From Kutzneria sp. 744 (GTDB lineage: Bacteria; Actinomycetota; Actinomycetes; Mycobacteriales; Pseudonocardiaceae): a stretch of 43,120 nt of DNA. Positions 1-43,120 of this stretch are shown here, in pieces. The position numbers and the translations under genes are program-made. The stretch is from positions 6,362,182 through 6,405,301 of the forward strand of contig NZ_KK037166.1 of the NCBI RefSeq assembly GCF_000568255.1, given 5' to 3'. The notes under the pieces were generated by a model, which searched no databases, had not been told where the DNA came from, and saw only the letters and a program-made list of their open reading frames with translations. The stretch's first letter is position 1; every line of letters starts with the position of its first letter.

Positions 1-1
1 C

Positions 2-652
2 CGCCCGGCCGGCGCGTTGCTGACCAACGCCACCGAGGCCAGCGCCGTGCACCAGGTGGTGAACGCGGCCAGGCTGGGCACGTTCGGCACCGCCTTCACC
101 CGGGTCCTGCTGGCCGGCCACTCCTACGGCTCCGTCGTCGCCTGGTACGAGGCCGCCACCTACGCCGACGTCGACGCCCTGCTGATCACCGGCATGGCCC
201 ACGAGGTGCGGCCCGCCGCCGCGGTCCCGGTCACCACCTCACTGGTCCCGGCGTCGCTCGATCCCACCTACCTGACGACCCGCCCCGGCACCCGCGCGGT
301 GTTCTGGCACGGCCCGCACGACGACCCCGCGGTCATCGCCGCCGACGAGGCGGCCAAGGACACCGTCACCACGTCCGAGCTGGCCGACACCCTTGTCGCG
401 CAAGGCTCCTCGATCACCGACGACATCGCGGTGCCGGTGTTGGTCGCCGAGGGCCAGCAGGATCTCGCCTATGCCGCCGCCCTACACACCGAAGCCGCGC
501 ACTACCCCAAGGCGCCGTGCGTCGACACGTACGAGCTGCCCGACGCCGGCCATGACCTCAACCTCGCGCCACACGCCCAGGACTGGTTCGCCCGGGCCGT
601 CCAGTGGGCCGACCGCGTCCTGGGCACCACAGGCGCCCCACCGCACTGCTAG
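2..652 (+). CDS. alpha/beta-hydrolase family protein (5' end outside window)
   Basis: The reading frame is open from base 2 and ends in TAG at 650-652. The visible part is the core of an alpha/beta-hydrolase. It has a nucleophile elbow GHSYGS about 40 residues into the visible part, an acidic residue in EGQQD, and a late His in DAGHDLN, which would complete a Ser-Asp/Glu-His triad. In this family the elbow usually lies about 90-110 residues from the start, so the true start is upstream of the window and the TTG at 17 is not a credible start. The substrate cannot be told. The stop codon overlaps the frame-corrected end of the convergent GGDEF-EAL gene by about 4 bases, and no terminator fits between them. 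Family confidence is high; a specific function is unknown. Confidence 0.8.
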   Translation, partial: RPAGALLTNATEASAVHQVVNAARLGTFGTAFTRVLLAGHSYGSVVAWYEAATYADVDALLITGMAHEVRPAAAVPVTTSLVPASLDPTYLTTRPGTRAVFWHGPHDDPAVIAADEAAKDTVTTSELADTLVAQGSSITDDIAVPVLVAEGQQDLAYAAALHTEAAHYPKAPCVDTYELPDAGHDLNLAPHAQDWFARAVQWADRVLGTTGAPPHC

Positions 653-2704
653 CTGAAGTAGCGCCCAGCGCCGATGTCGCAGCCCAGTTCACGCCACCAG
701 CCGGCCTGCTCCTCCGAGGCGATGCCGTTCACGGCCACGGTGACCCCGGACTCGTGGGCCAGATCCACCAGCTGCGTCAGCGAGCGCTGAACGACGGCGC
801 CGGGACCCCTCGGGCCGCGCCTGCCGCTCCACCAGCCAGCGGGCGATCCGCACCGACCGGAATTCCAGGTCCTCCAGGTACGAGAGGTCCTGCATGCCGA
901 CGCCGAACTCCTCGACCACCACGCCGATGCCGTTCTCGGCCAGGAAGCCGACGTTGTCGGCGGCGGCCCCGCCGAGGGAACCGGCCGGCAGGCCCAGCCG
1001 CAGCCGTGACGCCGGCAGCCCGCTGTGGCCCAGCTCGCCGAGCACCCGGGCGACCAACTCCTCGTCGTTGGCCAGGCACATCGGCAGGCTGATCTCCACC
1101 GGCGTCTCGCTGCCCAGCCCCGCGCCCTGCTCGCAGGCGCTGCGCAGCAGCCAGCTGCCCAGCGGCAGCATCATCCCGGTCTGCTCGGCCAGGTCCACGC
1201 ACTGCCAGTGGTCGACCACGCCGTGGCCGGGCCGGTCCCACCGGAGTCGAGCCTGCACGGAATGCGTGCGGCCGGTGGCCAGCCGGACCTGGCGGTCGAA
1301 CACCAGCCGCACCTCGCCGGTCTCCCACGCGCCGGGCAGCGCCGCGGCCATGGCCGAGCGGTCCTGGTCCTCGGCGTCGAGACGGGCGTCGTGCAGCTCC
1401 CACGGCGTGCCCTTGCGGCGGGCCCGGCGCAGCGTGAGGTCGGCGGTCTGGAACACGTCCTCCATCGACATGCCGGCCGGTGGCCGGTGCACCACGCCGA
1501 TGGTCGCCGAGGCGGCGACACCCTGCCCGCCGGCCAGGTAGACCGGCTCGGCCAGCTCTTCGTTGATGCGCTCGACGATCGCCGTGACGCCGGGCGTGGC
1601 CGGCGTGTTCTCCACCAGCACGGCGAACTCGTCATGGCCGATGCGCGCGATCATGGCCCGCTCGCCCAGGAACACCGTGCGCAGGCGGTCGGCGACGCTG
1701 CACAGCACCTGCTCCCCGGCGCGGCTGCCGAGCCCGTCGGTGATCACCGAGAAGGCGTCCAGGTCGAGCTGGTACAGCGTGGTGCCGGTGCCCTGGTCGA
1801 CCTGGTTGAGCACGGCCTCCAGCCGGGTGCTCAGGTACTGGCGGTTGGGCAGCCCGGTCAGCACGTCGTGCAGCGACTGGTGTTTGAGCTGGTTCTGCAG
1901 CAGCTGGAGCTCGGAGTCGTCGTCGAGGATGACGACCAGCTCCCGCCCGCCGCGGACCGGCGCGATCGACAGCAGCGGCTGAACGGCCTCCTCGCCGGAG
2001 AACAACACGGTGCGGCGGTGCCGGATCCGTTCCACGCGGCCGTCGGTGAGCTCGGTGCAGGCAGTGCGGATGCGGGTCGCCTCGGGCGGCGGCATGAGGT
2101 CGAACAGCGTCCGCTCGGACAGCTCCGTCTCGCTGACGTCGAGGATCGCGCGCAGCGACTCGTTGCTGCGCAGGAAGCGGCCGGCGTGGTCGACGACGCC
2201 GATGCCGCTGGCCGAGGCGCCGCAGACCTCGTCGAACCGGGCCAGCGCCGCCAGCAGGCTCTGCTGGGTCTCGTTGGCCGCGCTGAACAGCGCCTTGGTC
2301 AGGTTCTGCTGCTGCTCGTAGATCGACTGCTTGGTGGCGTCGGCGTAGCCTGCGGCCAGCGCGCCCAGCACGGTCACGATGCGCTCGGTCACCTGCCGGC
2401 GGCCCCTCAGCTCGGGGTGCAGGAGCAGCCCGCCGCCGAGCACCTCGACGGTGCTGGGCAGGCTGTCCTCGCTGACGCAGTTGAGGGCGACCAGCTGCCG
2501 CCCGACGCGGGCCGCGGCCGCGGTGTCCAGCGGCTCCGCCTCGGCCGCCCGGACCAGTTGGTCGAGCATCGTGCCGAAGCGCTCCTCGGCCTCGCCGTGC
2601 GAGAGCGGCAGGTAGTTGGACTGCGAGACCAGATAGGCCCACTTCTTGGTGAGCCGGGTCCGCTCGCGCGACCCGATCGGTTGACGAGGCTGCGGGACGC
2701 TCAT
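649..2704 (-). CDS. PAS-like/GGDEF/EAL protein with degenerate catalytic motifs; C-terminus frameshifted
   Basis: ATG at 2704 (MSVPQPRQ) is preferred over an upstream start that adds only an Arg-rich stub. The order is a helical N-terminus, a PAS-like segment (about residues 165-260), a GGDEF domain (LTGLPNR near 285, RIGHDEF near 357) and an EAL-like domain (about 460-670). GGDEF reads GHDEF. In the EAL half the EAL Glu is replaced (QARLR for EALLR), DDFGTG reads EEFGVG and the KID motif reads RIA, so c-di-GMP synthesis or hydrolysis is doubtful; a c-di-GMP-sensing or purely regulatory role is inferred. The open frame as read stops at 689 with an Arg/Gly-rich nonsense tail. Removing one C from the CCCC run at 806-809 restores a typical EAL ending (SLTQLVDLAHESG, then GWWRELGCDIGAG, then RYFS) that stops at 649-651. 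No membrane segments are visible. Confidence 0.8.
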
Positions 2705-2838
2705 GCCGATCGGCCTGCGCCTGCGCCGCCCCAAGAAGTGTCACAGTTGTGGACTACCGACAGCACTCGGGTTCACCTCGCCGTTGCCATGCCCGCGGTG
2801 GCGGAAGCGTACCGGCCGGTTGAACCCGTCCATGACCG

Positions 2839-2876
2839 CTCGGCCTTGTTCACTCGAACGAGCGAACAAGGCCGAG
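2839..2876 (-). terminator. Strong hairpin terminator downstream of the SRPBCC gene
   Basis: Perfect 13-bp arms (CTCGGCCTTGTTC and GAACAAGGCCGAG) enclose an inner CTCG-AA-CGAG stem. The hairpin lies 15 bp past the stop of the minus-strand SRPBCC gene. There is no clear U-tract, as is common in actinobacteria. Confidence 0.75.
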
Positions 2877-2891
2877 GGGGACCCACGCAGA

Positions 2892-3335
2892 CTAGCTGCG
2901 AACGGTTGCAGCCAGCTTGTCCAGCGTCGCAGTGTGAATACGGCGCAGTCCGAGCGGCGCGAAGGTGCCCTCGAAGAAGCCGGCCACCCCGCCCGCGCCC
3001 TGCCACGTCGTCTGCACGTGCACGGCGCTGGACCCCTCGCCCTGCGGCTTGACCGTCCAGGTCGTCACCATGGTCGAGTTGGCGTCGGACTCCACCAGCG
3101 TGCCCGGCGCGGGCTCGCTGACCTCCAGCAGGCAGTCCCGCACCCGCTTCTTGGTGGCCTGGAGCTTCCAGTGCACCCTGGTGCCGGCGCCCGTGCCGCC
3201 GGCCAGCACCTCGTACTCGCTGTAGTTCTCGGGCAGGATCCCCGCCCGGGTGCCGGCGTAGTCCGCCAGCGCCGCGTAGACCGCGTCCGAGGGCTTGTCG
3301 ATGACCCGCTCGGCGGTTGCCTTCACCTCTGCCAT
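2892..3335 (-). CDS. SRPBCC/START-like domain protein
   Basis: About 147 residues starting at MAEVKATAERVID; an earlier in-frame ATG would add a 21-residue Pro/Ala stub that does not look like part of the fold. The pattern fits the SRPBCC (polyketide cyclase/Bet v 1-like) fold: beta1 with VKATAERVIDKPSDAVYAAL, then LPENYSEYEVLAGG, a central HWKL strand, and a long C-terminal helix (LRRIHTATLDKLAA). Such proteins bind hydrophobic ligands in a central cavity, but no catalytic residues can be assigned. It is transcribed away from the SARP gene. It could be a generic lipid- or polyketide-binding protein; a link with the PKS operon is possible only by proximity. Confidence 0.75.
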   Translation of the reverse strand: MAEVKATAERVIDKPSDAVYAALADYAGTRAGILPENYSEYEVLAGGTGAGTRVHWKLQATKKRVRDCLLEVSEPAPGTLVESDANSTMVTTWTVKPQGEGSSAVHVQTTWQGAGGVAGFFEGTFAPLGLRRIHTATLDKLAATVRS

Positions 3336-3569
3336 GGGTCCGATTCTCGCAGCGTCCCCCGGGGCGGGCGCGCTCGCCCGGCCGTGAACATCGATCAACG
3401 AGATGCGTCACACAGGTCACGTTCGGTAAAACCGCAGTCACAATGGACCCGGTCGATGCCATCGGACGGGCACAGTGCGTGACTGTGTGTTCACTCGTGC
3501 TGGACGCGACCGCGACGGCGCGATAGGAACTGCGCACTGGCAGACAACCTCTGGCGGGAGGTGGCGCAC
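3336..3569. promoter_or_regulatory. Divergent promoter region between SRPBCC and SARP genes
   Basis: This 234-bp region carries three GTCAC motifs at 3407, 3416 and 3437 and an inverted repeat CACAGT-GCGTG-ACTGTG at 3471-3487. They may be operator elements for the regulator. No confident -35/-10 pair was found. A purine-rich GGCGGGAGG ends just before the SARP ATG at 3570. Confidence 0.35.
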
Positions 3570-5414
3570 ATGCAGATCCGGGTGCTCGGGCAGTTCGAGG
3601 TGACCCGCGGCGAGGAGCGCATCACCCCCTCGCAGCCGAAACTGCGCCAGCTGTTCGCCCTGCTCGCCCTCAACACCAACACCGTGGTGCGGGTCGAGCA
3701 GCTCATCGAGGAGGTCTGGGGCTCCGAGCCGCCGACCAAGGCGATGGGCACCCTCCAGACCTATATGTCACATCTGCGCCGCCTGCTGGCCGCCGACGAC
3801 TCCACGGTCTCGGTCCTGCACACCAGGCACGTCGGCTATGCCCTCACGCTGCCGGAACAGGACGTGGACGCCGGTCGGTTCGGACGGCTGGTCGCACGTG
3901 GACGGTCCGAGCTGGACAGCGGGCACATCGAGTCGGCGGCCGAGACGCTGCGCGCGGCGCTGGCGGTGTGGCGCGGCTCCGCGCTCAGTGACGTCGACGC
4001 CGGTCCGGTGCTGGGGCACCACATCCGTAGCCTGGAGGAGACCAAGGTCGGCGTGATCGACCAGCGCATGGAGGTCGAGCTCATGCTCGGCCACCACCAC
4101 GAGGTCATCAACGACCTGAGCACGCTGGTCCGCGACTATCCGGCGCACGAGGGCCTGCACGTCAAGCTGATGATGGCCCTGCACCTGCTCGGCCGGCGCT
4201 CCGAGGCGCTGCACGTCTTCCAACGCATCCGATCCACGCTCGTCGACGATCTCGGGCTGGAGCCGGGGCAGCAGCTCCAGCAGGTCCACCGGGGCCTGCT
4301 GGTCGGCAATCCCCAGCTCGACGCGTTGACGCCGACCGGCGCCATCCGAACCGGGAGTTGGGTGGAGCCGCCGGCGCAGCTGCCGGCCGACCTGCCGGTC
4401 TTCGTCGGCCGGACGGTGGAGCTGGCGGCGGCGGAGAGCCAGCTGCAACAGCCGGCCCGGTCCGCCCCGGCCGTGGTCTCCGTGGTCGGTCCGCCGGGCT
4501 CGGGCAAGACCGCCTTCTGCACGCACCTCGCGCACCGTGTGCGGGCCCGTTTCCCGCACGGCCAGCTGCACGCCGACCTGGCCGAGCAGACCCCGGTCGA
4601 GGCGCTCACCGGCTTCCTCCGGGCCATCCGCGGCGCGGGCGCGCAGCTGCCGGACAGCATCGAGGAGCGCAGCCACCTGCTGCGGGGCTGGACGGCCGAG
4701 CGCCGGGTGCTGATCATGATCGACAACGCCGTGAGCACGATCGAGCTGGCGCCGCTGATGCCCAGCGGCGGCGGGTGCGCGGTAATCGTCGGCTGCCGCA
4801 CGCGGCTGCCGCTGCGGGGCACCAGCCTGGCCGTCGACCTGCAGCCGCCCGCCGAGGACGAGGCGTTGGAACTGCTGGGCTCGGTGATCGGCTGGCGGCG
4901 CATGCGGGCCGAACTGCCCCAGGCCCGCAAGCTGATCCGGCTGTTCGAGGCGTCCCCGATGGCCCTGGTGGCCGCGGCCAACCGGCTGGCCATCCGTCCA
5001 CACTGGACGATCGCGGTGCTGCTGGAACGGCTGCGGCATCGCGAGGACTGGCTCGACGAGCTGGTCAACGCCCGCGTCGACCTGGTCAGCAGCATCGAGC
5101 TGAGCTGCCGGTCGCTGTCCCCGACCCACCGCGACGCCTTCTTCCGGCTGGCCGCCGCCGCGGACGAGCCGCTGACCACCCGCGGCGCGTCCGCGCTGCT
5201 GGGCTGTGACCAGCGGACCGCCGAGGCCATCCTGGAGTCGCTGGTCGAGCACCAGTTGGCCACGGTCGCGCCGGACACCTTCGGCGGCCAGTTCCACTAC
5301 CGCTTCGCCCCGCTCGTTCGGGTCGCGGCCAGCTCGCTCAGCCAGTTCGCCGCCGCCTCCGCCCCGCCGGCCGACGCGAACGACCTCTGGATCCGCCGCG
5401 CGCCTTCGGTGTAG
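3570..5414 (+). CDS. SARP/AfsR-family transcriptional regulator with NB-ARC-like domain
   Basis: ATG 3570 is chosen because GGGAGG sits about 8 bp upstream; the GTG at 3561 overlaps that ribosome site. About 614 residues. An OmpR-type winged helix (residues 1-95: IRVLGQFEVTRG, then LRQLFALLAL) and a bacterial transcriptional activation domain (about 100-245: RGSALSDV, ALHVFQRIRSTL, GLEPGQ) define a SARP. A P-loop GPPGSGKT near residue 309 and LIMIDNA (Walker B-like) mark an NB-ARC-type STAND ATPase domain. No TPR array follows, so the protein is shorter than AfsR (about 990 aa). SARPs bind direct repeats near the -35 region of biosynthetic promoters and recruit RNA polymerase. It faces the PKS operon tail to tail and ends 26 bp from it, so it is a likely but unproven activator of that operon. 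Confidence 0.9.
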   Translation: MQIRVLGQFEVTRGEERITPSQPKLRQLFALLALNTNTVVRVEQLIEEVWGSEPPTKAMGTLQTYMSHLRRLLAADDSTVSVLHTRHVGYALTLPEQDVDAGRFGRLVARGRSELDSGHIESAAETLRAALAVWRGSALSDVDAGPVLGHHIRSLEETKVGVIDQRMEVELMLGHHHEVINDLSTLVRDYPAHEGLHVKLMMALHLLGRRSEALHVFQRIRSTLVDDLGLEPGQQLQQVHRGLLVGNPQLDALTPTGAIRTGSWVEPPAQLPADLPVFVGRTVELAAAESQLQQPARSAPAVVSVVGPPGSGKTAFCTHLAHRVRARFPHGQLHADLAEQTPVEALTGFLRAIRGAGAQLPDSIEERSHLLRGWTAERRVLIMIDNAVSTIELAPLMPSGGGCAVIVGCRTRLPLRGTSLAVDLQPPAEDEALELLGSVIGWRRMRAELPQARKLIRLFEASPMALVAAANRLAIRPHWTIAVLLERLRHREDWLDELVNARVDLVSSIELSCRSLSPTHRDAFFRLAAAADEPLTTRGASALLGCDQRTAEAILESLVEHQLATVAPDTFGGQFHYRFAPLVRVAASSLSQFAAASAPPADANDLWIRRAPSV

Positions 5415-5440
5415 CCCAGGGGCTTCGGTGATGGCCGTGG

Positions 5441-6433
5441 TCAACTGCTCTGCCGTGACCCGGCGAACCGCACCCGCACACCGGCGCCGGCGTCGACAAC
5501 CTGTTGGGCGACAATGGGTTGGTCGTCACGGATGGGGGCGACGACCAGCGGCACGCCGTGGCTCAGCGTCTCGCAGACCGTGTTGTGTCCGGCATGGCAG
5601 ACGACCACCGCGCACTTCGGCAGCAACGCCAACTGCGGAACCCGGCGCACGTCGGTCACCTCCCCCGTCGGGTCGACGACAATGCCTTGGTAGTCCGGGA
5701 GTTCGGCCAGCGCTTCGACAGCCGTCCTGAGGAACTTCTCGCCGGCCTCGGCATTGGCTGTGCCGAGCGAGACCAGAACGACCGGCCGGCCGTCCAGCTC
5801 GGGAAACGGTGTGTCGTCGGGCCGCTGGGTGATCGACGGGCCCACGTAGACGATGTGGCCCTTGGTCGGGCCGACCAGCTCTTCCGTGCTGAACGCCAGC
5901 ACGCCGTGCGGGGAGAACCGCAGGTCGTGGGTGGCTTCCGGCGATCCGTGGCGTTCGCGGAGGCCGTTCAGCAGCTCGTCCAGCCACGCCGCCACCTTCG
6001 GCATTTCCGCCAGCGGCTGCATCAGCTCCGCCGACGTCGTGGCCGAGGTGGCGAACGGGATGCCCCGCCTTTCGGCCAGGAGCGCCCCGGCCAGCGCCTG
6101 CTGGTCCACCAGCATCGCGTCCGGTCGGAACTCCTCCACGGCCGCCTCGACCAGGGGGGCCATGCCGTCGGCGAGGGGGATGAGGAACTCCTCCCAGAGG
6201 AACTTGAGGGAGGCGAAGCCACGCAGCTCCGGCGGCCGGCCGGCGATGGCGAAGTCGGGGAGTGGGCGGTCGGAAGGGTAAAAAGCCGCACCAGAACCAA
6301 TCAGGGATGCGAATGGGGAAGTCGGACCCACCCAGCCCACTTCGTGGCCTTCCGCGGTGAGGCGCGCCGCCACCCCCACGGTCGGGTTGATGTGCCCGAC
6401 CAGCGGGGGAACGACGAACAAGATCCGGCTCAC
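5441..6433 (-). pseudogene. MGT/UGT-type glycosyltransferase, truncated and frameshifted at the 3' end
   Basis: GTG start at 6433 forms a GTGA overlap with the stop of the hydrolase gene. The N-terminus RILFVVPPLVGHINPTVG and the donor-site motif CHAGHNTVCETLSHGVPLVV are typical GT1/MGT glycosyltransferase motifs, which use nucleotide sugars to decorate lipids or polyketides. As read, the protein is 330 residues and ends RFAGSRQSS; family members have about 380-400. Adding one base near 5462 (TTCGCCGG to TTCGGCCGG) restores FGRVTAEQLTTAITEA, the usual continuation. Recognisable homology then stops at about 5415, exactly at the SARP stop codon, and the frame runs on antisense through SARP. At least the last 50 or so residues, including the C-terminal helix, are missing. 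The gene is probably nonfunctional unless the assembly is wrong here. Confidence 0.7.
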
Positions 6434-7269
6434 GCGATCAGCTCTCGCGCCTCGGCCGCCGCGTTGATCCACGGCACGTCGGTGTGGATCCCGCGCACCC
6501 ACGGGATCAGCAGCTCCCGCACCTTCCGATGGGCGTCGACCAGCACCGAGTGGTCCTGCCCGGGAATCACGACCGTCCGGCAGTGCGACAACGCCCGTTC
6601 GAGGGCGTGCGGATCCCCGCCCTGAAGTCCCTCGCCACCAAGGATGTGCAACACCGGCGTGGGCAGCGCCCGCAGGTCCTCGGCCGACATCAGCCGGCCG
6701 CTGGGCACCTCGGTGGTCATGGTGGTGGCGAACAGCTTGGCCGCGGCCTTGCGGGCCAGCTTGGCGTGGTGCGCCCCGTTCTGCGCCTCCAGGTCGAGGA
6801 ACGTCTGCTCGCTGGACAGCTGCACGACCATGTACTCCATGGCCTGCACCATGCGGTCCGACCACGGCTGCGTCGGCGGCTCGGACTCGATCGACACGAT
6901 GCTGGCCACCTGCCACGGCCGGGCGAAGGCGTGTCCGAAAGCGACAGTGCCGCCGAAGCTGTTGCCCACCAGGTGAACCGGGCCGCGCAGCTCCAGAACG
7001 TCCAGCAGGGCCCCGAGATCGGAGACGAAATGCTGGAACGTGTAGCCCGTGTCGGGGCCGCCGCTGCGACCGTGGCCGCGCAGGTCGTAGGCCAGCACGT
7101 TGATCCCGGCCGAGGCGACCGGCGCGGCCAGCGTCAGGTAGAAGCTGGCCAGGCTGTCGGTGCCGAGGCCGTGGATGAACACCACCGTCGGCGCCGTCGC
7201 CGGGTCGACGCCCTTGGCCGGCATCCGCTGGTAGTGCGTGTCGATGCCGTTGGCCAGGATCTTGCCCAC
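6430..7269 (-). CDS. alpha/beta-hydrolase (putative thioesterase or acyl-releasing enzyme of the PKS operon)
   Basis: A 279-residue alpha/beta-hydrolase: oxyanion-hole region VVFIHGLGTDS, LAYDLRGHGRSG, nucleophile elbow GNSFGG (Ser about 100-110), and a C-terminal PGQDHSVLV supplying His. GTG start at 7269 lies 1 bp after the ACP stop, with GGGAGG about 8 bp upstream. Its stop overlaps the next GTG by 4 bp, so translation is coupled with both neighbours. No signal peptide is seen, so it is cytoplasmic. By position it most likely releases or edits the acyl chain made by the Pfa-like PKS. That is inference; esterase or hydrolase action on another intermediate is equally possible. Length and motifs look intact. 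Confidence 0.85.
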   Translation of the reverse strand: MGKILANGIDTHYQRMPAKGVDPATAPTVVFIHGLGTDSLASFYLTLAAPVASAGINVLAYDLRGHGRSGGPDTGYTFQHFVSDLGALLDVLELRGPVHLVGNSFGGTVAFGHAFARPWQVASIVSIESEPPTQPWSDRMVQAMEYMVVQLSSEQTFLDLEAQNGAHHAKLARKAAAKLFATTMTTEVPSGRLMSAEDLRALPTPVLHILGGEGLQGGDPHALERALSHCRTVVIPGQDHSVLVDAHRKVRELLIPWVRGIHTDVPWINAAAEARELIA

Positions 7270-7270
7270 A

Positions 7271-7573
7271 TCAGCCTCCCGCGCGGGCCAGCGCCCCGGA
7301 CACGAAGTCGACCAGGTCGCCGACCTTGAGCGCGATGACCTCGTCGAGGTCCTTGTCGGCCAGGAACTCGGCCAGGTTCACCGGCTCGCCCCAGCGCTCG
7401 GAGATCAGCGCGGTCAGCGTGACCAGGTCGATGCTCTCCAGCTCCAGGTCCTCGTTGAAGGAGCTCTGCTCGGTGATCTCCGCGTCGTCCACGCCGAGTT
7501 CGGCGAGCACCGTGCGCAGCATGTCGGCGATCTCGGTGAAGACGACGTCGCGGGACGCCTCGGTGGTGGTCAT
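7271..7573 (-). CDS. Free-standing acyl carrier protein
   Basis: ATG 7573 overlaps the stop of the upstream PKS subunit (ATGA). The 100-residue protein has the four-helix ACP pattern. The phosphopantetheine site reads ELESIDLVTL, where the usual DSL is replaced by ESI, with Ser in place for 4'-phosphopantetheinylation. A second helix LISERWGEPVNLAEF and a C-terminal helix LVDFVSGALARAGG follow. It would carry an extender or the finished acyl chain, or serve for starter loading or hand-off to the hydrolase or glycosyltransferase. The PPTase domain fused to the neighbouring PKS could modify it. Confidence 0.85.
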   Translation of the reverse strand: MTTTEASRDVVFTEIADMLRTVLAELGVDDAEITEQSSFNEDLELESIDLVTLTALISERWGEPVNLAEFLADKDLDEVIALKVGDLVDFVSGALARAGG

Positions 7574-10500
7574 GCTTCCTCCTGATCGGCGGGACCGGCG
7601 GTCCACGCGACGACGTACTGCCGGGCCGGCAGGTCCGCCGGATTGCTGACGGCCACGCGTTCCAGGCCGTCACCGGGTGCTTCGGTTGCCGGATCCTCGA
7701 TCGCGATGCGGACCGGCTCACGGCCGAACCGCGCGATCGAGACCCCGAGCTCGTGGGAATGGGCCAGGGAAACGGCGACCTCGGGCAGCGGGAAGCCGTT
7801 GTGCCCGGACACCGTCACACGGCCGTCGCTGTCGTCGACAAGGATCTCCGCCGGGAACACCGGACCGGAACCGTTGTCCCACAACAGGTTGCGCACGGCA
7901 TCCTTGACGGCGATCCGGCCGAGCAGCCAGTGCCGGCGGTTGCGCGGCGGCAGCTGGTCGTAGCAGGCCCGCTCGCGGCCGCTGAGGTACTTGCTCAGGT
8001 ACAGCTCGCGCGAGGCCAGGTCAGGCCAACGTTCGGCGACCGCCACCCAGCCGCCGGGTTGCCGCCGGGACAAGGCATTGCGCTCCGGGAAACGCCAGGC
8101 CTCGTCCAGCTCCATGTGACTGTCGAAGCGGCGGTCGCGCCAGTCGGCGATCTGCGCCCACACGACGCCGTTCACCGTCAGCTGGGCGTCGACCTGGTAG
8201 ATCCGGTCGCTGACGTCGACCACCTTGATCAGGCAGTCCACGGCCGTGCCCGGCGCCGGGTGCGGGCCGAAGAACTCGATGCGGCCCATCTGCACCGGGA
8301 AGGCGATCCGCTTGGTCGTCTGGGTGACCCAGATCCAGTAGCCCAGCAGCTGGCCGACGTTGTCCATCAGGCCGCCGGGCACGTCCGGGCTGGTGATCAC
8401 GCCGCCGACGTGGTCGGCCCCGACGGTGGTCAGCGCCGTGATCCCTTGCAGCGCCGGGCCGTGGAACATCACGCGCCGCTCGTAGAACTCCCGCGCCGTC
8501 ATGTCCGGCGTCGTGCGGTTGGCCACCGACCACGCCCGATGCGGCCGCGGGGCCCATTCCGGGGCCAGCTCCACGACCGCCTGCGAGTGATCGCCGACCG
8601 CGACCCGAACCCGGTCCGGCCCAGTGGGTTCCACGGTGATGGTCACGTCGACCGCCGGCGCGCCGATGAGCCAGCGCTGCAACCGCACGTCGTGCACGCG
8701 CACGGTTTTCAGGCCGGGGGCGGCCTCCTCGGCGGCGTCCATCATCAGCTGGATCAACGTGGTGCCGGGCACGACCGGACGGCGGTCGGCCAGGTCGGGC
8801 CAGCCGTCCCGTTGCGGGGCAAAGCAATGGTCCAGCAGGAACGGCATCGAGTCGGTGGAGATGGTCAGCCGCTTGGTCAACGCCCGGATCGCCGGCGCCC
8901 GCCGGGCGGCGATCACCTGCGCCGCCGATTCCGCGGTTTCCCGCAGCAGCGCCTCCAACTCCGCCGCGATGGGGAAGTCGGCCGTCAGTTCGTCCAAACG
9001 GGACGGTCCGCCTGTGCTGATCGTCGTGTCGACCTTCACCAACGGCGACCCGAGTTGCAGCGTCACCGGCTGACGGGTCGGCTCCAGCAGGGAGAAGTCC
9101 GGCGCCGCGCCTTCGACCCACAGGGCCGCGGCTACCAGGCGGAGCTGGTCGACGCCGCCGCGCTGGGTCGAATTCGCGGCCACGGTCAGGTGTTCGGCGC
9201 CCTTCAGCGTGTCGTCGATCAGCGACCCCAGCTGCCCGCCGCCGACCTGCACGAACACCTGGACGCCGGCGTCGTGCATGGCCTGCACCGTGGCCCGGAA
9301 CCGCACGGGCTCAATCAGGTGCCGGACGTACAGCTCTCGCACGCCGTCCGGGTCGGTCGGATACGGCGACGCCGTGGTGGCCGACCAGATCGGCAGCGCA
9401 GCACGGCCCATCTCCAGGCGGTCGGCCAGGTCGATGAATGGTTGCAGGTACGGCTTGAGCATCGGCGTGTGGAAGCCGGAGCGGAACGGCAGCACCGCGC
9501 TGACCACCGCTTGCTGCCGGAACTCCGCGACCAGCTCGGCAATCTCGGCCGGCGGCCCGCAGACGATCGTCGAGTTCGGCGAATTGTCATGGGACAGAAC
9601 GATGTTCGGCCGGTTGGTGATGGCATCGGCCACCCGCTCGACCCCGCAGCCCAGGGTGGCGAACTCGACGCCCGGCACCTCGACGGCCGTGGGATCGAAC
9701 GTGGCCAGCTGGTCATCGACGGCCCGGTCGGAGAACATGCCGCTGACCGACATCGCGGTCCATTCGCCGATGCTGTGCCCGGCCAGCGCCGTCGGCACGA
9801 TTCCGATGCGCCGCAACGCCGTGTCCAACAGCCGGCCGACCCCGAGCACGCTCATGCCGTGCCGGCCGAGGTCTCCGTTGCCCACGGATCGTTGCCGCAG
9901 CCCGAAATGGTCGGCGACATCGTCGACCCGAGGATCGAACTCCGCCTCCAGGCCCGGGAAAACGAAGGCGATGCCGCCCGTGGGCAGCAGCGGTGACGGG
10001 CTGAACCAGACGTTGCTCCGCCCGCGCCATGCCACACCCTTGGCGATGACCTTCTCCGACAAGGCGATTCGTTTGACATTCGGGTCCACAATGGCCAGAC
10101 GCAGCCGACCGGCCTCGTGGTTCTGGCCCTGGTGCAGCCGCCGCAGCAGCTCCTCGGGCGTGTCGGCCGCGATCCGCAGGACCCGCACCGGCTCGTCGAC
10201 GACGATCGTCGCCGGGGCCGGCTTGGCCGAAGGTGCCTGCTCCAGCACCACATGGGCGTTGATGCCGCCGAACCCGAAGGCGTTCACCCCGGCCCGACGC
10301 ACCTCGTCGGTCCACACCTCGGCCCGGTCGATCGGCCGGAACCGGGTGGCGTCCAGTGCCGGGTTGGGGTCGTCGCAGTGCAGGGTCGGCAGCAGTACGC
10401 CATGGTGCACGGCCAAAGCCGCCTTGATCAGGCCGGCGATGCCGGCCGCCGGCATGGTGTGGCCGATCATCGACTTCACCGAGCCGATCACCGCCTTGTC

Positions 10501-11616
10501 GCCCCGCGCAACGCCGAACACCGTGGCCACTGTGGACAGTTCGGCCGAGTCGCCGGCCGGTGTCGCCGTGCCGTGCGCTTCCAACAGTCCGATGGAATCC
10601 GCTGCCGTCGGATCCAATCCCGCTGCGTCCCAAGCCTTTCGCACCGCGAGGACCTGACCGCCGGGGTCGGGGTTGAACAGGCTGGCGCTGCGGCCGTCGC
10701 TGGCCACGCCGGTGCCGCGCACCACCGCGTAGATCCGGTCGCCGTCCCGCTCCGCGTCGGCCAGCCGCTTGAGCACCACGATCCCGGTGCCCTCGCCGAT
10801 CAGGATCCCGTCCGCGTCGCGGTGGAACGGCCGGATCCGCTGGCTGGTCGACAGGGCCTTGAGCTGCGTGAACACGCTCCAGAAGGTGATGTCGTGGCAG
10901 TGGTGCACGCCGCCGGCCAACACCACGTCACAACGCCCGCTGCTCAGTTCGCGCACCGCGTGGTCGACGGCGATCAGCGAGGACGCGCAGGCCGCGTCAA
11001 CCGTGTAGGCCGGGCCCCGGAGATCGAGGCGGTTGGCCACGCGGGACGCCGCCAGGTTGGGCACCAGGCCGATCGCCGACTCCGGTTGTTCCGGCCCGAG
11101 CTGCTCGGTGAACGCCGCCCGCACCCGCTCCAACTCGGCCGCACCGAGGCCCGGCACCAACTCGCCCAGCGTGCGCACCAGCTGCACGGCGGTCCGCACC
11201 CGCTGGTCGAGCCGCACCACGCCCGGCGTGAGGTAGCCGCCGCGGCCGAGGATCACGCCGATCCGGTCGCGGGCCGGCAGTCGGTCGTCGCCACCGGCAT
11301 CGGCGATGGCCGACGCCGCCACCCGCATGGCGATCAGCTGGTCCGGCTCGGCCCCGGCCACCGAGTTCGGCATGATCCCGAACCGCGTCGGGTCCACGTC
11401 CGCGTACTCGTCGACGAACCCGCCGCGCCGGCAGTACAGCCGGTCGGCCCGCGCCGGGCCCGCCGGGTCGTAGTAGGCGGGATCCCAGCGCTGCTCGGGC
11501 ACGTCGGTGATCGCGTCCACGCCGGTGACCAGGTTCCGCCAGTACGTCCGGAGGTCCGGGGCGCCCGGCAGCAGCACCGACATGCCGACGATCGCGACAT
11601 CGGACATCCGCGTCAC
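7570..11616 (-). CDS. Pfa-like PKS subunit: KS-AT-DH-PPTase
   Basis: GTG 11616 overlaps the upstream PKS stop (GTGA); the ATG at 11607 (MSDVAIVGMS) is an alternative. About 1348 residues. KS: active Cys in DAACASSL (about 209), His in EAHGTATPAGD and in KSMIGHT. AT: GHSIGEW (about 612) and GFHTPML, though the usual GQGSQ opening is degenerate (PGLEAEF). DH of hot-dog type: LLDHCFAP (about 928), VVPGTT, and an Asp in LMDNVGQL (about 1082). C-terminus: a Sfp-like PPTase pattern, YLSGRERACYDQLPPRNRR then GRIAVKDAVRNLLW (about 1237) and VSLAHSHELGVSIA. Such fusions occur in PUFA-like and enediyne synthases and activate the ACP in cis or trans. No ACP or KR is present here, so it must act with the companion subunit. 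Confidence 0.9.
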   Translation of the reverse strand: MTRMSDVAIVGMSVLLPGAPDLRTYWRNLVTGVDAITDVPEQRWDPAYYDPAGPARADRLYCRRGGFVDEYADVDPTRFGIMPNSVAGAEPDQLIAMRVAASAIADAGGDDRLPARDRIGVILGRGGYLTPGVVRLDQRVRTAVQLVRTLGELVPGLGAAELERVRAAFTEQLGPEQPESAIGLVPNLAASRVANRLDLRGPAYTVDAACASSLIAVDHAVRELSSGRCDVVLAGGVHHCHDITFWSVFTQLKALSTSQRIRPFHRDADGILIGEGTGIVVLKRLADAERDGDRIYAVVRGTGVASDGRSASLFNPDPGGQVLAVRKAWDAAGLDPTAADSIGLLEAHGTATPAGDSAELSTVATVFGVARGDKAVIGSVKSMIGHTMPAAGIAGLIKAALAVHHGVLLPTLHCDDPNPALDATRFRPIDRAEVWTDEVRRAGVNAFGFGGINAHVVLEQAPSAKPAPATIVVDEPVRVLRIAADTPEELLRRLHQGQNHEAGRLRLAIVDPNVKRIALSEKVIAKGVAWRGRSNVWFSPSPLLPTGGIAFVFPGLEAEFDPRVDDVADHFGLRQRSVGNGDLGRHGMSVLGVGRLLDTALRRIGIVPTALAGHSIGEWTAMSVSGMFSDRAVDDQLATFDPTAVEVPGVEFATLGCGVERVADAITNRPNIVLSHDNSPNSTIVCGPPAEIAELVAEFRQQAVVSAVLPFRSGFHTPMLKPYLQPFIDLADRLEMGRAALPIWSATTASPYPTDPDGVRELYVRHLIEPVRFRATVQAMHDAGVQVFVQVGGGQLGSLIDDTLKGAEHLTVAANSTQRGGVDQLRLVAAALWVEGAAPDFSLLEPTRQPVTLQLGSPLVKVDTTISTGGPSRLDELTADFPIAAELEALLRETAESAAQVIAARRAPAIRALTKRLTISTDSMPFLLDHCFAPQRDGWPDLADRRPVVPGTTLIQLMMDAAEEAAPGLKTVRVHDVRLQRWLIGAPAVDVTITVEPTGPDRVRVAVGDHSQAVVELAPEWAPRPHRAWSVANRTTPDMTAREFYERRVMFHGPALQGITALTTVGADHVGGVITSPDVPGGLMDNVGQLLGYWIWVTQTTKRIAFPVQMGRIEFFGPHPAPGTAVDCLIKVVDVSDRIYQVDAQLTVNGVVWAQIADWRDRRFDSHMELDEAWRFPERNALSRRQPGGWVAVAERWPDLASRELYLSKYLSGRERACYDQLPPRNRRHWLLGRIAVKDAVRNLLWDNGSGPVFPAEILVDDSDGRVTVSGHNGFPLPEVAVSLAHSHELGVSIARFGREPVRIAIEDPATEAPGDGLERVAVSNPADLPARQYVVAWTAGPADQEEA

Positions 11617-14600
11617 CAACCGGAGGCCGTGTAGACCACGGCCCGCACGTCGTGGTCGCCGAACGCGAGCTCCCGCAGCAGGGCCATCGTGCCCTCCTCG
11701 GGGTCGATCAGCTCGATGCCACGGCGGCCGTACTCCTGCTGCAACTCGGGCGTCACCATGCCGCCGTGCCGCGGGTCCGGCGCCCACGGTCCCCAGTGGA
11801 CGGTCAGCGCCCGCGTGCCGGTCTTGGCCGCCCACAGGCAACCCAGCGTCTGCAACGCGTCGTTCGCCGCCGAGTAGTCGATCTGTCCACGGTTGCCCAG
11901 CGCCGCCGCGATGCTGCCGAACAGCGTCACGAAACGGGGCGGGGTCGGCAGCTCCTCGACCGCCGACAGCAGGGCCCGGGCCCCGTCGACCTTGGTGTCG
12001 AAGACCCGCCGGAACGAGTCGGAGTCCTTGTCGGCGATCAGCTTGTCCTCGATGACGCCGGCCGCGTAGCAGACGCCGTCGATCCGGCCGTGATCCGTGT
12101 AGATCTCCTTGACGATGCGGTGCAGCGCCTCCTGATCGCGCACGTCCGCCGAGTGGTAGCCGACCGTGCTGCCCAGCGCCCGCAGCTCGTCCAGCGTTGC
12201 CCGCACCTCCCGGGCCGCGAGGATCTTCGCCGACAGCCGCTCGATGTCCGCCGGGTTGCGCTGCCCCTGCGCGATCAACGCCGCCCGCAGCGCCGTCTTG
12301 TCCTTCGCCGACGCCGTCGCCGGGTCCTCCGGCTCTGCCGGCAGCTGCGTGCGGCCGATCAGTTCGATGCGGCATCCGGTGGTCGCCGCCAGCTTGGTCG
12401 CGAACTGCGCCGTGATGCCCCGGGCCCCGCCGACCAGCAGCACCACCGAGTCACGGTCCAGCCCGATGGCCTGCGCCTCGGCCGTCCCGTCGCCCGCCGG
12501 CCCCGCCCCGGTCGTGCCCAGCGAGCCGAGTTCCACCGGCAGCATGTCGATCGTCTTCCGCGTCGCTTCGCCTCGCACGATCACCGGGTGCCGATCGTCG
12601 GCCAGCAGCTCCGCCATCAGCCCCTCGGTGGCCGCCGCCGGATCCACCTCGACCAGCTTGGCCGCCGTCTCCGGGTACTCGCGGGAGATGGTCCGGAAGA
12701 AGCCCCGCAGGCCCACCACCCGGTCATCCGCTCGCTCGGCCACCGGCGACACCGCGAGCACCCACTGCGGCTCCCGCGCCAGCGCCGCCTTGAACTCCGT
12801 GAACGCCCCCGGCAGCACCGGATCGTCACCGGGGGAGAGCGCCCCGAGATAGACCAGGTTGTCCGCGTTGTCGGTCACGGCCGCCCCGTGCAGTCCCAGC
12901 GCCGTGCCCACTTCGGCCACCAGCTGCGGATGCCCGCCGATGATGCGGAACTCCTTGCCGGATAAGACGGTCGACTCCAGCAACCGTGCCGGCCCGATCT
13001 CGGTCGGCACCATCTCGAAGCGCCGAGGTGCCCGCCCACCCAGGACGGCGACCGGCTCGACCGCGACCGGCTCAGCGGCGGCAATCGGCTTCACTACCGA
13101 AACCGGTTCGGCGGCGGCAATCGATTCTAGTGCTGGAACCGGCTCGGCAGCAGCCGGCGTCGCGCCGAACAAATCCGCGATCTGCTGGGCGGTCCTGGCC
13201 TTGGTCAGCTCCTCCACGTCCGAGGTCGCCGCCGCGCCCAGCCGGGTGACCAGGGTGCCGGCGATCTCCGTCCGCTTGATGGAGTCGATCGAGAGGTCGG
13301 CCTCCAGGTCCAGGGTGGGGTCGATCATGTCGGTGGGGTAGCCGGTCTGCTGGCTGATGACGTCCAGCACGGTGGTCAGCACGTCGACGACAACGGGCGC
13401 GGCGGGGGCCGCCACCTCGACCGAGGCCGGAACGGCCTGGGGGATCTCCACGACGGGCGCGGCCACGTGCTCGACGATGCGGGCCGGGGCGTTGGCGGTG
13501 CCGCCGAAGTAGGCGAGCAGCACGTCCCGCTGGGCGGCGACCATCTCGCGGCTGGTGCGCAGGTACTCGCTGATCAGCGCGTCCTGCCCGACGCTCGGGG
13601 ACCCCATCGACAACTCCACTCGTCGGGCGGGCACCAGCCCGCCGGCCAGGTACTGCCCGTCGGCGGTACGGACCAGCTGACCGTCGATCGTCCATCCGGG
13701 ACGCTTCGGCGGGGTGGAAGTGCTGACGTCCAGGGCATCCCGCCCGTGGAACAGCCAGCTCGTGCGGACATTGACGCAGGAGACGGCCAGCTGGGCCACG
13801 GCGGCGAGGAAGCCCGGCACGCCGCCGTCGGTGGTGACGCGGACGTGCGCGCGGTCGCCGAGAATGGCCTCGACCAGCCGGGACAACACCTTGCCCGGCC
13901 CGACCTCCACGAACACCCGAGCCCCGGCCGCGTACATCGACTCGACCTGGTCGACGAACAGCACCGGCGACCCGATCTGCGCGGCCAGCCCGGCCCGCAC
14001 ATCGCCCTCGTACGGGGCGGCGGTCCGGTTGGACCACACGGGAAGCTCCGGCTCGCGAATGTCCTGAGTGGACAGAATCGAACCGAACGCCACGCCGGCC
14101 CCGGCCACCAGCGGGCTGTGGAACGCGCAGGCAACGGGCAGCTGCTTGCCGGAGATACCCTGTGCCCTCAATGTCTCCACGGCAGCACGGACCTGGGCGG
14201 TAGGACCCGAAATCACGGCCTGCTTGGGGGCGTTGTGGTTGGCCAGCACCAACTCCTCGGTCAGCACGGAAGCGATGTCCGCCGCCGGGGCCGTGAACGC
14301 CGCCATGGCGCCGGGATCATCCCCGGCCGCACCGAGAATGCTCTCGGCCCGGGCCCGGCTCAACGTCAACAACGTTGCCGGACCGAAGGATCCGGCCGCG
14401 CTCAACGCCACTAGCTCGCCGTAGCTGTGACCGGCCAACAGATCCGGCCGAACACCCAACCGACCCAGCAGCTGGTTGACCGCCAGGCCGGCGATGCCCA
14501 GCGTCGGCTGCGCGGCCCGAGTGTCGGTGATCCGGTCCTTACGCCGCTGCGCGCCGTCCGGATCGAACGCCGCCGGCGGGAACAGCGCATCGGCCCACTC

Positions 14601-17600
14601 CCGTCCGAGGTGCAGCAGGTGCTGGATCTCCGGGAACGCCACGAAGAGCTCGGCCAGCATGCCCGGCCGCTGGCTCCCCTGACCGGGGAACAGGAATGCG
14701 ACCTTGCCCTCGACGCCCTGCGAGACAAAGACTCCGCGCTTCGGGTCAGCCTGCCCCGCCGCGCCGGCTCGAAGCAGCTCCGGCAGCTCGGCCAGATTCC
14801 TCGCCACGACGGCGATCTGCACCGGCTCGCTGCGCTGCTCGGCCCGCCGCGACGCCGTCTTGGCCAGATCCCGCAACCGCCAAGGGCCCTTGGCCGCGAG
14901 GTCGAGCAGCCACTCCACCGCCCGTGCCGCCGACGCGTGGTCCGCGCCACGGAAGGTGAACAGCTCAGCCGCCCATTCGTCGTTGCTGTGTCGGGGAGTC
15001 GGGGCCTTGTCATAGGCGGACAGCACCAGGTGGAAGTTGGTGCCGCCGAAGCCGAACGCGCTGACGGCCGCGATCCGCTCCGCCGCCGGGGCCGCCCACG
15101 GAGCAGCCTCGGCGTGCAGGACGAAGGGGTTGCCCTCGGTGTCCCACGCCGCGTTCGGCTGCGTCACGTGTAGCGTCGGCGGCTTGATTCCGTTGTGCAG
15201 GGCCAAAGTCGTCTTGATCAGCCCGGCGAGGCCAGCCGCGCACTTGGTGTGCCCGATCTGCGACTTCACCGACCCGATGGCGCAGGTCCCCGGCTGGGCG
15301 CCGTGCTCGCTGAACACCTTGGCCAGCGCGCCCAGTTCGGTGCGGTCGCCGACGACCGTGCCCGTGCCGTGGGCCTCGACCAGGCCGACCTGGGCCGGCG
15401 ACACCCCGGCGTTGCGGTACGCCCGCTCCACCGCGTTGCGCTGGCCCTCCGGCCGAGGGGCCGTCAGCCCCAACGACTTGCCGTCGCTGGCGCTGCCGAT
15501 GCCCTTGATCACCGCGTAGATCTTGTCGCCGTCCCGCTCGGCGTCGGCCAGCCGCTTCAGCACCACGCAGGCGACACCCTCGCCCAGCGTGGTTCCGTCG
15601 GCGCTGCTGTCGAACGTCTTGCAGCGGCCGGACGGCGACAGCGCGCCGACCGAGCTGAACATCAGGTAGTCGTTGATGCCGTTGTGCAGGTCGGCCGCCC
15701 CGCACAGCACCATGTCGCTGGTGCCGAGGACGAGCTCCTTGCACGCCACGTCCACCGCCGCCATCGACGACGCACACGCCGCGTCCACCGTGTAGTTCGC
15801 GCCGCCGAGATCCAGCCGGTTGGCGATGCGCCCGGCGATGACGTTGGCCAGCACGCCCGGGAACGTGTCCTCGGTCAGCCGCGGCAGCTGGTTGTCCAGC
15901 GCCTCGGGCAGCGTGCCCAGATAGGACGGCAACACCGTGCGCAGCGTGGTCGCGCTGGCCATGTCGCTGCCCGACTCCGCGCCGAACACCACGCTGGTCC
16001 GGGCCCGGTCGAAGGCCCGGTCGCCGTAACCCGCGTGCATGAGCGATCGCTGCGCGGCCTCCAACGCCAGCAGCTGTACCGGCTCGATGCTGGCCAGCGA
16101 GGCCGGCGGAATGCCATAGCGCAACGGGTCGAACGGGATTTCCGGCAGGAAACCGCCCCACTTGGACGGCGTCCGGTCGGTCTCCCCGGCCGCCGAGTAG
16201 TAGACGCCGGCATCCCAGCGTTCCGGCGGAACCTCGGTCACGGCGTCGATACCGGCCAGCACATTGGCCCAGAACGTCGGCAGATCGGGGGCTTGCGGGA
16301 ACATGCAGGCCATGCCGACGATCGCCACGTCCAGCGGCTGCGGCTCGGGCTCGTCGGGGACATCACGGGTGACGCCGAGCTCGGAGGCCCGTGCCGCGTG
16401 GAACCGCATGGCGCCGGTGCTCACGCTGTCGTGCAGTGCCGCCACCGTGGTCACGGCGTCCCGCAGCACGGCGACCTGCCCGGCCATGAACATGCCCTCG
16501 CCCAGCTGCCGGTCCTCGTCCACGTCGAGCAGCTCGGAGCCGTCGCGCTCCACGCCCTTGCTGGCGATCCGCAGCCGTCCGATGTTGAGCTGCTCCAACC
16601 GCTCCCACACCTCGCGGTCCGGCACGCCCTGGCCGCGCAGTTCTTCCCGCAGCGTCAGGAACTCCTCGGCGAACGGGCTGGTCACACACCGCGTGGCGTG
16701 GCCGGGGGCCGTCTCCAGCAGCGCCGTACCGGAGGCGTCGATCACCTGCCGCTGGAACAGCGGCTGCACCGCCCCGTCGCGGACGGCCTCCTCGGTGAAC
16801 AGGTAAGCGGTTCCCATCAGCACGCCGACGTCGCAGCGGTAGGCCCGCAGCGGTGTCGCCAGCGCGCCGACCATCGCCGCCGACCGCTCGTCGTGAATGC
16901 CGCCGGCGAACAACACGTCCACCTCGGCTTCCGGATTGGCGCCGAGGAATTCCAGCAATACCCCGAGCTGCGCCTCCCACAAGGGGAAACTCGACCGCGG
17001 GCCGACGTGGCCGCCGCATTCCGAGCCCTCGAAGATGAATCTCCGCGCGCCGGCGTCCAGGAACTGCCTGAGCAGCCCGGGCGACGGCACATGGAGGAAC
17101 GTGGTGATGCCCAGCCGCTCCAGCGCGGCGGCCTGCGCCGGCCGTCCGCCGGCGATGATCGCGTACCGCGGGCGCAGCTCCTCGATGACCTCCAGCTGGC
17201 CCGTGCGGACCTCCTCGGCCGCGAAGCCGAGAATGCCGGCGCCCCAGGGGCGATCGCCCAGCCGGTCCATTGTCTCCCGGAGCAAAGCTCGGGTCTGCTC
17301 CTTGGTCGCCAGCGCCAACGCCACGAACGGCAGGCCGCCGTTTTCCGCGACGGACGCGGCAAAACCGGCGCGGTCGCTCACCCGGGTCATGGGTCCCTGC
17401 GCGATCATGCTTGGGCCAGAAGGCTCTTGCGCCAGCGCCGCGAGCACAGCATCCTTGACCGCCCGCACGACGCGGTCGACGGTGCCGTGCTCGTCGGCGA
17501 ACCGCGTGGCCAGAAAACCGTCCTGTCCCACGGGAATCCGGGCCTGCGAGGCCCCGCGCCAGACCAGCAGTCGCGCACCGTCCACGATGGTCGTCTCGGA

Positions 17601-18224
17601 ACCATCCATTGGGCGGATTGCGGCGGCGATCTCGTCGTCCACATCGGACTCCGAGAGCAGGGCCAGTTGTGTGTCGAGGACAACGCCGGCCGCGCCGCCG
17701 ACCACGGCCGCCGCCGCGGTGTGCGCGCCGATGCCGCCCCAGGCCCAAACCGGCAGGTCAACGGCGTCGACAAGCTGTTGCAGCAGGACAAAAGTGCTCA
17801 ACTCGCCGACCGGGCCGCCGGTCTCCTCGCCGCGGGCGACGATGCCGTGCGCACCCCGTTCGGCGGCTTGCACGGCCTCGGCCCTGCTCGTCACCTCGAC
17901 CAGAACCCGGTGGTGCGCGGCCAGATCTGGAATAGACCACTTCGCGTCGTGTCCGAGCAGGACGGTGTGCACATGATCACGGGGAAGATCGTCCGGTTGC
18001 AGTGCGCAGGCGCCCGTGACCCGCACGCCGAACGGACCACCGGCCCAGCTCAGCAGCAGGTCAAGCGCCTCACGGGCCCGCCGGTCGCCGGCGCCGAGAT
18101 CGAGGACTCCGAGACCGCCCGCGCGACACACCGCGGAAACCAATCGAGCGTCGGGAACGGTGAACGGGCTGACTCCGAGCACGAGATTCTGTGTGAATCC
18201 AGAGCCGGAGGTGTGTGCAACCAT
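11613..18224 (-). CDS. Pfa-like PKS subunit: tandem NPD-type enoyl reductase-KS-AT-ACP-KR
   Basis: ATG 18224 is preceded by GCGGAGG at 7 bp; a longer in-frame start at 18326 lacks a ribosome site. About 2203 residues. Residues 1-250 and 285-560 are two flavin-dependent 2-nitropropane-dioxygenase/PfaD-like TIM-barrel halves. The second has SECGGHVGPRSS (about 404) and LFAGGIHD; the first has ETGGPVG, lacking that His. KS (from about 630): DAACASSMAAVD (about 816), VEAHGTGTVVGD, GSVKSQIGHTK. AT: PGQGSQRPGM, GHSYGELVAL (about 1266), CAFHSPLV, consistent with malonyl loading. A single ACP has SIDSIKRTEI (about 1646), the Pfa-style signature. KR: VVLLVGGARGITA (about 1931) and IDYSAANDALQ (about 2118). 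First gene of the operon. With the KS-AT-DH-PPTase subunit it provides all activities for iterative chain extension and full or selective reduction. Confidence 0.92.
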   Translation of the reverse strand: MVAHTSGSGFTQNLVLGVSPFTVPDARLVSAVCRAGGLGVLDLGAGDRRAREALDLLLSWAGGPFGVRVTGACALQPDDLPRDHVHTVLLGHDAKWSIPDLAAHHRVLVEVTSRAEAVQAAERGAHGIVARGEETGGPVGELSTFVLLQQLVDAVDLPVWAWGGIGAHTAAAAVVGGAAGVVLDTQLALLSESDVDDEIAAAIRPMDGSETTIVDGARLLVWRGASQARIPVGQDGFLATRFADEHGTVDRVVRAVKDAVLAALAQEPSGPSMIAQGPMTRVSDRAGFAASVAENGGLPFVALALATKEQTRALLRETMDRLGDRPWGAGILGFAAEEVRTGQLEVIEELRPRYAIIAGGRPAQAAALERLGITTFLHVPSPGLLRQFLDAGARRFIFEGSECGGHVGPRSSFPLWEAQLGVLLEFLGANPEAEVDVLFAGGIHDERSAAMVGALATPLRAYRCDVGVLMGTAYLFTEEAVRDGAVQPLFQRQVIDASGTALLETAPGHATRCVTSPFAEEFLTLREELRGQGVPDREVWERLEQLNIGRLRIASKGVERDGSELLDVDEDRQLGEGMFMAGQVAVLRDAVTTVAALHDSVSTGAMRFHAARASELGVTRDVPDEPEPQPLDVAIVGMACMFPQAPDLPTFWANVLAGIDAVTEVPPERWDAGVYYSAAGETDRTPSKWGGFLPEIPFDPLRYGIPPASLASIEPVQLLALEAAQRSLMHAGYGDRAFDRARTSVVFGAESGSDMASATTLRTVLPSYLGTLPEALDNQLPRLTEDTFPGVLANVIAGRIANRLDLGGANYTVDAACASSMAAVDVACKELVLGTSDMVLCGAADLHNGINDYLMFSSVGALSPSGRCKTFDSSADGTTLGEGVACVVLKRLADAERDGDKIYAVIKGIGSASDGKSLGLTAPRPEGQRNAVERAYRNAGVSPAQVGLVEAHGTGTVVGDRTELGALAKVFSEHGAQPGTCAIGSVKSQIGHTKCAAGLAGLIKTTLALHNGIKPPTLHVTQPNAAWDTEGNPFVLHAEAAPWAAPAAERIAAVSAFGFGGTNFHLVLSAYDKAPTPRHSNDEWAAELFTFRGADHASAARAVEWLLDLAAKGPWRLRDLAKTASRRAEQRSEPVQIAVVARNLAELPELLRAGAAGQADPKRGVFVSQGVEGKVAFLFPGQGSQRPGMLAELFVAFPEIQHLLHLGREWADALFPPAAFDPDGAQRRKDRITDTRAAQPTLGIAGLAVNQLLGRLGVRPDLLAGHSYGELVALSAAGSFGPATLLTLSRARAESILGAAGDDPGAMAAFTAPAADIASVLTEELVLANHNAPKQAVISGPTAQVRAAVETLRAQGISGKQLPVACAFHSPLVAGAGVAFGSILSTQDIREPELPVWSNRTAAPYEGDVRAGLAAQIGSPVLFVDQVESMYAAGARVFVEVGPGKVLSRLVEAILGDRAHVRVTTDGGVPGFLAAVAQLAVSCVNVRTSWLFHGRDALDVSTSTPPKRPGWTIDGQLVRTADGQYLAGGLVPARRVELSMGSPSVGQDALISEYLRTSREMVAAQRDVLLAYFGGTANAPARIVEHVAAPVVEIPQAVPASVEVAAPAAPVVVDVLTTVLDVISQQTGYPTDMIDPTLDLEADLSIDSIKRTEIAGTLVTRLGAAATSDVEELTKARTAQQIADLFGATPAAAEPVPALESIAAAEPVSVVKPIAAAEPVAVEPVAVLGGRAPRRFEMVPTEIGPARLLESTVLSGKEFRIIGGHPQLVAEVGTALGLHGAAVTDNADNLVYLGALSPGDDPVLPGAFTEFKAALAREPQWVLAVSPVAERADDRVVGLRGFFRTISREYPETAAKLVEVDPAAATEGLMAELLADDRHPVIVRGEATRKTIDMLPVELGSLGTTGAGPAGDGTAEAQAIGLDRDSVVLLVGGARGITAQFATKLAATTGCRIELIGRTQLPAEPEDPATASAKDKTALRAALIAQGQRNPADIERLSAKILAAREVRATLDELRALGSTVGYHSADVRDQEALHRIVKEIYTDHGRIDGVCYAAGVIEDKLIADKDSDSFRRVFDTKVDGARALLSAVEELPTPPRFVTLFGSIAAALGNRGQIDYSAANDALQTLGCLWAAKTGTRALTVHWGPWAPDPRHGGMVTPELQQEYGRRGIELIDPEEGTMALLRELAFGDHDVRAVVYTASGW

Positions 18225-18543
18225 CGAGCCTCCGCGGGGATACGCCGACCGGTGGGTGCGCACATCGGTGTAGCCACACCCTAATTGGGTGGATCCGAGC
18301 GGAAAGGCTATGGCCGAAGCTGCCATTCCGTCAATTGAGGAACTGGGTAGTTCAGGAAGGTTTGCGTGGGAGTTCAGCGCGGCTCAAGCGCCGGCCTGGG
18401 CTGTGCGGCCGGATGACAACCGCGCTGACCTGGCTTGCTGCTCCGATCGGGTCACGACCGATCGAGGTGGCCGGCGCCAGGCCCTGCGGATGTCCGCGTC
18501 GTTGCCCGCTCGTATAAAGCAGATGAATTGGCAGGTCAGAAAC
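18225..18543 (-). promoter_or_regulatory. Upstream region of the PKS operon, with a CACCC/GGGTG inverted repeat
   Basis: These 319 bp separate the PKS operon from the MazG-like gene and should hold the operon promoter. A small inverted repeat CACCC-TAATT-GGGTG lies at 18277-18291, 53 bp upstream of the start. Further CACCG/CACCC motifs follow closer to the start on the coding strand. No confident -35/-10 pair or textbook SARP heptamer array was seen. A plus-strand open frame (18289-18549) is not convincing. Confidence 0.35.
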
Positions 18544-18897
18544 TTATAGCTCGTCGTACTTGGCCGATTTTCCCCGTGACTTCTCGACCGGGTACCGCAA
18601 TTCGTTGCGAGCCATCTTGTCCAACGTCGCCTGGGCCAGATCGATGCCGGTCACATCCGCGAAACGGAGCAGATACATGAACACGTCGGCCAGCTCCATT
18701 CGGACCCGGTCGCGTCGGTCCTGTTCGGACAGCGCCGCGGCGATCTCCTCGTCGCCGAGCCACTGCAACTCGGCCAGCAGCTCCCCGGCCTCGCCGGCCA
18801 GCGCCATCGCGAGGTTCTTGGGCGTGTGGAACCGTTCCCAGGCCCGGGCTTCCGCGAACGCGCGGATCCGGGACATGAGGTCCTCGATGTCCGTCAC
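18544..18897 (-). CDS. MazG-like nucleotide pyrophosphohydrolase
   Basis: GTG 18897 (VTDIEDLMSRIRAF) is taken as start, about 117 residues; ATG 18876 is an alternative. The protein fits the single-domain MazG-like all-alpha NTP pyrophosphatase family: NLAMALAGEAGELLAELQW supplies the E-x-x-E-type motif, and MELADVFMYLLRFAD supplies the ExxD motif that binds Mg2+. Such enzymes hydrolyse noncanonical or excess (d)NTPs to NMP and PPi. The last residues (KSRGKSAKYDEL) are basic and probably flexible. The gene follows the DUF2786 gene by 41 bp on the same strand and may be co-transcribed with it. Confidence 0.85.
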   Translation of the reverse strand: MTDIEDLMSRIRAFAEARAWERFHTPKNLAMALAGEAGELLAELQWLGDEEIAAALSEQDRRDRVRMELADVFMYLLRFADVTGIDLAQATLDKMARNELRYPVEKSRGKSAKYDEL

Positions 18898-18938
18898 GGT
18901 CGCCACCGTAGCGGCTGAACTCGGGTCATCGGCCGGAA

Positions 18939-20228
18939 TTACCGAGTAGCTGTCAAGTTCGGCCGACTGACGCCGAGATCGGCCTGATCGGCCGCTGCCG
19001 TGCCGGCCTGCCAGCCGGCCGTGCTGCCGACCGTGTACGACTTCTTGACGGTGGCCGGATGGAGCTCCTCGAACAGCTCCGACACCGCCTTCTCGCGGTC
19101 GGCCAGCACCGGCAGCAGCCGGTCGTCGGCGGCGTGGTCGTCGCTCTCCTCGGCCGCCGCCCGCAGCCGCTGGCCGATGCGAACGGCGTAGGCCAGCAGG
19201 AACGACTGCCGGTAGGTGCGGCTGCGGGTGTCGACGCCCGCGCCGGAGGCCACCATCGCCCGCGTCGCCTGCAACAGCAGGGAGGTCGACAGCAGCTCGG
19301 TGATCTCCAGGTCGAGGTCGGCCCCGATCAACGCGATGAAGCCGAGCTTCTCGTACACCACGCCCCGCGACCGGTTGGCCGCCGCGACCGCCGCCACCAG
19401 TTGCGCCTTGGCCCCCACGTAGGGCGTGTCCAGCCACACCCGACGGGAACTCGCCGTCTGCGCCACGTGTTCGTCGGCGTCGAGCAGCGCCCGCTCGAAG
19501 GCGTGCCGGCTCATCAGCTCCTGGGCCTTGGCCGACAACGCCTCGGCCTCCTCCGGAAACTCCGTCGACTCCGCTTTTGCGAGCAACCCTCGGACCTTGG
19601 CCAGCACCTTCTGGTCAACGCCCGCGCCCAGCAGCACGTCGGCCACGGAGGAACTGCCCGGCAACGGAAGGATCAACGGCAGCTTGGGTAGGGCCATCAA
19701 CGTCGCCAGCGCGACGATGACCACCTCCAGCCCCTCCTGCTTGGACAGGATGTGCCGGGCCAGCCACTGCTCGAAGTGCTGCCGGTCGTGCGGCCACCAC
19801 GGCCGGGCCTCGATCTGCCGGAGCTGGTCGCGCCAGCGCTCGTGCAGCGTCGCCTCGGCGTGCTGGGACATGTCGACGGCGATCACGTCGGTGACGAAGC
19901 CGACGGCGAAGCCGTCGCACTCCCGGCTGATCACCTGCACCAGGTCGTAGGGCAGCCAGCCGCTGGGCCACAGGAAGTTCAGCGCCCGGTGGAACACCCC
20001 GGCCACGGCGATCCCGAGCTGCCGGTCGTCGGCGTCGGCCAGGTACTCGGCCTCGGCCGCGGCGGTGTGCTTCTGTCCGTACGAGTAGTCGTTCGCCGCG
20101 GCCCACAGCCGCCCCGCGATGCCGTTGGCGTCGAGCGACCGTGCGTCGGCGCCGTTGGCCATCCGCTGCGCGTGTCGGGCGCGCGCCTGCTGCTTCGCGG
20201 CGCGCCGGGCCCGGTCTGAACTCCCCAC
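18939..20228 (-). CDS. DUF2786 domain protein
   Basis: GTG 20228 gives 429 residues. The start is basic (MGSSDRARRAAKQQARARHA). A central DUF2786 signature is visible around residues 210-245 (VRGLLAKAESTEFPEEAEAL, then SAKAQELMSRH). DUF2786 is a short helical domain of unknown function, often fused to peptidase-like or hydrolase-like regions. No HExxH or other catalytic motif is visible here. The C-terminal half is helical with a few hydrophobic stretches but no signal peptide. It starts 39 bp after glmS on the same strand. Function unknown; family recognition is reasonably firm. Confidence 0.75.
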   Translation of the reverse strand: MGSSDRARRAAKQQARARHAQRMANGADARSLDANGIAGRLWAAANDYSYGQKHTAAAEAEYLADADDRQLGIAVAGVFHRALNFLWPSGWLPYDLVQVISRECDGFAVGFVTDVIAVDMSQHAEATLHERWRDQLRQIEARPWWPHDRQHFEQWLARHILSKQEGLEVVIVALATLMALPKLPLILPLPGSSSVADVLLGAGVDQKVLAKVRGLLAKAESTEFPEEAEALSAKAQELMSRHAFERALLDADEHVAQTASSRRVWLDTPYVGAKAQLVAAVAAANRSRGVVYEKLGFIALIGADLDLEITELLSTSLLLQATRAMVASGAGVDTRSRTYRQSFLLAYAVRIGQRLRAAAEESDDHAADDRLLPVLADREKAVSELFEELHPATVKKSYTVGSTAGWQAGTAAADQADLGVSRPNLTATR

Positions 20229-20267
20229 GCGAAGAGGTTAGCGACCGAACCCGGCGTCACCGCGTGT

Positions 20268-22085
20268 TCACTCCACTGTCACGCTTTTCGCCAGGTTCCG
20301 TGGGTGATCGACATCGTGCCCGAGCAGCACGGCGGCGTGATAGGCCAGGAGTTGCAAGGGGATGCCCAGCAAGATCGGGTCCAGCTCCGGTTCGGCCTTG
20401 GGCACCACGATCGTGTGGTCGGCCAGCGCGCCCGGCAGCTCCCGGTGGGCCAGCGCGAGGATCCGCCCGCCGCGGGCCTTGATCTCGCCCAGCGTGGTGA
20501 GGTTCTTGTCGTAGAGCTCGTCGTCCGGGACGATCGCCACGGTCGGCGTCTCCGGGCTGATCAGGGCCAGCGGCCCGTGCTTGAGCTCCGAGGCCGGGTA
20601 GGCCTCCGCGTGCACGTACGAGACCTCCTTCAGCTTCAGCGCACCCTCACGGGCGACCGGCCAGCCCCGCACCCGGCCGATGAACATGACGTTGGGACAC
20701 GTCCCGTACTCCTGGGCCAGACCGGCGATGTGGTCCTCCAGCTTGAGGATCTCCCCGATCTGCGACGGCAGCGCCCGCAGCCCCCGCACGAGCCGCTGGC
20801 CGTCGGCCGGCGACAGGTCGCGGACCCGGGCCAGGTGCAGCGCCAGCAGGGCGAAGTCGACGGTGGTCACGGTGAACGCCTTGGTGGAGGTCACCGAGAT
20901 CTCCGGGCCGGCGTGCAGGTAGATGCCGCCGTCACACTGCCGCGCGATGGAGCTGCCGACGGCGTTGACGACGCCCAGCACCCGGCCGCCCTTGCGCTGG
21001 ATCTCCTGCACCGTGGCCAGCGTGTCGTAGGTCTCGCCGGACTGGCTGACCGCCACGTACAGCGTGTCCGGGTCGATCAGCGGGTTGCGGTAGCGGAACT
21101 CCGACGCCGGCTCGGAGTCCGCCGGCACCCGGGCCAGCTCCTCGATCAGCTGCGCCCCGATCTGGCCGGCGTAGTGGGCCGAGCCGCAGCCGAGGATCTT
21201 GACCCGCTTGAACTCGCGGGACTCGCGCGGCGTGAGGTTGAGCCCGCCCAGGTGGGCGGTCCCGAACCGGTCGTCCAGCCGCCCGCGCAGGGTCCGCTCC
21301 ACGGCCGTCGGCTGGTCGTGGATCTCCTTGCGCATGAAGTGGCCGTAGCCCTCGGCCTGGTAGTCGTCGTCCTCGACGTCCACGGTCGTCGGCGGGCGGG
21401 TGGTCACCGTGGCGTCCAGGGTGCGGGTGCTGAAGCCGTCGGCCGTCAGCACCGCGACCTCGCCGTCCTCCAGGTGCACGACCTGCGAGGTGTGCCGGAC
21501 CAGCGCCATCACGTCGGAGGCGACGAACAGCTCCTTGTCGCCGACGCCGAGGATCACCGGGCTGCCGTTGCGGGCGGCGATGATGCGGTCGGGCTGGCGG
21601 GTGTCGACCACGGCGATGCCGTAGGTGCCGACGATCTCCGGCAGCACCTGCCGGACCGCCTCCTCGATGTCGTCCACGTCCACCGCGGCGATCAGGTGGG
21701 CCAGCACTTCGGTGTCGGTCTCGGAGACGAGGACCACGCCGTTCGCGGTCAGCTTGGCCCGCAGCTCCTCGGCGTTCTCGATCACGCCGTTGTGCACCAC
21801 GGCGACCCGACCCGAGCCGTCGACGTGCGGGTGGGCGTTCTCCTCGCTCGGCACGCCGTGGGTGGCCCAACGGGTGTGGCCGATGCCGACCGGCCCGGTC
21901 AGGCGGGCCGGCACGTCCTGCGCCAGCTGCCCGACCCGGCCCTTGACCTTGCGCACCCGCAGCTTGCCCCGGCCGACCACGGCCACCCCGGCCGAGTCGT
22001 AGCCGCGGTACTCCAGCCGCGCCAGGCTCTCAAGCAGGATCGGCACGCAGTCGCGCGACCCCACGTATCCCACGATTCCGCACAT
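20268..22085 (-). CDS. glmS: Glutamine--fructose-6-phosphate aminotransferase (isomerizing)
   Basis: 605 residues, the normal length. MCGIVGYVG places the N-terminal nucleophile Cys directly after the initiator Met. RLEYRGYDSAG and GHTRWATHG belong to the class II glutaminase domain. Two SIS isomerase domains follow (CGSAHYAGQIGAQLIEELAR, SQSGETYDTLA and the second-domain LKLKEVSYVHAEAYPASELK), and the protein ends NLAKSVTVE. It makes glucosamine-6-phosphate from fructose-6-phosphate and glutamine, the first committed step to UDP-GlcNAc for peptidoglycan. GAGGAACGACC precedes the ATG. It starts 9 bp after the small gene at 22095-22370, so the two are probably one operon. Confidence 0.97.
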   Translation of the reverse strand: MCGIVGYVGSRDCVPILLESLARLEYRGYDSAGVAVVGRGKLRVRKVKGRVGQLAQDVPARLTGPVGIGHTRWATHGVPSEENAHPHVDGSGRVAVVHNGVIENAEELRAKLTANGVVLVSETDTEVLAHLIAAVDVDDIEEAVRQVLPEIVGTYGIAVVDTRQPDRIIAARNGSPVILGVGDKELFVASDVMALVRHTSQVVHLEDGEVAVLTADGFSTRTLDATVTTRPPTTVDVEDDDYQAEGYGHFMRKEIHDQPTAVERTLRGRLDDRFGTAHLGGLNLTPRESREFKRVKILGCGSAHYAGQIGAQLIEELARVPADSEPASEFRYRNPLIDPDTLYVAVSQSGETYDTLATVQEIQRKGGRVLGVVNAVGSSIARQCDGGIYLHAGPEISVTSTKAFTVTTVDFALLALHLARVRDLSPADGQRLVRGLRALPSQIGEILKLEDHIAGLAQEYGTCPNVMFIGRVRGWPVAREGALKLKEVSYVHAEAYPASELKHGPLALISPETPTVAIVPDDELYDKNLTTLGEIKARGGRILALAHRELPGALADHTIVVPKAEPELDPILLGIPLQLLAYHAAVLLGHDVDHPRNLAKSVTVE

Positions 22086-22094
22086 GGTCGTTCC

Positions 22095-22370
22095 TCACCC
22101 GTAGACGATGCGGCGCAGCTGCCGGAGCGACAGCTCCGGCGCCGCGACCCGGCGTTGCGGCAGCTCGGCCGCGATGCGTTCGAAGATCTGCTCGTTGGTC
22201 AGCCCGGCCGACTTGAGCTCGGCGTGGCGGCGGCGCACGACCGCCTCCACCGGCTCGTCGAAGTAGGCCAGCACGTCGGCGACCACCCGGGTGGCCTCGC
22301 CCGGACCGAGCGCGGTGGTGCGCATCAGGTGCGAAACGAGCTCCCCGAACGGGTGATTGGCGGCGGACAC
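22095..22370 (-). CDS. Small hypothetical protein upstream of glmS
   Basis: GTG 22370 (VSAANHPFGELVSHL) gives about 91 residues; ATG 22325 is an alternative giving 76. No clear ribosome site supports either. The sequence is helical and charged: LAYFDEPVEAVVRRRHAEL, then NEQIFERIAAELP and a C-terminal LSLRQLRRIVYG. No catalytic motif, signal or membrane segment is seen, and I cannot assign a function. High-GC codon use and the 9-bp gap to glmS support a real gene. A perfect 14-bp inverted repeat lies 36 bp upstream of the start. Confidence 0.65.
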   Translation of the reverse strand: MSAANHPFGELVSHLMRTTALGPGEATRVVADVLAYFDEPVEAVVRRRHAELKSAGLTNEQIFERIAAELPQRRVAAPELSLRQLRRIVYG

Positions 22371-22406
22371 GAGGAGCGACTCTGCCCGGGTTCGGGGGCA
22401 AAGGCA

Positions 22407-22436
22407 ACGATCCTGCCCGAAATCGGGCAGGATCGT
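22407..22436. promoter_or_regulatory. Perfect 14-bp inverted repeat upstream of the small gene-glmS operon
   Basis: The arms are ACGATCCTGCCCGA (22407-22420) and TCGGGCAGGATCGT (22423-22436), separated by AA. It lies 36 bp upstream of the small gene and downstream of the separate terminator hairpin of the L,D-transpeptidase. It could be an operator for a dimeric repressor or a second terminator. No U-tract follows in either direction. Confidence 0.6.
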
Positions 22437-22455
22437 GTGACCGGGCCGGACAAAG

Positions 22456-22491
22456 CCAGGGCCGCGCCCCTCCAACGGAGCGCGGCCCTGG
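22456..22491 (-). terminator. Hairpin terminator after the L,D-transpeptidase gene
   Basis: Perfect 12-bp arms (CCAGGGCCGCGC and GCGCGGCCCTGG) with a 12-nt loop, 37 bp beyond the stop of the minus-strand L,D-transpeptidase gene. Confidence 0.8.
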
Positions 22492-22528
22492 ACAGTGCGT
22501 GTCTGCCGGGTGTGTCTACCGGCGCGGA

Positions 22529-23740
22529 TCAGCCCTTGGCGGCGCTGCCCTTCTGCCAGTCGGCCCAGCTGAGCTCCCAGTCGCCGTAGGTGTCCCACAG
22601 CGGCAGCTTGCCGCCGCCGGAGTTGGTCACCTCGACCACGTCGCCCAGGTTGAAGTGGTTGAAGAACCACTGCGCGTTCTCCGGGCTCAGGTTGACGCAG
22701 CCGTGCGAGACGTTGGAGCTGCCCTGCTGGTTGACGGTGTTCGGGTTCTCGTGCACGAACTCGCCGTCGTTGGAGATCCGCAGGTCCCAGTACTCGGTGG
22801 ACTTGTAGTAGCCGGGCGAGCCGGGCATCACGCCGTAGGTCGCCGAGTCCATCACGACCTGCTGCTGCTTGTCGGAGATCACGTGCGGGCCGATCTGGGT
22901 CGGCGTCGAGTCCTTGCCCAGGCTGATCGGCATGGTGTTGACCACGGCGCCGTTGTGCAGGATGGCCATCTGCTTGGTGTTGCCGTCGGCCTTGGCGATC
23001 CACGAGTCGTGGATGGTGTAGGTGACCGAACGGTCGGTCTTGCCGTACACGCCGCCGCCCAGGTTGACGCCGTACAGGTTGGCGTCCAGCTTGATGGTGG
23101 TGCCGGCCTGCCAGTACTCGGCCGGGCGGTAGTGCACGGTCTTGGCGTCGATCCAGTACCAGGAGCCCTGCTGCGCCGGGGTCGAGGTCACGACCAGCGC
23201 CTTCTCGGCGGCGGCCTTGTCGGTCACGTTCTTGTCGAACGACACGCCGATGATCTGGCCGACGCCGAAGGTCTGGCCCTGGCCCGGCGGCGCCGGGATC
23301 AGCGACGGGTAGGCCTGGTCCTTGGGCGTGAGCGTGGTGTACGTGCTCTTCTGCTCGGTCTGCTTGCCGTCGGCGTTGGTGGCGTCGGCGACCACGGCGT
23401 AGCTGGCGCCGTAGCCGAGCGGCTCGGTCGTGGTCCAGGTCAGGCCGTCGGCGGAGAGGTCGCCCTTGACCACGTTGCCCTTGGCCGTGTTGGTCACCAC
23501 GACGTTGGTGATCTTGCCGCCGGACGCCTTGATGGTGATCGGCGTCGTCGGGCTGACCTGGTCGCCGGCGGTGATCGTGACCTGTGCGGCCGGCGCGGGG
23601 GGCTTGACCGATGTGGTCGCCACCGCCGAGCCGTCCGTGCTGGACGAGCAGGCGCTCAGCGCCAGCGCCGCCACGGCGAGCCCGACGACCCCCGCGGACC
23701 CCAGGCGCCGACGGCGTCCCGTGCTTCCTCCGACAAGCAT
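22529..23740 (-). CDS. LdtMt2-like L,D-transpeptidase lipoprotein (copy 1)
   Basis: ATG 23740 is preferred over GTG 23761 because AAAGAGGG sits about 8 bp before it. 403 residues. Basic RRRRLG, a hydrophobic run and lipobox LSAC (Cys31) mark a lipoprotein signal. Two Ig-like regions follow (about 60-250). The YkuD catalytic domain ends with GEFVHEN and SHGCVNLS (Cys near 345), the canonical HGC motif. These enzymes form 3-3 meso-DAP crosslinks in peptidoglycan and are targets of carbapenems; here it would be anchored outside the membrane. A second copy lies at 27411-28607. It is followed by a strong terminator, so it is likely monocistronic. Confidence 0.93.
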   Translation of the reverse strand: MLVGGSTGRRRRLGSAGVVGLAVAALALSACSSSTDGSAVATTSVKPPAPAAQVTITAGDQVSPTTPITIKASGGKITNVVVTNTAKGNVVKGDLSADGLTWTTTEPLGYGASYAVVADATNADGKQTEQKSTYTTLTPKDQAYPSLIPAPPGQGQTFGVGQIIGVSFDKNVTDKAAAEKALVVTSTPAQQGSWYWIDAKTVHYRPAEYWQAGTTIKLDANLYGVNLGGGVYGKTDRSVTYTIHDSWIAKADGNTKQMAILHNGAVVNTMPISLGKDSTPTQIGPHVISDKQQQVVMDSATYGVMPGSPGYYKSTEYWDLRISNDGEFVHENPNTVNQQGSSNVSHGCVNLSPENAQWFFNHFNLGDVVEVTNSGGGKLPLWDTYGDWELSWADWQKGSAAKG

Positions 23741-24550
23741 GCAGCAACCCTCTTTACTCACGGCCGTGTCTCGGATCAGCCCGGACCCATTCGTGGCCGA
23801 CCTCGCCCCCCAGAAGAGTAGGCGGCGGCCTCACTACCGATAAGACGTGGTGGGGCCCCCTGCGTTGCCTCGTTCCTTGAGGGGACCCGCGATTCGGTGA
23901 CAATTTGACTCCCTGGGTCCGCGTGATGCACCCGGCGGACCCGTTCCACGGGAGCTCATATCCCCGGAACGGGGGGTATTGGGCTGTTCGGGTGATCACC
24001 GTGCGTGCCAATGGGGTATTTGCTGAAAGTTGGCTCAGAGATTGCTGTCACGTCCTTCCGGTTCGCCGTTTCGGACCGTTCGAAACGTCGCCGGCGGCCC
24101 GGCGGGCGGTCGATCGGGCCGAAAACCGGTTCGACCTGCTCAGCAGGGTGAAGTCGATCAGGTGGCGTACGACACTCCCGTGGTCGCCGGATGGGGTGTT
24201 CCCCGCCGGTGGGACGGCGGGCGGACCGGTCACCGCGGGCCACCGCCCTGGATCGGTTCCGGCCAGGGCCGCTGACCTGGAGGAATGTTCACCGAAAAGG
24301 CGTTTTCGCAGTACAGAGGGGGTACTCCCGTGGTTGTCCCACCCCGACCTGCGCCCGCCCTCACCGTGAACTCCGTGTGAGCCCCGGTTCACCTGGTTGA
24401 ACTTATTCCGCTCGTCCGGTGTCACTGGAAAGGCTGGCGTAGCGTCACCCACGGGGTTGCCGCGACGCGCCAACAGGCGCGAACGCTGACGAAAGTCGTG
24501 GTCAGCGTGCATGATGGCGGTCGAGCAACCCCTCGTCGTGAGAAAGGACC
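23741..24550. other. 810-bp region without a convincing gene
   Basis: This divergent region holds the promoters of the L,D-transpeptidase (minus) and mihF-like (plus) genes. Small inverted repeats are visible: CCCCG-GAA-CGGGG at 23962-23974, CGTTTCG-N7-CGAAACG at 24067-24087, GTGAAC/GTTCAC at 24365-24392 and GCGCC-AACA-GGCGC at 24467-24480. The last would lie in the mihF leader. A 31-codon frame at 24285-24380 was not accepted. No confident promoter hexamers were found. Confidence 0.5.
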
Positions 24551-24868
24551 ATGAAGTTGGCTCTGCCCACACTGACCCCTGAGCAGCGTGCGGAAGCGCT
24601 GGCGAAGGCTGCGGAAGCCCGCAAGGCCCGCACCGCGCTGCTTGCTTCGATCAAGTCCGGTGAGACGACCTTCGGTGAGGTGCTCAAGCGGGCCAAGGAC
24701 GACAAGACCGTCGGCAAGACGAAGGTCGCCCAGCTGTTGAAGGCCGTGCCCGGGCTCGGCGCCGTCAAGGTCGCCAAGCTGCTCGAGGAGACCGGCATCG
24801 ACGCCGACCGTCGCGCCGCCGGCCTCGGCGACCGGCAGCGCCAGGCGCTGCTCGACGCGATCGGCTGA
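24551..24868 (+). CDS. mihF: Actinobacterial integration host factor (MihF/sIHF-like)
   Basis: 105 residues from ATG 24551, preceded by AGAAAGGACC. Features match the actinobacterial IHF family: N-terminal LPTLTPEQRAEALAKAAEAR helix, a central GKTKVAQLLKAVPGLG helix-two-turn-helix-like lipid of DNA contact, and the C-terminal RRAAGLGDRQRQALLDAIG. These basic nucleoid proteins bind and bend DNA and affect supercoiling and antibiotic production. The canonical gene sits next to gmk, but here it is alone between an L,D-transpeptidase and an ADP-ribosylglycohydrolase gene, so it may be a paralog. It is followed by a strong bidirectional terminator. Confidence 0.88.
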   Translation: MKLALPTLTPEQRAEALAKAAEARKARTALLASIKSGETTFGEVLKRAKDDKTVGKTKVAQLLKAVPGLGAVKVAKLLEETGIDADRRAAGLGDRQRQALLDAIG

Positions 24869-24922
24869 GCACGGCCATGTGCTCGAAGACCGATAAAGGT
24901 CCGGTTGACCGATATCGAGTCA

Positions 24923-24957
24923 GTCCGACCCGGCGCAGCTGTCGCGCCGGGTCGGAC
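24923..24957. terminator. Bidirectional terminator between mihF and the ADP-ribosylglycohydrolase gene
   Basis: Perfect 14-bp arms (GTCCGACCCGGCGC and GCGCCGGGTCGGAC) with a 7-nt loop. It lies 54 bp after the mihF stop and 8 bp after the convergent minus-strand stop. Confidence 0.85.
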
Positions 24958-24965
24958 CGCTTTAG

Positions 24966-26240
24966 TCACCAGCCCGGATAGCGCTCCAGCCAGGCGTCGT
25001 CGGTGGGCGGGTTCGTCCCGAACTCGGCCAGCGCGTCCCTGGTCACGGCCGTGATCGTCGGGCGAAGCTCCAGCCGCTCCAGCCACTCGGCCGGGATCGC
25101 GGCCACACCGTGCCACGCCCCGGCCAGGTTGCCGCAGACCGAGCCGGTGGAGTCGCTGTCGCCGGAGTGGTTCACCGAGATCCGCAGCGCCTCGGGCAGG
25201 TCGTCGGTCACCAGCGTCGCGTAGACCGCGATCGCCAGCGTCTCCTCGCCGACCCAGCCCCCGCCCAGCTCCTCGGCCATCCGCTCGGGGCTGACCGACC
25301 CCTCGTCGGCCAGCCGCACCGCCGCGGTCAGCCGGGCCAGCTGCTCCTCGTGCCCCGGCCACCTCGTCAGCACGGGCGTCAGCGCCGCGATGCAGTCCGG
25401 CAGCGAGGTGCCCTTCAGCAGGCCGTGCACCAGGAACGCCAGCGAGGCCGCCGACAGATAGCCGCTCGGATGGCCGTGCGTGAGAGCCGCGGTGGCGGCC
25501 CCCAGCGCGAACACCACCTCGGGATCTGTCGACCACAGCGCGACCGGCGCCGCCCGCATGACGCCGCCGCAGCCCTTCGAGTCGTTCAGCGGGTTGGCCA
25601 TCGAGCCGGCCGGATTGCCGGCGGCGTACACCCGCAGCGCCGTCACGCACGTGTTGCCCGGGGCGCGGCGCGCGAAGAGACCGCGTTCGGTGATCAGCCA
25701 GCCGTCCGGCTGCGACCGGCCCTCGGCGAACGGGCCGCCGGCCTGCGGCCAGTCGAAGCCCTGCGTGTGCAGCCAGCGCTGCAGGGCGTGCTGCACCACC
25801 GGCACGGGGTCGTCCGCACCGGAGACGCGGTCGCGGACATGGGCCCGGATCAGGCCCTCCAGCGTGAACAGCGTCATCTGGGTGTCGTCGGTGACCGTGC
25901 CGTCCGGGCCGCCCGGCCCGAAGCCGGTGACGCCGCGCTCGCCGTGCTGGCGCCGGATCATGTCGATCGGCAGGAACTCGATCGAGGCCCCCAGAGCGTC
26001 CCCGATCGCGCCGGCCAGCACGCAGCCCAGCACCCGGTCCGACCAGGTCAGCGTGGGCAGCGGCATCGGGAACTTGCGGCCGCTCTCGTCCAGGCCGATC
26101 GGGAAGTCGTGCCGGCCCGGGTCCGACGGCCGCAGCCGCTGATCCACCGGCACGGCCAGGCTGTCCATGTGGAACCGGGTGATCCGGTCGATGTGCTCCT
26201 GGTCGGTGCCGGGAGTCCACTCCCACTCGCTCATCGCCAT
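24966..26240 (-). CDS. ADP-ribosylglycohydrolase (DraG/ARH family)
   Basis: ATG 26240 gives 424 residues; the in-frame ATG at 26234 is nearly equivalent. The DraG/ARH fold is shown by GCVLAGAIGDALGAS (about 70-85), the metal-binding TDDTQM (about 118) and NHSGDSDSTGSVCGNLAGA (about 357-375), whose Asp residues hold the di-Mg2+ centre. These enzymes remove ADP-ribose from modified proteins or nucleic acids. The first 70 residues are an extension before the canonical fold, and there is no signal peptide. Its start lies 1 bp after the stop of the YbaB-ART gene, so both are surely co-transcribed. The natural reading is that it reverses or neutralises the modification made by the neighbour. Confidence 0.93.
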   Translation of the reverse strand: MAMSEWEWTPGTDQEHIDRITRFHMDSLAVPVDQRLRPSDPGRHDFPIGLDESGRKFPMPLPTLTWSDRVLGCVLAGAIGDALGASIEFLPIDMIRRQHGERGVTGFGPGGPDGTVTDDTQMTLFTLEGLIRAHVRDRVSGADDPVPVVQHALQRWLHTQGFDWPQAGGPFAEGRSQPDGWLITERGLFARRAPGNTCVTALRVYAAGNPAGSMANPLNDSKGCGGVMRAAPVALWSTDPEVVFALGAATAALTHGHPSGYLSAASLAFLVHGLLKGTSLPDCIAALTPVLTRWPGHEEQLARLTAAVRLADEGSVSPERMAEELGGGWVGEETLAIAVYATLVTDDLPEALRISVNHSGDSDSTGSVCGNLAGAWHGVAAIPAEWLERLELRPTITAVTRDALAEFGTNPPTDDAWLERYPGW

Positions 26241-26241
26241 G

Positions 26242-27228
26242 TCAGCCCAGCTCCTCCAGTGCGATGTCCCAGCCCTTGATGCTCGGGTAGTACCGCTTTC
26301 CGGTGACGCGGAACGTCGCCCCCGGCCCGAACACCACCTCGCCGAACTGCTCGCCGTCCTCGGAGATCGCCCCGATCAGCTTGCCGCCGTGCCGGGCGTC
26401 GATGGTGTAGCGGACCAGGCCGTCGCCGGTGTAGGCCGGATTGGCCGAGGTGCTCAGGAAGGTCCGCTCGACGATCGTGTCGCCCAGCTGGTACTCGGCC
26501 GCGATGGACGCCGCCCGCTCCGGATCCCGCACGCCCAGCACCCGGGTCACCACGCCGGTGTAGGACGGAAGCTTGCTCAGCGCGCTCATCACGTGCTCGA
26601 TCTGGCTGCCGCTGTCCGACGTCTGGTCGGGCGCCGGCGGGGCCGGGTCCTGGATGGCGACCGGCGTCGGGACGGGTTCCAGCGCCGGCTCGGGGGCCGC
26701 GACCGGTTCCGGCTGTTCCGTGAAGTCCGGCTCGGCGAAGGTCGGCTCCGTGAACTGCTTCTGCTCGAACGGCGGCTGCTCGAACTGCTCCTCGGCGAAG
26801 AGGGCCTGCTCGGTCGGGTTCGACTCCAGGATCGGCGGCGGCCCGGCGGCGTGCTGCGGCTCCGGCTCTGGTTGCGGCTCCGGCTCAGCCTCCGGTTGTG
26901 GGACGTCCTCCGGCTCGGTCGCCTCGGCCCCGACCTGCCGCATCGCCTCGCGCACGGCGTCGGCCACCGCGTCGGCCAGGCTCGCCGGCGTGTGGTGCTC
27001 GAACGCGTCGCGGTCGAACGAGAGCCGGCGCAGGCCACCCGCGCCGTCGACGACCACCGTCACCATGCGGTCCGGTGACTGGGCCAGACCCGTGCGCGCC
27101 CGCAGATCACGGTTGAGCTGCTGGACATGGGCCAGCTGCTGCTGCGCGCCGGCCAGCAGCTGGCCCATCGAGTCCAGCATCGCGGCGTTGCGCGCCAGCA
27201 GCTCCGCCATCTGCTCCGAATCGGTCAT
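26242..27228 (-). CDS. YbaB/EbfC-like domain fused to an ADP-ribosyltransferase domain
   Basis: ATG 27228 (MTDSEQMAELLARN) gives 328 residues. Residues 1-100 form an N-terminal helix (LLAGAQQQLAHVQQLNRDL) and a YbaB-like strand-helix unit (MVTVVVDGAGGLRRLSFD, then ADAVADAVREAMRQVG). Residues 101-205 are a Pro/Glu/Gln-rich linker. Residues 210-328 fit an R-S-E-type ADP-ribosyltransferase: KLPSYTGVVTRVLG (Arg229), RTFLSTSANPAY (STS 259-261) and EQFGEVVFGPGATFRV (Glu297). The usual ExE motif reads FxE, so target specificity may differ from arginine-directed ARTs. No signal peptide. Coupled to the ADP-ribosylglycohydrolase gene. It could be a regulatory modifier of nucleoid or other targets, or a toxin whose partner is the immunity protein. 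ART assignment is motif-based. Confidence 0.8.
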   Translation of the reverse strand: MTDSEQMAELLARNAAMLDSMGQLLAGAQQQLAHVQQLNRDLRARTGLAQSPDRMVTVVVDGAGGLRRLSFDRDAFEHHTPASLADAVADAVREAMRQVGAEATEPEDVPQPEAEPEPQPEPEPQHAAGPPPILESNPTEQALFAEEQFEQPPFEQKQFTEPTFAEPDFTEQPEPVAAPEPALEPVPTPVAIQDPAPPAPDQTSDSGSQIEHVMSALSKLPSYTGVVTRVLGVRDPERAASIAAEYQLGDTIVERTFLSTSANPAYTGDGLVRYTIDARHGGKLIGAISEDGEQFGEVVFGPGATFRVTGKRYYPSIKGWDIALEELG

Positions 27229-27357
27229 CCTCGCCCCTCTGATCGGCAGACAGGACGGTACCCAGCCGATGGGCCGATCACGGGGAAGTTGACGCAACGG
27301 CCGGCACAAAGCGGGGTTGAACTGCCCTGATCGGCCCCAGTGACGTACGCCACCGAC

Positions 27358-27396
27358 AGCAACGCCCCCGGAGCGCCGGGCTCCGGGGGCGTTGCT
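27358..27396 (-). terminator. 17-bp-stem terminator after L,D-transpeptidase copy 2
   Basis: Perfect arms AGCAACGCCCCCGGAGC and GCTCCGGGGGCGTTGCT with a 5-nt loop, starting 14 bp past the minus-strand stop. It separates the transpeptidase from the YbaB-ART operon. Confidence 0.88.
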
Positions 27397-27410
27397 CGTC
27401 GAGAAAAAGG

Positions 27411-28607
27411 TCAGCCGTGCAGCGCCGACTTGGCCAGCCACTGGTCCCAGCCGACGGCCCAGTCGTAGAAGTCGCCGTCCTCCGGGCCGAGCTGCTGGGT
27501 GGAGCCGGTGATCTCCACCGGGTCGCCCGGCAGCACCTCGTTGAAGACGACCTGCGCGTTGGCCGGGGCCAGGTTCACGCAGCCGTGCGAGACGTTGGTG
27601 TTGCCCTGGGCCCAGATGCTGGGCGCGTAGCCGTGCACGAACTCGCCGTTGTTGGAGATGCGGACCGCCCACGGCACCACCACGTTCTCGTAGTGGTACT
27701 TCGGGTTGGTCATGGCGAAGGTCGCGCTCTTGGACATCACGATGTGCGTGCCGCTGTTGGTGACGCGGCCCGGGTCGGAGTCCAGGCCGTAGCTGGCCGG
27801 GTAGTCGGCGATCTGCTTGCCGTCCTGGATGACCAGCAGGTGGTGGGTCTGGGTGTTGCCCTGCAGGATCAGGCTGCGGCCCACGTTGAAGGACACCGAC
27901 ATGTCCTCCGCGCCGTACGCGCCGCCGCCGAACGACGTGCCGTACAGCTTGGCCATCAGCGTGACCTTGGTGTTGGCCGGCCAGTAGTCCTTGGTGCGGT
28001 AGTGCAGGGTCTCGTTGTCCATCCACGCCCACGAGCCGGTGCTCGGGTTCGAGGTCTGCACGGTCAGCGCCCGCTCGACCGAGGCCTTGTCCTGCACCGG
28101 CGAGCTGAAGTTCAGCACGATCGGCTCGGCCACGCCGACGGTGGCGTTGTCGGCGACGTTGATCTGCGCGCTGATCGTGCGGCCCGGGCGCAGCGTGTGG
28201 AACGAGCCGCCCAGCGCCACCTTCTTGCCGTCCGCGCCCAGCGCCGAGCCCGACCAAGTGTAGGTGTGGTCGTAGCCGAGCGACTCGGTCGCGGTCCAGC
28301 TGTGCTTGTCCGGTGCCACCAGGCCGCCGACCTCGCGGCCCTGGTCGTTGACCAGGTGCACGTCGGTGAGCCCGCCGTCGGCCACGATCACCTGGACCGG
28401 GTCGGCCGGCGAGACGTTCTGCGCGGTGTCACCGGGAATCTGCGTGACCTTGGCCGGCTTGGAGACCGCGGCCGGCGAGACCTTCTGCTCGGTCTGGGTC
28501 GGCTTGGTCTCCGGCGTGCTGGTCGAGCTGCACGCGGCCAGGCCGAGGACGGTGGCGAACACGCCTAACGTCAATGCCCAGCGAGTTCCTCCGACAGATC
28601 GGCGCAC
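27411..28607 (-). CDS. LdtMt2-like L,D-transpeptidase lipoprotein (copy 2)
   Basis: GTG 28607 is preferred because GGAAGGG lies about 8 bp upstream; GTG 28613 abuts that site. About 398 residues. RRSVGG, a hydrophobic run and lipobox LAAC (Cys26) give a lipoprotein signal. Ig-like regions (PGDTAQNVSPADPVQVIV onward) lead to a YkuD domain with GEFVHGY and SHGCVNLAP (Cys near 340). It is expected to make 3-3 peptidoglycan crosslinks on the outer face of the membrane. It resembles copy 1 throughout (YGxxFGGG, TxHIxMSKxA-like strand, HGC region) but is clearly diverged. A Crp-like site lies 83-98 bp upstream. Confidence 0.93.
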   Translation of the reverse strand: MRRSVGGTRWALTLGVFATVLGLAACSSTSTPETKPTQTEQKVSPAAVSKPAKVTQIPGDTAQNVSPADPVQVIVADGGLTDVHLVNDQGREVGGLVAPDKHSWTATESLGYDHTYTWSGSALGADGKKVALGGSFHTLRPGRTISAQINVADNATVGVAEPIVLNFSSPVQDKASVERALTVQTSNPSTGSWAWMDNETLHYRTKDYWPANTKVTLMAKLYGTSFGGGAYGAEDMSVSFNVGRSLILQGNTQTHHLLVIQDGKQIADYPASYGLDSDPGRVTNSGTHIVMSKSATFAMTNPKYHYENVVVPWAVRISNNGEFVHGYAPSIWAQGNTNVSHGCVNLAPANAQVVFNEVLPGDPVEITGSTQQLGPEDGDFYDWAVGWDQWLAKSALHG

Positions 28608-28689
28608 GGCCACCCCTTCCCCCGAAATCCCACTTCACCCCTGCACACCCATCGACGCCCCAGGTACAGACCACGTTGACCGAGGTAAA

Positions 28690-28705
28690 CGTGATTCGCA
28701 TCACA
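28690..28705. promoter_or_regulatory. Crp/GlxR-type operator upstream of L,D-transpeptidase copy 2
   Basis: The sequence CGTGA-TTCGCA-TCACA matches the TGTGA-N6-TCACA consensus of the Crp/GlxR family at nine of ten positions. It is centred about 90 bp upstream of the minus-strand start, in the 199-bp gap between two genes. Regulation by a cAMP-receptor protein is inferred. Confidence 0.5.
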
Positions 28706-28806
28706 CAATTGGGTGACGTGTCGACCGATTCTTGAACGTTACCGCCGGACACCGACGTGAACGCTCTCGATCTGATCAAGGATTGGCCACTGTCCCGGGT
28801 GCCGAA

Positions 28807-30480
28807 TCACTGCCCCGAGGAGATGCTGCCGGCCAGGATCTGCCCCAGGCCGCTGCGGGTCGCCACCACCATCAGCCGGTCCCGGGGCACCAGCTGGTGC
28901 TCGGCCGAGGGCTGCCAGTCCAGGCGCTGCTCGGTGCGTCGCTGCAGGCCGATGACCCGGACCTCGAAGCGCTGCTCGACCTCCTGGATGGTCAGCCGGT
29001 TGAGGCCGGTTCCGTCGCCGACCGGCACCTCGGCGATCAGCAGCACCCGCCGGCCGACCGGGATCGTGCCGATGACCTGCCGTTCCACCATCGCCGCCGC
29101 GAAGGCCGGCGCGGCGAGGAAGGACACGCTGCGCGACACGTTGATGTCGAAGCGGCGCTCCACCAGGCGTGCGAAGTCGTTGTCGAACAGGCGCAGGATC
29201 ACCAGCAGGTCGTCGCGGATGGCGCGGGCGGTCAGCGCCGCCTCCAGGTTGACCACGTCGTGCGAGCTCAGCGTGACCAGCGCCCGGCTGGTGCCGATGT
29301 AGGCCGCGCGCAGCGTGTCGTCCCGGCTGGCGTCCCCGATGATCACCGGCAGGCCCAGCCGCTTGGCCAGCGGGATGCCGCGGGCGTTGTCGTTCTTGTC
29401 GATGCACACCACCGGCACGCCCAGGTCGTGCAGCTGGGCCACCACCCGCACGCCGACCTGGCCCAGTCCGATGACCACCACGTGATCACGGAACGGGCCC
29501 TGCGGTCCGGCCGCCGCCGCCAGCCGCGCGCTGACCACCGCGTCCAGGGCCACCGCCGTGATGATCGGGATGATCGAGATGCCGACGATCGTCACCATCA
29601 CCTGAGTGATCTTGTTCAGCACCGGCAGGCTGTCCAGCGGCTGCGCCGCCCCGGCCACGTCCAGCGCCGTCTCGTAGATCGCGTTCCACCACGTGTAGCC
29701 GCCGAACGTGGCGAACAGCGTGGTGCCGATGGCCAGCAGCACGAGAAGCGCCAGCGCCGCCGCGCCCACCTTGCGGTTGAACACCGATCCGAAGTTCCGG
29801 CGCACCGCCGCCATGAACCGCCCGCGCTTGCGGCCGACCGCCCGCACCACGTCCGGGCCGTTGGTGAAGGCCAGCACCAGGTCGCCCGAGTGCGGCTCCG
29901 CCGGCAACAGATCGGCGTTCGTGCTGTCGCTCGTGTCGGCCAGGCCGCAGATGATCCGCTCGGCGTCCACCTCGTCGCGCCGCACCACATACAAGGTGCG
30001 GCCGCTCACCCGGATGTGCGTCGGCCCCTCGCGCCCCAGCGCCGCCGCCACGAACGACGGTGCCGCCATCGCCGCGTCCGACAGCACCGCGCAGTCCGCG
30101 AACAGCGTCCGCACCCGGTGGCCCAGGCTCATGTTGAACTGCCGGAGCACCAGCCGCAGATCCGGGTTGATGTCCTGCGCCAGCAGCGCCGCGTGGATAT
30201 TGCCCGCGTCATCGCTGCCCAGCAGCGCCAGCGCCCGCGCCGACCCCAGCTTCGCCTGCTGGAACGCCCCGTTGTCCGGCGCCGCCGCCTCGATGACCTT
30301 GACCCGGCTCAGCTGGGCGATTCTCGGCCCGTAGTTCTCCTGCTTGGACCGCAGGATGACGGTGACGTCCTCGTCGTACCGGTTGATCAGCTCGTCGACC
30401 AGCCGGAAGGCCAGTGGAGAGTCCCCACACACCACCAGATGCCGACGCCGGTCGTTCCTGCGGAGCTGGAGCGTCGGCAC
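28807..30480 (-). CDS. Two-RCK (TrkA-N) ion-channel-like membrane protein
   Basis: GTG 30480 (VPTLQLRRNDRRRHLVVCG) gives 557 residues. An N-terminal Rossmann/RCK domain (HLVVCGDSPLAFRLVDELI) is followed by two membrane segments (about 240-258, ALALLVLLAIGTTLFATFGG; and about 290-312, VMVTIVGISIIPIITAVAL) with a pore-loop-like stretch ETALDVAGAAQPL. A second Rossmann domain follows (HVVVIGLGQVGVRVVAQL, about 330-350), and a TrkA-C-like end with VPRDRLMVVATRSG. The canonical K+ filter TVGYG is absent, so it resembles the CASTOR/POLLUX-like or noncanonical 2TM-RCK channels more than a KcsA-type K+ channel. Ion selectivity is unknown. Confidence 0.82.
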   Translation of the reverse strand: MPTLQLRRNDRRRHLVVCGDSPLAFRLVDELINRYDEDVTVILRSKQENYGPRIAQLSRVKVIEAAAPDNGAFQQAKLGSARALALLGSDDAGNIHAALLAQDINPDLRLVLRQFNMSLGHRVRTLFADCAVLSDAAMAAPSFVAAALGREGPTHIRVSGRTLYVVRRDEVDAERIICGLADTSDSTNADLLPAEPHSGDLVLAFTNGPDVVRAVGRKRGRFMAAVRRNFGSVFNRKVGAAALALLVLLAIGTTLFATFGGYTWWNAIYETALDVAGAAQPLDSLPVLNKITQVMVTIVGISIIPIITAVALDAVVSARLAAAAGPQGPFRDHVVVIGLGQVGVRVVAQLHDLGVPVVCIDKNDNARGIPLAKRLGLPVIIGDASRDDTLRAAYIGTSRALVTLSSHDVVNLEAALTARAIRDDLLVILRLFDNDFARLVERRFDINVSRSVSFLAAPAFAAAMVERQVIGTIPVGRRVLLIAEVPVGDGTGLNRLTIQEVEQRFEVRVIGLQRRTEQRLDWQPSAEHQLVPRDRLMVVATRSGLGQILAGSISSGQ

Positions 30481-30486
30481 CCGTTG

Positions 30487-30492
30487 ATCGTA
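30487..30492 (-). promoter_or_regulatory. Likely -10 element giving a leaderless transcript of the RCK channel gene
   Basis: On the minus strand TACGAT (consensus TANNNT) ends 6 nt before the GTG start. Transcription would begin at or next to the start codon, and no Shine-Dalgarno sequence precedes it. No good -35 is seen. Confidence 0.45.
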
Positions 30493-30576
30493 TGCGAGGC
30501 CCGCCCGCCCGGTGGGCGGTTGCCGGAGGAGACATCGCCCGTTCGGCGGCCGGGTCGGGTGCGGAAAGCCGAGGCC

Positions 30577-30780
30577 GACCAGCGGGGCCGGGCAGCACTG
30601 TGCGCAACAGGCCGGGCTGGTCGGGCGTGCTGGTCGATGCGTGAGGGGCATCGGCTGGCCAGCGGGGCCGGGTCGGCCGGGGTGGTGCGGCCGGTGGGCC
30701 GGACCGGGCTGGTCAGCGGGTGAGGGGGACCGGGCGGGTCAGCTGGGCCGAGTGGCCGCGAGAGGCTGATCAGCGGGGTC
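30577..30780. repeat. Degenerate GC-rich direct repeats
   Basis: Four related units begin with GACCAGCGGGG (30577), GGCCAGCGGGG (30657), GGTCAGCGGG (30711) and GATCAGCGGGG (30768), each followed by GCC/GTCC-GG-rich sequence. They fill most of the 339-bp gap (30481-30819) between the channel gene and the small RHH-like gene, which holds no gene I can support. Confidence 0.5.
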
Positions 30781-30786
30781 CGGGGT

Positions 30787-30808
30787 GGTCGGCCGAGGGC
30801 GGCCGACC
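30787..30808 (-). terminator. Hairpin terminator after the RHH-like gene
   Basis: Perfect 8-bp arms GGTCGGCC and GGCCGACC with a 6-nt loop, 11 bp past the minus-strand stop at 30820. Confidence 0.6.
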
Positions 30809-30819
30809 GGGGCGAGCGC

Positions 30820-31137
30820 TCAGTAGCGCCCGTTCTCCTGGTTCTGGGACTCCCAGGCCAGTCGCTGGGTGATCCACTCCTGGGCCAGGGCCTGCGGGGA
30901 GGTCTGGTGCACGGCGGCGAGCTCGCGGAGCTGCTCGTTCGCGGTCAGCGTCAGGCGCAGCTGGTAGACCTGCGCGTTGCCGAAGCGGCGGCCGGACCCG
31001 GTGGTCTCGACGTCGCCCTCGGGCGCCAGCGCGGCCAGGTAGTTCTCCAGCTCGTGGTCCGGAGCAGCTTCCTGCTGCTCACGGGCGGGTTCGCGGTGTC
31101 TAGCGTCTTTTTTCCGTCCAAGCGAGGGAAGAGGCAC
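30820..31137 (-). CDS. Small protein with a ribbon-helix-helix-like C-terminus
   Basis: GTG 31137 (VPLPSLGRKKDARHREPA) gives about 105 residues; a longer frame to 31194 lacks support. The N-terminal half is charged and probably disordered. The C-terminal half, VYQLRLTLTANEQLRELAAV followed by TSPQALAQEWITQRLAWE, has the strand-helix-turn-helix pattern of ribbon-helix-helix (Arc/CopG-type) DNA-binding proteins. No toxin partner gene is adjacent. A role as a small transcription factor or nucleoid protein is inferred, and the family was not confirmed. Confidence 0.6.
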   Translation of the reverse strand: MPLPSLGRKKDARHREPAREQQEAAPDHELENYLAALAPEGDVETTGSGRRFGNAQVYQLRLTLTANEQLRELAAVHQTSPQALAQEWITQRLAWESQNQENGRY

Positions 31138-31210
31138 GCCGAAGAGGATAACGGTTCGGTTGCGGGCCCATGACAGGTGTGTCCCCCGCCACACCCCGCC
31201 GGCATGGAGA

Positions 31211-31243
31211 GGCCCCCGCGCCAGGGGGAGGAACGCGGGGGCC
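31211..31243. other. 10-bp-stem GC-rich hairpin
   Basis: Arms GGCCCCCGCG and CGCGGGGGCC with a 13-nt loop, 73 bp upstream of the RHH-like gene. It could be a terminator for transcription entering from the right or a leader structure. Confidence 0.45.
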
Positions 31244-32084
31244 GGAGGGGATCTCCACAGGCGCTGACCGGGGGTATGTCAGCTCAGACGATTGTGACAT
31301 GGGTCGTTGTCGCGTGCGAGGGTTTCGCAGTGGATTCATGCCCGAATTTCCCCGCTTGAAAACCAGGTAGTCGGGCCGACCCGTGGCGATCATTGCCCAC
31401 CCCGGCTGAGTGGGGCTGCTCCGGACAGCGCCTTGCGTTCGACAGCGTTCGACCGCTACGGGCGGCGTTGAAACGGTGAAGATGTGAAACCGTCACGACT
31501 GCACGGAGTGTGACCGTAACCGTGACTCGTTACTCTTCGTCGCTTTCGCGTGCTACCTCGACTATGTGTCACTGCATTGGCGACTGCGACCGCAAACGAC
31601 GCTCCGCGCCCCGCATACCCCCTGGCCTGCGGCTACGTCCGTGCCGGACTCGGCAACCTGCCTCTCACTGGAACCGACTTGTTCGCCTGGCCGAACCGAA
31701 CGGCGTCCCCGTGGCTCACGGTGAGCATCACCCATTGACATTCGTTCAGCAGTGCCTTCCCGAACCGGCTACCCCTCGCCGCCTCGCCCCGCCCGGTGTC
31801 CAGCCCGGTGCCGGCTCGAAAGATCGACGAGCGCCCCCGGGGATAGGCGAAGTCTTCCGAACCGTGGAAGGTCACCCGTTTCCGCATTGCGGGATCCGCG
31901 ATGTAAACCCCCTGTGCGCCCGCCTTCCCGATCGGGCGTTCGGCCCCGCAACTGCGCCATTTCAACGGTGTTCCGATCCGGCTTTGCCGCTGTCCCGCCG
32001 CCTCCGCCCGGTGATCCACTCCCGCACGCTCCTCGCCGTCCCCGCCCCGCCCGCTCCGCCACCCGCCCCGTGCCTGCTGCCCCC

Positions 32085-32245
32085 TGCGTCACATGTGCTC
32101 CGCATGCGGCACAGGGAGGCAAGTACGACGCGCATGTGACATCTGGTGTCGTAGGCGCCTGCCGGCTCGCTACGTCACATGCGCTCCATATGTGGCACGG
32201 AGTGGCAAGTGGGAAGCGCATGTGACATCCGATGCCGTGGGCGGA
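32085..32245. repeat. Two tandem 86-bp imperfect repeats with internal palindromes
   Basis: Each copy contains GTCACATGYGC and, 42 bp further on, its inverted counterpart GCGCATGTGAC. They start at 32088 and 32130 in copy 1, and 32174 and 32216 in copy 2; the copy-2 arms match perfectly over 11 bp. Between them is a palindromic core, CCGCATGCGG in copy 1 and CCATATGTGG in copy 2. The changes there keep pairing (G-C to A-T, C-G to T-G). The four GTCACATG boxes are spaced 42, 44 and 42 bp apart, about four helical turns. Confidence 0.75.
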
Positions 32246-32361
32246 GGCTGTGTGCTCAGCCCGTGGCGGGCCGGAGGCCGGTAGGCCCCGGTCGCCCCCA
32301 GGAAGAGCGGATCGAACCCGGTCGGCCCAGCCGGGCGGCAGCCTGTCAGGCGGCCCAGCCG

Positions 32362-32408
32362 CCGGCATCCTGCCCAGCGGTTCCAGCCGACCGGCATCCT
32401 GTCCAGCG
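32362..32408. repeat. 18-bp direct repeat
   Basis: CCGGCATCCTGCCCAGCG at 32362 and CCGGCATCCTGTCCAGCG at 32391, one mismatch, 29 bp apart. A partial third match (CCGGCATCAT) follows near 32472. Confidence 0.5.
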
Positions 32409-32745
32409 TTCTCGCGCGACGGGATCCGGCCTGGCAGCGCCGGCGGCGGCTGACCGATTGACGGGCCGAGGCCGGCATCATCGGGCAACTGGCTAGCTTT
32501 CCTCATCTTCTGCCCAGGGCGGACAATCAAGATCGACTACCGCCACGGGGTAGCCGTGCGGAGCGGGGACCTGGGGCGCGAGCAGGGGACTGGACCGATA
32601 CAGGTGTTGGCGCAGTTGATCAGTAACCGGTCCGGTGCATAACTCACGGTCACTCTGCGTCTGAAGGGAATCACTCTCCGGGGGGCTGCAAGGGGCGGCA
32701 CGGCTCGCTTAGCCTCGCCGCCGAGAGCTGAGTCGGGGAGGCACC

Positions 32746-32940
32746 ATGAGCGGGTCCCTTGAAGTCCGAAAGTTCCTCTGGCAGCACGACGACTCGATGC
32801 CGCGAGGCTCGACACACGCATTGTTATGGGCCTCCCACCTTGTTTATATAAGTGCTGACAGGGGATTAAATTTGGGTGGGGGAGACCGGGTAACGAAGAC
32901 GAACGTTCCCTTTTCTCGGTACTCGGCGAGTGGAAATTGA
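32746..32940 (+). pseudogene. Truncated 5' end of an HTH-type (replication/element) gene
   Basis: ATG 32746 follows a good ribosome site (GGGGAGGCACC). The first 30 residues (SLEVRKFLWQHDDSMPRGST then HALLWA) resemble the N-terminus of helix-turn-helix (HTH_36-like) proteins of actinobacterial integrative elements and phages, which normally continue with a winged helix. After HALLWASHL the sequence loses this character, turns AT-rich and stops at 32940. I read it as a gene start cut by a junction near 32830. Family recognition is from memory of the motif and not secure. Confidence 0.4.
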
Positions 32941-32997
32941 CCTACCAGTGCATACCGGTGATCGTCTGACGCGCGTGGCGAGGTTTACCTAGGCACG

Positions 32998-33027
32998 TTG
33001 ACATTGGCAATAGCTCATTGGTACAAG
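32998..33027 (+). promoter_or_regulatory. Sigma70-like promoter in the AT-rich islet
   Basis: TTGACA at 32998-33003 followed after 18 bp by TACAAG. Downstream, AAGGAG precedes an ATG at 33034 that opens a 14-codon frame ending at 33078. Such a near-consensus -35 is unusual for this GC-rich window and fits foreign DNA. Confidence 0.3.
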
Positions 33028-33287
33028 GAGAATATGGGAGGTGACCGCACTTATAAAGGAAGAATAGCGGAAGGATAGAATATTTTTTGCTGAAGTACAG
33101 TAGCTGATCCTACTAAGTAACTTCTCATGACGCTTAGATTCGTGCTGATGAAGTCCCCCTCGCGGCGACCTGAGACGGCCCGCTCGAGTCGAATTGACGC
33201 TCTTTTACGGGTATGCCGAAAGCACAGGCATACTTAGAGAGATGACTCATGACTATTGCAGACTTATGACGGGGAGTATTTCTCATA

Positions 33288-33386
33288 TCCATCCGCCGTG
33301 TCACTCTTCACGACTGCCGCCAGCTGCTGGACATGCTCGGCCTGGCGCCGGGCGACGACGACGGCGTGCCGCCGGTCCGCCGCTGA
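33288..33386 (+). pseudogene. 3' fragment of an unidentified gene
   Basis: After an AT-rich stretch the composition returns to high GC with a frame reading RRVTLHDCRQLLDMLGL, then APGDDDGVPP, ending in TGA at 33384. It has no start of its own (an in-frame stop lies just upstream). It looks like the C-terminus of an actinobacterial protein and could be the other end of the gene truncated at 32746, but that is conjecture. Confidence 0.25.
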
Positions 33387-33856
33387 GGCGGCGAAGCGGG
33401 GCACGGACGGCCATCGACCAGGACCGGTCGTCGGGGCCAACGGCGTTCGGGGCGCCGCCCGGCGGTCGGTCATCCTTCAAGCAAACGGGCAGACGCGAGA
33501 CTTCGTCACCTCCGGTTTCGTGAGGTGTCCTCGCCTGGCCGATCGCCGCCAACAGATCGGGCGGCCCCGGCCAAATGTCGGTACATGGCGACAAGTGGAT
33601 GCGCGGGTGGTCCATTCGGTCGCTTGCTGACACGAATTTGTCCGGTCGTGAATATCTGACGGCTGACGCCGCGTGAAGAATCATCAGAATTGTCGAACGT
33701 GGCGTGTGGGCCGGTGGCGGCGGAGTGTGGCGCAGCCCACTCGAACTGGTCGGGCGGCTCGGCGGGCTCCGGGAGGCCCTGAACAGGGCTTGATCGACCG
33801 CCCTGGGCCGCCGTGCGCCGGGAAAGTGCAGGTGGGGGGCCTCTGGGGCATTGGAT

Positions 33857-33886
33857 TTGGAAGTTAACCCCGACCCGTTCTATGCT
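33857..33886 (+). promoter_or_regulatory. Promoter of the tRNA cluster
   Basis: TTGGAA (33857-33862), an 18-bp spacer, and TATGCT (33881-33886). It lies 76 bp upstream of tRNA-Glu. The transcript leader contains a GCTTCC/GGAAGC pair. Confidence 0.55.
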
Positions 33887-33962
33887 ACTCGTGCTTCCAG
33901 CGGACAGCCGTTGGAGGGCCCGGAAGCCAAGGTCCCTCATGACGAGGTCCAAGGAAGACGGA

Positions 33963-34035
33963 GTCCTCATCGTCTAGCGGCCTAGGACCCCGCCCTTTCA
34001 AGGCGGTAGCACGGGTTCGAATCCCGTTGGGGGCA
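33963..34035 (+). tRNA. tRNA-Glu (anticodon TTC)
   Basis: 73 nt. The acceptor arm GTCCTCA/TGGGGGC pairs with G-U wobbles. The anticodon stem CCGCC/GGCGG holds the loop CTTTCAA with anticodon TTC at 33997-33999. The T-arm has GGTTCGAATCC. CCA is not encoded. First of three clustered tRNA genes. Confidence 0.97.
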
Positions 34036-34052
34036 CGGCAGTACAACAGTAA

Positions 34053-34126
34053 GGCCCAGTGGCGCAGTTGGTTAGCGCGTCGCCCTGTCACGGCGAAGGT
34101 CGCGGGTTCGAGTCCCGTCTGGGTCG
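34053..34126 (+). tRNA. tRNA-Asp (anticodon GTC)
   Basis: 74 nt. Acceptor arms GGCCCAG/CTGGGTC, anticodon loop CTGTCAC with anticodon GTC, T-arm GGTTCGAGTCC, discriminator G. CCA not encoded. 17 bp after tRNA-Glu. Confidence 0.97.
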
Positions 34127-34157
34127 CAAGAGTTCGATCGGGCTTCCGGTCTTCTCT

Positions 34158-34231
34158 GGCCAGGTAGCTCAGTTGGTACGAGCGACCGCCTGAAAAGCGG
34201 TAGGTCGGCGGTTCGACCCCGCCCCTGGCCA
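34158..34231 (+). tRNA. tRNA-Phe (anticodon GAA)
   Basis: 74 nt. Acceptor arms GGCCAGG/CCTGGCC, anticodon stem ACCGC/GCGGT with loop CTGAAAA and anticodon GAA at 34192-34194, T-arm GGTTCGACC, discriminator A. 31 bp after tRNA-Asp. Confidence 0.97.
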
Positions 34232-34249
34232 CTCGCTCAGGGGGCGTGT

Positions 34250-34331
34250 GTCTGCGGAAAGCGCAGACATCGTCGCTCGTTGTTTGTTCTGGGGGCGACC
34301 CCCAGACCCCCGAGGCCGGGCTTCGCCCGGC
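34250..34331 (+). other. Two hairpins after the tRNA cluster
   Basis: GTCTGCG-N5-CGCAGAC at 34250-34268 and GCCGGGC-TTC-GCCCGGC at 34315-34331, separated by a GGGGGCGACCCCCAGACCCCCG tract (written here only to name its self-complementary character). They may help end the tRNA transcript or be an intergenic palindromic element. Confidence 0.5.
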
Positions 34332-34347
34332 ACGTGGTCGTAGCTGT

Positions 34348-34386
34348 CAAAGGGCGTGGAACACCAATGGTGTTCTGCGCCCTTTG
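34348..34386 (+). terminator. Long hairpin, probable terminator of the tRNA operon
   Basis: Arms CAAAGGGCG...GAACACC and GGTGTTC...CGCCCTTTG pair over 9 + 7 bp with a symmetric TG/TG internal loop and an AAT apical loop. It lies 116 bp downstream of tRNA-Phe. Confidence 0.7.
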
Positions 34387-34721
34387 TGCTATTTGCCGGC
34401 CGCGCGTTTCTTCGCTTACTTGTGACCCGCCACCCGCCCGGGTGGCGCAGCCGTGTCCTGCCCACGGATGGGCGTCACGTTCGGTTCAACAAAAGCCGTA
34501 ACTTTCCCGTATCACCACCCCTATCGAGTTACTCGTCACTCAAGTGGGGGATATTCGGTCATGCCTGTAGAACCGTTCGGCGGTAGAAGGAATAACCTGT
34601 CTGCCTAATCGTCATGGTCGTGAGTCGGATATCGTCCACGCCGACCCCGGCCGCCCTTCGAGCACGGCCGTGGGTTCTCGGTGGCTCTCACGCCCCGAAT
34701 CAGTTGATCTTGGGAGACGGG
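34387..34721 (+). promoter_or_regulatory. Upstream region of the exopolysaccharide operon
   Basis: These 335 bp hold no gene I can support. GTAAC-TTTCCC-GTATC at 34498-34513 resembles the MtrA box (GTAAC-N6-GTAAC) and may be a response-regulator site. No clear promoter hexamers were found. An in-frame ATG at 34614 extends the next gene by 36 codons but lacks a ribosome site. Confidence 0.3.
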
Positions 34722-36764
34722 ATGCGGGTTCGGGTGAGACAGCTCAGACGGGGCGACGCCGCCGGCGCGGTGTCGATCCCGGCGCCCCCCGGCGTCCCGC
34801 AGCGCCAGCCGGCCGGCAGCAACCAGACCGAGAGCAGGCCGACCGAGAACAGACCCGCTCAGGACATGCCGGCCGAGGCCAGGACCGCAGCGAGCAGGTC
34901 GGTCGAGAACAGGACCTCGGCGGTCAAGACGGCCGAGAGCGAGCTGGCCGAGAGCCGAACCGTCCATGACAGACCGGTTGCGAGTAGTCAGACCGAGGGC
35001 AGGACCATCGGGGGCTGGCCGACCGAGGACATGGTGGCCGAGAACAGGTCCGTCGAGTTCAGGCCCATCGGCGGACGGCTGGAGCTGGACGAGAACCAGC
35101 CGGCCGAGAGCCGGACCGTCCAGGACAGGCCGGCCGCAAACACCCAGACCGAGAACAGGCTCGTCGAGAACCGGCCGGCCCGGAACAACAGGACCGCCCA
35201 GAGCTGGTCCGTCCAGAACAGGACCGCCGAGAACGGTTCCGCCGCCAATAGCGCCGCCGACAACAGCGCCGCCGGAGGCCGGCCGGCCGAGGACGGACAC
35301 GTCAGCGGCAGGCCCGTCGAGAACCGGACAGTCGAGAACAGGCCCGTCGAGGACCGGCCGGTGGCGACGTGGGAGGTCAAGTACCGGCGCGTGGTCATCG
35401 CCAGCGACCTCGGCGCGATCCTCGCGGTGGTGGTGCTGGTCGGGGCCATCGTGGCGAACTCGGCGACGGCGGGGGACTTTCCGCAGGTGCTGGTGGCGAT
35501 GGCCACCGTGGTCACGGTGTTGGCCTCGCTCACGGCGTGCCGGGCCTGGAGCACGGCGGTGCTCGGACAGGAGGCGGAAGAGTTCCGCCGCCTGGGCAAA
35601 GCGGTTGTCGCCGCGGCGGTGGTGCTGGCGGTGGTGAGCCTCGGCCTCGGCCTGCCGGGAGTGCGCGGCTGGATCTTCCTGGTGGTGCCGGCGATCGCGG
35701 TGGTGGCCTTCCCCCTGCGGTACATCCTGCGCCAACTGCTGCACCAGCGCCGCCGAGCGGGCCGATGCCTATTGCCGGTGCTGGTGGCCGGCAGCGTGGA
35801 CACGGCGACGGACCTGATCGCCCGAACCCGACGCGAGCCGCACAACGGCTGGCGGGTCGAGGCGGTGTGCGCCAGCGGGACGTCGAAGTGGTTCGGCCCG
35901 GGCGATATCGACGGCGTGCCGATCGTGGGCCACCTCGACGAACTCGCCGACCACGTCCGTCGCGGCGGCTACCGAGTCGTCGCCATCACGTCCGATCCGT
36001 ACTGGACGCCGCTGCGGCTCCAGCGCCTGGCCTGGCAACTAGAGGGAACCTCGGCCGAGATGGTCGTCGCCCCCGTCCTGATGGAGGTCGCCGGCCCGCG
36101 CGTGCACGTCACAGGCGTGCTGGGCATGCCGCTGCTCCGCGTGAGCGCGCCGACCTTCACGGGAGCCCGCCGCGTGGTGAAGGAGATCGTCGACAAGATC
36201 GGCGCGCTCCTGCTGCTGACGGTGCTCGCCCCGATCCTGATCACCATCGCCGCCGCCATCCGCGTCGGCGACCGCGGACCCGCCCTGTACCGGCAGCAGC
36301 GTGTCGGCAAGGACGGAAAACCGTTCACCATCCTCAAGTTCCGCACCATGGTGGTCGACGCCGACCGCCGCCGTGCCACCCTGCTCGGCGGCAACGAAGC
36401 CGCCGGGCCGCTGTTCAAGATGCGCCGGGACCCCCGCGTGACGCCGATCGGCGCGGTGCTGCGGCGCTTCTCCATCGACGAGCTGCCCCAGCTGGTCAAC
36501 GTGTTGCGCGGCACCATGTCCCTGGTCGGGCCGCGGCCGCCGCTGCCCAAGGAGGTCGAGGCCTACGGGCCCGACATGCTGCGGCGGTTGCTGGTCAAGC
36601 CGGGCCTGACCGGCCTGTGGCAGGTCAGCGGGCGAAGCGACCTGACGTGGGACGAGTCCGTGCGGCTGGACCTGCGCTACGTCGAGGACTGGTCGCTCGC
36701 CCTCGACGCGCTGATCCTCTGGAAGACGGTGCGCGCCGTCGTACGGGGCCAAGGGGCGTACTGA
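34722..36764 (+). CDS. Polyprenyl-phosphate sugar-1-phosphate transferase (PHPT/WcaJ-like) with pentapeptide-repeat N-terminus
   Basis: ATG 34722 is preferred because GGGAGACGG precedes it; ATG 34614 would add 36 residues. About 680 residues. Residues 36-215 are a polar tandem pentapeptide tract. Four membrane segments follow (about 223-345, e.g. LGAILAVVVLVGAIVAN and GWIFLVVPAIAVVAF), then a cytoplasmic Rossmann-like region (LLPVLVAGSVDTATDLIA). A fifth hydrophobic segment (LLLLTVLAPILITIAAAI) leads into the catalytic bacterial sugar transferase domain: KFRTMVVDAD, DELPQLVNVLRGTMSLVGPR, KPGLTGLWQVSGRSD. It transfers a sugar-1-phosphate from a nucleotide sugar to undecaprenyl phosphate, starting the repeat unit on the inner membrane face. 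First gene of the exopolysaccharide operon. Confidence 0.92.
   Translation: MRVRVRQLRRGDAAGAVSIPAPPGVPQRQPAGSNQTESRPTENRPAQDMPAEARTAASRSVENRTSAVKTAESELAESRTVHDRPVASSQTEGRTIGGWPTEDMVAENRSVEFRPIGGRLELDENQPAESRTVQDRPAANTQTENRLVENRPARNNRTAQSWSVQNRTAENGSAANSAADNSAAGGRPAEDGHVSGRPVENRTVENRPVEDRPVATWEVKYRRVVIASDLGAILAVVVLVGAIVANSATAGDFPQVLVAMATVVTVLASLTACRAWSTAVLGQEAEEFRRLGKAVVAAAVVLAVVSLGLGLPGVRGWIFLVVPAIAVVAFPLRYILRQLLHQRRRAGRCLLPVLVAGSVDTATDLIARTRREPHNGWRVEAVCASGTSKWFGPGDIDGVPIVGHLDELADHVRRGGYRVVAITSDPYWTPLRLQRLAWQLEGTSAEMVVAPVLMEVAGPRVHVTGVLGMPLLRVSAPTFTGARRVVKEIVDKIGALLLLTVLAPILITIAAAIRVGDRGPALYRQQRVGKDGKPFTILKFRTMVVDADRRRATLLGGNEAAGPLFKMRRDPRVTPIGAVLRRFSIDELPQLVNVLRGTMSLVGPRPPLPKEVEAYGPDMLRRLLVKPGLTGLWQVSGRSDLTWDESVRLDLRYVEDWSLALDALILWKTVRAVVRGQGAY
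34827..35366 (+). repeat. About 35 tandem degenerate pentapeptide (15-bp) repeats within the sugar transferase gene
   Basis: Consensus [VAT]-[EQ]-[NDS]-R-[PT], with examples VENRT, VENRP, VEDRP, AESRT, VQDRP, TENRP. The register is kept except for two short insertions (near residues 121-127 and 152-157). At the DNA level this is a 15-bp period rich in GAGAACAGG and GTCGAG. It lacks the central Leu/Phe of the classical A(D/N)Lxx pentapeptide family. Confidence 0.8.
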
Positions 36765-36798
36765 TCGTGTCCCCAAGGGAACGGACCGAGGTGTCCTC

Positions 36799-37575
36799 GT
36801 GAAGGTCGTGCTGTTCTGCGGTGGTTACGGCATGCGCATGCGGGGCGGAGCCGCCGACGACATCCCCAAGCCCATGCAGCGGGTGGGCCCGCGGCCGTTG
36901 CTGTGGCACGTGATGCGCTACTACGCCCATTTCGGACACACGGACTTCGTGCTGTGCCTGGGTTACGGCGGCCACCACATCAAGGACTTCTTCCTCGACT
37001 ACCGCGAGACGGCGTCCAACGACTTCGTGCTGAGCAACGGCCGGGTCGAACTGCTCTCGTCGGACATCTCGGAGTGGACGATCACCTTCGCCCACACCGG
37101 GATCGACGCCCCGATCGGCGAGCGCCTGCGCCGCGTGCGGCACCTGCTCGACGGCGAGGACATGTTCCTGGCCAACTACGCCGACGTGCTGACCGACGCC
37201 CCGCTCGACGACATGGTCGACCGCTTCGCCGGGTCCGAGGCCACCGCGTCGATGATGGTCGTGCCGCCGCAGTCCTCGTTCCACTGCGTGGAACTGGGCG
37301 AGCACGGCACAGCGACGGGCATCACGCCCGTGAGCCAGCTGCCGCTGTGGGAGAACGGCGGCTACTTCGTGCTGCGGCAGGAGATCTTCGACCACCTGCC
37401 GCCCGGCGGCGACCTGGTCGAGGACGCGTGCGGCGACCTGGCCAAGCGTGGCCGGCTGCGGGCCTATCCGTACCGAGGTTTCTGGCAGCCGGCCGACACC
37501 GTGAAGGAACGAGTCGCGCTGGAGCAGGTGTATCGGTCCGGTGATCGCCCGTGGATGCTGTGGGAGCGCGCATGA
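36799..37575 (+). CDS. Sugar-1-phosphate nucleotidyltransferase (RfbF/glucose-1-phosphate cytidylyltransferase-like)
   Basis: GTG 36799 gives 258 residues. VVLFCGGYGMRMRG followed by IPKPMQRVGPRPLLWHVM is the nucleotide-binding signature of sugar nucleotidyltransferases. The spacing of later motifs (NGRVELL, ISEWTITFAHTG, GEDMFLANYADVL, FWQPADTVKE) fits the glucose-1-phosphate cytidylyltransferase branch best. It would supply an activated sugar (NDP-hexose) for the exopolysaccharide; exact nucleotide and sugar are uncertain. It lies 34 bp after the sugar transferase gene and is cytoplasmic. A GAGG-containing site about 10 bp upstream supports the GTG start. Confidence 0.85.
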   Translation: MKVVLFCGGYGMRMRGGAADDIPKPMQRVGPRPLLWHVMRYYAHFGHTDFVLCLGYGGHHIKDFFLDYRETASNDFVLSNGRVELLSSDISEWTITFAHTGIDAPIGERLRRVRHLLDGEDMFLANYADVLTDAPLDDMVDRFAGSEATASMMVVPPQSSFHCVELGEHGTATGITPVSQLPLWENGGYFVLRQEIFDHLPPGGDLVEDACGDLAKRGRLRAYPYRGFWQPADTVKERVALEQVYRSGDRPWMLWERA

Positions 37576-37661
37576 GACAAACGGAGGACGCGGGACCTTG
37601 CCGGATGGAGGACGGTGGCCGACCCTGCACCGGTGATCCCGCCGTCAGCCCAGGAGGTCAG

Positions 37662-38594
37662 GTGAACCGGAAGTCCACGCCGCCGCTGATCGGCACGGCG
37701 AGTGCGTCGGTGTCGGTCGGATTGCCCGTGTACAACGGCGAGCCGTACCTGAGCACCGCGCTGGCCAGCCTGCGCGAGCAGCGCGACGTCGACTTCGAGC
37801 TGTGGATCGGGGACAACTGCTCCACCGACGGCACGGAGGAGATCTGCCGCGAGGCCGCCCGTCAGGACAACCGCATCCGCTACCGGCGGCGTGAGCGCAA
37901 CCTCGGCTCCACCGGCAACCACAACCGCCTGGTGCACGAGGCCACGGGCCGCTACTTCACCTGGGCCGCCGCGGACGACGCGTACGAGCCGGACCGCCTG
38001 CGCAAGATGGTCGAGGCGCTGGCCGATCGGCCCGACGCGGTGCTCTCGTTCACCTCGGCCCGTCAGATCGACTCCGCCGGGCAGACGGTCGGTCACTGGG
38101 ACAACCCGTGCCGCACCGACCACCGCGACCCCGTGGTCCGCATCCGCGACCTGGTCGGCATGGAACACGAGAACTACCACTGCTACGGCCTGTACCGGCG
38201 GGACGTGCTGACCAGGACGCACCTGCTGCCGCCGGTGAAGAACAACGACCGGATCCTGATCGCCGAACTGGCGCTGTACGGCCGTTTTGTGGAGATCCGC
38301 GAGGAACTTCTGTTGCACCGCCTGCACGATCAGCGGCTCACGCAGTCGGTGTCGCAGCGGGACTGGTACCGCACCCAGCGCACCGACGGCAAACGCCTGG
38401 TAATGCCCAATGTGGAGGAAGCGGGCTGGTACCTGAAGGCGATCGCGGGGGCTCCCCTGCGGCGCCGGGAGCGGGTGCTGGCACTGTTGGCGCTGCGGCC
38501 GTGGATTCGGGAGAACGCGGCGCCGATGGCCCACAACGTGGTGCGGGCGGCCGTCGACGGGGCCCGCATCGCCGCCTCGGCACTGCGCAAGTGA
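37662..38594 (+). CDS. Family 2 glycosyltransferase
   Basis: GTG 37662 is chosen because AGGAGG lies about 5 bp upstream and the GT-A fold begins right after it (ASVSVGLPVYNGEPYL); ATG 37572 overlaps the previous stop but adds 30 low-complexity residues. About 310 residues. ELWIGDNCSTDGT and AADDAYEPDRL (DxD-type metal site) are GT2 hallmarks. An acceptor half includes MEHENYHCYGLYRR. It probably adds one sugar to the lipid-linked repeat unit at the cytoplasmic face. No membrane segment is seen. Donor and linkage cannot be predicted. Confidence 0.88.
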   Translation: MNRKSTPPLIGTASASVSVGLPVYNGEPYLSTALASLREQRDVDFELWIGDNCSTDGTEEICREAARQDNRIRYRRRERNLGSTGNHNRLVHEATGRYFTWAAADDAYEPDRLRKMVEALADRPDAVLSFTSARQIDSAGQTVGHWDNPCRTDHRDPVVRIRDLVGMEHENYHCYGLYRRDVLTRTHLLPPVKNNDRILIAELALYGRFVEIREELLLHRLHDQRLTQSVSQRDWYRTQRTDGKRLVMPNVEEAGWYLKAIAGAPLRRRERVLALLALRPWIRENAAPMAHNVVRAAVDGARIAASALRK

Positions 38595-38652
38595 GATTTC
38601 GACCGCGGGCGGCAGCCGGCGGTGTTCGGGTGAGGCGAAAGGGAACACGGAC

Positions 38653-39459
38653 GTGGACGCGTTGGACATCCTGCGAGTGCTGCGACGGCGGTGGAAGATC
38701 ACCGCGATGGTCGCCGCTGTGCTCGTGGTCCTGGTCGGCGCCGTGGTGTTCCTGGTGCCCCAGCAGTACAAGGTCACCGCGATCAGCCTGATCACGCCGT
38801 CGAGCAGCCAGGACGTGCAGAACCCGTACACCGCCGCGGGCCGGGCCGAGTCGCAGATGGCGGCGCTGCTGGTGACCGTGCTGACGTCCTCGGCCGTCAC
38901 CGACGGCTACGAGGAGAAGGGCGCCACCGGGACCATCGAGGTCACCAACGCCAACGGCGTCACCGACACCTCGCAGACCGACAGCCCGTTCATCACGATC
39001 ACCGTCACGGACAGGACGCCCGACGGCGCGGTCCGCGGCGCGCAACTGGTGCGGCAGCGGGCGATCGACGAGCTGAAGAACCGTCAGGACGCGGCCAAGG
39101 TGGCCGACGCGCAGCGACTGACCATCACCGACGTGCTGCCGGCGGCGAACCCGATCACCACTCGCGCCTCCCAGTACCGGGCCGTCGGCCTGGTCGCCGC
39201 GCTCGGGCTGGTGCTGGGTGTGCTCGGCGTGGTCATCGCCGACCGCGTCCTCACCCGCCGCAAGCGTGAAGGTGAGCCGGAGAAGGACAAGGACGGCGAC
39301 AAGGCCAACGGCGAACGCCGCCAGGGCGTGCTGCCCGAGTTCCTGCCGAGCCCGGCTCCGCCCAGGACTCCGTTGCAGCCCCCGATCGTCGAGCCGTCGA
39401 CGATCAAGTTCTCACCCGTGCGCAGCGACGAGAAGCAAGGCGGGGGTAGCCGCCGATGA
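38653..39459 (+). CDS. Wzz-like polysaccharide chain-length/co-polymerase protein
   Basis: GTG 38653 follows AAAGGGAAC. 268 residues: a first membrane helix (about 16-36, VAAVLVVLVGAVVFLV), an extracytoplasmic region (about 37-175) with a QQYKVTAISLITPSS opening typical of Wzz/PCP proteins, and a second helix (about 180-198, LVAALGLVLGVLGVVIA). A basic/acidic then Pro-rich cytoplasmic tail of about 70 residues follows. No Walker motifs, so no fused BY-kinase. It would set polymer length together with the Wzy-like protein, whose ATG overlaps its stop (ATGA). Confidence 0.85.
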   Translation: MDALDILRVLRRRWKITAMVAAVLVVLVGAVVFLVPQQYKVTAISLITPSSSQDVQNPYTAAGRAESQMAALLVTVLTSSAVTDGYEEKGATGTIEVTNANGVTDTSQTDSPFITITVTDRTPDGAVRGAQLVRQRAIDELKNRQDAAKVADAQRLTITDVLPAANPITTRASQYRAVGLVAALGLVLGVLGVVIADRVLTRRKREGEPEKDKDGDKANGERRQGVLPEFLPSPAPPRTPLQPPIVEPSTIKFSPVRSDEKQGGGSRR

Positions 39460-40781
39460 CGGTGGCCGCGGCCGGCAGACGGACGCCGGCCACCGCTGTC
39501 GCGGCCCACGCGCTGTTCCGCGTCTCCCCGCACGTCATCCTGTCGATCTACGTGCTGCTGCTGGCCTTGCCGCAGAACAACGTGCTGGTCGGCGGCGGTG
39601 GCGGGATCACGCCGGCCCGCGTGGTGGCCGGCGGCTGCCTGTTGTGGTGGCTGGTGGCGCGGTTCGCCGGCGGCTTCCGGCTCGCGGTCGGGGAGAGCCC
39701 GATCCGCCGGGTGTTGTTGCTGGCGCTGGCTTTGCTCGCCGCGGCGGATGCGGTGGCCTTCATGGGCGGCGTGCAGGACTCGCGGATCGCCAACGCCGAT
39801 CGCGGCGCGATGCTGTTCGTGCTGGCGGCGGGCGCCGCCCTGCTGGTGTGCGACGGACTGAGCAGCACTCGGGCCCTGCGCGCGGTTTTCGCCGGCGCCG
39901 TGGTGGGATTCACCGGCTCGGCCGTGTGCGCCATCCTCCAGTTCGGCACCAGCGTCGATCTGCGCAAACTGACCGTCTTTCCGGGACTGGTCGCGCAGGG
40001 GCTCGGCGACCTCGCCCTCGGCCGCGGCGGTCTTGAGCGGTCCATCGGCTTCTCGGGCCATCCCATCGAGCTGGCCGCGACCACCGTCGCGATGCTGCCG
40101 CTGGCTCTGCATCTCGCGCGGTACGGGCGATTCAAGCCGTTGTGGTGGATCTGCGCGGTGCTGCTCATCGGCGGCCCGCTGGTGTCGATCTCGCGCACCG
40201 GCCTGCTCGGCCTGACCGTGATCGGGATCTTCCTGCTACCCCGCTACGGCCTGGTGCGCTGGCTGTTCGTGGCCGGTGTGCTCAGCAGCGCGGTGTTCGC
40301 CGCCGGTGTCGTCTGGCCGCGGCTGCTCGACGTGCTCATCGACACGGTCACCGGGTCCAGCAAGGACTCCAGCATCTGGTCGCGACTGACCAAGTACGAC
40401 TACGTGTGGTCGCACTTCCTGGCCAAACCGCTTGGCGGGCAGGGCTTCGGCACCTACGTGGCGCCGATCCAGCCCTATCTGGACAACCAGTACCTGCTGA
40501 TCACGGTCGAGGCGGGGCTGCCGGGCCTGATCGCGTTCATCGCGCTGCTGGCCGTGCCGCTGTGGTGGGCCTTCCGGATCTGGCGGTCCAAGCACATCGA
40601 CTCGCCGCCCCAGGTGCGGGACGCGGCCTGGGCCGTCGCGGTGGCGCTGCTGGTGTGCACGATCAGCTTCGGCACCTACGACGGGCTGGCTTTCCCCCAG
40701 ATGGCTGGAATTTCGCTGTTGCTCGTCGGCTGCGCCGGTGCGCTGTACCGGATCGCCCAGCGAACCGAGGTGGCCGTATGA
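39456..40781 (+). CDS. Wzy/O-antigen-ligase-like polysaccharide polymerase
   Basis: ATG 39456 overlaps the Wzz-like stop by 4 bp. 441 residues, with about ten hydrophobic segments, e.g. VILSIYVLLLALPQ, LLLALALLAAADAVAF, ALLVCTISFGTYDGLAF. The large loop between later helices (SKDSSIWSRLTKYDYVWSHF then PLGGQGFGTYV) matches the Wzy_C/WaaL-type pattern. Such proteins polymerise or ligate undecaprenyl-PP-linked repeat units on the outer face. Sequence divergence in this family is high, so polymerase versus ligase is uncertain; the operon context favours polymerase. Confidence 0.82.
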   Translation: MTVAAAGRRTPATAVAAHALFRVSPHVILSIYVLLLALPQNNVLVGGGGGITPARVVAGGCLLWWLVARFAGGFRLAVGESPIRRVLLLALALLAAADAVAFMGGVQDSRIANADRGAMLFVLAAGAALLVCDGLSSTRALRAVFAGAVVGFTGSAVCAILQFGTSVDLRKLTVFPGLVAQGLGDLALGRGGLERSIGFSGHPIELAATTVAMLPLALHLARYGRFKPLWWICAVLLIGGPLVSISRTGLLGLTVIGIFLLPRYGLVRWLFVAGVLSSAVFAAGVVWPRLLDVLIDTVTGSSKDSSIWSRLTKYDYVWSHFLAKPLGGQGFGTYVAPIQPYLDNQYLLITVEAGLPGLIAFIALLAVPLWWAFRIWRSKHIDSPPQVRDAAWAVAVALLVCTISFGTYDGLAFPQMAGISLLLVGCAGALYRIAQRTEVAV

Positions 40782-41731
40782 CGCGGGTGATGGTCGCGGT
40801 CGTGACCTACAACTCCGCCGCCGATCTGCCGAGCCTCGTGGCCAGCCTGCCGGCCGGTCTGGACGGTGTCGACTGGCGGCTTGTCGTGGCGGACAACAAC
40901 TCTGCCGACGACAGCGTCGACGTGATCCGATGCCTGGCCCCGGCGGCGACGGTGGTGGAGACCGGCGCGAACCTGGGTTATGCCGCCGGCATCAACGCCT
41001 GCGCCGAGCTGGCCGAACCGGACGAGGCCCTGTTGGTGTTGAACGCCGACGTTGTCCTCGAACGTGGCTGCGCGCGGGCCCTGCTGGCCGCGTGTGCATC
41101 GGGATCGGTCGGTGTGGCCGTCCCGTTTGTCACTCGATCGGATGGACTTGTCGAGCCGACCCTGCGTCGTCGTCCGACGGTTTCACGCGTGCTGGCCGAG
41201 GCTTTGCTCGGGGCGCATGCCGGTTCGTTCGGGGAACGCGTGGCCACGCCGGCTCCGCCGCGTGACATCGACGTCGACTGGGCCAACGGCGCCGTGCTGC
41301 TGATTCCCGCCGACGTCCGGCGGCGCATCGGCCGGTGGCAGGAGGATTTGTTCCTCTACTCCGAGGAAGTCGACTACTGCCGCCGCGTCGTCGACGCCGG
41401 CTGGCGGGTTCGGCAGTGCGCGAATGCCCGCGCCATTCACCGCGGCGGCGATGTCACGGCGTCGCCGGCGCTGTGGGCCCAGCTGATCACCAACAAGGTC
41501 GTGCACGTGGCCCGCTGGGAGGGCCGTGCCGCCGCAGAACTCGTGTGGGCCACGTTGTTGCTGGCTCAACTCGTCCGACTACCGTTGCGCCGCGGCACCC
41601 ATCGCCGCGCGCTGTTCGAACTCCTGCGTGGCCGTCGGGCGTTGCTCGCCGGCCTGCCGACCAATCCGGCCGCGCCGCCGGAGTTCCGCCGCCGCATCCC
41701 GGTGACCGGGACGATTGGAGGCCGTGCTTGA
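40778..41731 (+). CDS. Family 2 glycosyltransferase, rhamnosyltransferase-like
   Basis: ATG 40778 overlaps the previous stop (ATGA). 317 residues. VMVAVVTYNSAADLPSL opens the GT-A fold; VVADNNSADDSVDVI, LLVLNADVVLE (metal site) and DLFLYSEEVDYCRRVVDAG (catalytic and acceptor region) are typical of the WbbL/rhamnosyltransferase type. The C-terminus is basic (RGTHRRALFELLRGRRALL) and may contact the membrane. Donor sugar is not determined. Its stop overlaps the TTG start of the next gene. Confidence 0.87.
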   Translation: MTRVMVAVVTYNSAADLPSLVASLPAGLDGVDWRLVVADNNSADDSVDVIRCLAPAATVVETGANLGYAAGINACAELAEPDEALLVLNADVVLERGCARALLAACASGSVGVAVPFVTRSDGLVEPTLRRRPTVSRVLAEALLGAHAGSFGERVATPAPPRDIDVDWANGAVLLIPADVRRRIGRWQEDLFLYSEEVDYCRRVVDAGWRVRQCANARAIHRGGDVTASPALWAQLITNKVVHVARWEGRAAAELVWATLLLAQLVRLPLRRGTHRRALFELLRGRRALLAGLPTNPAAPPEFRRRIPVTGTIGGRA

Positions 41732-42546
41732 AGGACTACGCCCTGCTGCCGAGACCGGTGAAGGACCTGCTCCGCCAGTCGGTCGGCCGCAACGTGGTCG
41801 GCGAGAACTGGTGGCGCCTGCGGTTCGCGGCCGAGCGGTTCGACGCCGAGCGGGCCGAGCACACCGAGGTCGTCGCGCTGGCGGCCGCCCTCGGCCGCGC
41901 GCCGTCGGCCACGGTCGCCGTGGTCATGCCGACCTATCGCCGTCCGGAGCGCCTGGTCGCCGCGGTCACCAGCGCCCTGAACCAGACGGTGCGGGACGTC
42001 GTGGTGATCGTCGTGGACGACGGTGGCGGCGAAGTCCGTGACCTGCCCGACGATCCCCGGATCGTCGCGTTGAGACTGTCGAAGAACCACGGCAGTCCAG
42101 GGTTGGCGCGCAATGTGGCCCTGCGGCTGAGCCGCTCGCCGTACGTGGCCTTCCTCGACGACGACAACACGTGGCGGCCGGACCACCTGGAACGGTCGCT
42201 GGCCGCGCTGAAATCCGGCGCGGGCATGGTCTACACGGCACTGCGGCGGCTGCGTGAGGACGGCAGCGAGCTCGACGTGCTGAGCCGGCCGTTCAACCGC
42301 GCGGCCCACCGCGACGGCGAGTGGGTCGACATCAATGCCGTGGTGCTGCGGCGTTTCCCCGGCGTCAGGTTCGATCCGTGGGCCCGGCCGCGCTGGGTGC
42401 ATCCCCGTGAGGACTGGGAGTTCGTGCACCGCGTCTCCGGCAAGTTACGGGTCCGCCACATTCCGGTGGCCACTGTGGACTATTCGGTGCACAGTGGCAG
42501 CTACTTCACCGACTGGGACGCGACCGCGATCGGAGCCACCACGTGA
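41728..42546 (+). CDS. Family 2 glycosyltransferase starting at TTG
   Basis: TTG 41728 is chosen: GGAGG lies 7 bp upstream, the codon overlaps the previous TGA (TTGA), and upstream in-frame sequence is the shadow of the preceding gene. 272 residues. A helical N-terminal extension (about 1-60) precedes the GT2 core: ATVAVVMPTYRRPERL, VIVVDDGGGEV, VAFLDDDNTWRPDHLERSL (DxD). The rest carries PREDWEFVHRVS and TVDYSVHSGSY. It is one of three GT2 enzymes of the operon. The acceptor is unknown. The stop overlaps the flippase start. Confidence 0.87.
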   Translation: MKDYALLPRPVKDLLRQSVGRNVVGENWWRLRFAAERFDAERAEHTEVVALAAALGRAPSATVAVVMPTYRRPERLVAAVTSALNQTVRDVVVIVVDDGGGEVRDLPDDPRIVALRLSKNHGSPGLARNVALRLSRSPYVAFLDDDNTWRPDHLERSLAALKSGAGMVYTALRRLREDGSELDVLSRPFNRAAHRDGEWVDINAVVLRRFPGVRFDPWARPRWVHPREDWEFVHRVSGKLRVRHIPVATVDYSVHSGSYFTDWDATAIGATT

Positions 42547-43120
42547 GCGAGGTCGTCGAGGACCCGCCGGACACCGACCGTGCCCTGTCCGGACAGGTCA
42601 AGCTGGGCCTGCGGTTCAGCCTGATCAACACGGTGTTCTCCCGCCTGGCGACCTTCGCCGTCGGCGTGCTGCTGGCCCGGCTGCTGGCGCCGGAGCAGTT
42701 CGACAATATACACGACCGCGCTGGTCGTGCAGACGCTGCTGCTCACCTTCAACGACTTCGGCACCGCGACCGCGCTGGTCCGCCACAAGGGCGAAGTGCG
42801 GCCGATGCTGCCGACGGTGTGGGCGTTCTCCGTCGGCGGCGCGACCATCGTCTACCTGCTGTGCCTGCTGACGGCCCCGTTCCTGGCCTCAGGCCTCGGC
42901 TCGCCACAGGCGGCGGACCTGGTGCGGGTGCTGTCGCTCAATGTGCTGCTCGACGGTTTCGCGGCGGTTCCCGGCGCGTTGCTGACGAGAAACCTGAGAC
43001 AGGCCAGGCGTCTCATCGCCGACGTCGCCGGACTGGTGGTCAACCTGGCGCTGACCGCCACGTTGGCGGTCACCGGGTTCGGCGCGTGGGCGCTGGTGAT
43101 CGGCCACGTCAGCGGCACCG
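42543..43120 (+). pseudogene. Wzx-type flippase (MOP family), frameshifted and cut by the window end
   Basis: GTG 42543 overlaps the previous stop (GTGA). The frame encodes a polar N-terminus and the first helix (LRFSLINTVFSRLATFAVGV then LLARLLAPEQF), as in MOP-family polysaccharide exporters. At about 42708 the frame changes: after QFDN the homologous sequence continues in the +1 frame as YTTALVVQTLLLTFNDFGTA and runs to the window end as helices of the same family (LVRVLSLNVLLDGFAAVPGA, LLTRNLRQARRLIADVAG). One extra base in GACAATATACACG explains it. If real, export of the polymer repeat unit would fail unless another flippase exists; a sequencing error is equally possible. Confidence 0.75.

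What the first reader, a model, noticed from the sequence alone, without database searches (positions are those of the whole stretch)
24966..27228. YbaB-domain ADP-ribosyltransferase fusion coupled to an ADP-ribosylglycohydrolase
Seen: two genes 1 bp apart on the same strand. The upstream one joins a YbaB/EbfC-like N-terminus and a Pro/Glu-rich linker to a C-terminal domain with ART motifs (Arg229, STS 259-261, Glu297). The downstream one is a DraG/ARH-type ADP-ribosylglycohydrolase. Known: ART/ARH pairs act as reversible regulators (DraT-DraG) or as toxin and immunity protein (Tre1-Tri1-like). Inferred: this is a writer/eraser or toxin/immunity module whose writer carries a nucleoid-associated-type domain. 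That could direct ADP-ribosylation to DNA-bound proteins or DNA. It stands next to a nucleoid-protein gene (mihF).
Basis: partly seen in the sequence, partly recalled or inferred. Interest (0 to 1): 0.75.

Follow-up and report, generated by a model that had tools for sequence, protein, structure and literature searches.

The report
Domesticated-looking ADP-ribosyl toxin and its eraser
A soil bacterium of the genus Kutzneria carries on its chromosome a stripped-down relative of secreted ADP-ribosylating toxins, joined to a secretion-operon helper domain and coupled to the enzyme that would undo its work, which suggests that a weapon and its antidote were turned into a permanent cellular switch.

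Summary
P0001 (328 aa, 26242-27228 minus) is a YbaB domain, a drifting Pro/Glu linker and an R-S-E ADP-ribosyltransferase (ART) core. One base downstream lies P0002 (424 aa), a DraG/Tri1-like ADP-ribosylglycohydrolase (ARH). The pair is adjacent, with the same immediate neighbours, in 7 of 7 Kutzneria genomes held.

The nucleoid reading is not supported. The YbaB domain lies nearer to YbaB genes of type VII secretion (T7SS) loci than to the recR-linked YbaB group. Elsewhere in the family, relatives of this ART sit in large T7SS-type toxins, often beside ARH or small immunity-like genes.

New features:
- The Kutzneria ART lacks the ART N-lobe (0 of 7; toxin ARTs 28 of 28).
- Phe replaces the usual Glu/Gln of the specificity loop (7 of 7).
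- The ARH's N-terminal extension carries an IGLD motif shared with unnamed 71-94 aa proteins downstream of family ARTs.
- The ART core is under purifying selection (dN/dS 0.22).

Best reading: a captured T7SS toxin/immunity pair, now a vertically inherited intracellular writer/eraser (confidence 0.5). Rivals: still-exported toxin; disarmed partner of a defensive immunity protein. Activity, target and secretion are untested. New variant of a known kind; interest 0.5.

The parts
26242..27228 (-). P0001, YbaB-linker-ART fusion protein, 328 aa (incl. stop)
   Evidence: orthologues in 7 of 7 Kutzneria genomes
26914..27228 (-). YbaB domain, residues 1-105, nearer to the T7SS-operon type
26608..26913 (-). 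Pro/Glu-rich linker, residues 106-207, drifting
   Evidence: 34% mean identity, median dN/dS 0.78 for residues 101-207
26245..26607 (-). ART core, residues 208-328, without the N-lobe of toxin ARTs
26542..26544 (-). R229 codon, first R-S-E residue
   Evidence: invariant in 35 of 35 ART domains
26446..26454 (-). S259-T260-S261 codons
   Evidence: STS in 7 of 7 Kutzneria proteins; S259 column invariant in 35 of 35
26344..26346 (-). F295 codon, sixth position of the ARTT loop, where Glu or Gln is usual
   Evidence: Phe in 7 of 7 Kutzneria
26338..26340 (-). E297 codon, catalytic Glu position
   Evidence: invariant in 35 of 35
24966..26240 (-). P0002, ADP-ribosylglycohydrolase (ARH), 424 aa
   Evidence: PF03747 E 1.5e-76; DraG and Tri1 structures matched
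26046..26240 (-). N-terminal extension of the ARH, residues 1-65
   Evidence: upstream of the PF03747 match at 72-385
26085..26108 (-). DFPIGLDE (residues 45-52), IGLD motif, putative ART-binding element
   Evidence: 8 of 8 columns invariant in 7 Kutzneria ARHs; profile score above shuffles
25881..25892 (-). TDDT, putative metal-site motif of ARH enzymes (role recalled)
   Evidence: T117-T120 invariant in 7 of 7
25146..25163 (-). GDSDST, second putative metal-site motif (role recalled)
   Evidence: G360-T365 invariant in 7 of 7
24551..24868 (+). mihF-like gene, convergent neighbour, not part of the module
   Evidence: NF041260 122.7 bits; second copy at 135004 of the genome

Best explanation
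The pair descends from a type VII secretion (T7SS) toxin operon of the kind YbaB - WXG100 - WXG100_2/ART toxin - ARH immunity, found in several genera of the same family. In the Kutzneria ancestor the YbaB leader was joined through a free linker to a bare ART core. The WXG proteins, the toxin body and the ART N-lobe were lost. The product became a fixed, vertically inherited operon. The most likely present role is an intracellular, reversible ADP-ribosylation switch: the YbaB-ART protein is the writer, with an altered specificity loop and so probably an altered target. The coupled ARH removes the mark and, through its N-terminal IGLD segment, may also hold the writer in check, as the immunity protein Tri1 does with Tre1. 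Shown here: anatomy, kinship, synteny, selection, fold. Inferred: the order of events, catalysis, the inhibitory role of the IGLD segment, the intracellular role.
For: Origin. ART relatives were found in 92 of 390 family genomes, 7 of them Kutzneria. In 26 non-Kutzneria regions examined, 20 ART genes carry WXG100_2 or T7SS_signal at the N-terminus and 15 have an ARH on the same strand within six genes downstream. The YbaB domain sits nearer to the T7SS-loci set than to relatives of recR-linked YbaB. Fixation. One close pair in each of 7 of 7 Kutzneria genomes, same immediate neighbours; no plasmid or phage match of P0001. Only one ART match of this subfamily per Kutzneria genome. Selection. 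ART core median dN/dS 0.22 and 87% mean identity, against 0.78 and 34% for the linker; ARH 0.26. R-S-E kept. Coupling. 1 bp gap in 6 of 7 and a 1-base overlap in 1. Not a plain toxin. The N-lobe is recognised in 28 of 28 toxin ARTs and in 0 of 7 Kutzneria proteins. F295 in 7 of 7. IGLD. Motif invariant in 7 of 7; related small proteins have an ART within 1.5 kb upstream in 16 of 27 matches, 10 of 21 without the seeds.
Against: No activity, target or expression data exist. Loss of the N-lobe and of the usual Glu/Gln may mean that the core no longer transfers ADP-ribose. The Kutzneria ARH extension shares only the motif stretch with the small proteins: the family-wide search with their profile gave 0 of 7 Kutzneria genomes at E 0.01. 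The Kutzneria ART has no well supported sister among toxin ARTs (support 0.06-0.13). Three YbaB proteins that lead ART operons (L071, L073, L148) lie farther from the fusion YbaB than the nearest recR-type YbaB does. The own genome has four further ARH genes, so erasing may not be this ARH's task alone. YbaB-like proteins of mycobacterial ESX-1 are proposed secretion chaperones (PMC6107294 and PMC6319747, passages), so export is not excluded.
Confidence: 0.5

Rival explanations
1. It is still an exported antibacterial toxin with its immunity protein: the YbaB part acts as an in-cis chaperone or targeting module for one of the T7SS machines of the cell, replacing the WXG body.
For: YbaB genes lead T7SS toxin operons: 27 of 34 YbaB genes in the loci read have a WXG100, WXG100_2 or T7SS-signal gene within three genes downstream; of the 20 regions fetched for YbaB similarity alone, 15 do. 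The own genome has EccB and EccD. ARH partner as in Tre1-Tri1.
Against: No WXG100, WXG100_2 or T7SS_signal domain found in P0001, and no WXG-like gene seen beside it. The ART core is at least as conserved as its immunity partner (87% against 81% mean identity; dN/dS 0.22 against 0.26), and the immediate neighbours are the same in all 7 genomes; polymorphic-toxin loci usually vary (recalled). N-lobe missing.
Confidence: 0.2
2. It is a defensive immunity module: the ARH protects Kutzneria against incoming T7SS ART toxins of relatives, and the YbaB-ART protein is a disarmed, catalytically weak partner or decoy.
For: N-lobe absent and F295 in 7 of 7. Relatives in the same family carry such toxins. 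Immunity genes without a matching effector are reported for Tri1 (PMC10763514, passages). No other ART of this subfamily was found in the 7 Kutzneria genomes.
Against: R229, S259 and E297 are kept, and the whole ART core is under purifying selection, more than a mere remnant needs.
Confidence: 0.2
3. One reading: a YbaB nucleoid domain brings the ART to DNA or to nucleoid proteins such as mIHF.
For: YbaB fold; a mihF-like gene lies 97 bp beyond the ARH.
Against: Fails the nucleoid-YbaB cut-off that the recR-linked YbaB of the same genome passes. Tree places it nearer to T7SS-loci YbaB. mihF is convergent, a second copy, and no gene in the 8 non-Kutzneria mihF regions read matches P0001 or P0002.
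Confidence: 0.07
4. A DraT-DraG type metabolic regulator.
For: DraG-like ARH.
Against: DraG equivalog score 102 of 337 required; no DraT match; no nifH over cut-off; ART kin are T7SS-type toxins.
Confidence: 0.03

Closest known systems
Tre1-Tri1 (Serratia proteamaculans, PDB 6dre/6drh)
   Different: No PAAR/T6SS part found; ART N-lobe missing; Phe at the ARTT sixth position; Tri1 equivalog score 70.5 of 490 required; genus-wide chromosomal locus
ART-ARH effector-immunity pair of Listeria monocytogenes, Lmo0066-Lmo0067 (PDB 8za7)
   Different: 25% identity over the ART core; I saw nothing of a YbaB fusion there, but read no paper on this pair
YbaB - WXG100 - WXG100_2/ART - ARH operons of the same family (e.g. 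L070, L139, L144, L147)
   Same: YbaB, ART and ARH in this order
   Different: There YbaB is a separate gene and the ART sits in a large WXG100_2 protein with an N-lobe; the ARTT sixth position is Glu in these four, as in 19 of the 26 non-Kutzneria regions
YbaB-like ESX-1 proteins EspL and EspH of mycobacteria
   Same: YbaB-like and tied to T7SS substrates, proposed chaperones (PMC6319747, PMC6107294, passages)
   Different: Not fused to an enzyme in what I saw

Membership tests
Tre1-Tri1 type ART/ARH pair | R-S-E class ART fold | tested here: met
Tre1-Tri1 type ART/ARH pair | Glu or Gln at the sixth ARTT-loop position | tested here: not met
   Phe295 in 7 of 7; rule from PMC7827354 passages
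Tre1-Tri1 type ART/ARH pair | complete ART domain with N-lobe | tested here: not met
   0 of 7 Kutzneria against 28 of 28 toxin ARTs; Tre1 is aligned only from residue 56 on
Tre1-Tri1 type ART/ARH pair | adjacent ARH of the Tri1 equivalog | tested here: not met
   ARH present, but 70.5 bits of 490 for NF041672
Tre1-Tri1 type ART/ARH pair | immunity N-terminal segment that blocks the ART (recalled for Tri1) | tested here: inconclusive
   IGLD motif and conservation only; no match of the segment to a solved structure with E under 0.9
T7SS polymorphic toxin | WXG100, WXG100_2, LXG or T7SS_signal domain in the toxin | tested here: not met
   none found in P0001 with E up to 1
T7SS polymorphic toxin | toxin domain shared with T7SS toxins | tested here: met
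T7SS polymorphic toxin | immunity gene directly downstream | tested here: met
   ARH in 7 of 7
T7SS polymorphic toxin | export by T7SS | not testable with these tools
   needs secretion assay
YbaB/EbfC nucleoid-associated protein | YbaB fold | tested here: met
YbaB/EbfC nucleoid-associated protein | TIGR00103 equivalog score | tested here: not met
   31.8 of 49.45 bits
YbaB/EbfC nucleoid-associated protein | DNA binding | not testable with these tools
   needs gel shift
DraT-DraG | DraG equivalog, DraT family, nitrogenase reductase target | tested here: not met

The most novel reading that the evidence does not exclude
A secreted toxin and its immunity protein were captured and turned into a core, genus-wide ADP-ribosylation switch: a YbaB chaperone-type domain now carries a minimal 120-residue ART core with a new specificity loop, and its eraser carries an IGLD segment. 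That segment belongs to an unrecognised, portable class of ART inhibitors, also found as free 71-94 aa immunity proteins downstream of T7SS ARTs.
Probability: 0.35. Interest if true: 0.75.

Novelty: new variant of a known kind. Interest (0 to 1): 0.5.

Why it matters
Enzymes of polymorphic toxins have been proposed as a source of core cellular functions, there for eukaryotes (PMC3482391, passage). A genus in which the toxin domain, its helper domain and its antidote are frozen into one operon gives a direct test of such recruitment in bacteria. The IGLD proteins suggest a small ART inhibitor module that can be tested in a laboratory strain and that may explain immunity where no hydrolase is present: none of the 6 family loci with Gln or Gly at the sixth ARTT position has an ARH downstream, against 14 of 19 with Glu (Fisher p 0.003, optimistic because the loci are related; the one Met locus has an ARH and was left out).

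Tried and rejected

Small IGLD proteins: no Pfam family over its cut-off for the five scanned (one sub-threshold Emfourin match); no PDB relative of their profile with E under 0.3. Of 27 matches, 11 have no ART found within 1.5 kb upstream: three of these have an ARH nearby, four (L249-L252) look like unrelated or broken matches by eye, and for L249, at a contig edge, my flank arithmetic was wrong.

Rows dropped: regions L075 and L076, of 28 non-Kutzneria ART regions fetched, were left out of ART counts because R and E are not conserved there. The Fisher test leaves out L148 (Met, ARH present); L135 and L136 lie in one genome and are near copies. One of 20 recR-type YbaB loci (L220) fell to a length filter in the tree. 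The regions were picked by me from longer match lists. My gene calls come from a simple codon-position script, not a published gene finder; it missed mihF in L068, which one search shows. My ART, ARH, YbaB and WXG profiles were built from loci fetched here.

Papers. YbaB with ADP-ribosyltransferase: 0 papers; Kutzneria with ADP-ribosyl: 0 papers; other searches. These cover the held open-access library only. All papers cited were seen as passages (PMC7827354 also one short section). Passages of PMC7050489, PMC7764402 and PMC11217815 added nothing on this fusion. Ting et al. 2018 (Tre1/Tri1) is recalled, not seen.

Full report
What is there. Window 24966-27228, minus strand, holds two complete ORFs separated by one base. 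P0001 (328 aa) has a YbaB domain (PF02575, 47.4 bits), a Pro/Glu-rich linker, and a C-terminal stretch that phmmer relates to VsdC, SpvB and Tre1 from residue 208 on. P0002 (424 aa) is an ADP-ribosylglycohydrolase (PF03747 residues 72-385); DraG heads the solved structures matched and Tri1 is fourth, and the NCBI families matched, below cut-off, are DraG and Tri1. The genome is a single contig of 11.6 Mb.

Conservation. All 7 of 7 Kutzneria genomes held have one close copy of each gene, adjacent, between an L,D-transpeptidase-like gene (named by eye from the sequence) and mihF; beyond mihF two of them (L063, L066) have extra genes. The own genome has four more ARH genes, with no ART, YbaB or WXG profile match beside them. 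Median dN/dS is 0.22 for the ART core, 0.33 for YbaB, 0.78 for the linker, 0.26 for the ARH, and 0.30-0.38 for two flanking genes. So the ART core is not decaying; it is about as constrained as the core of the ARH (0.24).

Kin outside the genus. An ART-core profile finds 92 of 390 family genomes, 85 of them outside Kutzneria, but only 4 of the 395 other genomes drawn across the phylum. I fetched 28 regions (8, 20); two hold a degenerate ART, and the other 26 give 28 ART domains. Of the 26 genes, 11 have WXG100_2 and 9 T7SS_signal at the N-terminus by my profiles; Pfam agrees for the six of these scanned. ARH genes lie downstream on the same strand within six genes in 15 of 26. Several operons read YbaB - WXG100 - WXG100_2/ART - ARH.

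YbaB. Of the 20 regions fetched for similarity to the P0001 YbaB alone, 15 have a WXG100, WXG100_2 or T7SS-signal gene within three genes downstream of the YbaB gene; another, L111, holds EccB and EccD; in two my profile called no YbaB gene. Over all loci read, 27 of 34 YbaB genes have such a neighbour and 7 do not. In a tree with 19 relatives of the recR-linked YbaB, the 28 leaves nearest to the fusion YbaB are all from the T7SS-loci set; 6 of the 34 of that set lie beyond the first recR-type leaf. Passages of two papers describe the YbaB-like ESX-1 proteins EspH and EspL as likely chaperones.

What is odd about the Kutzneria ART. First, a profile of the 60 residues upstream of the ART core recognises 28 of 28 toxin ARTs in leave-one-out, and none of the 7 Kutzneria proteins (best E 1.6). 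The XopAI profile tells the same: P0001 is matched from position 137, four toxins from 34 to 79. [quoted passage not shown] Of the 26 other loci it is Glu in 19, Gln in 5, Gly in 1 and Met in 1. Some ARTs without an N-lobe are active (recalled), so this does not settle activity.

The IGLD segment. Kutzneria ARHs have a 65-residue extension in which DFPIGLDE is invariant, 8 of 8 columns, with 30 of 65 columns invariant overall. Small proteins downstream of family ARTs carry the segment DNFAIGLDDNLEPFP or variants of it (L131, L133, L134, L148, L074), and in L072 and L073 such a segment is fused to an ARH. Other small genes in the same place (L135, L136, L137) lack the motif. A profile of six such sequences finds 27 matches in 24 of 390 genomes; 16 of 27 have an ART within 1.5 kb upstream, 10 of 21 if the six seeds are left out. 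The profile does not find Kutzneria at E 0.01 in whole genomes, but scores the 7 extensions at 9.1-15.2 bits; 2 of 7000 shuffles reach the lowest of these, none the highest. Tri1 is described as acting by active-site occlusion and hydrolysis (PMC10763514, passage). I infer that the IGLD segment is the occluding part here; nothing shown proves it.

Reading. The origin from a T7SS ART operon is well supported. The present function is inferred. A core, strongly selected, non-WXG, N-lobe-less writer next to an intact eraser fits an intracellular switch better than a weapon, but an exported toxin and a disarmed partner of a defensive ARH remain open. The known kind is the ART/ARH toxin-immunity pair, listed in the survey PMC3482391 (passages: an ADP-ribosylglycohydrolase immunity protein strictly associated with R-S-E toxin ARTs). 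The variant is new, as far as the searches reach, in the fusion, the loss of the N-lobe, the Phe, and the genus-wide fixation.

Noticed in passing
L131 5941-6171, L133 7374-7625, L134 5725-6009, L148 8369-8626, L074 5964-6179: Unnamed 71-94 aa proteins with an IGLD motif downstream of T7SS-type ART toxins; putative new ART immunity family without a Pfam match over cut-off.
   Followed up: partly
L069 1137-2024, L143 13975-14979: Two ART operons in which no ARH was found carry an inosine-uridine nucleoside hydrolase family gene (PF01156) downstream, perhaps a different eraser.
   Followed up: partly
L145 2481-4247: A TNT-domain (PF14021) gene beside a WXG100_2 toxin with two ART domains.
   Followed up: no
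L075 7294-9699, L076 6517-8970: Proteins of about 800 aa have an ART-like stretch without the Arg and Glu; one search lists several further open frames of similar length. Perhaps a pseudo-ART.
   Followed up: no
L069, L070, L119, L127, L139, L140, L142, L143, L164: The flank of the rpsL-rpsG-fusA genes (named by eye) is a recurrent site of YbaB genes, most of them leading T7SS-type toxin operons; in L140 and L142 extra genes lie between YbaB and the toxin.
   Followed up: no
G262, G287, G316, G311, G356, G343, G202: ART-profile matches inside open frames of about 6,700 to 21,900 codons; nature not examined.
   Followed up: no
window 24551-24868: The mihF-like gene is one of two copies in the genome; this copy is 96-100% identical among the 7 Kutzneria genomes, while the best matches outside the genus are 82% or less.
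   Followed up: partly
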